A stretch of DNA of 35,062 bases. Origin: Bdellovibrionia bacterium. GTDB lineage: Bacteria; Bdellovibrionota; Bdellovibrionia; Bdellovibrionales; UBA1609. The stretch is from the NCBI GenBank assembly GCA_030432925.1, contig JAUILT010000026.1, forward strand, positions 1-35,062. The letters are read 5' to 3'. How positions within the stretch are numbered: the stretch's first letter is position 1; each line of letters begins with the position of its first letter. A model generated the notes under the pieces. It made no database searches. It was given only the letters and a program-made list of their open reading frames with translations, and was not told where the DNA came from. A program made the translations under genes and the position numbers. Below are positions 1 to 35,062 of the stretch, one piece after another.

Positions 1-609
1 TACTTTGAACTGAGCCAAAACCTCATCAATCATTTCCTGGAAAAGCTCCTTTTCATCCTCTCTCATGGATCGATATGGAGACCCAGAGTCCTTGTACTTG
101 CCTGTAGTAATAGTGAAAAAATCCATCTTTGCCCAATCGTAGAGTCTCTCCATATTGGCAAATTGCATAATTACCCCTATAGAGCCCATCAAGGTTCCTG
201 GATTAACAAAGATTTTATCGGCAGCCACGGCGGCATAGTAGCCACCACTAGCAGCAAGGGCATTACAACTAACGATGACAGGCTTACCTAGCTGCTCGCG
301 CACCTTTTTTAATTCTGAATAAATCTCCTGACTGGGGCCCACCACCCCACCTGGCGAATCTATCTCCACCAAGACACCTTTGATATTTTCATCACCTCGG
401 TATTCTACCAATTGGTCGACAAACTCACCTTGTCCTGTAATTACACCATCCAGCTTGAGAAAAAGAATAGATGGTTGGCTAAGGCTTTGCATTCTGGCTT
501 GAGGGTTGGTCAATGCAACAACCCCAGCTAAAGAAGCTGCAAAGAGTCCCAATATCAGAATTCCAAAAAGGGCAAATCCCCATTGAATGATTTGTGCCAG
601 AGATTTCAT
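1..609 (-). CDS. sppA: Signal peptide peptidase SppA, short 36K type (3' part outside the window)
   Basis: The first 203 residues of a membrane-bound serine peptidase that degrades leftover signal peptides. A hydrophobic segment at about residues 9-33 anchors it, with the catalytic domain expected on the periplasmic side. The nucleophile is Ser121 in ALAASGGYYAA and the likely general base is Lys173 in GKYKDSGSPYR. The 52-residue spacing between them equals that of the Bacillus subtilis enzyme (S147/K199), as I recall it. DSPGGVVGPS and MGSIGVIMQ are also family motifs. The ATG at 609 follows an AGGAG ribosome site. The gene lies just downstream of rpsA but is separated from it by a terminator, so it probably has its own promoter. 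The C-terminus is missing because the window ends there. Confidence 0.93.
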   Translation of the reverse strand, partial: MKSLAQIIQWGFALFGILILGLFAASLAGVVALTNPQARMQSLSQPSILFLKLDGVITGQGEFVDQLVEYRGDENIKGVLVEIDSPGGVVGPSQEIYSELKKVREQLGKPVIVSCNALAASGGYYAAVAADKIFVNPGTLMGSIGVIMQFANMERLYDWAKMDFFTITTGKYKDSGSPYRSMREDEKELFQEMIDEVLAQFKV

Positions 610-640
610 TGAGGTCTCCTTATAATACCGTCAGGTGCGT

Positions 641-670
641 AAAAAGGGACTCTGTCCAGGGTCCCTTTTT
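641..670 (-). terminator. Intrinsic terminator after rpsA
   Basis: A perfect 10-bp inverted repeat (arms 641-650 and 661-670, AAAAAGGGAC/GTCCCTTTTT) with a 10-nt loop lies between the rpsA stop and the sppA start. Read on the minus strand it gives a GC-rich stem base followed by a U run, as expected for rho-independent termination. The A/T tails on both sides could make it bidirectional, but only rpsA transcription enters it. Confidence 0.8.
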
Positions 671-697
671 CGAAGTTCCAATTTCAAGTTTGAAGTA

Positions 698-2554
698 TTA
701 ACCTTCGTCAGAAGTTGTGGGGAAAGACTGCTGAGAAGCGTCGTCATCCAGAGAGGCTTTTAATGTCTCTCCAAATAGATCTCCCAGACTCGTCTTAGAA
801 GTGGCTGTAGCCTTCTTCACGTACTCGTCCACATTTTCTTGATTCTCTCTCAGAGTCACGAGTTTAGCACTCAAACCAATCTTACGGGCGTCCTTATCAA
901 TAGTGATAATCTCTGCCTTAATCGAGTCTCCCACCTGAACAACATCTTCTGGTTTATCAATACGTTTCGTCGATAGTTCTGAGATGTGAATCAGTCCCTC
1001 AATATCAGACTCCAACTCCACAAAAACACCAAAGTCAGCTGTCTTGGTGACTTTGACTTCACGCTGAGAACCAATGGGGTATTTGCCTTCAATATCAGCC
1101 CAAGGATCCGCTTCCAATTGCTTGATCCCCAACGAGAACCTCTCGTTTTCGATATCTACGCCGAGAACAACAGCACGAATATTGTCTCCCTTACCATACA
1201 TTTCAGAAGGGTGGTTGATTCGTTTCGTCCAGGAGAAGTCCGAGATATGGATCAGGCCGTCAATACCATCTTCCACACCAATGAACACACCAAAATCGGT
1301 GATGTTCTTCACTTCACCCTCAATAATGGTTCCAGGAGGATAGGTATTTTTCAGTTCCACCCAAGGGTTTTCTTCCAACTGCTTCATACCCAGGCTGATT
1401 CTACGGTTTTCCTTATCGATCTCCAAGACCTGAACATCAACTGTGTCACCCACTTTAACCACTTGAGATGGGTGCTTCACACGCTTAGTCCAAGACATCT
1501 CAGAAACGTGAATTAAACCTTCGATACCTTCGGCTAACTCAACAAAAGCTCCGTAATCAGCCAAGCTAACAACCTCACCCTGAAGTTTCTTACCCACCTG
1601 GAACTCTGCATCCACATTCTCCCAAGGATCATTCTTTTGCTGCTTTAGCCCCAAGCTCACACGCTCTTTTTCCTGATCAAACTTCAGAACTTTCACATCA
1701 ATTTCGTCACCCACATTGAGGATTTCAGAAGGATGCTTTACACGCCCCCAGCTCATGTCAGTGATGTGCAGAAGTCCATCCATACCACCAAGATCAATAA
1801 AGGCACCGTAGTCAGTGATATTTTTAACAATACCCTTAACTACAGAACCTTCGGCCATTTGATCCAAGGTTTGTGATCTCAAGGATTCACGCTCCTCTTC
1901 GAGAAGAGCTCTTCTAGACAAAACAATGTTGCCTCTCTTTTTGTTGAACTTGATCACTTTAAACTTGTACTGCTTACCAATAAAAGAGTCCATGTTACGG
2001 ACAGGGCGCAGATCAATTTGACTTCCAGGCAAGAAGGCTTTTACACCAATATCAACACTCAGGCCACCTTTGACCTTGGCGATGATGGTTCCTTCAATGA
2101 CCTCTTCGTTTTCAGCAGCCCTGGAAATATCATTCCAGGCTCTCAGCATGTCGGCCTTGTCCTTGGACAGGACGACCATGCCATTTTCATTTTCAATTCT
2201 GTCGATGTAGACTTCTACCTCGGCCCCCACTTCCACGGAAGTTTTACCTTCAACAACGCGGAATTCAGAGATGGGAATGAGCCCTTCACTCTTATAGTTA
2301 ATGTCCACTAAAACGTAGTCATCCTGAACCTCTACAACGGTTCCATTAACTACATCACCGACTTTATGGTCTCTTTTGTCTAGAGACTCCTCAAAAAGGT
2401 TAGCAAAGCTCTCAGACTTCGCCAGCTCTTCGCTTCCAAAAGATCCGGGGTTTGCTGGGACGTCTTTGTCTCCCTCGTCAAGTTGTGCGAGGACCTGCTC
2501 TTTTGCGATTTGTGCTTTGCTTTTAGTTTTTGCCATATTCTCCACCGTGTTCAA
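698..2554 (-). CDS. rpsA: 30S ribosomal protein S1
   Basis: Ribosomal protein S1, which binds mRNA and helps it dock on the 30S subunit. Six S1 (OB-fold) repeats are visible at roughly residues 64-130, 150-218, 235-305, 320-392, 405-479 and 492-562. The last four carry the typical D(Y/F)G(A/V)F and (I/L)(H/L)(I/V)(S/T)(E/D) signatures. At 618 aa it is longer than the E. coli protein (557 aa) because of a charged N-terminal extension and an acidic, Ser-rich tail. The chosen start is TTG at 2554, because a perfect AGGAGGTAA site sits 6 nt upstream. An ATG six codons later (2536, MAKTKSK) has only a weak GGAG. The usual neighbour cmk lies upstream but is separated by an inserted block. A promoter and a structured leader precede the gene. 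Confidence 0.97.
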   Translation of the reverse strand: MNTVENMAKTKSKAQIAKEQVLAQLDEGDKDVPANPGSFGSEELAKSESFANLFEESLDKRDHKVGDVVNGTVVEVQDDYVLVDINYKSEGLIPISEFRVVEGKTSVEVGAEVEVYIDRIENENGMVVLSKDKADMLRAWNDISRAAENEEVIEGTIIAKVKGGLSVDIGVKAFLPGSQIDLRPVRNMDSFIGKQYKFKVIKFNKKRGNIVLSRRALLEEERESLRSQTLDQMAEGSVVKGIVKNITDYGAFIDLGGMDGLLHITDMSWGRVKHPSEILNVGDEIDVKVLKFDQEKERVSLGLKQQKNDPWENVDAEFQVGKKLQGEVVSLADYGAFVELAEGIEGLIHVSEMSWTKRVKHPSQVVKVGDTVDVQVLEIDKENRRISLGMKQLEENPWVELKNTYPPGTIIEGEVKNITDFGVFIGVEDGIDGLIHISDFSWTKRINHPSEMYGKGDNIRAVVLGVDIENERFSLGIKQLEADPWADIEGKYPIGSQREVKVTKTADFGVFVELESDIEGLIHISELSTKRIDKPEDVVQVGDSIKAEIITIDKDARKIGLSAKLVTLRENQENVDEYVKKATATSKTSLGDLFGETLKASLDDDASQQSFPTTSDEG

Positions 2555-2560
2555 AAATTA

Positions 2561-2609
2561 CCTCCTCTTGGATTTACTACCCGGTAAAGTAGAAATCCGC
2601 TTGGATTTC
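2561..2609 (-). promoter_or_regulatory. rpsA leader with two mutually exclusive hairpins and strong SD
   Basis: In the rpsA 5' leader (minus strand) the 9-mer AAATCCAAG occurs twice (2608-2600 and 2575-2567). GGATTT (2598-2593) lies between the copies. GGATTT can pair with the first copy (7-bp hairpin, arms 2592-2598/2603-2609) or with the second copy, which lies 3 nt before the Shine-Dalgarno AGGAGG (2566-2561). The second pairing would crowd the ribosome site. This is seen directly in sequence. A role in translational autoregulation by S1 is inference. Confidence 0.4.
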
Positions 2610-2620
2610 CTAAAGAAGGG

Positions 2621-2761
2621 ATGTTTGATTTTCTTCAGGAACCTACGGTTATAGAGGCTAAACGCTTAAAGTCAAAAGGAAATTACACTTTGGGCCAAAT
2701 CCATGGAGAAGTCCTGACACAAAGACAGGCTCACCGCCTCAAGCTTCTTCATAAAAAGTAA
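2621..2761 (+). CDS. Possible 46-aa small protein (doubtful)
   Basis: An ATG-started frame of 46 codons lies between rpsA and the kinase gene, on the opposite strand to both. It begins MFDFLQEP and ends in a basic helix (QRQAHRLKLLHKK). Residue composition looks protein-like. However, the AGAAGGG upstream abuts the ATG with no spacer, and the frame overlaps the predicted rpsA promoter. I do not recognise a family. The remainder of this gap (2762-2842) shows nothing notable. Confidence 0.25.
   Translation: MFDFLQEPTVIEAKRLKSKGNYTLGQIHGEVLTQRQAHRLKLLHKK
2648..2675 (-). promoter_or_regulatory. Predicted rpsA promoter
   Basis: On the minus strand, -35 TTGACT (2675-2670), a 16-bp spacer and -10 TATAAC (2653-2648) form a good sigma-70-like promoter. 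Transcription would start near 2641, giving a leader of about 85 nt before the TTG start of rpsA. No other strong promoter is visible between the kinase gene and rpsA. Confidence 0.6.
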
Positions 2762-2842
2762 GCATTCTCAATAGATATCGGTGAGTTACAAATTTCACCC
2801 CAGAATACTTAAAAATATTGAAGATCAAAGGCAGCCTCTTTT

Positions 2843-4078
2843 TCAGGCCGCCCACTTCTTCTCGCGAATTTCTGGAAGTTCTATAATAAAAGTCACTCCC
2901 GATGGCTCTGAGTCTTCAATTCGAATGGACCCCTTGTGCTCAGCCACAATACTGTGAACCAAAGACAGCCCGATACCTGTACCTTTATTGACGTCCTTAG
3001 TGGTAAAAAAGGGCTCGAACACTCTTTCTTTAAGCTCCTGAGGAATTCCAGGGCCATTGTCATGAACATGCAATCGGATCCTCTCCCCTTCTTTTTCCAA
3101 ACGAATCCCAATGTGCCTCTCCTCTTGCTCTGAGGTGGCATCTTTAGCATTCGCGATCAAGTTAATAAGAACCTGTTGAATCTTACCCCGATTGCCCTGA
3201 ATGATTACTTTTTGGACCCGATTGAAATCAAAAACTATATTCACCCCCTCTTTATGGTAAATTCCAAGTAGCATAGAAATGGTTTCATCGATGGTTTCCA
3301 CAAGATCAAAGTGTGAAATAATGTCCTTATCTACACGGGAGAAGTTTTTAAGCCCTTTGACGATCTTAGCAATTCGCTCCGTAGAGGTATCAATTTTTTT
3401 TACGACTTCCAATATTCTCTGCTTGTCCCAAGTTTTCTGATCTAAGTTCTTGCCTAATAAGTTTACAAAACCGTTGATGATGGTTAAGGGGTTATTGATT
3501 TCGTGAGCTACACCTGCCGCAAGCTCGCCAATAGCAGCTAATTTAGCATTGTGGTGGGTCATTTTTCTCTGCCTGGAAAGCTCTTCAGAGTGCTGAAACT
3601 CTTCTGTTCTATCCCAGCAAGTCCCTATTATTCGCTTGGCTATTCCCTCACTACTGTAAATGATCTGACCGGCTACTTTTAGATACCGAAGCCTACCATC
3701 AAGCCGAAGAATACGAAGTTCTGACTGGAACTTGTTTTTTTTGCTTTCAATCAGCTGTCCGACCTCCTTCCTTACTCGATCACTGTCTTCTGGATGTATA
3801 GATCTTTCAAAAATCAATTTTCCTGACATGGTCGTATTGGGTTTTTCTCCAAAAATATGAAACATCTCCTCATCCCATAACAAAGAGTCATCCACTAAGG
3901 ACCGGTCAAACACACCCATACCTGTAGCCTCTAAAGCCAGCTTGAGCCGACCATTGGAGTCCTCGAGAAGACGGATTGACCTCTGTAAAGCCACCTCCTG
4001 ACGCTTCAGCATCGTAAGGTCCTGCACGATTTGCTGGATTTCATTGGCTGGAATGGAGGCCTTCTTCTTCTTCTTCAT
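2843..4078 (-). CDS. Soluble PAS-domain sensor histidine kinase
   Basis: A 411-aa kinase with no transmembrane segment, so probably a cytoplasmic sensor. Order of domains: Lys-rich start and coiled coil (about 1-45), PAS fold with PAC-like end (about 45-160), HisKA dimerisation domain with phospho-acceptor His192 in AAGVAHEINNPL, and HATPase_c (about 265-405). The ATPase domain has the N-box NLIANAKDA, G1 box DNGPGIP, F box EPFFTTK and G2 box GTGIGLSL. No response-regulator gene is adjacent, so its partner is unknown. The ATG at 4078 has no obvious ribosome site. The only SD-like AGGAG, about 40 nt upstream, is inside a hairpin. The gene sits between cmk and rpsA, normally neighbours, and lies downstream of a candidate RNA whose terminator would attenuate read-through into it. 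Confidence 0.92.
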   Translation of the reverse strand: MKKKKKASIPANEIQQIVQDLTMLKRQEVALQRSIRLLEDSNGRLKLALEATGMGVFDRSLVDDSLLWDEEMFHIFGEKPNTTMSGKLIFERSIHPEDSDRVRKEVGQLIESKKNKFQSELRILRLDGRLRYLKVAGQIIYSSEGIAKRIIGTCWDRTEEFQHSEELSRQRKMTHHNAKLAAIGELAAGVAHEINNPLTIINGFVNLLGKNLDQKTWDKQRILEVVKKIDTSTERIAKIVKGLKNFSRVDKDIISHFDLVETIDETISMLLGIYHKEGVNIVFDFNRVQKVIIQGNRGKIQQVLINLIANAKDATSEQEERHIGIRLEKEGERIRLHVHDNGPGIPQELKERVFEPFFTTKDVNKGTGIGLSLVHSIVAEHKGSIRIEDSEPSGVTFIIELPEIREKKWAA

Positions 4079-4087
4079 GTTTCAGTT

Positions 4088-4129
4088 ATCGACTTATTAG
4101 AACAGGAGGTGGACTCTCCTTTGGTCGAT
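4088..4129 (-). promoter_or_regulatory. Nested hairpin in the kinase leader
   Basis: Outer arms ATCGAC/GTCGAT (4088-4093 and 4124-4129) enclose inner arms AGGAG/CTCCT (4104-4108 and 4116-4120). On the minus-strand RNA the inner stem would sequester the only SD-like AGGAG upstream of the kinase ATG. That SD is far from the start codon, so the role is uncertain. Confidence 0.3.
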
Positions 4130-4149
4130 TTTTAAAGTTAAGAATCTAT

Positions 4150-4185
4150 AAAAAAGGCCTTCACCTATCATTACGGGTGAAGGCC
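4150..4185 (-). terminator. Strong intrinsic terminator upstream of the kinase gene
   Basis: A perfect 10-bp stem GGCCTTCACC/GGTGAAGGCC (arms 4156-4165 and 4176-4185) with a 10-nt loop is followed, on the minus strand, by six U (4155-4150). It ends a transcript that starts further right and is not preceded by any minus-strand coding gene. It therefore points to a non-coding RNA or an attenuated leader. Confidence 0.8.
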
Positions 4186-4332
4186 CTATCCCCTTATATC
4201 GAAAGGGTCTTGAGCACCCCATAGACCGGCTCGTCTCCCCAACGTCCGGCACTTAACTTAAGTCCTTCTCAAATAGGCCGACAAAAAATGTCTGCCAATC
4301 TTCCCTTAATGAGCCCCCTCAAGGCATTTATA
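4150..4332 (-). ncRNA. Candidate structured RNA (class unknown), sRNA or attenuator leader
   Basis: No protein is encoded here on the minus strand, yet it ends in a strong intrinsic terminator and is rich in pairing. CUUGAG (4323-4318) pairs with CUCAAG (4214-4209), and GGCUC (4315-4311) with GAGCC (4232-4228), closing a domain of about 115 nt. Inside is a hairpin GGC-GACA/TGTC-GCC (arms 4276-4283 and 4289-4296, A5 loop, one mismatch). A CCCTT/AAGGG hairpin (4191-4207) precedes the terminator. An AT-rich TATAAA (4333-4328) could be the -10. I compared by eye with 6S, SRP RNA, tmRNA, RNase P and c-di-GMP-I riboswitch signatures and recognised none. The 5' end is a guess. Confidence 0.45.
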
Positions 4333-4370
4333 AAATACTGTTTTTTAACGATAAAAACGAGAGTACCTAA

Positions 4371-4436
4371 TGACAAATAAGAAAGGTTTTTGTCAAAACC
4401 AAGGGATTTTTTGACAACTTCAAGGTCATGTTGTCA
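4371..4436. promoter_or_regulatory. Four phased TGTCA operator-like sites
   Basis: The core TGTCA (or its complement TGACA) occurs at 4371-4375, 4391-4395, 4412-4416 and 4432-4436. Centre spacings are 20, 21 and 20 bp, and orientation alternates, so adjacent copies form inverted repeats. The middle pair extends to 9-bp perfect arms TTGTCAAAA/TTTTGACAA (4390-4398 and 4409-4417). Even two-turn spacing on one helix face is typical of cooperative repressor binding. The array lies between the TetR gene and the divergent candidate RNA, and the last copy covers the first TetR codons. TTGACA (4411-4416), 17 bp and TCAAAT (4434-4439) could be the promoter of a leaderless message starting at the ATG at 4446. 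Confidence 0.6.
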
Positions 4437-5000
4437 AATAACTCAATGTGCGCTAGGCAAACCCACGAAAAAGATCAAACCTACTGGAAAGTTCTTAGTG
4501 CGGCCATTGAGCTGGACTTCAAAAAGGGTCACTTAAAGTGGACTCTTTCTGAACTTTCCAGAAAGTCCAAGGTCACCCGCTCTCTCATCTACTACTATTT
4601 TGGCCGTTCAAAAATGTCGATCCTAGACGAAGCCATAAAAATTATTGGCGATGAGCTTGTTGGACTGAATGAGGAACGTATGGCTCTTTGGAAAAGTGGA
4701 AAATTTGTGGAATCCCTTCTTGCCGCCCGCTTCTTTCATACTAAGGCCCCTTTTATTTCGTCGTTTGTCATGGCCCATGTCCATGCGGAAAATCCTGTTG
4801 GTGAGCGACTGAGAGACATCGAACAAATGTTTATAAGCAAGATTCAAAACTTCTTTCCAAAACTCTCCCAACCAGAAGTGGAAGCTGTCTATGCCATATA
4901 TTGGGGGGCTGTATTCTGTCCGATTGGAGATGAAAGTTCTATGAGGCTCATTATGCAAGCCTTGGATTTGTCATTTTTTAAAACCACTGAAAATCAGTGA
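4428..5000 (+). CDS. TetR/AcrR-family transcriptional regulator
   Basis: A 190-aa protein with a TetR-type N-terminal helix-turn-helix at about residues 38-66, including SRKSKVTRSLIYYYFGRSK, which matches the family pattern of recognition helix then YY-F. The C-terminal ligand-binding and dimerisation half (about 75-190) is helical and not recognisable. ATG 4428 has AAGG only 2 nt away. ATG 4446 (codon 7) is a serious alternative because the upstream operator array runs through 4436. The operator pattern suggests autoregulation. It is the only plus-strand gene in the hisC-cmk-rpsA block and overlaps the 3' end of cmk by 30 bp tail to tail. The ligand is unknown. Confidence 0.85.
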   Translation: MLSNNSMCARQTHEKDQTYWKVLSAAIELDFKKGHLKWTLSELSRKSKVTRSLIYYYFGRSKMSILDEAIKIIGDELVGLNEERMALWKSGKFVESLLAARFFHTKAPFISSFVMAHVHAENPVGERLRDIEQMFISKIQNFFPKLSQPEVEAVYAIYWGAVFCPIGDESSMRLIMQALDLSFFKTTENQ

Positions 5001-5633
5001 TTTGACCTTTTCCACGACCTGATTCAAATCCAAAGTGCTGGTATCAATCACATGGGCCTGTTCAGGAACTTGAAGAGGAGATGCCTTACGAGTCGTATCC
5101 TGGTGATCCCTCTCAGCTTGGGCTTTTGCTGTTTCTTCTACGGAGATACCCTCTTCTGCTGCACGCCTTTGAGCTCGAGCTTCAGATCGTGCCGTCAAAT
5201 AAATTTTTAATGAGGCTTCTGGAAACACAACAGTTCCACAATCACGCCCCTCAGCGACCAACCAACTCTTGTCATTAGCACAAGCCCTTTGCGCAGCAAG
5301 TAGGCTTTCTCTCACCTTGGGGTAAAGGCTCAACTGACTTGCTGCAGAACCCACTTCTTCTTTATAGATGTTGTCAGTCACTTCTTTGTTGTCAAAAAAG
5401 ACCTTCGTCCGCTCTTCAGAAAGGATAACACCCCAACAGTCTGATAGAGCCAGCTCGCTCAGCTCCGACTCATTACTAAGGTCTGCGCCAGAAACCTGAG
5501 CTACGTAGGCGAGGCCACGATAAAACGCACCGGTGGAAACCCATTTCCAACCCATGGACTTTGCCAGCTCACGACTGACAGAGGATTTTCCTGACGCAGC
5601 AGGCCCGTCGATGGTAACCACTTTCAGACTCAT
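4971..5633 (-). CDS. cmk: Cytidylate kinase
   Basis: Phosphorylates CMP and dCMP to the diphosphates in pyrimidine nucleotide recycling. Its 220 aa is the usual length for the bacterial type. The P-loop GPAASGKSS is at residues 10-18. KWVSTGAFYR and EGRDCGTVVFP are the CMP-binding and central motifs, and the LTARSEARAQRR region is the lid. ATG 5633 follows AGGAAAA at a suitable distance. The gene follows hisC on the same strand with a 90-bp gap and no clear terminator, so the two are probably cotranscribed. In many bacteria cmk is directly followed by rpsA. Here about 2.4 kb of other genes intervene. Confidence 0.96.
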   Translation of the reverse strand: MSLKVVTIDGPAASGKSSVSRELAKSMGWKWVSTGAFYRGLAYVAQVSGADLSNESELSELALSDCWGVILSEERTKVFFDNKEVTDNIYKEEVGSAASQLSLYPKVRESLLAAQRACANDKSWLVAEGRDCGTVVFPEASLKIYLTARSEARAQRRAAEEGISVEETAKAQAERDHQDTTRKASPLQVPEQAHVIDTSTLDLNQVVEKVKSLIFSGFKK

Positions 5634-5723
5634 TGAAGTTTTCCTGTCAGAGCTATTGATAATTCACCTTGCAACTCTGAATTTTTGTCTACAGATGTAA
5701 TGATCAACAGTTCCTCATCTTTT

Positions 5724-6848
5724 TTAAAGAGACTTATCGATCTCTTGTAATACCTCTTTCAAAGCAGAAATGGCAGCTCGATTTTCTTCATCAAGACCGA
5801 CACTGAGCCGAATAAAAGTATTTCTGCCCTGTGCCATCACTGGACGAGCAATAACGCCTCGCTTTAGTAGAGCTTGAAATACCTGAGGCCCATCCCTAAA
5901 GGTATCCATCAAAATAAAGTTGGTCTGAGACTCCCAAAATGGAAGCCCCATAGACTTCAGCTCTTCGTAGTAATAATCAAGCCCCTCCCAATTGAGCTGG
6001 CGGACCTTTGCCAAGTACTCATGATCATCCAGCGCCACCAAAGCTCCTGCCTGAGCTAGGCTATTAACATTGAATGGATTTCTCACTCGGTCTATCAGCT
6101 CAATAATTTCTGTTGAAGCCACCAGGTTTCCCACTCGAAGACCAGCAATCCCATACACCTTACTCAATGTCCTCAATAGAGCCACGTTTTTGTAGTCCCT
6201 GAAAAAAGAAAGAGCATTTGGGTAATCCCCAGCACGAACAAATTCCAGATAGGCCTCATCGATAACTATCAATGTGTCTTTTTGATCTTGTACAGCATCA
6301 AGAAAGGATTTTAACTCGTTACTGCTAACATAAGTCCCCGTGGGATTATTGGGGTTAGCAATAAACACAAGACGTATGGGTTCCTTTGAGGTCTGTGCGT
6401 TCACCTTGCTCGCCAGAGCGCTGAGGTTGTATTTTAGGTCCTCTTCCATAGGTACTTCAACAAATCTGGCTCGAGCCGCCAGAGCACACACCCTGTAGGC
6501 TATAAACGCATTGGCAGAAGTAAGAACAGCCTCTCCCGGAGCGCAGAAGACACGAATCAATAGGTCAATCAGTTCATTGGAGCCATTGCCAAAAGTGATT
6601 TGATTGGGCTCTATCTGATAGCGCCTGGAAAAGTTCTGCCGTAGTTCATAAAAGGAGGCATCAGGATATCTATGTAACTGGCCCATAGCCTTCTTAAGAG
6701 CTTCACTCACCATCGGACTGGGTCCTAGGGGGTTTTCATTACTGGCAAGCTTATACACCTTATCCAGCCCCAATTCCCGTCGGGTCTCTTCAATAGGTTT
6801 GCCTGGAACATAGGGCTTCAATTCGAGAATTTCCTTAGATACTTTCAA
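5724..6848 (-). CDS. hisC: Histidinol-phosphate / aromatic aminotransferase (HisC family)
   Basis: PLP-dependent fold-type I aminotransferase of 374 aa. HisC makes histidinol phosphate from imidazole-acetol phosphate, and many HisC proteins also transaminate phenylpyruvate and prephenate-derived keto acids. Landmarks: SNENPLGPSP near the N-terminus, ANPNNPTGT at 164-172, D197 in VIDEAYLEF, Schiff-base Lys230 in RTLSKVYGIAGLRVG, and the C-terminal R-x-S-V region (FIRLSVG). The start is TTG at 6848 with AAAGGA upstream, and the protein then begins in the usual HisC register. No other his genes are present. The neighbouring cmk matches the hisC-tyrA-aroA-cmk order of other bacteria, so an aromatic-amino-acid role is plausible. 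Confidence 0.93.
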   Translation of the reverse strand: MKVSKEILELKPYVPGKPIEETRRELGLDKVYKLASNENPLGPSPMVSEALKKAMGQLHRYPDASFYELRQNFSRRYQIEPNQITFGNGSNELIDLLIRVFCAPGEAVLTSANAFIAYRVCALAARARFVEVPMEEDLKYNLSALASKVNAQTSKEPIRLVFIANPNNPTGTYVSSNELKSFLDAVQDQKDTLIVIDEAYLEFVRAGDYPNALSFFRDYKNVALLRTLSKVYGIAGLRVGNLVASTEIIELIDRVRNPFNVNSLAQAGALVALDDHEYLAKVRQLNWEGLDYYYEELKSMGLPFWESQTNFILMDTFRDGPQVFQALLKRGVIARPVMAQGRNTFIRLSVGLDEENRAAISALKEVLQEIDKSL

Positions 6849-6923
6849 GCGTCATTTCCTTTATTCAATGGTCAATACGGGAATTTTCACTTATTATTAA
6901 CAATTTCATCACAGGGATTCAAG

Positions 6924-8318
6924 TTGCCACATAAAGTCTGTTTTTCACATAGCGAATCCTTTCTAGAGGCATCCAGTCTCTCCGACACAGAGGGACGTTC
7001 AACCTCCAGCCGGTATTATTTACCCAAAATGCCTCTTGAAAAAGCAGTTCAAGATTTTTGGCAGAAAGCACAAATCAAGGACGTCAGCCAAATTGTACTG
7101 TCATTAAAGGGCACTCAAACTGTGTTAAAAAAACGACTGGGCAATGCTCCTGCCGTTATTGTCACCGAAGGGTTTGAACACTGGGTTGATATGAATCTCC
7201 CCACTCCAACCCAACAATTCACCCTACAACCAAAAAGAGCTATCTCACCTTTAAATCCGGATTTAATTTTTGGCCTCCATGAGCGAATGGATGCCAAAGG
7301 GAATCCCATACATAAACTCAATGAGAAAGAACTTGAGTTTCTCGTTAGTAAACTAAAAATGAGCCAAGTAGAGACTGTGAGTGTCTGTTTTCTCCACTCA
7401 GATAAAAATTCCAGCCACGAAGTCGCTGTGAAAAAATATTTTGAAGAGCAGGGCTTTCAGGTTTTTTGTAGCTACGAAACAGAGATCTCGGGCAACGAAA
7501 GGGAGCGTTGGCTGGGAGCTATTCTCAATGGATACCTGGAGTCGACAGTCAAAGATCAAATAGATCAGTTTCATTCACTAGAAACTATGAGCCCTCTGAG
7601 AGATAAAGTTGTCATCTCCACGGGTCAAGGTCTACAGCCTCTGCATTCAACCAACTTTTTTTCTACCTTGCTCGGAGATGTTTATCTTCACTCTCAAGTA
7701 TTTTTAAGCCGGTCTTCCCGTTCAGAATCCCTCTTTCACTTTGGACTGGAGGGATGTCATTTACTGCCCAACCCTAAAAAACTCCAATCTCTTTGTCTCA
7801 CAGACCTGGGATATGTTAGCGCCACCTCTCCCAAGCACAAAGTGCTGAGCTGGAGCTTCACCCAACCCCTGAAAACTCTATTTTGGGGTATGGGCCAGCA
7901 AGTTAAAGAAAGCATTGGTTATGAGCCTGGACCCATGTGCTTTGGGCGAGGGCTTCAGCCCACACTTTTAGATTTATTTTTTCTAGAGGGGCTCCTTGTT
8001 GAGATTCCAGCGGTCACTGAGTTCCTCAATAAAAAATGTCACTCCAGAATCTATGATGCCTTAAGCTCCATGATAAAGGATTTAAAGCAAGAATTCCTTG
8101 ATAAAGATCTCTTGCAGTCCACACTTCGACTGGCGTTATTTGAGTTGGCCTCTGAGGTTTCCCTTATCAGTCATCCGGTATTTTCTGGACCCCTAGCTAA
8201 AGCCATGAAGTTAGCTCTAGAAAAACACTATGGTCTTGAAGGGATTCAGCTGATCGAAGATTTTCAGTTTCCATCATTGGCAGCTTTAAAAAGCCTAAAG
8301 GGAGGGAGCCTAAAATGA
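6924..8318 (+). CDS. Hydantoinase/oxoprolinase A-like protein, shortened and eroded
   Basis: 464 aa, resembling HyuA/5-oxoprolinase A subunits, which use ATP to open cyclic amides. The match is clearest in VSVCFLHSDKNSSHEVAV, ERERWLGAILNGYL and EPGPMCFGRGLQPTLLDL, the family's PGPxCYGRGGxPTxTD site. Typical HyuA is about 650-700 aa. Here the N-terminal glycine-rich GxDxGGTFTD loop and the central GGTSTD loop, both ATP-binding, are missing, so it is probably not an ordinary ATPase. The start is TTG 6924 with AGGGA upstream; ATG 7030 is an alternative. It overlaps the B-like gene by 4 nt (ATGA) and is divergent from hisC across a 75-bp gap. The frame is open throughout, so this is not a simple pseudogene. 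Confidence 0.72.
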   Translation: MPHKVCFSHSESFLEASSLSDTEGRSTSSRYYLPKMPLEKAVQDFWQKAQIKDVSQIVLSLKGTQTVLKKRLGNAPAVIVTEGFEHWVDMNLPTPTQQFTLQPKRAISPLNPDLIFGLHERMDAKGNPIHKLNEKELEFLVSKLKMSQVETVSVCFLHSDKNSSHEVAVKKYFEEQGFQVFCSYETEISGNERERWLGAILNGYLESTVKDQIDQFHSLETMSPLRDKVVISTGQGLQPLHSTNFFSTLLGDVYLHSQVFLSRSSRSESLFHFGLEGCHLLPNPKKLQSLCLTDLGYVSATSPKHKVLSWSFTQPLKTLFWGMGQQVKESIGYEPGPMCFGRGLQPTLLDLFFLEGLLVEIPAVTEFLNKKCHSRIYDALSSMIKDLKQEFLDKDLLQSTLRLALFELASEVSLISHPVFSGPLAKAMKLALEKHYGLEGIQLIEDFQFPSLAALKSLKGGSLK

Positions 8319-9808
8319 ACCGATATTTCTCCAGTGCTCTTCTCAACCAGGTCTTTAGCTCCTGCCTTGCTGACTTTCACAGTGCTGCTCTAGTAGATAC
8401 TGAAGGACAACCCCTTTATATCAAATACCAAAACCTGACTGATATTGGAACCTATCCAGCAGCGACTGCAACCAGTAGCCAGTATATAAAACTTGCCGAT
8501 GGAGAAATTGTTATTCTCAACGACCCTTACAGTGGGGGAGCTATTCTCTCCACTATGACTCTAATTATGGCTATAGAGGTCCCATTTGGACCACGTAAAA
8601 TAGATATTACACCTATTTATTTATCCACACGAGTAGCGTTCAAGCCTAAGACCATTAACTCAGAAAGTGTCGAACAAGAGGGCATTCGTATTCCTCCCAC
8701 CCCCATTTATCAGAACGGAGAAATGAACCTACAGCTCTTGCAGATCATCAATGAACACCCTCAGTGCCCCCAAAATTTTTCTGACTCTATTCAATCTGCT
8801 GTTCAGGACATGAACCTGGCCAGCGAACGGTTAAAAAATGACATCCAATTGTCCCAAGTCAAGTTTAGTAAAAAAAATTTGATAGAGTTTCACAATACTG
8901 CTGAGGAGCGAGCACGCAGTATTGTTTCTGAAATAACTATTGGAGAGGCTCTCACAGAGGTCAGCCTGGGCAATGCGAACGAAAAGCTATGTCTAAAAGT
9001 GGAGGTTCTTGAAGACAAAGTGATTTTTGATTTCACAAAAACAACTCCTTCCAAGACCCTTCATCTGACAGATTCTGCCGTCATTGGAGCCTGTACTGGT
9101 GCTTTACTTTCCTGCCTGAATGCAGAGCTTCCAATGAATGCTGGTGTCATGAGATGCCTGGATGTCATTACCCCCAAGGGGAGTATGGTGAACGCCAAAT
9201 ATCCAGAGTCTGTTTTTCTAGGACTGACTGATGGAGTCGCCCTAGTGGCCTCTACGGTGATTCAACTCATTGGTGAAATTGACCCGAGAAGAAAAATAGC
9301 CCAATCCGGATTTTCTCAGTGCTCCGTTGAGGTGGATTTCAAACAGAATGCTCACTATTTTGAATCCCTAGAGTCCGGTGTGGCAGCCTCTGAGGATTAC
9401 CATGGACTTCCTGGTTTTGACCTTTGGAAACGCAGTCATTTGACTCCTTCCGTAGAGACTGTGGAAGAGCTTTTACCCATACGCATTGTGTCCACTGGCT
9501 ATCGACAAAACTCCGGAGGCAGTGGTCACAGAAAAGGCGGTGATGGCGTCACCCGAATCATCGAGGTACTAGAAGACGGTCAACTGACTTGGGCTATTTC
9601 TCCTCCCAAGTCCAAACCAGAAGGCGTGAGGGGAGGTAAAGCGGCCAGCCCAGCGGAAATCTTTATCCAGTCACCGGGAAGCTCCAAAGAAAAACTCAAT
9701 CTAATAGGAACTCGGAGTATTAAAGCCAAAGATCATATAATAATGAACTCTGCTGGTGGTGGTGGATTCGGCGAACTCGATCGCTTAACTACTGGCGAAA
9801 CCTATTAA
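8315..9808 (+). CDS. Hydantoinase/oxoprolinase B-like protein
   Basis: 497 aa, matching the HyuB half of hydantoinase/acetone-carboxylase-type enzymes. NDPYSGGA stands for the family NDPYxGGTH motif, but the following His-rich part is replaced by ILSTMT. SGGSGHRKGGDG near residue 408 and the final SAGGGGFGELDR match the C-terminal family signatures (GxGxxRGGxG and PGGGGYG). In the middle, DFTKTTPSKTLHLTDSA takes the place of the usual DFxGTxxQ region. The ATG overlaps the A-like stop as ATGA, indicating translational coupling and a probable two-subunit complex. The gene ends 3 bp from the stop of the convergent threonine dehydratase. Loss of the His residue near NDPYxGG, as in its partner, argues for altered or lost catalysis. 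Confidence 0.8.
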   Translation: MNRYFSSALLNQVFSSCLADFHSAALVDTEGQPLYIKYQNLTDIGTYPAATATSSQYIKLADGEIVILNDPYSGGAILSTMTLIMAIEVPFGPRKIDITPIYLSTRVAFKPKTINSESVEQEGIRIPPTPIYQNGEMNLQLLQIINEHPQCPQNFSDSIQSAVQDMNLASERLKNDIQLSQVKFSKKNLIEFHNTAEERARSIVSEITIGEALTEVSLGNANEKLCLKVEVLEDKVIFDFTKTTPSKTLHLTDSAVIGACTGALLSCLNAELPMNAGVMRCLDVITPKGSMVNAKYPESVFLGLTDGVALVASTVIQLIGEIDPRRKIAQSGFSQCSVEVDFKQNAHYFESLESGVAASEDYHGLPGFDLWKRSHLTPSVETVEELLPIRIVSTGYRQNSGGSGHRKGGDGVTRIIEVLEDGQLTWAISPPKSKPEGVRGGKAASPAEIFIQSPGSSKEKLNLIGTRSIKAKDHIIMNSAGGGGFGELDRLTTGETY

Positions 9809-9811
9809 AAA

Positions 9812-11023
9812 TTATAATATCAATTGGGCACCGGACTCTTTTAATGCAGACACCACTTTGTTGACATGCTCTATGCCCCGACACTCCAAAAGAAAATCAA
9901 TCTGGGTTTCATTGATGGCAATGTTTGGAGACAACCGATCATGTTGCACTTGAATGATGTTGGCCTTGGCTTTAGCAATCAAGGTGGTCAGGCTTTGCAA
10001 GACCCCCGGCTGATCCTTTACAACCACTGAGATCCGAGCCACTCGGCCAATCTGTGATAACCCTTTTTCAATGATTTTGGAGATAATATTAAGGTCAATG
10101 TTCCCACCACATAACAGTACACAGCAATTATCACCTAACTGCCATTGATCTTTCATTTTCAAAGCCGCAGCCAAACCAGTGGCACCAGCCCCTTCGACAA
10201 CAGTTTTTGCCCTTTCCATCAAAAACACAATGGACGAGGCGATCTCACTCTCAGAAACCATAACGATATCATCTACATTGGGTTTAATGTATTCTCGTAG
10301 AATAGCTTCATTGGGCTTTTTCACTGCAAGGCCATCAGCCAGTGTTGGCTTTTTCTCACTTAGATCATATTGAGAACCATGAAAAAGATGATACATACCC
10401 GGAATATTTTCAGGGACCACTCCATAAACTTTCAACTTGGGATTAATGGTCTTCAATGCTACAGAAATTCCAGAGATCAAACCTCCACCACCTATGGGAA
10501 TGATCATGGAATCCAGATTTTTTACCTGCTCCATAACCTCCAGAGCAATGGTTCCTTGACCAGCCATGACCAGAGGATCATCAAATGGATGTACAAACAC
10601 ATATCCTTTTTCTGCTTCCAGTTCCTTGGCGCGATTGAAACTCTCATCAAAAATCTCACCGTAAAGAATGACTTCGGCTCCATATTGCTGAGTTGCTACG
10701 GCTTTCACAAGCGGGGAGTTTTCTGGCATCACAATATGTGCTTGAGTTCCCAGCGCAGTGGCACTAAAGGCTACACCTTGAGCATGATTGCCAGCGGAAC
10801 AAGCCACAATCCCTTTTTTCAAACTCGCAGCATCCAGCATAGAAATTTTGTTCATAGCCCCACGGATTTTAAAGCTACCTGTACGTTGTTCATTCTCATG
10901 TTTGAAATAAATGTTGGTTTTCAATAGGTGACTTGCGCTCCGTGAAAGCCCACATTGAGTCAACTGGACATGTCTCTGAACCCTCAGACGAGCCTCTTCA
11001 ATATCTTTAAGTGTGATCTTCAT
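9812..11023 (-). CDS. ilvA: Threonine dehydratase with C-terminal ACT domain
   Basis: PLP enzyme converting L-threonine to 2-oxobutanoate and ammonia, feeding isoleucine synthesis or catabolism. From ATG 11023 it is 403 aa, the common length for the short form with one ACT domain. The PLP Lys52 lies in SFKIRGA, CSAGNHAQGVA is at 75-85, and the phosphate-binding GGGG loop is at 178-181. An ACT domain (about 330-400, from ARISVVVKDQPGVL) is the likely allosteric site. An upstream in-frame TTG at 11047 has no ribosome site and overlaps the preceding gene, so I prefer the ATG, 8 nt after the zinc-ribbon stop. It could be named tdcB in some annotations. The catabolic/anabolic distinction cannot be made here. 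Confidence 0.93.
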   Translation of the reverse strand: MKITLKDIEEARLRVQRHVQLTQCGLSRSASHLLKTNIYFKHENEQRTGSFKIRGAMNKISMLDAASLKKGIVACSAGNHAQGVAFSATALGTQAHIVMPENSPLVKAVATQQYGAEVILYGEIFDESFNRAKELEAEKGYVFVHPFDDPLVMAGQGTIALEVMEQVKNLDSMIIPIGGGGLISGISVALKTINPKLKVYGVVPENIPGMYHLFHGSQYDLSEKKPTLADGLAVKKPNEAILREYIKPNVDDIVMVSESEIASSIVFLMERAKTVVEGAGATGLAAALKMKDQWQLGDNCCVLLCGGNIDLNIISKIIEKGLSQIGRVARISVVVKDQPGVLQSLTTLIAKAKANIIQVQHDRLSPNIAINETQIDFLLECRGIEHVNKVVSALKESGAQLIL

Positions 11024-11031
11024 ACAGACAA

Positions 11032-11259
11032 TTAAAGCTGTTCCCAAGACACGGTCAAGCCATGAATGGGAGAAAACTCGCCGTCCATTAAAGGGGGCCT
11101 CAAGTGCATATCAGATAAAACGACTTTTGTCTGATCATCAAAGTAAAAGAAGGGCGCCAAAGCCTTATTACAATGAGAACACTTCTTCACCGGCTCCTGC
11201 TTTTGCTCGGTCACTGTTCCACAAATGTGGCACTTGCGTAAATGAATGAGTAACGCCAT
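11032..11259 (-). CDS. Small zinc-ribbon protein
   Basis: A 75-aa protein starting MALLIHLRK with two Cys pairs, CHIC and CSHC, 15-20 residues apart, typical of a treble-clef or zinc-ribbon fold that binds one zinc. The rest is hydrophobic/aromatic (APFFYFDD) and ends GLTVSWEQL. Upstream in-frame starts exist at 11280 (MSRRT), 11298 and GTG 11319. I chose 11259 because GGAGA lies 9 nt upstream and zinc ribbons usually begin close to the first knuckle. The stop is 8 nt before the threonine dehydratase ATG, so the two are probably cotranscribed and coupled. The function is unknown. Confidence 0.65.
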   Translation of the reverse strand: MALLIHLRKCHICGTVTEQKQEPVKKCSHCNKALAPFFYFDDQTKVVLSDMHLRPPLMDGEFSPIHGLTVSWEQL

Positions 11260-11432
11260 AACAATGGTTCTCCGTGACATTTTCGCTCTTAAACCCATTG
11301 AACTTAAAAAATAGACCACACAGACTCCCTAGAGAATACCACAACTCGACCATGGTCCATAGAAGTGATTTGAGACACCGACTTCTGTTTTGCGTAAAGA
11401 CATCAGTCAATTATGCATCGCGTCTAGATTCT

Positions 11433-11447
11433 TGGGAATCATTCCCA
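11433..11447. promoter_or_regulatory. 15-bp palindrome in the 11.26-11.57 kb gap
   Basis: TGGGAAT-C-ATTCCCA is a perfect palindrome with a single central base, in the roughly 310-bp gap upstream of the zinc-ribbon gene and downstream of the barrel-protein gene. It could be an operator for a dimeric repressor or a short hairpin. The rest of the gap (11260-11568) shows no convincing gene or promoter. Long frames there on the plus strand have unlikely composition. Confidence 0.3.
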
Positions 11448-11568
11448 TCTCTTAGTGTGAATAGTCATTGGACAGAAGTTTTTAGGCCATTCATTTTTTT
11501 TCTGTTTGTCCAGCTTTGGAGCCTAATAAACCCGCCGAAGTCTCATTACGAACAGGAAGAAACTCCAC

Positions 11569-12246
11569 TTAAAAGTAAGAACCAATTCCTGCGCCCAGGG
11601 TCACCCCAGTGGAGGTTATCTCAGCACTGTTGGCTTTTAGGGTGGAGTAATCAAAACGAAGTTCACCAATAAGAGCTACATGATCATTTATAGGAAACCA
11701 ACGGGCTCCCGCTGCTACACCCAGTTTTACGCCATCCCTCTTAACGTTCTCAGAGTCTTGAGAAATCAATGCCATTGAAGGGCCTGCATAGGGAACAAGT
11801 TCAGCTCCCGGTTTGTTGTCCTTAAAGTTAAAGTGATAAAATCCACCCAATGCAACTGTGGTTGTTTGTTCATCGTCCACAGTGCTAATCAGGTATGAAG
11901 TTTCTGGCCCAAATTCATGCTTCCTAAAGTTGAAACCAAACTTCAAGGCTGTAGAGAGTAATCCGTGCTCTACTTTCTGTGTCACACCAGAACTTTCTGT
12001 GGATTCAGATGTCTGTCCATAAGACGCCTGAAGGACTATGGAGTATTGCCTCTGGCCATTTCCATCCAGCCCCTTTTCCTGCCACACCCCTTGGTCAATA
12101 CGAATGATATCCCCTTTTTTATATTTCAGGTGTTTAGGAAAGCGAACAATGCCCTTACTTCCTTTAACCTTAATAACTCGAATATACTCGGCCGCAATTG
12201 CCGAAAGTCCCATAGAAAAAATAACTAATAACAGAAGAGCCTTCAT
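11569..12246 (-). CDS. Predicted outer-membrane beta-barrel protein
   Basis: A 225-aa exported protein. Residues 1-19 form a Sec signal peptide (MKALLLLVIFSMG, cleavage near AIAA). Residues 20-60 form a small basic domain rich in Lys (IRVIKVKGSKGIVRF). From about residue 68 the chain has alternating polar and aromatic strands with Gly turns and ends in Phe (GAGIGSYF), as expected for a C-terminal beta-signal read by BamA. About eight strands are plausible, similar to small OmpA/OmpW-like barrels. The ATG at 12246 is preceded in frame by TTG, which I disregard. The methyltransferase-like gene is 43 bp upstream on the same strand. The precise family is unknown. Confidence 0.7.
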   Translation of the reverse strand: MKALLLLVIFSMGLSAIAAEYIRVIKVKGSKGIVRFPKHLKYKKGDIIRIDQGVWQEKGLDGNGQRQYSIVLQASYGQTSESTESSGVTQKVEHGLLSTALKFGFNFRKHEFGPETSYLISTVDDEQTTTVALGGFYHFNFKDNKPGAELVPYAGPSMALISQDSENVKRDGVKLGVAAGARWFPINDHVALIGELRFDYSTLKANSAEITSTGVTLGAGIGSYF

Positions 12247-12289
12247 CAACTAAAAGCCTACCCAAAAACTGATTGTATTGCGAGGGTTT

Positions 12290-13126
12290 TCAGTCTGAAG
12301 CCAAAGGTCTAGGGATGGTACGCCGAACTACGACCCTATGATAGCTGTGGTTTTGAGAAATCACCACGGGCTCTCCAATTGTTTCACGAAGATCCTGTAT
12401 AACCTTATCATACTCAGAGCCAGAAGACTTTCCACCAAATCGACTCACAACAACGTCCGAAGTCTCAAGCTCCATATCACGAACAGATAAGTCTAAAATC
12501 AGAACGCCACCCATATTTAAACTAGATATTATTGAAGACCTATAAACATCGTAGGGAAAAAGGTAACCCAGGCCACGAAAAGAGGTGATAATATCATAGT
12601 TTTCCCGAGTAACCTCTGGCGCACCAGGTTCAAAAGTTTGAATTTTTACAGCTTTAGAATTTCTCATAATGAGGTCTTTAGCCATTTGAATTATGTTAAA
12701 ACCTCCTTTTTCTACCTTATCTATTAAGGTTAATTGAGCTTTGGGATGGTTTCTAGCAATCAAAATATCAATGCCACCGATGCCACTCCCAATATCCAAA
12801 ACTGATGGAGAGTCAAAATCCTGGAGAAAGTCTTTAATGAGAATCCAGTCTTTGTAGACTCGCCCTGAAAAATAGGCATGAGTTCTTGAGCCATACCCCA
12901 TTCCTGTTAAGTAATTTGTGTAGGCGGGGTTCGACTCTAGAAAACGAATGACTTCGGAGGGAATATCTAGACTTTGATAAAAAGACGTCGGCTCACTGTT
13001 TCGTGAAATGATATCTGCACAGTTTGGAGTGGCAACACTCTTATGCGAAGCTAAGATACAATAAAGAGAAAAAACAAGGCTCAAAATCAACTGTTTTGAA
13101 TGGTATAAGAAAGCCGATCGATACAT
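12290..13126 (-). CDS. Class I methyltransferase-fold protein with apparent signal peptide
   Basis: 278 aa. The core is a Rossmann-type SAM-binding fold. Motif I is VLDIGSGIGGID at 109-120, an acidic residue at the end of beta-2 is D136 in LTLIDK, and a third strand-loop is ITSFRGLGYLF near 180. Unusually, the N-terminus looks exported: basic/neutral residues 1-12, a hydrophobic run at about 13-27, then a possible cleavage after KSVA (residue 32). There is no lipobox. Methyltransferases need SAM, which is cytoplasmic, so the protein may act in another cell, be membrane-tethered, or use the fold for another purpose. The ATG at 13126 has no clear SD. Residues 33-105 are not recognised. Confidence 0.7.
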   Translation of the reverse strand: MYRSAFLYHSKQLILSLVFSLYCILASHKSVATPNCADIISRNSEPTSFYQSLDIPSEVIRFLESNPAYTNYLTGMGYGSRTHAYFSGRVYKDWILIKDFLQDFDSPSVLDIGSGIGGIDILIARNHPKAQLTLIDKVEKGGFNIIQMAKDLIMRNSKAVKIQTFEPGAPEVTRENYDIITSFRGLGYLFPYDVYRSSIISSLNMGGVLILDLSVRDMELETSDVVVSRFGGKSSGSEYDKVIQDLRETIGEPVVISQNHSYHRVVVRRTIPRPLASD

Positions 13127-13300
13127 TCAGCCACGATACTTTAAAAGGCTATTTTTTGATAGTCGGCACCATCTCTGTAAAAAGAAGTGAACTTTGTTGT
13201 CAAAAATAGGCAACGAATCTAATGAACCCCGCCTTATTTATCAGAAAAAGTGTAAGAATTACAAGAAACTTGAGGTAAAGAGCCTTTCGCCGTCCTCAGG
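13127..13300. other. Upstream region of the methyltransferase-fold gene
   Basis: No coding frame of note. It holds AT-rich sequence and one isolated TTGTCAAAA (13197-13205), resembling the TetR-gene operator core; by itself this may be chance. I could not choose a promoter with confidence. Confidence 0.3.
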
Positions 13301-13467
13301 CTAGTGTCGTAACCAATAAAATTTTTCACCGGCAGCGCAGGAATTTTTGAGTAAATTCAATGCGAGACGACGAAGGACTGGCCAGAAGCCAATTCGAGGA
13401 GGAACAAATTGGAGTTGCTTAAAAATAACCAGCTGGGGGTGAAAAATTTTATTGGTTACGACACTAG
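13301..13467. mobile_element. 167-bp MITE-like palindromic element
   Basis: Perfect 30-bp terminal inverted repeats (13301-13330 and 13438-13467) begin CTAGTGTCG and end CGACACTAG, enclosing 107 bp with no open frame. The complementarity continues imperfectly inward (CAGC and TTTTT blocks), so the whole unit could fold into one long hairpin. Perfect TIRs, small size and absence of a gene fit a miniature inverted-repeat transposable element. The four terminal bases CTAG are at both ends and may be the target site. The right end supplies the TAG stop codon of tpiA. No second copy is in this window. Confidence 0.7.
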
Positions 13468-14222
13468 TCGACCTCTTGACCTTGCCTCCAAATACTCACA
13501 AAAGACTCCACCTTTAGTGAAGCTCCTCCCACAAGAAAACCATTCACGTGGGGCTGTGCCCCCAGTTCTCTAGCATTTTCAGGCTTCACACTTCCCCCGT
13601 ACAACACAGGAACTTTCTCACTCTTTCCAGGAAAGATTTGCTCCAGTTGAGTTTTAAGTGCTTTATGAGCCTCTTCCACCTGTTCTGACCTGGCAACCTC
13701 ACCAGTGCCAATGGCCCAGACGGGTTCGTAAGCCACCCAAAAAGTATGGATGAAGTCCCAACCCTTTAAAGCGATTCTTAACTGTTCACAAATCACATCC
13801 AGAGTTTTTTCTGCCTTCCTCTCGTCGAGAGTCTCACCAACACAAATCACAGGAGTGAGACCGACCTGAGCGGCTGTCTGCATTTTCTTTTGCGTATCTT
13901 CATTTGTTTCATTGAACAATAACCTTCGCTCGCTGTGGCCAACCAGCACATGGGTGGCCTTCATTTCTTTGAGCACAGCTGCAGAGTTTTCTCCTGTGAA
14001 CGCTCCTGAGGTCTCCCAGTGAATATTTTGCGCTCCCCAATTCAACCCCTCCAAAAGCTCATTTCCAGATAGCTGATGAAGCGTGAGTGCGGGTAAGAAT
14101 AAGGCAAAGTTAGATCGTTCACTAATACTTACCGCTGAAGCAAAGTCTTTGAGAAAAGCATTTGTAACTTCGGGACCATGATTCATTTTCCAGTTTCCAG
14201 CACAAATAAGTTTTGAAGACAT
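13464..14222 (-). CDS. tpiA: Triose-phosphate isomerase
   Basis: Interconverts glyceraldehyde 3-phosphate and dihydroxyacetone phosphate in glycolysis. Its 252 aa is the normal length. Catalytic residues are visible: Lys12 in GNWKMN, His96 in VGHSERR and Glu166 in AYEPVWAIGTG. The phosphate-binding YGGSVKPEN and GFLVGGAS segments are present. ATG 14222 follows AAAGG. It is the last gene of gap-pgk-tpiA, 25 bp after pgk. The stop codon TAG lies in the terminal CTAG of the adjacent palindromic element, so the insertion may have trimmed or altered the last residues (RQGQEVD). Confidence 0.97.
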   Translation of the reverse strand: MSSKLICAGNWKMNHGPEVTNAFLKDFASAVSISERSNFALFLPALTLHQLSGNELLEGLNWGAQNIHWETSGAFTGENSAAVLKEMKATHVLVGHSERRLLFNETNEDTQKKMQTAAQVGLTPVICVGETLDERKAEKTLDVICEQLRIALKGWDFIHTFWVAYEPVWAIGTGEVARSEQVEEAHKALKTQLEQIFPGKSEKVPVLYGGSVKPENARELGAQPHVNGFLVGGASLKVESFVSIWRQGQEVD

Positions 14223-14247
14223 AAGTAACCTTTCTCAATTTTTATGA

Positions 14248-15504
14248 TCAATCTACTTTGGGAGTACTTGGTAAATACTCACCGTCTGTATTTTCAGAAC
14301 GCTTGGCCGGCCTTAAGGCCTCAATACCTGGCAGACGACCTCCTTGAAGATATTCAAGACTGGCGCCTCCCCCCGTAGAAATATGCGACATCTCATTGGC
14401 AAAGCCACTGGCTTTGGCAGCTGCAGCGGAGTCTCCTCCTCCAACAATGCTCACTCCCTTGTTAGTGGCCACAGCTTTCGCAATAGCAAAAGTGCCCTTG
14501 GAGTACTCTGGCGTTTCAAAGACACCCATAGGACCATTCCAGAAAATGGTTTTTGCAGAAGAAATGAACTCAGCATAAAGGGCTTGTGTTTTTGGCCCAA
14601 TATCCACAGCCATCCAACCATCATCAATCGCAGCGCTATTCGTCTCACGCAGACTTTTCACCTCTGTGAACCCCGTCACCACCCGGTGATCCACAGGTAA
14701 TAGAATTCTTTTACCTCTGGCTTCCATTCGCTGAATCAAGCTACCAGCAAATTTGATTTTGTCCTTTTCCACCAGTGAGCCACCAATGGCGATTTTTTGA
14801 GAAGCAAGAAATGTGTAGGCCATGGCTCCACCGATCACCAGAATATCAACCTTATCAATAAGCTTTTCAATCACTACAATTTTGTCACTGACTTTAGCTC
14901 CGCCCAGGATGGCCACAAAAGGAGGTAGCCCCCCCTCTTTCACCAAGTCCAACATTTCGATTTCCTTTTTCATCAGAAACCCAAGCCCTCGGTTTTTGAC
15001 CTCACAAGGAAGACCAACAACGCTCATGTGCTTGCGATGACTAGCGCCAAAAGCATCATTGATATAAATGTCAATATAAGAAGCTATCACCTGAGCCAGC
15101 TCAGGATCATTTTTAGTTTCTCCTTCATCAAAACGTAGGTTTTCAAATAAAATGATTTGGTTGGACTTCAGTCCTTGAAACAAAGCTTTTGCCGCATCTC
15201 CTCGCAAATCATCGACGAACATCACCTCACACTCTAAAACCGAGTTCAAATACCGAGCGACTGGCTCCAAACTCAGCTTTATTTTATCCTCTTCTGTTTT
15301 AGGCCGTCCCAAATGAGAGGCGATGACCAACTTGGCCCCTTGAGACAAAGCATACCTAATGGTGGGCAAGGCCGCTTGAATGCGGCTGTCATCGGCAATC
15401 TCACCATCTTTTAAAGGCACATTGAGGTCCAATCGCATGAAGACACGCTTATCATCTAGCTCAAAATCCTCAATGGATCGAATTCCGACGAGAGATTTGG
15501 ACAT
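14248..15504 (-). CDS. pgk: Phosphoglycerate kinase
   Basis: Transfers phosphate from 1,3-bisphosphoglycerate to ADP. From ATG 15504 it is 418 aa, close to the family norm of about 390-415. Motifs: [12 protein letters not shown] and SHLGRPK (substrate binding), [29 protein letters not shown], and nucleotide-binding GGGDSAAA and STGGGASLE. The frame is open upstream to 15606 but that part overlaps gap and is not homologous. ATG 15504 is 1 nt from the gap stop, with AAAGGA upstream inside gap. The C-terminal tail after GIEALRP (about 20 residues) is longer than usual and polar. Confidence 0.97.
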
Positions 15505-15505
15505 C

Positions 15506-16513
15506 CTACAGTCCTTTCTCTGCCATGTAATTGGCGAGATCCACCATACGGTGAGAAAACCCCATTTCGTTGTCATACCAGGAAAACACTTTGGCCATTT
15601 TGCCACCCATCACCATGGTGCTGGGAAGGTCCACAATGGAGCTATTTGAATTACCATTGAAGTCCGAACTGACCAAGGGAGCTTCCTCTGTTGCCAAAAT
15701 GCCTTTTAAAGGCCCCCCTTGAGAGGCTTTAATTAAAGCCATGTTAATAGCCTCCACCGAAACAGGTTTTTCTGAGTTAAATACAAGGTCCACAACACTG
15801 ACATTGGGGGTGGGCACCCTTATGGCCACACCATCAACCTTTCCAGCCAGCTCCGGTAGAACAACCCCCACAGCCTTGGCAGCACCCGTTGTGGTGGGAA
15901 TCATGGACAGAGCTGCTGCGCGAGCCCGCCGCAAATCCTTGTGGCCAGCATCTAGAACTTTTTGGTCGTTGGTGTAAGAGTGGATGGTTGTCATGAAGCC
16001 ATTCACAATTCCAAATTCATCATTCAGTACTTTGGCAAGAGGTGCCAGACAATTGGTCGTACAGGAGGCATTAGAAACCACTTTATGCTCACCAGGCCTA
16101 TAGGTTTCATGATTGATTCCATAAACAATGGTTTGATCTGCACCAGGTGCTGGAGCTGAAACCAGAACAGCTTTGGCACCGGCCTCCAGATGCTTCATAA
16201 AGTCCTCTTTATTTTTAAAAGCACCGGTACACTCAAGCACCAGGTCCACGCCCCACTCTTTCCAGGGAATCTGTGCAGGATTTTTTTCTTGAGACAGAGG
16301 AATGGACGTGCCATTCACTACCAAGTTATTTTCACCCGCCTCCACAGCCCCAGGAAAGATGCCGTGAGTGCTGTCATACTTGAGCAGATGAGCTGCAGAC
16401 TGGGTATCTCCAAGATTATTGATTCCGACAATATCCAGGTTTTCAAACCCAGCTCGGAACAGAATCCGGCCAATTCGCCCAAAACCATTGATTCCGACTT
16501 TCAAACGACTCAC
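15506..16513 (-). CDS. gap: Glyceraldehyde-3-phosphate dehydrogenase
   Basis: Oxidises glyceraldehyde 3-phosphate with NAD(P)+ and phosphate. Its 335 aa is typical. The nucleotide-binding [10 protein letters not shown] is at 7-16, the catalytic Cys151 lies in [12 protein letters not shown], and the C-terminal signature is [14 protein letters not shown]. The start is GTG at 16513 with AAGGAG 7 nt upstream; no ATG fits. The residue that normally reads NAD ribose (Asp in the V-N-D-L segment) is Asn33 here (GINNLGD), so cofactor preference may be relaxed. It is the first gene of the gap-pgk-tpiA operon, the gene order common in bacteria. Confidence 0.97.
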
Positions 16514-16613
16514 AGACAGTCTCCTTTGTATGAGTATGAGGGCTGTAACTTAGATCAGATTGAAGGCCGGTGCAAGTCAGCAGACAGGTGTTATACCGGT
16601 CCAATTTGAATTT

Positions 16614-16633
16614 TTCAGTATTTTTTTACTGAA
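16614..16633. other. Short hairpin between gap and tatD
   Basis: TTCAGTA/TACTGAA arms (7 bp) around a T6 loop lie 12 bp beyond the tatD stop. The stem is AT-rich and on the minus strand is followed by A rather than U, so it is a poor intrinsic terminator. It may mark the end of the tatD transcript or be incidental. Confidence 0.25.
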
Positions 16634-16645
16634 ACATCTAGGGTG

Positions 16646-17419
16646 TCACCATTTCAGTTTTGGAAAAGTCCGAAGAGCATTACTCTTGGTGACACTTGAG
16701 AGCTCCAGAAGAGAAATGTTTTTAAGGTCTGCAACAAACTGAGCTGTATGAATCACATACTCAGGCAAGTTTTTGCTCCCACGCCTGGGCACAGGCGCCA
16801 AAAATGGTGCATCTGTCTCTACATGAATTCTTTCTAATGGCAAAGATTGAACCACAGCTCTCAATGCATCGGCTTTTTTAAAAGTGACCACACCACTGAT
16901 AGATATATTCAAGCCCAGTTTCAGGGCCTCGTCTGCCAACCATTGGGTGCCAGTAAAGCAGTGCACTAGGCCCTTCACTTTTCCACCAAACTCGTTGAGA
17001 ATCTCCACTGTGTCCTCTTCGGCATCTCGAGTGTGGATCTCCACAGGCATTCCCAAGTCCACGGACACTTGAAGCTGTTTTCTAAAGGCCTCCCGCTGCA
17101 CATCCCGAGGAGAGTTGTCATAATAGTAATCCAGGCCGATCTCTCCCACAGCCACAATACGCGAATGAATCAGGTTTTCTCTCAGCCATTGCTCTACATC
17201 TTCGGAGTAGTCACTCGCATCGTGGGGATGAACCCCAAGCGTTCCAAACACACTGTCCGGAAACTGCTGAACCAATTGCAAAACCTCAGAATGATCCTTG
17301 GAGCAAGTACCTATGGTGATCATGCGTTCCACTCCCAGATCTAAAGCCTGTTGGACGGCCTGGTCAGGAGGTATATCCAAAAAATTCAAATGACAATGAA
17401 CATCAATCCAGGCAGGCAT
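16646..17419 (-). CDS. tatD: TatD-family metal-dependent hydrolase
   Basis: 257-aa TIM-barrel hydrolase of the TatD/YcfH group, a divalent-metal enzyme with DNase activity in characterised members. Metal ligands are visible: DVHCHLNF (HxH) at the N-terminus, Glu in GEIGLDYYYD, His in PVEIHTRDAE, His in LVHCFTGT, and Asp in ETDAPFLAP. The start is ATG 17419, overlapping the holB stop by one base (TGATG), with an in-frame TTG just upstream that I disregard. It is last in the operon tmk-holB-tatD, an arrangement common across bacteria (holB-ycfH in E. coli). Confidence 0.95.
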   Translation of the reverse strand: MPAWIDVHCHLNFLDIPPDQAVQQALDLGVERMITIGTCSKDHSEVLQLVQQFPDSVFGTLGVHPHDASDYSEDVEQWLRENLIHSRIVAVGEIGLDYYYDNSPRDVQREAFRKQLQVSVDLGMPVEIHTRDAEEDTVEILNEFGGKVKGLVHCFTGTQWLADEALKLGLNISISGVVTFKKADALRAVVQSLPLERIHVETDAPFLAPVPRRGSKNLPEYVIHTAQFVADLKNISLLELSSVTKSNALRTFPKLKW

Positions 17420-18381
17420 CAAATCAACGACTCCTGCTCCGGGTGTATAATAGATTTCATTTTAAGGTACCCACTCTCGAGCAACAACTGCCGGTCCACA
17501 TTAGAAAGCAGCTGAGTCTGCATATAGCTAATAATCTGAAACACCTGATCCAGCTTCCTAAGGTCTCCCACGGGAGCCTGCTGTAATTCCACCATAAGAT
17601 CTGAGTGATGAGCCGGTTTGTATTCCTGCACCCGAAGATCCCTAAGCATCTGCTTCCAGGTTTCCAAAATCACTTCCAGTTGAGCCTTGTCTTTAGCAAT
17701 GGTCTGCAAACCCTCGACCCATTGTAAATAAGTTTTTTGAGCCATCAAAACATCCACCAAAGAATGCATAGCTAGCTTCCGATTGTCATCACTCTCGTCT
17801 TGAAGTAATTGCTCTGCTCGTGTGACACTGCCATTGGCTGAAGACAAAACCCAACCATCAGCCCCAGTAATAGTTTTTAAGTGCTTCTCTTCCAGAGGCC
17901 CAAAGCGAACCACCTGAGTTCGTGACCGAATCGTGGAAAGAATTTTTCCTGGCTGTGAGGTCACAAGAACAAAGTAGGTTTTTTCAGGTGGCTCCTCAAT
18001 CACTTTCAACAACGCATTTCCCGCCTGAAGATTGAGCTTGTGGGCATCGTTAATAACCACAACTCGAGCTCCCTCCCAGTTACGTAGGTGAAGTTTTTTA
18101 AGTAACTCCCGAGCCTCTTCCATTTTGATTTGGGCATTTTCGGTATTGACCACCAATAAGCCCGGGTGCTGGCCCCTTTGAACCTGCAGACAAGAGGAGC
18201 ATAGCCCACAAAAATCCACATGACTCTCGGAGCATAAGAGTGCCTGAGCCAAACCCAGAGCCATTTTGAACTTACCCACCCCTTCTGGTCCGAGAAACAA
18301 TTGGGCATGGGGCACCTGGTTTTTCACTAAAGCCTGATGAAGTCCTTGTTTTACACGGTCGTGCCCGAGGATCCCCTTCAT
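17419..18381 (-). CDS. holB: DNA polymerase III delta-prime subunit
   Basis: 320-aa clamp-loader subunit. The Walker A GPEGVGK at residues 31-37 is kept. Four zinc ligands follow: C50, C58, C61 and C64 (CGLCSSC region), typical of the family's zinc module. NLQAGNALLKVIEEPPEKTYF is represented by its core (NALLKVIEEPP), and the SRC arginine-finger motif reads SRTQ here, so Cys is replaced by Thr. The start is ATG 18381, which overlaps the tmk stop as ATGA. An upstream TTG would overlap tmk more. It probably loads the sliding clamp together with products encoded elsewhere. Confidence 0.92.
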   Translation of the reverse strand: MKGILGHDRVKQGLHQALVKNQVPHAQLFLGPEGVGKFKMALGLAQALLCSESHVDFCGLCSSCLQVQRGQHPGLLVVNTENAQIKMEEARELLKKLHLRNWEGARVVVINDAHKLNLQAGNALLKVIEEPPEKTYFVLVTSQPGKILSTIRSRTQVVRFGPLEEKHLKTITGADGWVLSSANGSVTRAEQLLQDESDDNRKLAMHSLVDVLMAQKTYLQWVEGLQTIAKDKAQLEVILETWKQMLRDLRVQEYKPAHHSDLMVELQQAPVGDLRKLDQVFQIISYMQTQLLSNVDRQLLLESGYLKMKSIIHPEQESLI

Positions 18382-19016
18382 AGCTTCAACCAACCCCTGG
18401 CCCGCATCCGCTGCTGCAACTCATTGAAAAGTTGCTCCGGTGACGCTTCAGCATTTAACACCAGCCAATTTTCAATATCCTCATTGGCCAGCTTTAAATA
18501 ATAATCACGCACTTTCACATGAAAGTCGTTGGCTTCTTTCTCAAAGCGGTCCAGAGGTTTTTCTCCGCGAGCGTCACGGGAGTTTCGACGCCGAAGACTC
18601 TCTTCTAAGGAGAGGTCCAGCAATACCCAAAGGTCCGGCTTCATACCTCCCGTAGCTATGCAATTTAACTGATCTACCAACGAGCGATCAATACTACGCC
18701 CCCCACACTGAAAAGCCAGGGTACTTCCATAAAACCGATCACAAAGAACCCACTTGTTTTGCTCTAATGACGGACGAATACGAGACTCCACGTGCTGGGC
18801 TCGAGCAGCCTCATAGAGCAGAAGTTCTGCTGTGGGCACAGGAGCTTCGCCTTTTGTTCTCAACAAAAGATGCCGGATGTCTTCAGCCAACGGCGTACCT
18901 CCCGGCTCCCTAGTCAGCACCACATCCTCACCAGAAGACTCCAGCAAGGTATGAAGTTTTTGAATCAGAGTGGATTTTCCCGAGCCATCGAGACCCTCAA
19001 ATACAATAAATGCCAT
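18378..19016 (-). CDS. tmk: Thymidylate kinase
   Basis: Phosphorylates dTMP to dTDP. From ATG 19016 it is 212 aa, the usual size. The P-loop is GLDGSGKST at residues 8-16, followed by TREPGGTP, the DR(Y/F) motif as DRFYGSTLAFQ, and the lid RRNSRDARGEKPLDRFEKE. The frame is open to ATG 19079, but the extra 21 residues are not family-like, and GGAAAG lies 4 nt before 19016. It is first in the tmk-holB-tatD operon and divergent from the response regulator gene. Confidence 0.95.
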   Translation of the reverse strand: MAFIVFEGLDGSGKSTLIQKLHTLLESSGEDVVLTREPGGTPLAEDIRHLLLRTKGEAPVPTAELLLYEAARAQHVESRIRPSLEQNKWVLCDRFYGSTLAFQCGGRSIDRSLVDQLNCIATGGMKPDLWVLLDLSLEESLRRRNSRDARGEKPLDRFEKEANDFHVKVRDYYLKLANEDIENWLVLNAEASPEQLFNELQQRMRARGWLKL

Positions 19017-19142
19017 GACACTTTCCGTTTTACTTGAGTCACCGGGAATGTCACCCAGACATTGAGCCAGACTCACCATAAGACGCGTTGAGCCATAGCT
19101 TCAAAGCATAAATAGCCTAGAAAAATTCTCCGATAAATACCC

Positions 19143-20153
19143 ATGGCAAAAATCGAAAAGATTAAGGTTCTTATAGCAGATGACGATGGACAGACCTCTC
19201 GCCAACTGTCTAGCTATATTTCAGAACATGGTTTCGAATGTCGCCTGGCCACCAATGGTCCAGAGGCTCGCCAGATGATTCTACGTTGGAAACCCAAGCT
19301 TGTGCTTGCAGACCTCATGCTGCCCGAGGGCAATGCTTATTCCCTACTGGATTTTATCAAAACAGAACCCAGCCTGCGTCATACTTTTATTCATGTTATC
19401 GTGATGTCTGGCCACAATAGTATATTCAATGTCCGCCAAGCTTTTGACCACGGCGCCAAGGACTATTTGGTCAAGCCCTTCAATATCAAGGATGTCCTCC
19501 AGCGACTGGTTTTTCATTGCCGCTCTTACAGAAGCCTTAAGGATTTAGGAAAAAAAGAATATAAGAAAATCGATGAGTCGTCTCTGATGCTTCACCTGAC
19601 AGACCTGGTTTTGAGACAGGCTATTTCAAGAGCTTATCTGGCCGACAAGTTATTTAACCTGACTCAAATGGTCTCCATGAAGGTTGATGGTGTCCGCTGC
19701 TCCATTGTACATGTGCTTGATCAACAAAAGGGCCTTGTCGTAGTGTCCAATGACAATAAATCAGCCACCGGTATTCAACTGGATATGAACAAGTACCCCG
19801 AAATCCTGAACGTCAAAAATACAGGTCAACTGATTGCCATTGAAAACCTAGAATTGAGCCGTGAGCTAAAACCCATCCGCAAACTGCTGAAAGACGTGGT
19901 GTTTAACTCTATGATTGTCTGCCCTGTACGCCGAGGTGGAGACGTTTTTGGAGTTCTATCGCTGCGTATGCCCCCCGAAAAAGAAACTGTTTCTGACAAT
20001 GAGATTCGCTTTGTGGAGATTGTTGGCCATGTTGTCAGTCTTCTCCTTGATCAAGAAAAAGACAGTAAATCCGGTGACTTTTGGAATGAAGCCTCATTCT
20101 CCAAACCCATCCCCTTTCCTGCCACAAATAAATCGAATAAACCTGGGAAATAG
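19143..20153 (+). CDS. REC-GAF response regulator without DNA-binding domain
   Basis: 336 aa. Receiver domain at 6-125 with acidic pocket DDD (13-15), phospho-acceptor Asp57 in LVLADLMLP, the conserved Ser in IVMSGH and Lys in KDYLVKPF. After a helical linker, residues about 170-315 read as a GAF-like sensor (RCSIVHVLDQQKGLVVVS, SMIVCPVRRGGDVFGVLSL). There is no HTH, HD-GYP, GGDEF or kinase domain, so output may be by protein contact or by ligand binding in the GAF. ATG 19143 has no obvious SD. The partner kinase is not adjacent; the orphan PAS kinase at 2.8-4.1 kb is one candidate, by inference only. Confidence 0.88.
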   Translation: MAKIEKIKVLIADDDGQTSRQLSSYISEHGFECRLATNGPEARQMILRWKPKLVLADLMLPEGNAYSLLDFIKTEPSLRHTFIHVIVMSGHNSIFNVRQAFDHGAKDYLVKPFNIKDVLQRLVFHCRSYRSLKDLGKKEYKKIDESSLMLHLTDLVLRQAISRAYLADKLFNLTQMVSMKVDGVRCSIVHVLDQQKGLVVVSNDNKSATGIQLDMNKYPEILNVKNTGQLIAIENLELSRELKPIRKLLKDVVFNSMIVCPVRRGGDVFGVLSLRMPPEKETVSDNEIRFVEIVGHVVSLLLDQEKDSKSGDFWNEASFSKPIPFPATNKSNKPGK

Positions 20154-20154
20154 G

Positions 20155-20183
20155 TTGAAACCTCGCCTTGTGATATCTATAAT
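20155..20183 (+). promoter_or_regulatory. Predicted secG promoter
   Basis: TTGAAA (20155-20160), a 17-bp spacer and a perfect TATAAT (20178-20183) form a strong sigma-70-like promoter. It begins one base after the stop codon of the response regulator gene and lies 32 bp before the secG ATG. Confidence 0.75.
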
Positions 20184-20214
20184 CCACGGCTCTTCTCAGA
20201 GGAGTTAAATAGCT

Positions 20215-20589
20215 ATGGAAATGATGACACTGGTTGGTATTTTTCACGTAATTGTAGCCCTTCTTTTAATTGTACTGGTTTTACTTCAAGACCCTAAAGG
20301 GGGGGGAGCTGCTGGAATGTTTGGCGGTGGCGGAGGCAGCCAAAATAGTTTTTTTGGAGCTTCTGGAGCAGGTAACTTTTTGACAACCCTCACCAAGTGG
20401 ATGGCTGTAATTTTTGCAGTCACAAGCATTGGAATGACCTATATGACCAGCCACCAAGGTGGCAGTGTGATGGATGAATTTGTCCCCGAAGCTGCAGCTC
20501 CCATGGAGGCTCTCCCTAACTCTGGAGTGGATAGTGGAGCCCCTGCCGAAGAAAAAACAGAGGATTCTTCCGAGACAACAGCTGAATGA
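20215..20589 (+). CDS. secG: Protein translocase subunit SecG
   Basis: 124-aa inner-membrane subunit that assists SecYE/SecA protein export. Two transmembrane helices (about 5-24 and 60-78) flank the glycine-rich cytosolic loop with VLLQDPKGGGAAGMFGGGG, the family hallmark (VLLQ..KG.G). An acidic Ala/Pro/Glu tail (about 85-124) extends it beyond the roughly 75-110 aa of many homologues. ATG 20215 is preceded by GAGGAG about 11 nt away. It has a strong promoter of its own. In many bacteria secG follows tpiA; here tpiA is about 6 kb away on the other strand. Confidence 0.95.
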   Translation: MEMMTLVGIFHVIVALLLIVLVLLQDPKGGGAAGMFGGGGGSQNSFFGASGAGNFLTTLTKWMAVIFAVTSIGMTYMTSHQGGSVMDEFVPEAAAPMEALPNSGVDSGAPAEEKTEDSSETTAE

Positions 20590-20606
20590 TGAGCTAGCCT
20601 GAAGGG

Positions 20607-21503
20607 GTGATATTAGAAAAACCCTTTTTGTTATTTGTACTTCCTGCGACTTTCTTGGCTCTGGGCCTGGCTGTTGCCAGCTTTCATGTCACTCCAACTC
20701 CCTATAGGCCCCCTGAATACAGCCTTAACAATGAGTTGGCAATTATCACAGCTAACGAAGGGCATGTGGAAATCAGCCGCTTCCACACCTCTCACTCCAG
20801 CCCATTGCCTAAGGGACAAAAACTCAGTATTTCGCTTTACAACCTAGATCGCATTCAAACTCGTCTCGCCTCCAAAACCCGAGTTCAATTTCTGGATGGC
20901 TATGAGTTAGAGTTCCGGCCCAAATCCATGTTTGTTATTGAACAATGGAGCCCCAAAGACAATCAGGGGCCTATTTATATGAATCTGCTTGCCGGAGACT
21001 ATAAGGTGATTCAAAAAGGACGCCCTGGAAGTGTATTTATTGTCAAACAGGGTCAAGTTTTTGACCCTTTACGAAAACCTCAAAAAAACCTCAGAGTCCT
21101 GGCTACCCATATTCACTCCTCTATAGAGACCTCTGTTGTCACCGCAAAACAATCAAAGAAACCTAAAAATAATGATATTGCTGAAGTCAAAGTCCCATTG
21201 ACAAAGGCCCCGCTTATCAGAACCCTTTCCAATGAGTATATTGATGAAACCATTGCCAAAAGTCGTGATCAATTTGTAAAATGTCAGCAATATGCCATAA
21301 GAGAGAATAAGGCCTCAAAAGGTCAGCTTCTTGTAGGCCTCTCTATTGAGCCCATTGGCAAAATGAAAGAAGTTCAAGTCCTGGCATCGGACATTAAAAA
21401 CCCAGAACTACACAATTGTATTTTGAAGGTGCTCGGCCGTACCAGCTTTAGGTCTTTTGATGGACCTGAAATAGTTCGATCATACCCGTTTATTTTTGAA
21501 TAA
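20607..21503 (+). CDS. Membrane-anchored FecR-like protein with AgmX/TonB-like C-terminus
   Basis: 298 aa with one N-terminal membrane helix (about 7-25) and the rest predicted periplasmic. Residues about 45-150 resemble a FecR-type beta domain (TRVQFLDGYELEFRPKS, LAGDYKVIQKG). Residues about 220-295 contain KGQLLVGLSIEPIGKMKEV and NCILKVLGRTSF, the pattern of AgmX/GltJ C-terminal (TonB-C-like) domains known from myxobacteria. Two Cys residues (C225 in VKCQQ and C271 in HNCILK) could pair. The start is GTG 20607, 17 bp after the secG stop, so the two are probably cotranscribed. It may link the inner membrane to envelope machinery. The exact role is unknown. Confidence 0.65.
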   Translation: MILEKPFLLFVLPATFLALGLAVASFHVTPTPYRPPEYSLNNELAIITANEGHVEISRFHTSHSSPLPKGQKLSISLYNLDRIQTRLASKTRVQFLDGYELEFRPKSMFVIEQWSPKDNQGPIYMNLLAGDYKVIQKGRPGSVFIVKQGQVFDPLRKPQKNLRVLATHIHSSIETSVVTAKQSKKPKNNDIAEVKVPLTKAPLIRTLSNEYIDETIAKSRDQFVKCQQYAIRENKASKGQLLVGLSIEPIGKMKEVQVLASDIKNPELHNCILKVLGRTSFRSFDGPEIVRSYPFIFE

Positions 21504-21524
21504 GAGCCTCTCCGGTACAGCCCT

Positions 21525-22604
21525 TTATCGATAATCATGCAGGTAATCCACATTTTCAGGCACCCAAGGCTCATAGTTGCCTTCTAATTCAAAAACTCTC
21601 TCCCCAATCTGACTCTTAACTTGTCGGGGCCTATGAGTGAACTCAAAATTATCATGAACAAACCCCTCAGTCTGCAAAAAGGGAACGATCTCTTCTGCGG
21701 CTTTTTCACTGAGAGCTGGTCGCTTAGCCAAGTCCTCCAAACTTTTTTCGAACTCCTCTTTAGTAAACCCATAGTTTTGAATCATGTCTTGAGCCACTCG
21801 GCCCACCTGCTCTGGTTTTAAGCGACCATCTTGAAATAGATCAATTGCTGTTTGAAAAGTATTGTAGGTGGGCAGTGTTCTCCTGCCAAACTTAGTGTAG
21901 TACTCTGTGTCTGTATCTGCAGCCAAGTTGATATAGATTTTCTCTACAGGATCATTTTCAGGAATCTCCTGCTGCAGTCGTAAAATGGTCTCCATCTGAT
22001 TACCCACAACACGAAAGCTTTTAAGAACCAAACGAAGATCCTTTTCAGTCAGACGGCGAGCACAAATATCTGAATACAACGAGTAAATAGTGGCATCGGC
22101 TTCACTGTCATCACCCCAAAGGACTTGTCGAACGTCATCCCTTAAATGCAATCGCAACTGCAACAAAGCTTGAAGCTTGTAGCCAATCTGATGAGTCAAT
22201 CGCCACAGCCTTTTGGGACGAAGATTTTTGAGATTATCTTTAAGAAAAATTCCATAGGGATAAATTCCATCCAAGTTGAGCTTTTCATGAATCTTCTTTT
22301 CCATCTGTGGAAATGAAGCTGTAATAAAATAGATCGGAAAGTCCTCTCTTCCCGAATGACTCTCTTGCCAGGAGTTTCTCAAAGCACGAACGAGAGCCCC
22401 TGTTCCAGGGACGTTTCTTTTTTGAAAGGCTTTTTCCAGAGCTGTCTGATAAAGGCCTTTCAAAGTTTCAAATTTTGTATCTAGATAAGTTTTATCCAAA
22501 TCCCAAATAAACACCTCTTGGGCCTCACCTTCAGCCTGATCAGAAGCATATTTAAAAAACACCACATCGGCGGTGATCTCAGCTCTTGTTCTCCATTCTG
22601 CCAT
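21525..22604 (-). CDS. HAD-superfamily protein, App1 (DUF2183)-like
   Basis: 359 aa. HAD motif I is DLDKT with Asp35 and Asp37. Motif II is ITAS at 94-97. The last acidic motif is GDDSEADATIY near 164-174, very like the GDSxxxDPEIY of the App1 phosphatidate phosphatase catalytic domain (DUF2183). A C-terminal part of about 160 residues is helical and not recognised. All catalytic Asp positions are present, so phosphatase activity is plausible; the substrate is unknown. ATG 22604 follows AGAGGGG. It is convergent with the FecR-like gene and divergent from the radical SAM pair. No signal peptide, so probably cytoplasmic. Confidence 0.7.
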   Translation of the reverse strand: MAEWRTRAEITADVVFFKYASDQAEGEAQEVFIWDLDKTYLDTKFETLKGLYQTALEKAFQKRNVPGTGALVRALRNSWQESHSGREDFPIYFITASFPQMEKKIHEKLNLDGIYPYGIFLKDNLKNLRPKRLWRLTHQIGYKLQALLQLRLHLRDDVRQVLWGDDSEADATIYSLYSDICARRLTEKDLRLVLKSFRVVGNQMETILRLQQEIPENDPVEKIYINLAADTDTEYYTKFGRRTLPTYNTFQTAIDLFQDGRLKPEQVGRVAQDMIQNYGFTKEEFEKSLEDLAKRPALSEKAAEEIVPFLQTEGFVHDNFEFTHRPRQVKSQIGERVFELEGNYEPWVPENVDYLHDYR

Positions 22605-22721
22605 AAGCCCCTCTTTGCCTACCGATTATCTAACAGGTTGATGAAAAAGTCATCTCAGCAAAAAAAATCCCATCGCAGTTCAGTAGACAGACTGTGGCGT
22701 TCGTGATAGCCCTCGTTTTCG

Positions 22722-23513
22722 ATGAAACTTGTGGATATTGAAACTCTTCAACGAAACCTGAACTTTTGGCCTCAAAAGCCCTGGCCCAAGTCCATGCCCT
22801 GTCTAGCTTTGAACGGAGAGCTTTTGTGTGGGTTTGAGCGCAAGCAAGGACAGGCCATTGAAGTGAGCGAACCTCTTTCAGAAATTTTTTCACAACTTTA
22901 CCCAACTCTAAAACTCTCTGAGCTCGCACGAGCTTTCCAGCGCCTGAAACCACTCTTGAGTACAGAAGAGATGTCCCTTCTACTCAACACTTATGACCTT
23001 CGAAACTCTCACCGAACAGAAAAGTTCTTCTTGCTATTTGAAAGAATGAATCCTGAATTTCTCAACTGGTGTGATTTAAAAGCTCCAGGAGTCAATGACC
23101 TGGCCATTTTACTTTGCTTTGAGGATTTAACCCCCTTAGACGGAGTGACCCAAAAAATTGCTACTGACCACCTCTCTAAGTCTCAAGGAGTTTTGGCTTT
23201 GGAGTTAGCAGGAGAACTGATTCTTTCTGGGCTCATGCAAGAAATCACAAACTCCCTTTCTCTAAAGTCCACATCTGCATGGTTGACTCAACTGAAACGG
23301 CTACGCTACCCCATCACTACAGAAAAAAGTAACAAAAAAGAAAAGCGACTGAATCACATTCCGTGGCCCAAAGGCACCACAGCTCAATGGATCAGAAATG
23401 GTGACCAGGACTGTATAGAACTCAGAGTTCGTGCCCTTGGAGCTAAAGAGCTCTCTCAACAGTTAGAAGTTTTAAAGTCCTTATCTGAAAAGCAACTTGG
23501 AGACTGGCTGTGA
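22722..23513 (+). CDS. Uncharacterised protein, partner of the radical SAM gene
   Basis: A 263-aa, mostly helical, soluble protein that I do not recognise. No signal peptide or membrane segment. Its N-terminal third is rich in Trp/Pro (FWPQKPWPKSMP), the middle is Leu-rich, and near residues 205-230 it has a basic stretch followed by HIPWPKGTTAQW. Its stop overlaps the GTG start of the SplB-like gene by 4 nt (GTGA), so translation is coupled and a joint function is likely. It could be a substrate-binding or nucleic-acid-binding accessory; this is inference only. No clear SD precedes ATG 22722. Confidence 0.6.
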   Translation: MKLVDIETLQRNLNFWPQKPWPKSMPCLALNGELLCGFERKQGQAIEVSEPLSEIFSQLYPTLKLSELARAFQRLKPLLSTEEMSLLLNTYDLRNSHRTEKFFLLFERMNPEFLNWCDLKAPGVNDLAILLCFEDLTPLDGVTQKIATDHLSKSQGVLALELAGELILSGLMQEITNSLSLKSTSAWLTQLKRLRYPITTEKSNKKEKRLNHIPWPKGTTAQWIRNGDQDCIELRVRALGAKELSQQLEVLKSLSEKQLGDWL

Positions 23514-24661
23514 ATCTCACTTTGTTAATACAGACATTTGACAAAGTATTTATTGATCGCCTTAGCCTAGGCAGCTCTCTAGCTAAACGCTTGATGTTTT
23601 TGTTTCCTTCAGAGTCCATTGAAGTTGTAGATAATCGCCCATTTTCTGACAGCGATGGCCACCTCACAGTTGAAGAATTTGACCGTTCAAAAAAGAACCT
23701 CTTTATCACGCCTTTTAAAGGCAAGTTTTTCAAGCGTTGTCCAGGAGCTCGACCTGGACTTGCCTGTTGTAATTATTTTGTTCTCAACTGGGGACTTCAA
23801 TGCGATATGAACTGCTCGTACTGCTATTTACAAAGCTTTATCAATACCCCAGTTTTGACCATTTACTCAAACTTAGATAAAGCTCTATCTGAGCTACAAA
23901 GCTTCACCCAAAGCCTTGGCAATCAACCTCTACGAGTGGGAACTGGCGAAACCGTAGACTCTCTCAGCCTCGACCCCCTCACATTATACTCTCATGATTT
24001 GATTGAGTTTTTCAGAGACAAACCAAACTGGACTCTTGAATTTAAAACTAAATCTGACAAAGTGGAGCAGTTCCTTGATTGTGAACATGCCGGTAATGTT
24101 GTGGTCAGTTGGTCCATCAATGCCTGTGACGTGATCAAAAAAGAAGAGCACGGAACCGCCTCCCTCGAGGCTCGCTTGTCTGCTGCTGAAAAATGTAAAA
24201 ATAATGGCTTCCCAGTGGCCTTTCATATTGATCCTATGGTCTGGCATGAAAACTGGAAACAAGGCTATTCGAACTTGGTGAAACAAATCACAGAGAGATT
24301 TTGTCCCAAAGATATGCCTTATATTTCTGTAGGTGCGCTCCGCTTTCAACCTGAGCAACGCCATATGATGCGAGAACGTTTTGGAATGAACAGTTTTGTT
24401 ACTAGGGCTGAAATGTTTAAAAGCCCAGATGGCAAACTTCGTTACCACCAAGACATTCGCAAAGAAATGTTTGAATTTCTTACTCGCGCATTCAAAGCAG
24501 CCTCACCAGATTGGAGGCTATTTCTCTGCATGGAAACACCAGAAACTTGGCTGGCCTCTACAGGCAGTCTTCCCCAGAAAAAACAAGAGCTTGAAACATT
24601 ATTTGATCCGCGCCTAATTAAAAAGCATCAAAAATCCTTGAAACCATCCACCGACGCTTGA
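23510..24661 (+). CDS. SplB-like radical SAM protein (spore photoproduct lyase family)
   Basis: 383 aa. The radical SAM cluster motif is CDMNCSYCYLQ with Cys98, Cys102 and Cys105 (CxxxCxxC). Then VGTGETVDSLSLDPLT and LEFKTKSD follow the layout of SPL-family proteins. Where true spore photoproduct lyases have the H-donor Cys (Cys141 of B. subtilis, in a CTSD context), this protein reads GTGETVD, so that Cys is absent. Three more Cys (77, 86, 87) lie just before the cluster. It is more likely a member of the SPL-like clade found in non-sporulating bacteria than a repair enzyme for spore photoproduct. GTG 23510 overlaps the upstream partner gene. Confidence 0.82.
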   Translation: MNLTLLIQTFDKVFIDRLSLGSSLAKRLMFLFPSESIEVVDNRPFSDSDGHLTVEEFDRSKKNLFITPFKGKFFKRCPGARPGLACCNYFVLNWGLQCDMNCSYCYLQSFINTPVLTIYSNLDKALSELQSFTQSLGNQPLRVGTGETVDSLSLDPLTLYSHDLIEFFRDKPNWTLEFKTKSDKVEQFLDCEHAGNVVVSWSINACDVIKKEEHGTASLEARLSAAEKCKNNGFPVAFHIDPMVWHENWKQGYSNLVKQITERFCPKDMPYISVGALRFQPEQRHMMRERFGMNSFVTRAEMFKSPDGKLRYHQDIRKEMFEFLTRAFKAASPDWRLFLCMETPETWLASTGSLPQKKQELETLFDPRLIKKHQKSLKPSTDA

Positions 24662-24693
24662 TACGCTTTAAGAACTACTAAGGAGGTGACTTA

Positions 24694-25419
24694 ATGAACC
24701 TGTCGATCCTATTATTTTTATTTCTAAGTATTTCTTCATTCTTCTCCTCAGCGGCCACAGAGAGCTTTAAATACAAAGCTGATAAGTACACCAGCGTGAA
24801 TATTCATAACTCTTTTGGAAATGTTTCCCTCGCTCCCAGCACAAAAAATGAAGTTAATGTTGTTACCAATAAAAGAAAGTGGGGAAAACGCTGTTTTCTA
24901 AATATGAACTCTCAAGGCAAACAGCTGCGCATTGAAATCAATGACACAGGTTGGATTATGGATAACGAATGCCGAGTAGACTTGATTGTTTCTCTCCCCC
25001 CCAGCTTGGACGTACAATTAAGGGCTGGCAATGGAGACGTAAATATTGTCGGTTCCAAAGGAGACGTTGATGTCAAAGTGGGAAGCGGAAGCCTTCAAGT
25101 CCAAAGTGACCTGAGGCGGCTGTCCGCATTGATTGGTAATGGGGATGTTATTTTTGGTGGAAAATCAGAACAGACCAAAATCACTACTGGCAAAGGAGAT
25201 ATCCAATTTGAGCTTCTAGAAAAAATCAACGCAAGAATTATTGCCCGTTCTGGCAATGGAGACGTTATGATCCGTCTACCTGAAAAGTCCAAAGTTCATG
25301 CAAGAACTACTGTGGGTAATGGTTTGGTCCGAAATACATTCCAAAATGAAACTCAGGATCCTGATGTTGATGTGGAAGTCATCACGGACTATGGAGATAT
25401 TCGTATTCAAGAAAACTGA
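24694..25419 (+). CDS. Exported DUF4097-type beta-repeat protein
   Basis: 241 aa with a Sec signal peptide (about 1-20, cleavage near SSA). The mature part has short beta-repeats with recurring G-N/K-G-D-(V/I) turns (GNGDVNI, GNGDVIF, GKGDIQF, GNGDVMI), the pattern of DUF4097/DUF4098 right-handed beta-solenoids. It probably sits in the periplasm or on the surface; members are often called putative adhesins. A perfect AAGGAGGTGA ribosome site precedes ATG 24694, suggesting strong expression. It is 32 bp after the radical SAM gene, so it may be in the same transcript, though a functional link is not evident. Confidence 0.78.
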   Translation: MNLSILLFLFLSISSFFSSAATESFKYKADKYTSVNIHNSFGNVSLAPSTKNEVNVVTNKRKWGKRCFLNMNSQGKQLRIEINDTGWIMDNECRVDLIVSLPPSLDVQLRAGNGDVNIVGSKGDVDVKVGSGSLQVQSDLRRLSALIGNGDVIFGGKSEQTKITTGKGDIQFELLEKINARIIARSGNGDVMIRLPEKSKVHARTTVGNGLVRNTFQNETQDPDVDVEVITDYGDIRIQEN

Positions 25420-25455
25420 GGGATTAGATATGGTCTACCAAATCGGTACAGGAAC

Positions 25456-26199
25456 TCAAAAAAGAAGGGCAATGCCCACATCATAGCCTTCTCTTTCTTG
25501 CTTGGTAGTAATACCACTACTTGAAAACTCCATAGGCTCTTTCCAATAGTGGCCTGAAACCTGAAAAATTCCGTATTCAATGAATGCTCCCCCTCGAATA
25601 CGTGTCCCCTTTAGCTGGGTCCCCAGGTGGGATTTTTTTGGAAAGAAATGACGATACTCCCCTTCAAGCCCAATAAAGCTTAAGAAGTACATCTTTAGCA
25701 CACCTGCAGAAAAGGGATTTTCCCACTCCTCTCCAGACGAGCTATCTTCAGTCACTTGAAGCCCTCCTCTAAGTAAGATATGCGTGGACTGTAATGAGGC
25801 TCCCACTAAACGCAAGCTCAACATTCCAGATCTAGTTTCCAAATGACCATCACGCTCCTCATATTCAGCCCTCAACCCTAAAATTGTAACCCATAAATCT
25901 AGCGCATAAAGCTTAGAACTTTCATCAATTTTAACCTTACCACTGCCATTGTCTGAGGTTAACTCATAGTCAAACTGATGTCCGCTCAGTTGCATTTCAA
26001 ACCAGTTGGCACTACGATTCACAGATAACCAATGATCCCATAAACCAATTCTTTGCTTCTGTGACAACCAATCCGCCAAAGTCCAGCGAGTGGACTCTTT
26101 ATTACTCTGTCGTTTTTTCATCAGATCCATTTGAAAATACTGAGCTTCAGCCGGTAGGCAGAGCGAAAGAAGAAACACTACAATAAAAATATTTCTCAT
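25456..26199 (-). CDS. Predicted outer-membrane protein
   Basis: 247 aa. Signal peptide at about 1-19 (MRNIFIVVFLLSLCLPAEA, cleavage before Q). The mature chain has amphipathic beta strands with Gly/Tyr and aromatic girdles (RGGAFIEYGIFQVSGHYW) and ends in LLF, consistent with a beta-barrel. No family recognised. ATG 26199 has AGGA upstream and lies 6 nt after the stop of the CsgG/LpoB-like gene, so the two form an operon. It is convergent with the DUF4097 gene. Its role probably concerns the same envelope process as its operon partner. Confidence 0.62.
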   Translation of the reverse strand: MRNIFIVVFLLSLCLPAEAQYFQMDLMKKRQSNKESTRWTLADWLSQKQRIGLWDHWLSVNRSANWFEMQLSGHQFDYELTSDNGSGKVKIDESSKLYALDLWVTILGLRAEYEERDGHLETRSGMLSLRLVGASLQSTHILLRGGLQVTEDSSSGEEWENPFSAGVLKMYFLSFIGLEGEYRHFFPKKSHLGTQLKGTRIRGGAFIEYGIFQVSGHYWKEPMEFSSSGITTKQEREGYDVGIALLF

Positions 26200-26205
26200 T
26201 AGTTC

Positions 26206-27138
26206 CTACAAGGCAATCAGTAACAATAGAGCTAAGTTTCCAATAAAGCTCAATGAAGTCACTAGAGGTTTATTCTCTCTCAACTCCTGATCTAACTCTG
26301 TCATTTCAGGAGAAAAGTACTCTGGATTGATATTTTTTCTTAATTCCTCACCCAGGGCATATTTTTGCTTTAGCCGATTCAACTCTTTGGGGATTCTCAC
26401 TAATGATTCTTTTTTAATCTCACCAATACTGCTTACTCTTTTTAAATGAACAGTGATTGTTTGCCTTTCAACAACGTCCACAACTCCTTCGGCAAATATT
26501 TCCACATTAGCATTAGCAAAGACAGGCTTAAGTGTATCACTCACCACACGAACTAACTGAATTTTATCACCCACCTGTACACTAGTGTCTGACGAGATTT
26601 CTGCTTTAAAGTACTGACGACCATCTTCTGCATAAACAACATCTGACTTTAAACCATCTATAACAACAAAACCCTGGTAGGGGACTGACGAAATAAAATC
26701 CCGTACTAACTTCACCCCAGATTCCACTAATTGTTTTGAAATTGGCACAGAGGGCTGTAGCCTTAATTCTTGCTGCCATAACAGACGGCCAAACTCCCCT
26801 TCATAGACCTTCATATGCATTGTAAAGCCATCCAAATATGTAGTGATCACAGCATTGGCATCAAGAAGTTGTCCAAGAATAATAGCATCTGCAGGCTTTA
26901 AAGCTCCTCGAGATTGAAATACATCTTTTTGTTGCAGGAAGTTTTTTGACGCTACTAGAAACCGTTTATTATCTGTCAATACTCGCCTGATTTCCCACCA
27001 GGCCTCATCTGCAGCCTCACGATATTGAACAGATGTCTGCAAAGGAAAGATCACAAGACGGCGCACTAGAGAGTGCTCACTTTGAGCAAAAGTCACCACT
27101 CCCGAGACCATAAAGGCAAACAAAATCAACAATCTCAT
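26206..27138 (-). CDS. Exported envelope protein, CsgG/TolB-N-like N-terminal part
   Basis: 310 aa from ATG 27138. Signal peptide at about 1-18 (VTFA cleavage). Residues 25-125 (VRRLVIFPLQTS, DNKRFLVASKNFLQQK, LGQLLDANAVITTYLDGF) have the pattern of the alpha/beta domain shared by CsgG, LpoB and TolB N-terminal domains. Residues 155-250 look like a beta-rich FlgT/SH3-like part (VQVGDKIQLVRVV). A C-terminal hydrophobic run (LSFIGNLALLLLIAL) could insert in a membrane. No lipobox Cys. An upstream TTG at 27165 is possible but has no SD. Cotranscribed with the outer-membrane protein gene. Confidence 0.6.
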   Translation of the reverse strand: MRLLILFAFMVSGVVTFAQSEHSLVRRLVIFPLQTSVQYREAADEAWWEIRRVLTDNKRFLVASKNFLQQKDVFQSRGALKPADAIILGQLLDANAVITTYLDGFTMHMKVYEGEFGRLLWQQELRLQPSVPISKQLVESGVKLVRDFISSVPYQGFVVIDGLKSDVVYAEDGRQYFKAEISSDTSVQVGDKIQLVRVVSDTLKPVFANANVEIFAEGVVDVVERQTITVHLKRVSSIGEIKKESLVRIPKELNRLKQKYALGEELRKNINPEYFSPEMTELDQELRENKPLVTSLSFIGNLALLLLIAL

Positions 27139-27213
27139 CACTGAAATCTTAACATTGTCATTCAAAACCGTCGTGAAGAGGGCTCCCTGAAGGGACTTTT
27201 CAGGAGATTAGTC

Positions 27214-28131
27214 CTACCAATTAAGGTCCTGTTTTGGAATTTCCACCCAGCCCTCAGACCTGGGAAACCCTCGAGGCCTGGGTTCACAAAGCCCTTTAAA
27301 AGATAAAACAGCTGTCAAAGCACATAAAAAAGCTTCAAAGGAGTGGGTATTCTCTGTCATAGCCCGTACATCTTGCACATATAAAAAAGCAATATCCTTA
27401 TCAATAAGACGCTCTAAAATAGCTCTTCTTGATTCTTTTCCACCAAATGCATGTCGATGAAAGCGAAGGTGGCTTTTTTGAATATTCAATGAGCGCCCCA
27501 TTCGCCATAATGCCAGCTTGGCATACACTTCACAAATGGGAACCTTTAGTCTACGAGTAATAAAATGAGCACGAGCTGTCAGTGGAGCCATGTTAGCACC
27601 TAGGGCATGATCTGGGTGAAATACCTCTTCCAACTCTGTTTGCATATAAAACTCCACACAACGCTCTGTATAAGGAGTAAAGAGTTTTTTAGGTCTTTTA
27701 TTCGCATTTCTCTTTCGGTAGTGCTTCCATAACCACTGAATTTCTTCTTCTTCACACTCCTCAAAACCAGGACATTTTAGCTGGCAGCGAACACACTTTG
27801 GTAGCTGCAATGGAACATCAAAAGCCACACTCTCTACTTGAGAGGGAAGCTGTGAAATGATTCTGTGAACCATAAGATCTGAAGAGACATCACCTTCCGA
27901 CTCCACTTTTTCAAACAGCCGATTCAAAAATATTTTATTTTGCTCTGGATAATAGTCCACCAGTGCTATACATGTTTTATCAGTTTTTCCTCCCCCTAGA
28001 GAAACACCAACAAAATGATGAACTTTAATATCGGACTTTTGATGTTTAAGAGCCTGTCCTAGATAACCAAATTGTACAGCTGGAGATCTTTTAGAGGCTA
28101 CTTTTTTAGAAACTTTCTTACCTTGTGTCAC
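27214..28131 (-). CDS. DUF429-like predicted RNase H-fold protein with Cys cluster
   Basis: 305 aa. GVSLGGGKTDKTCIALVDYY near 42-61, AFDVPL at 103-108, PICEVYAKLALWRMG in the middle, and ENTHSFEAFLCALTAVL near the C-terminus follow the DUF429 layout (first strand with acidic residue, DxPL, E-x-YP, and D/E-A-x-x-CA-x-TA). Between them is a Cys cluster C113, C116, C120 and C126, a possible zinc or Fe-S site. The first catalytic Asp of DUF429 is not obvious (Ser44 or Asp51). GTG 28131 overlaps the GHMP kinase stop as GTGA. It is the last gene of the ABC operon. Biochemical function unknown. Confidence 0.65.
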   Translation of the reverse strand: MTQGKKVSKKVASKRSPAVQFGYLGQALKHQKSDIKVHHFVGVSLGGGKTDKTCIALVDYYPEQNKIFLNRLFEKVESEGDVSSDLMVHRIISQLPSQVESVAFDVPLQLPKCVRCQLKCPGFEECEEEEIQWLWKHYRKRNANKRPKKLFTPYTERCVEFYMQTELEEVFHPDHALGANMAPLTARAHFITRRLKVPICEVYAKLALWRMGRSLNIQKSHLRFHRHAFGGKESRRAILERLIDKDIAFLYVQDVRAMTENTHSFEAFLCALTAVLSFKGLCEPRPRGFPRSEGWVEIPKQDLNW

Positions 28132-29123
28132 TCAGTTTCCCGCACGGCTTTGACGTCGAAAACTTGGAACCCCTTATCCTTACACAGTCTCATCAAATCA
28201 CTTTTTTTAATGGGCTGAGACCAGACCATTACACACCCACCCCCACCGGCACCACAAATTTTAATAGCATCAGCTCCATTTTGAAGGACTAGCTTTTTTA
28301 ACTGATCAATTTCTGGAGAATTAAAAGAAAGTGAGAGCTTCACTCTGGATTCAAACTCTTTTTGAAAAAGTTCACCCAATTGATCCCACTCTCCCTGACG
28401 ACAAACTTTCGCGACATCTTCAGCCACGCTCTTGATTTCATATAAAGCTTGAATCACCAGAGGCTCTCTTGCCACAGCAGACTTATAAACCTCCCAGTTA
28501 TTTAAACCCGAATGGTGTGGACGCCCGGTATAAACCAAAAACATATTCTTCTCTAAAATGCCTTCAGGAAACTCTAAAATTTCCTCCACCGGTCCCTCGT
28601 GGCTATAATGCAATAAATGTAGCCCTCCATGAATTGCTGGAAAATAATCCTGCGTACCCGTTGGAGTATTCAATACCTGAGCCTCTATATTGGAGGCTAA
28701 CGTCACCTGGTCCAGAACGCTCAACTCTCTGTTCCTCCACTGAGCAAATGCCTTGATCAAACTCACTGAAAGACTTGAACTCCCTCCCAACCCTCCACCC
28801 ACTGGACTTTCAGACCTGCATTCAAGAGTCAAACCAGAGGAAGGCTGCCACCAAGATATGTGCCCTTTAACTAAGGATAATTGCTCATCTTTGCTTTGCA
28901 TAAATGCTTGATAGCTTTCAAAAGATTTGTGGTAATCAAGATCATGCAGGTGAAACTCGAAAAAACCGTCGTCCCTTGGAGTCAAATCCACATAGGTTTT
29001 AATATCAATACTCAAGTTGGTTGTGATAGCTCCACCCACAAAACTATAAAGTGGCCACATATCCAGAGTTCCACCAGCCAGATCCACCCGAGTTGGGCTC
29101 CATGTGCTAATTGTCAACGTCAC
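28128..29123 (-). CDS. GHMP-family sugar kinase (HddA-like)
   Basis: 331 aa. All three GHMP motifs are present: motif 1 PTRVDLAGGTLD at 10-21, motif 2 ATP-binding PVGGGLGGSSSLS at 107-119, and motif 3 CGAGGGGCVMV near the C-terminus. TPTGTQDYFPAIHGGL matches the GxQD region of the heptose-7-phosphate kinase/fucokinase branch. It probably phosphorylates a sugar at C1, as in nucleotide-heptose or GDP-fucose routes, but no other nucleotide-sugar gene is adjacent. GTG 29123 overlaps the DUF4340 stop, and its own stop overlaps the DUF429 gene. Placement in an ABC/GldG operon is unusual. Confidence 0.85.
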   Translation of the reverse strand: MTLTISTWSPTRVDLAGGTLDMWPLYSFVGGAITTNLSIDIKTYVDLTPRDDGFFEFHLHDLDYHKSFESYQAFMQSKDEQLSLVKGHISWWQPSSGLTLECRSESPVGGGLGGSSSLSVSLIKAFAQWRNRELSVLDQVTLASNIEAQVLNTPTGTQDYFPAIHGGLHLLHYSHEGPVEEILEFPEGILEKNMFLVYTGRPHHSGLNNWEVYKSAVAREPLVIQALYEIKSVAEDVAKVCRQGEWDQLGELFQKEFESRVKLSLSFNSPEIDQLKKLVLQNGADAIKICGAGGGGCVMVWSQPIKKSDLMRLCKDKGFQVFDVKAVRETE

Positions 29124-30142
29124 TCACTTTCGTTGGATTTTTGCTTTATCTCGGGATGATCACCCTTGAAATAGTCTTTAGACTTCATAAGTTTTTCAAT
29201 AAAACTTTTATCAGCTTCAAAAATTGTGCTACTGCTATTGAGTCGTATATAATAACTCTCACCCTCCCCTTTCTGCTTATTTTTTGATACTGTCCAGAGT
29301 TCTTCTTTTCCATTGGCCAATAGGAGGCTCATTTTTACAAGAGGTTGATTTTGACGATAAACTCTCTTTGCTTTCTTATCATCAATACGATCAAAGAAGT
29401 TAATAACACTGATTTTTTTCAAATCACTCAGCCAGCTTTTTACATCTTTCTCTGAGACAGGTAGATCTTTTAACTTTCCTTGAAATACCCATTGATGGCT
29501 TTTATTTTTCTTTATTGAAAAGTCTCTTTTTGCTCCACCAGGATAATCAAAAGACATACCTACAGGGTCCTCCTTATGCCGATAAATATCTCGCTCTCTC
29601 AAGTGCTTCGGCTCCTTATTTAACACAGAAGCCCAGGACCTCTCACCCACCCAGATATCATTGTTATACTTAATATAATAAGAGCCATCATAGGCACTAT
29701 GCTCAGCAAACTGAAGTACAGCCTCTGTCCCATCCACCCTCTTCACAGTCAGTGTTTTCAAATTGTTATCAAGACCATACTCACTCCAAAGAGGGTTTCC
29801 ATCAGCCCCCTTTTTAGCATCAATCCTTTGCCCTTTTTCTGTAACTATATCTTCAAACCAAGCTTCAATGCTAAAGTCATCACCAAGATCCTCCACAGGG
29901 GAAATAATTCTCCATATATTATTCTCACGGAGAACTTCGATAACTTCTTGCTTTTGCTCCAACCTGGCCGAGAGGTAATCATTTTTACCCTCCCAACCCA
30001 GTATCATTGCAGCCTGTTTCTCTTTAGTTTCTTGCTTTTTTGAGCTGTTATATTCATACCAGACAATGCCCCCCAAGAACACTGCGAGAAAAGCCATAAT
30101 AAAAGTTGCCTGAAACTTCTTTAATGGGTGTTTACGGCTCAC
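29120..30142 (-). CDS. DUF4340-type membrane-anchored protein
   Basis: 340 aa from GTG 30142, which overlaps the GldG-like stop as GTGA and has AAGGAGGAG upstream. One N-terminal transmembrane helix (about 14-31), then a periplasmic domain in two similar halves with strands such as WVFQGKLKDLPVSEKDVKSW and LSDLKKISVINF, typical of DUF4340. These proteins regularly accompany GldG-like genes and probably form part of the same envelope complex. The C-terminus is Lys/Glu-rich. The longer open frame to 30181 overlaps gldG and has no SD. Confidence 0.82.
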   Translation of the reverse strand: MSRKHPLKKFQATFIMAFLAVFLGGIVWYEYNSSKKQETKEKQAAMILGWEGKNDYLSARLEQKQEVIEVLRENNIWRIISPVEDLGDDFSIEAWFEDIVTEKGQRIDAKKGADGNPLWSEYGLDNNLKTLTVKRVDGTEAVLQFAEHSAYDGSYYIKYNNDIWVGERSWASVLNKEPKHLRERDIYRHKEDPVGMSFDYPGGAKRDFSIKKNKSHQWVFQGKLKDLPVSEKDVKSWLSDLKKISVINFFDRIDDKKAKRVYRQNQPLVKMSLLLANGKEELWTVSKNKQKGEGESYYIRLNSSSTIFEADKSFIEKLMKSKDYFKGDHPEIKQKSNESE

Positions 30143-31725
30143 AAGCTCCTCCTTCTGAACCACAAAAATCCTGCAATACATAATAGAAGCAAGGGCATTG
30201 AAACTCCGGCAATAACTACCATCTTTTCAGTAGATGTCGTCATCATTAACTGAGTGTTCTTCAGCTGTTTTGGACGAATAGTTACCAGGTCTGCCTCCTG
30301 TGCTAACCAAGTCAGGGAATTCAGGGCCAAGTCCCTATTCAAACCGTTGATCAACCCCTGATTTGTTAAAAAATCACTATCACCAAAAACAACAGCTGCA
30401 TATTCAGCATCTGTGCTGACTTCGGCCTGCGAGTTTTTATTTTCATTTTCTTTTTCGTTTTCATTTTCTTTTTTAATAAGTGAACCTTCAACGCTAACCC
30501 CAATGACATAAGGGCGTTGCTCCGCCGGTTGTATCTCTTCAAGGTTTAGAGCTGAAAAACTATTTCCCGCCGACTTCACAAGGTCCTTACTCTTCAGACC
30601 CTTCGGAGCATCTGGTGCAAAAATAACCTCACTGGCCAAGTCGAAAACTGTGATCATTGCCTGAAACTTATTAGTAATCTCACTGTCTTGACTATATATA
30701 GCTCCAATAGCCGAAGCCATGCTTCGTCCCATCAGACGGCTTGTAGGACTTAAAATATAATTGTTCTTAAACTCCACTCCTAGGGTTTTTGTTAATTGAG
30801 CGATATTATGCCGCTGCCCTGGATCCGCAGCCACTAGAAGTCGACCACCGGACCTTGCATAACCCCTAAGTAATTTCATTTCTGGCTCAAGCATAGCCAC
30901 AGTAGGGCCTACTATAGCAATGACCGCTGCATCCTCAGGCACCTTCGTGTTAGATATAAGATCCAGAGGCTTCGCCTGAAAACCTGAATCCTCCAAAGCT
31001 TTTTTTAGTCCTGACACTCCATTGGATTCTTCTAGATCCAACCCAGGCTCTCCATGGTTTGTCAAAAAGTAGATTGTCTTACTCTCTTCACGAGTGGCCT
31101 TTATCATAGCCGAGGTGATTTTTTCTTCGGAACTCAATGGATTATCAACTCTAACCGTTTTACCTTTGTACTCCACAAAAGCAAATAACTTCTCTCGAAC
31201 TTTATCAGGAAGAGGATTGACATATTTTTGTGTCATTAAATTCTCGGTTAAAGTATTGTAAAACCGAACGTTCAGTTTTGAAGAGTTTTCTTTATAAAAA
31301 TCCAAAACTTGGCGAAGTTGCTCTTTTCTCTGAGCGGCCTCCTCATGGTAAAAAACAAGGATTCGCATTTCTTCATCTATTTTTTTTAAAACACCTAAAG
31401 TCTGCTCTGACAAGGAATTGATTTTTTCCTCCGTCAAATCATAGGTCTTGTTATAGCGAATACTGAGATAATTGACCGATGCTAAAACCACAACCATCAG
31501 TAAAATGATCATTCCCATATTCATACCATTCTTTGTGGTACGCATAGTAAGAAAGTCCAAAATAGTTTTGTATTCTGTGATTAAAAGGGCTGTAAAGCTT
31601 ACCAACCCTAGCCCCAAAGGAAACCAAAGCATATCCAGCCAACCACCAAGAATAAAGCGGGCCATAATCACAATAATCATACACAATGTGGCAATAGTTA
31701 GTGATGCCAATCCCCATTTAGACAT
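30139..31725 (-). CDS. GldG-like auxiliary subunit of ABC transporter
   Basis: 528 aa. Three N-terminal membrane helices (about 5-27, 32-52, 70-90) and one at the C-terminus (about 503-523) hold a large periplasmic domain. SVNYLSIRYNKTYDLTEEKINSLS is represented by its core YDLTEEKINSLSEQT, the entry signature of GldG/ABC-type uncharacterised (DUF4350/Gldg) proteins. It then continues with TIYFLTNHGEP and GRLLVAADP. Near residues 420-432 an ENENEKENENKN stretch is encoded by a hexamer repeat. ATG 31725 has GGAGG upstream and starts 3 nt after the permease stop. In Bacteroidetes GldA/F/G support gliding. A similar envelope or motility role here is inference. Confidence 0.85.
   Translation of the reverse strand: MSKWGLASLTIATLCMIIVIMARFILGGWLDMLWFPLGLGLVSFTALLITEYKTILDFLTMRTTKNGMNMGMIILLMVVVLASVNYLSIRYNKTYDLTEEKINSLSEQTLGVLKKIDEEMRILVFYHEEAAQRKEQLRQVLDFYKENSSKLNVRFYNTLTENLMTQKYVNPLPDKVREKLFAFVEYKGKTVRVDNPLSSEEKITSAMIKATREESKTIYFLTNHGEPGLDLEESNGVSGLKKALEDSGFQAKPLDLISNTKVPEDAAVIAIVGPTVAMLEPEMKLLRGYARSGGRLLVAADPGQRHNIAQLTKTLGVEFKNNYILSPTSRLMGRSMASAIGAIYSQDSEITNKFQAMITVFDLASEVIFAPDAPKGLKSKDLVKSAGNSFSALNLEEIQPAEQRPYVIGVSVEGSLIKKENENEKENENKNSQAEVSTDAEYAAVVFGDSDFLTNQGLINGLNRDLALNSLTWLAQEADLVTIRPKQLKNTQLMMTTSTEKMVVIAGVSMPLLLLCIAGFLWFRRRSL
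30433..30468 (-). repeat. Tandem GAAAAN hexamer repeat inside the GldG-like gene
   Basis: Six near-identical hexamers (GAAAAT, GAAAAC, GAAAAA, GAAAAT, GAAAAT, AAAAAC) encode an Asn/Glu/Lys linker. The unit is a multiple of three, so copy-number change would alter linker length without a frameshift. Confidence 0.7.
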
Positions 31726-31728
31726 TTT

Positions 31729-32490
31729 TTACCTCCAGCGTGATGATTCAACAACTCGTTGAGTAAGAAATACGAACAAAGCAATGGCACTCAGCATGTA
31801 AACAACGGCTGTCAACTTCAAAGTTCCTTGCAAAAACGATACAAACTGTTGCCCTACCGAGACATGTTCAAAAAATGCCGACAATACGGGGTCGTCAGAA
31901 AAGCCCGCTCCCTGGCCAATAAACCAAAAGCTTAAGATTAATACCATTCCTAAAAATGCTGCCAAAATTACAGAAGATGTTACAGATGAAGCAAAAAGCC
32001 CAATGGCAATATAAATTCCCATCAACAAAGCCAAACCAATAAAAGAACTTATCAAAGGTCCCCAAGAAAAATCTGCAAACAAGGCCGTTCCCAAAGGGTA
32101 AATAGCAGCAATTAACAACAAAACCATACCTGACATGAAAACAGCTAAAAACTTTCCAAAACTGATCTGAGTTGCAGTAATGGGAGATGTCAGCAATAAA
32201 TCGTAAGTTCTCATTTTTTTCTCTTCAGCCAAAGCACGCATCGTAAATACAGGGATTGCCAATAACAAAATTAGATTGACGAGCGACAAATGTGAGGCAA
32301 AAACCGACATGTGAATATTCACTCCCTGCCCCTGATGAGCCAAAACCATAGACCTTCTGGCAAAATCAAAAATCTGCCGAATATAGGTAAAACTCAATAA
32401 ACAGCAGAATAGCCCTGAAATCACAAAAAATATGGGGCTACTCACTAAGCTGCGAAAATCCTTCCATGCAATTGCAAACATCGCCCTCAT
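31729..32490 (-). CDS. ABC-2 type permease, GldF-like
   Basis: 253 aa with six predicted membrane helices (about 15-36, 58-80, 100-125, 140-162, 165-190, 225-245). The motif MRALAEEKKMRTYDLLLTSPIT is represented by its core EEKKMRTYDLLLTSP, the diagnostic coupling loop of ABC-2 permeases of the GldF/NosY type. It forms the membrane part with the ATPase encoded just upstream. ATG 32490 overlaps that gene's stop as ATGA, and the GldG-like start follows after 3 nt. The transported substrate is unknown. Confidence 0.9.
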   Translation of the reverse strand: MRAMFAIAWKDFRSLVSSPIFFVISGLFCCLLSFTYIRQIFDFARRSMVLAHQGQGVNIHMSVFASHLSLVNLILLLAIPVFTMRALAEEKKMRTYDLLLTSPITATQISFGKFLAVFMSGMVLLLIAAIYPLGTALFADFSWGPLISSFIGLALLMGIYIAIGLFASSVTSSVILAAFLGMVLILSFWFIGQGAGFSDDPVLSAFFEHVSVGQQFVSFLQGTLKLTAVVYMLSAIALFVFLTQRVVESSRWR

Positions 32491-33428
32491 TGCACACCTC
32501 CCATAGATGTTTCTTTTTCTGATGTCAGTTTTATAAAAATCTCCTCTAAATTGGAGCTTTCAATGCGAAATTCAAGCAACCCACTTCCAGACTCAACAAT
32601 CTGAGTTGCCACCGCTTCTATTCCCTCTGAACTATGGGACATTTCAATATCCAACCTCATGCCATTAATCAGTATGTGCTTAACTCCCTCAACCAAAGAT
32701 ACTTTGGATTTGGCCTTCTCCACATCTCTCGCTACCTGTACTCCAATACGACAAGTCCCTGACTGAGACTGAGCCAAGTCAGCCAGAGTCTCAGAGGCTA
32801 CGATACTTCCATTGTTAATAATAATAATTCTGTCACAGTTGGCCTGAACCTCTGGCAAAATATGAGTAGATAGAATAATCGTATGGTTTCCTCTCAAGCT
32901 AGATATGAGCTTACGCATTTCCACAACCTGTGTCGGATCCAGTCCCACAGTCGGCTCATCAAGAATTAAAATTTCGGGGTCTCCAATCAAGGCCTGAGCC
33001 AAACCAACCCTTTGTTTATACCCCTTCGATAAGTTTTGAATCATTCGTTTTTGCACATCCTGTAACGAGGTCTTTTCAATAGCAGACGCGACAGCACTAT
33101 TCATAGTTTTACCGGGCACTCCCTTAAGACGAGAACAGAATTTCAAAAAATCGATCACCCTCATGTCACCATATACGGGCGGTATCTCAGGTAAATAACC
33201 AATCTTTCGTTTGACTTCTACTGGGTCTTCAAAAACATCTAACCCATCGACCTCTACAGATCCCGATGTCGGAGCCATATAGCCAGTGATGATCTTCATA
33301 GTGGTCGATTTTCCGGCACCATTGGGTCCAAGAAATCCAACAACTTCACCCTTGCTAACTTTGAAGCTTAATGTATCAATGGCTTTTCTATCGCCGTAAT
33401 TTTTAGTCAGATTTTTGACTTCAATCAT
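32487..33428 (-). CDS. ABC transporter ATP-binding protein, GldA-like
   Basis: 313 aa. Walker A GPNGAGKS at 34-41, Q-loop region IGYLPEIPPVYGDM (Gln replaced by Glu81), signature LSKGY at 133-137 (the LSGGQ variant typical of GldA/NodI-like ATPases), Walker B LILDEP at 154-159, D-loop GLD and switch His in STHILPE. A C-terminal domain of about 90 residues follows, as in DrrA/GldA types. ATG 33428 has GGGAG upstream. It is first in a six-gene operon and is preceded by a good promoter. Confidence 0.93.
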   Translation of the reverse strand: MIEVKNLTKNYGDRKAIDTLSFKVSKGEVVGFLGPNGAGKSTTMKIITGYMAPTSGSVEVDGLDVFEDPVEVKRKIGYLPEIPPVYGDMRVIDFLKFCSRLKGVPGKTMNSAVASAIEKTSLQDVQKRMIQNLSKGYKQRVGLAQALIGDPEILILDEPTVGLDPTQVVEMRKLISSLRGNHTIILSTHILPEVQANCDRIIIINNGSIVASETLADLAQSQSGTCRIGVQVARDVEKAKSKVSLVEGVKHILINGMRLDIEMSHSSEGIEAVATQIVESGSGLLEFRIESSNLEEIFIKLTSEKETSMGGVQ

Positions 33429-33460
33429 AGTGATCTCCCTTTAAGGAAAACGTGATGTGA

Positions 33461-33470
33461 GTGAGCTCAC
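33461..33470. promoter_or_regulatory. GTGAGCTCAC palindrome in the ABC operon leader
   Basis: A perfect 10-bp palindrome sits between the predicted promoter and the ATPase start. It may be an operator, but its small size allows chance occurrence. Confidence 0.25.
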
Positions 33471-33485
33471 CCCCTGATACCAAAA

Positions 33486-33513
33486 AATCTATTTCATTCT
33501 TCTCAACTGTCAA
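33486..33513 (-). promoter_or_regulatory. Predicted promoter of the ABC-GldG operon
   Basis: On the minus strand a perfect -35 TTGACA (33513-33508), a 16-bp spacer and -10 TAGATT (33491-33486) lie about 58 bp before the ATPase ATG. No other promoter-like site is visible in the operon, whose genes are separated by no more than 3 nt. Confidence 0.55.
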
Positions 33514-33562
33514 GGCCCCGATGTATACGCAGCGCATCTTGATGCTGATATCAATAGGGTAA

Positions 33563-34840
33563 TTATAACTTAACAAGGAGAGACCGAATATTCTTATGGG
33601 TCACTCGGCCCATTTTATCGCCTTTCACCGGCCGAACAAAACGAGACTCTGTCCAGATGACGGCAAGAAGCTCCCCTGAGTGAATATTTTTATTTTTATC
33701 CGCATGAGTTTCCGCTAAAAACCGGGCCGCCAAATGAGCCTCCTGATCGGAGACCTGCCGGTTACGATGACGAAACAAAATTCCATGAGCACTCGGAAAA
33801 TCTTGCAAATGAAACCAGTAGTCCCAAGCCCTTGCACGCCTCAATAAAGACATATTATCTTTGGCAGACTTCCCTACCAAAAACTCCAGGTCACCAGCAA
33901 CCATGAGCTTTCTAGTTTTGATACTTCCCTGAGGTTGTGAGCCTTTTGACTTTTGTCGATGACTGATCCTTGAATTCTGAAGCTTTAAGAATTCCTCATC
34001 AGACATAAGTCGTAAACCTGCTAATTCCTCCTCAAGCTCCATCATCCTTTGCTTGGCCCCAGCTATTTTTTTAAGGTTTTTTTTGTGCTTTTCAAAACAA
34101 ATTTGAATATTTTCTGACAATCCAAGGTCAACATCTACATGCTCAGGAAATTCAGTCGCTGTTTCCAATAAGCTCTGTGATCGAACCAGTTCTTCACCGG
34201 CCCGTTTCCATTGAAAGCTTTTTAAAAGCTGAAGACCATTGCCCTGTTGCACCAAGGATTTTTCCAATTTTTTGATTTTCTTTTCTCTCTCCAGGCCTTT
34301 ACTTTTGTCTTTTCTCAATGGTTTCACTCGATGATCCAACCACTGCAGTTTTAAATCCTCATAAGAAAGGTTCACACTCTCACCTTCTCCAACAGAAGCA
34401 CTGCTAAAAACCTCTAAGTTCTGAATTTTTTTAAGAGAAATTTTTTTATTCCTGGAAACCAATAAGACATTTTGCCCATGAGGAAATAGACGAATCTCTA
34501 TTTGCAGCACTTGATCTGATTCAAAAGATAGATAAACCACACGTCCTAAAAGGAAATCTCTTTTGACCTCAGCCAAAACCATCCCTTTAAAGTGAGCTCT
34601 TAAAAACAAGGATAAAGGTGTTTTAACCTTACTCCACTGAAAAGGAACCTGATCCAACACCCACAAAGATGGGGATTGAGGACTCAAATCAACAACAAGC
34701 CAGCGAACGCCATGCTTCGATGAATGAAACTGTAAGATGACATCTCTGTTTGAGACAAAAGCCTCCTGCAACCGGCTGCCACATAAGGTCTGTAACTCTC
34801 TTACAACGATGTCCAATTCTGATATTTTCAAGGCTTTCAT
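33563..34840 (-). CDS. Compact NFACT-family protein (RqcH/FbpA-like)
   Basis: 425 aa from ATG 34840. The N-terminal NFACT-N fold (about 1-150) includes VLAEVKRDFLLGRVVYLSF. A basic coiled coil follows (about 165-295, LRKDKSKGLEREKKIKKLEK region). The NFACT-R RNA-binding domain is at about 310-425 (FLVGKSAKDNMSLLRR, HGILFRH, AHLAARFLA). RqcH proteins act in ribosome quality control by recruiting tRNA-Ala to stalled 50S subunits. Here the Asp of the Asp-Arg pair used for tailing seems to be Gly99 (GR at 99-100), and total length is well below the usual 550-580 aa. An upstream TTG at 34858 is less likely. Confidence 0.78.
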   Translation of the reverse strand: MKALKISELDIVVRELQTLCGSRLQEAFVSNRDVILQFHSSKHGVRWLVVDLSPQSPSLWVLDQVPFQWSKVKTPLSLFLRAHFKGMVLAEVKRDFLLGRVVYLSFESDQVLQIEIRLFPHGQNVLLVSRNKKISLKKIQNLEVFSSASVGEGESVNLSYEDLKLQWLDHRVKPLRKDKSKGLEREKKIKKLEKSLVQQGNGLQLLKSFQWKRAGEELVRSQSLLETATEFPEHVDVDLGLSENIQICFEKHKKNLKKIAGAKQRMMELEEELAGLRLMSDEEFLKLQNSRISHRQKSKGSQPQGSIKTRKLMVAGDLEFLVGKSAKDNMSLLRRARAWDYWFHLQDFPSAHGILFRHRNRQVSDQEAHLAARFLAETHADKNKNIHSGELLAVIWTESRFVRPVKGDKMGRVTHKNIRSLLVKL

Positions 34841-34917
34841 ACGTTCCCGAAAGACCAATTTTTTAATGGATATCTCTTCTTACCTTAACAGTTTCTAGCA
34901 AAGGCCGACAAGAAATT

Positions 34918-34951
34918 AGAGGCTCCAATAAAACATTTCATGTGAGCCTCT
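34918..34951. repeat. 8-bp inverted repeat upstream of the last gene
   Basis: AGAGGCTC (34918-34925) and GAGCCTCT (34944-34951) flank an 18-nt AT-rich loop, 21 bp before the last ATG and between two divergent genes. No U run follows on either strand, so a leader hairpin or operator is more likely than a terminator. Confidence 0.35.
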
Positions 34952-34972
34952 TATCAGTGGGGTGAGGTATAT

Positions 34973-35062
34973 ATGTTCAGCGACAAGCTATATGAGCTTT
35001 TTGAACAACGACTCTACTCAACGGACTTCGAGCCATCGACTCAGGAAGAGTTTATATTTAGA
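34973..35062 (+). CDS. Unknown protein, 5' end only
   Basis: An open frame of 30 codons from ATG 34973 to the window edge, preceded by GGTGAGGT at 5 nt spacing. It begins MFSDKLYELFEQRLYST, then an acidic, polar stretch. No signal peptide. The fragment is too short to identify. It is divergent from the NFACT gene. Confidence 0.6.
   Translation, partial: MFSDKLYELFEQRLYSTDFEPSTQEEFIFR

Follow-up and report, generated by a model that had tools for sequence, protein, structure and literature searches.

A palindromic mobile element at the tpiA stop codon of a Bdellovibrionia bacterium carries a hairpin core shared across bacterial phyla

Introduction

Bacterial MITEs, the Correia/NEMIS, RUP and Chunjie elements among them, are miniature transposons of 50–500 bp that carry terminal inverted repeats (TIRs) but no transposase gene, occur in multiple copies at TA-containing targets and are moved by IS630/Tc1- or IS5-type elements; when transcribed, they form hairpins. 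Their TIRs are constant and tie them to one IS. REP/BIME elements with RAYT (Y1) transposases are intergenic hairpins too. Predicted short RNA elements of Geobacter, reported from other deltaproteobacteria as well, are likewise intergenic (PMC2700814), and a MITE in a dsrA intron of Thiomargarita, the 'MITEtron', forms a long hairpin with many intergenic copies and no parental IS found (PMC4853749).

Here we describe an element at the tpiA gene of a Bdellovibrionia bacterium (assembly GCA_030432925.1), located in a window of 35,062 nucleotides that comprises positions 1 to 35,062 of contig JAUILT010000026.1. At 167 bp, with perfect 30-bp arms, no ORF and 12 dispersed copies, it agrees with bacterial MITEs in size, repeats and copy number, and it shares their TA-containing target and hairpin. 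In contrast to those MITEs, the core is its constant part and the arms vary, the length is ~165 bp across phyla, and no parental IS was found. In the general core, the apical hairpin (CGACGTAGC..GCTACGCC) resembles the central palindrome of the Geobacter elements, GRCGTAGCGCTGCTACGCC, a likeness drawn from their consensus palindrome (PMC2700814). The 'MITEtron' ends in TATAG (PMC4853749), as does one subfamily studied here (in genome G040). Elements of Omnitrophota contain inverted pairs as BIMEs do; unlike REP/BIME, however, the element described here has TIRs and TA/CTAG ends, and in several of its carriers no Y1 gene was found.

Results

Structure of the element at tpiA

The original prediction, made from the letters of the window, was of a 167-bp MITE-like element with perfect 30-bp arms and CTAG ends, and inverted-repeat analysis found its coordinates to be exact (Table 1). 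The long hairpin that it proposed is equally well supported: arms extended to 36 nt (13301–13336 and 13432–13467) are 94% complementary, and the predicted folding energy of the 167 nt lies 13 SD below that of shuffled sequences (–78.1 kcal/mol versus –32.7 ± 3.5, z = –13; folded as DNA, z = –10.5). The ORF list contains no frame of at least 80 aa inside 13301–13467, in agreement with the expected gene-free interior. The core of ~100 nt is made up of stems with strong covariation, an internal loop of purines and, at the apex, a rod rich in G.A, and its apical motif may be read as repeated C-G, G.A, A.G modules, that is, tandem G.A pairs. A small peptide encoded in the core (ATG CGA GAC GAC GAA..., 20 codons) was considered and rejected, its frame being broken by single-base indels in relatives.

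Table 1. Features of the element, in coordinates of the window.
Feature	Position	Strand	Remarks
Whole palindromic element, 167 bp	13301..13467	+	+ is the strand with the conserved fold and core; 12 copies, 98–100% identity, in its own genome
Left arm (TIR), perfect 30 bp, starting with the target CTAG	13301..13330	+	Same ends in the copies
Conserved hairpin core	13333..13434	+	Covariance model R1, 101.9 bits; covariation
Internal loop, 5' strand, conserved, purine-rich (GCAGGAA)	13337..13343	+	Alignments A1, A2, A4
Inner stem, 5' strand, T5 first	13344..13361	+	Partner 13408–13425; sequence varies, pairing kept (covariation)
Apical motif CGACGAAGGACTGGC-CAGAA-GCCAATTCGAGGAG	13368..13401	+	Read as two [C-G, G.A, A.G] modules closing a small hairpin; same motif in G037, G040
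Inner stem, 3' strand, A5 last	13408..13425	+	Covariation
Internal loop, 3' strand (TAACCA here; consensus GAACAA)	13426..13431	+	Alignments A1, A2, A4
Right arm (TIR), perfect 30 bp, CTAG at its end	13438..13467	+	Inverted-repeat analysis; ends of the copies
CTAG target copy over the tpiA TAG stop codon	13464..13467	.	tpiA on the minus strand; 5 of 12 copies on a TAG stop

tpiA (13464–14222, minus strand) is the last gene of the minus-strand gap-pgk-tpiA series, and its TAG stop (13466–13464) falls within the right-hand CTAG, as predicted. The accompanying proposal that the element supplies this stop codon did not stand in that form, because CTAG, found in unrelated flanks, is most simply the target; the insertion probably struck the stop codon and did not deliver it. 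Alternatively, the last few tpiA codons may have changed with the insertion, the tpiA ends of this genome and of a same-genus relative (G001) being different. A terminator role at the 3' end of gap-pgk-tpiA had also been suggested. No U-tract follows the hairpin on the operon strand and no intrinsic terminator was predicted there, and 11 further copies stand at unrelated places, all of which argues against that role. A long double strand in the mRNA would presumably draw RNase III and could alter 3' ends, as is known for Correia elements (reviewed in PMC10969869).

A methyltransferase-like ORF (12290–13126) lies between the element and the ORF at 11569–12249. In G001, a homologue of the latter directly follows the 3' end of tpiA, so the methyltransferase-like ORF is either an extra gain beside the element or was lost in G001.

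Copies and mobility

Searching the bacterium's own genome (G000, 172 contigs) for further copies of the palindrome recovered 12, 98–100% identical, six of them full-length and six cut at contig ends, where collapsed repeats usually break. CTAG stands at all copy ends but one, a mutated CCAG at one end of L004, and the sequences outside are unrelated. In five of the 12 copies an ORF stop lies exactly on the CTAG, as a TAG codon. Given its presence at both ends of nearly every copy, its unrelated flanks and these five TAG stops, CTAG is most simply the target site; being palindromic, it leaves a target duplication unprovable in this genome. CTAG occurs 63 times in the window against 67 expected from a second-order Markov model, and the copies at stop codons are therefore most likely harmless insertions. 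Copies point both ways relative to the adjacent gene. The genome also holds a collapsed 64-bp copy in which the arms alone are kept and several solo arms, which resemble what deletions in an unstable palindrome would leave behind.

The tpiA 3' end was compared with that of G001, which lacks the element both downstream of tpiA and at the L006 site and whose last tpiA codons differ; exact empty sites are blurred in comparisons with G001 and G002 at 65–77% identity, the G001 comparison standing at 65–67%. Since a relative of the same genus lacks the element after tpiA, we conclude that it is a mobile element and not an inherited terminator. Direct evidence of one subfamily transposing into another, both in one genome, comes from G040 (contig 52, 57203–57533; L263/L288), where a CTAG in the apical loop of one element, which has TATAGTCCG arms, is the site of a second, nested element that has GGGGCTGTCCGG arms and a core of its own. 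Both partners carry the core, and a target duplication there could measure 2, 4 or 6 bp. The 12 copies, their precise CTAG ends, the absence from G001 and the nested insertion bear out the predicted MITE-like nature, and the converse outcome, a single copy kept by vertical descent, does not hold for a sequence repeated 12 times and missing after tpiA in G001.

Several other remnants were seen in G040. The sequence TACAGTCCGTTCGGACTATA at L299 (contig 116, ~26142) is an element collapsed to two 9–10 bp tips and stands at the far end of a series of deletion products that runs from full length down to tips. This genome, which represents another family of the order, also has a solo arm from another subfamily 24 bp 3' of tpiA (L292, contig 94, ~45801), possibly by chance or possibly as a favoured site. 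A further solo arm stands immediately ahead of an RNase P RNA-like sequence (GAGGAAAGTCCGGACTCC; L261, contig 13, ~27256). In G037, a 6S RNA gene (Rfam RF00013; L047, 1701–1886) is found ~140 bp from an element copy.

A conserved core between divergent arms

A search of 59 related genomes gave matches at query positions ~35–133, with the ends unmatched, in G033, G037 and G040, and the matching places in these three genomes proved to be complete palindromes with different arms. Between subfamilies, arm identity is 54% in pairs versus 50% for shuffled arms, and identity over a 48-nt core is 70% versus 55% when shuffled. A conserved centre with different ends is the reverse of what is expected for an ordinary miniature transposon, and it is the part that the first reading of the window missed: the interior hairpin core shared across phyla is conserved, not the terminal repeats. 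The arms retain a faint common start (TAGTGTC-like). Common to the aligned elements are the apical motif CGACGAAGGACTAGC..GCTAATTCGAGGAG and the internal loop GCGCAGGAA/GAACAAGC beside the T5/A5 helix; the stem sequences change while their pairing persists.

Covariation was evaluated in 47 cores aligned by fitting to the covariance model; an earlier free MAFFT alignment gave the same picture. All 32 pairs show at least one double-sided change, double-changed cells number 392 against 105 in shuffles, and 90.9% of cells are paired, compared with 62.7% after shuffling and 30–47% with the partner slid. Length is uniform as well, at 158–173 bp (mean 165, SD 3.4) in 27 subfamily representatives hand-picked from model and pattern matches and measured where the ends were recognisable. 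Non-Watson-Crick pairs in the arms, counted on the core strand, comprise 44 G.T and 16 A.C (p = 4e-4), and the core strand outfolds its complement in 24 of the 27 representatives. This strand bias points to a folded single strand, since a constraint on double-stranded DNA would not distinguish the strands; tolerance of G.T fits ssDNA as well as RNA.

Distribution across phyla

Of 369 genomes of the phylum, 22 have the core according to covariance model R1; they belong to several families, and the copies are often many and located at contig ends. A generalised pattern matched 55 stretches in Omnitrophota, Elusimicrobiota, Actinomycetota/Acidimicrobiales, Gemmatimonadota, 'Deltaproteobacteria' and Patescibacteria as well as a Pseudobdellovibrionaceae MAG, and many of these matches are complete palindromes with CTAGTG..CACTAG ends (for example L127, L161 and L159). 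The core is present in 29 of 285 genomes of the phylum to which Candidatus Velamenicoccus archaeovorus belongs, usually as two inverted cores ~10–25 bp apart inside one outer arm pair (L249–L257 included); these two-core elements are three-way-junction-like and form a separate structural class. Taken together, ~165-base hairpin elements constitute a widespread and so far uncurated group in several bacterial phyla.

Carriage by plasmids or phages was considered and found no support. Plasmids gave no match with the generalised core and otherwise chance-level matches only; viral contigs gave no exact core match, and phages none for the element itself. One weak match to the generalised core (81% over 51 nt, E 0.009) lies at 223–273 of MT837857.1, an unannotated 8-kb phage record from human faeces. 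Membership in a known RNA family was also set aside, as Rfam release 15, applied to the window and 20 relatives, returned no family at gathering threshold for the element.

Search for a transposase

A transposase with matching TIRs, sought among IS630, IS4/5 and Y1 genes, did not materialise. The single DDE_3 (IS630) gene of G000 (L034) lacks these ends, and none of its four DDE_Tnp_1 (IS4/5) matches is flanked by them. DDE_Tnp_1 was not found in G037, G369, G370 or G374; several carriers have neither IS630 nor IS4/5 genes, and such genes carry other ends where they are present elsewhere. Y1_Tnp genes exist in several carriers and were not found in six others (G004 and G369–G373). TIR-only searches for an autonomous copy in G040 and G241 yielded MITEs, collapsed copies and solo arms, with no autonomous copy flanked among those inspected of the 45 arm-like ends in G040. 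An IS1380-like gene beside an element in L179/L159 is apparently a mere neighbour and not a partner. Draft assemblies can lose multi-copy IS, which makes the absence of a transposase weak evidence.

Discussion

The sequence at tpiA is probably a copy of a palindromic, non-autonomous transposon with TA in CTAG/YTAR-like sites as its target. It would belong to a multi-phylum group of ~165-bp elements in which the arms diverge and a single hairpin core is conserved, a core that would work as folded RNA or ssDNA. That the sequence is mobile and carries this core we regard as nearly certain; for the mechanism proposed for the core our judgement is about evenly balanced. A DDE-type transposase supplied in trans would recognise the arm ends and cut and join at TA. 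At tpiA, the CTAG at the stop codon would have served as the target, and tpiA would thereby have stayed functional. A single strand of the core, + at this locus, would fold into two stems, an internal loop and a rod built of G.A modules. The folded strand, whether as RNA transcribed from the element or as ssDNA laid bare during replication, would be bound by a factor of the host or of transposition. Binding of such a factor would place the core under selection. Counting against this account, the faint common arm start may mean that arms and transposases have drifted apart from one ancestor.

An ordinary MITE, that is, an internal-deletion derivative of one resident IS630- or IS5-like IS with a neutral interior and a core of leftover IS sequence, would explain a short, gene-free, multi-copy element with perfect TIRs at a TA/CTAG target, and the arm starts resemble IS630/IS5-type ends. 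A neutral interior should, however, diverge faster than the arms, and in these elements it is the core that different phyla have in common, with arm identity close to chance. The pair-by-pair covariation of the core and the fixed length of the elements likewise run counter to such an origin, as does the failure to find a matching IS among the IS630 and IS4/5 genes examined, and we consider it unlikely; conserved core and fixed length across phyla are not predicted by the ordinary MITE model. About as unlikely is a primarily structured RNA, or set of RNA regulators, that turned mobile and has a host function where it lands. Covariation and G-U bias would suit it, and PMC2700814 lists the Geobacter relatives as predicted short RNA elements, but copies lie in both orientations relative to the adjacent gene, and the patchy presence within the phylum gives no hint of a host-essential function.

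A REP/BIME-like mode of movement, in which a Y1 (HUH) transposase works on hairpins of ssDNA, is in our estimation improbable. The conserved single-strand hairpin, the BIME-like paired inverted cores of Omnitrophota elements and the Y1_Tnp genes of several carriers speak for it; the six carriers in which Y1_Tnp was not found speak against it, and symmetric TA/CTAG ends are typical of DDE transposition and atypical of REP elements. Vertical inheritance as a terminator of gap-pgk-tpiA, or as a hairpin that stabilises its mRNA, would account for the position directly 3' of the tpiA stop, and the solo arm after tpiA in G040 could be cited in its favour. With 11 other copies at unrelated genes, no element after tpiA in G001, and neither a U-tract nor a terminator call, this possibility is highly improbable.

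A literature search, mostly outside subscription papers, did not turn up any account of a core shared between phyla, of its fixed length or of its covariation. Somewhat speculatively, the preferred reading of a non-autonomous transposon with a functional core could be extended to a distinct kind of mobile element in many phyla: a hairpin of fixed length (~165 nt) with a G.A-rich core that acts in folded form, as RNA or ssDNA, and takes an active part in the element's own mobility or survival, the element being able to pair with different transposases through a change of arms.

MITEs are usually viewed as IS debris, with only the ends of any importance; in the elements described here, conservation lies in the interior. 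Should the core act as a folded single strand, these elements would be a mobile element class with an RNA or ssDNA structure under selection, which raises the question of which protein reads the core. The covariance model is ready for genome annotation, and, if this account is true, many unannotated palindromic repeats in environmental genomes could be explained.
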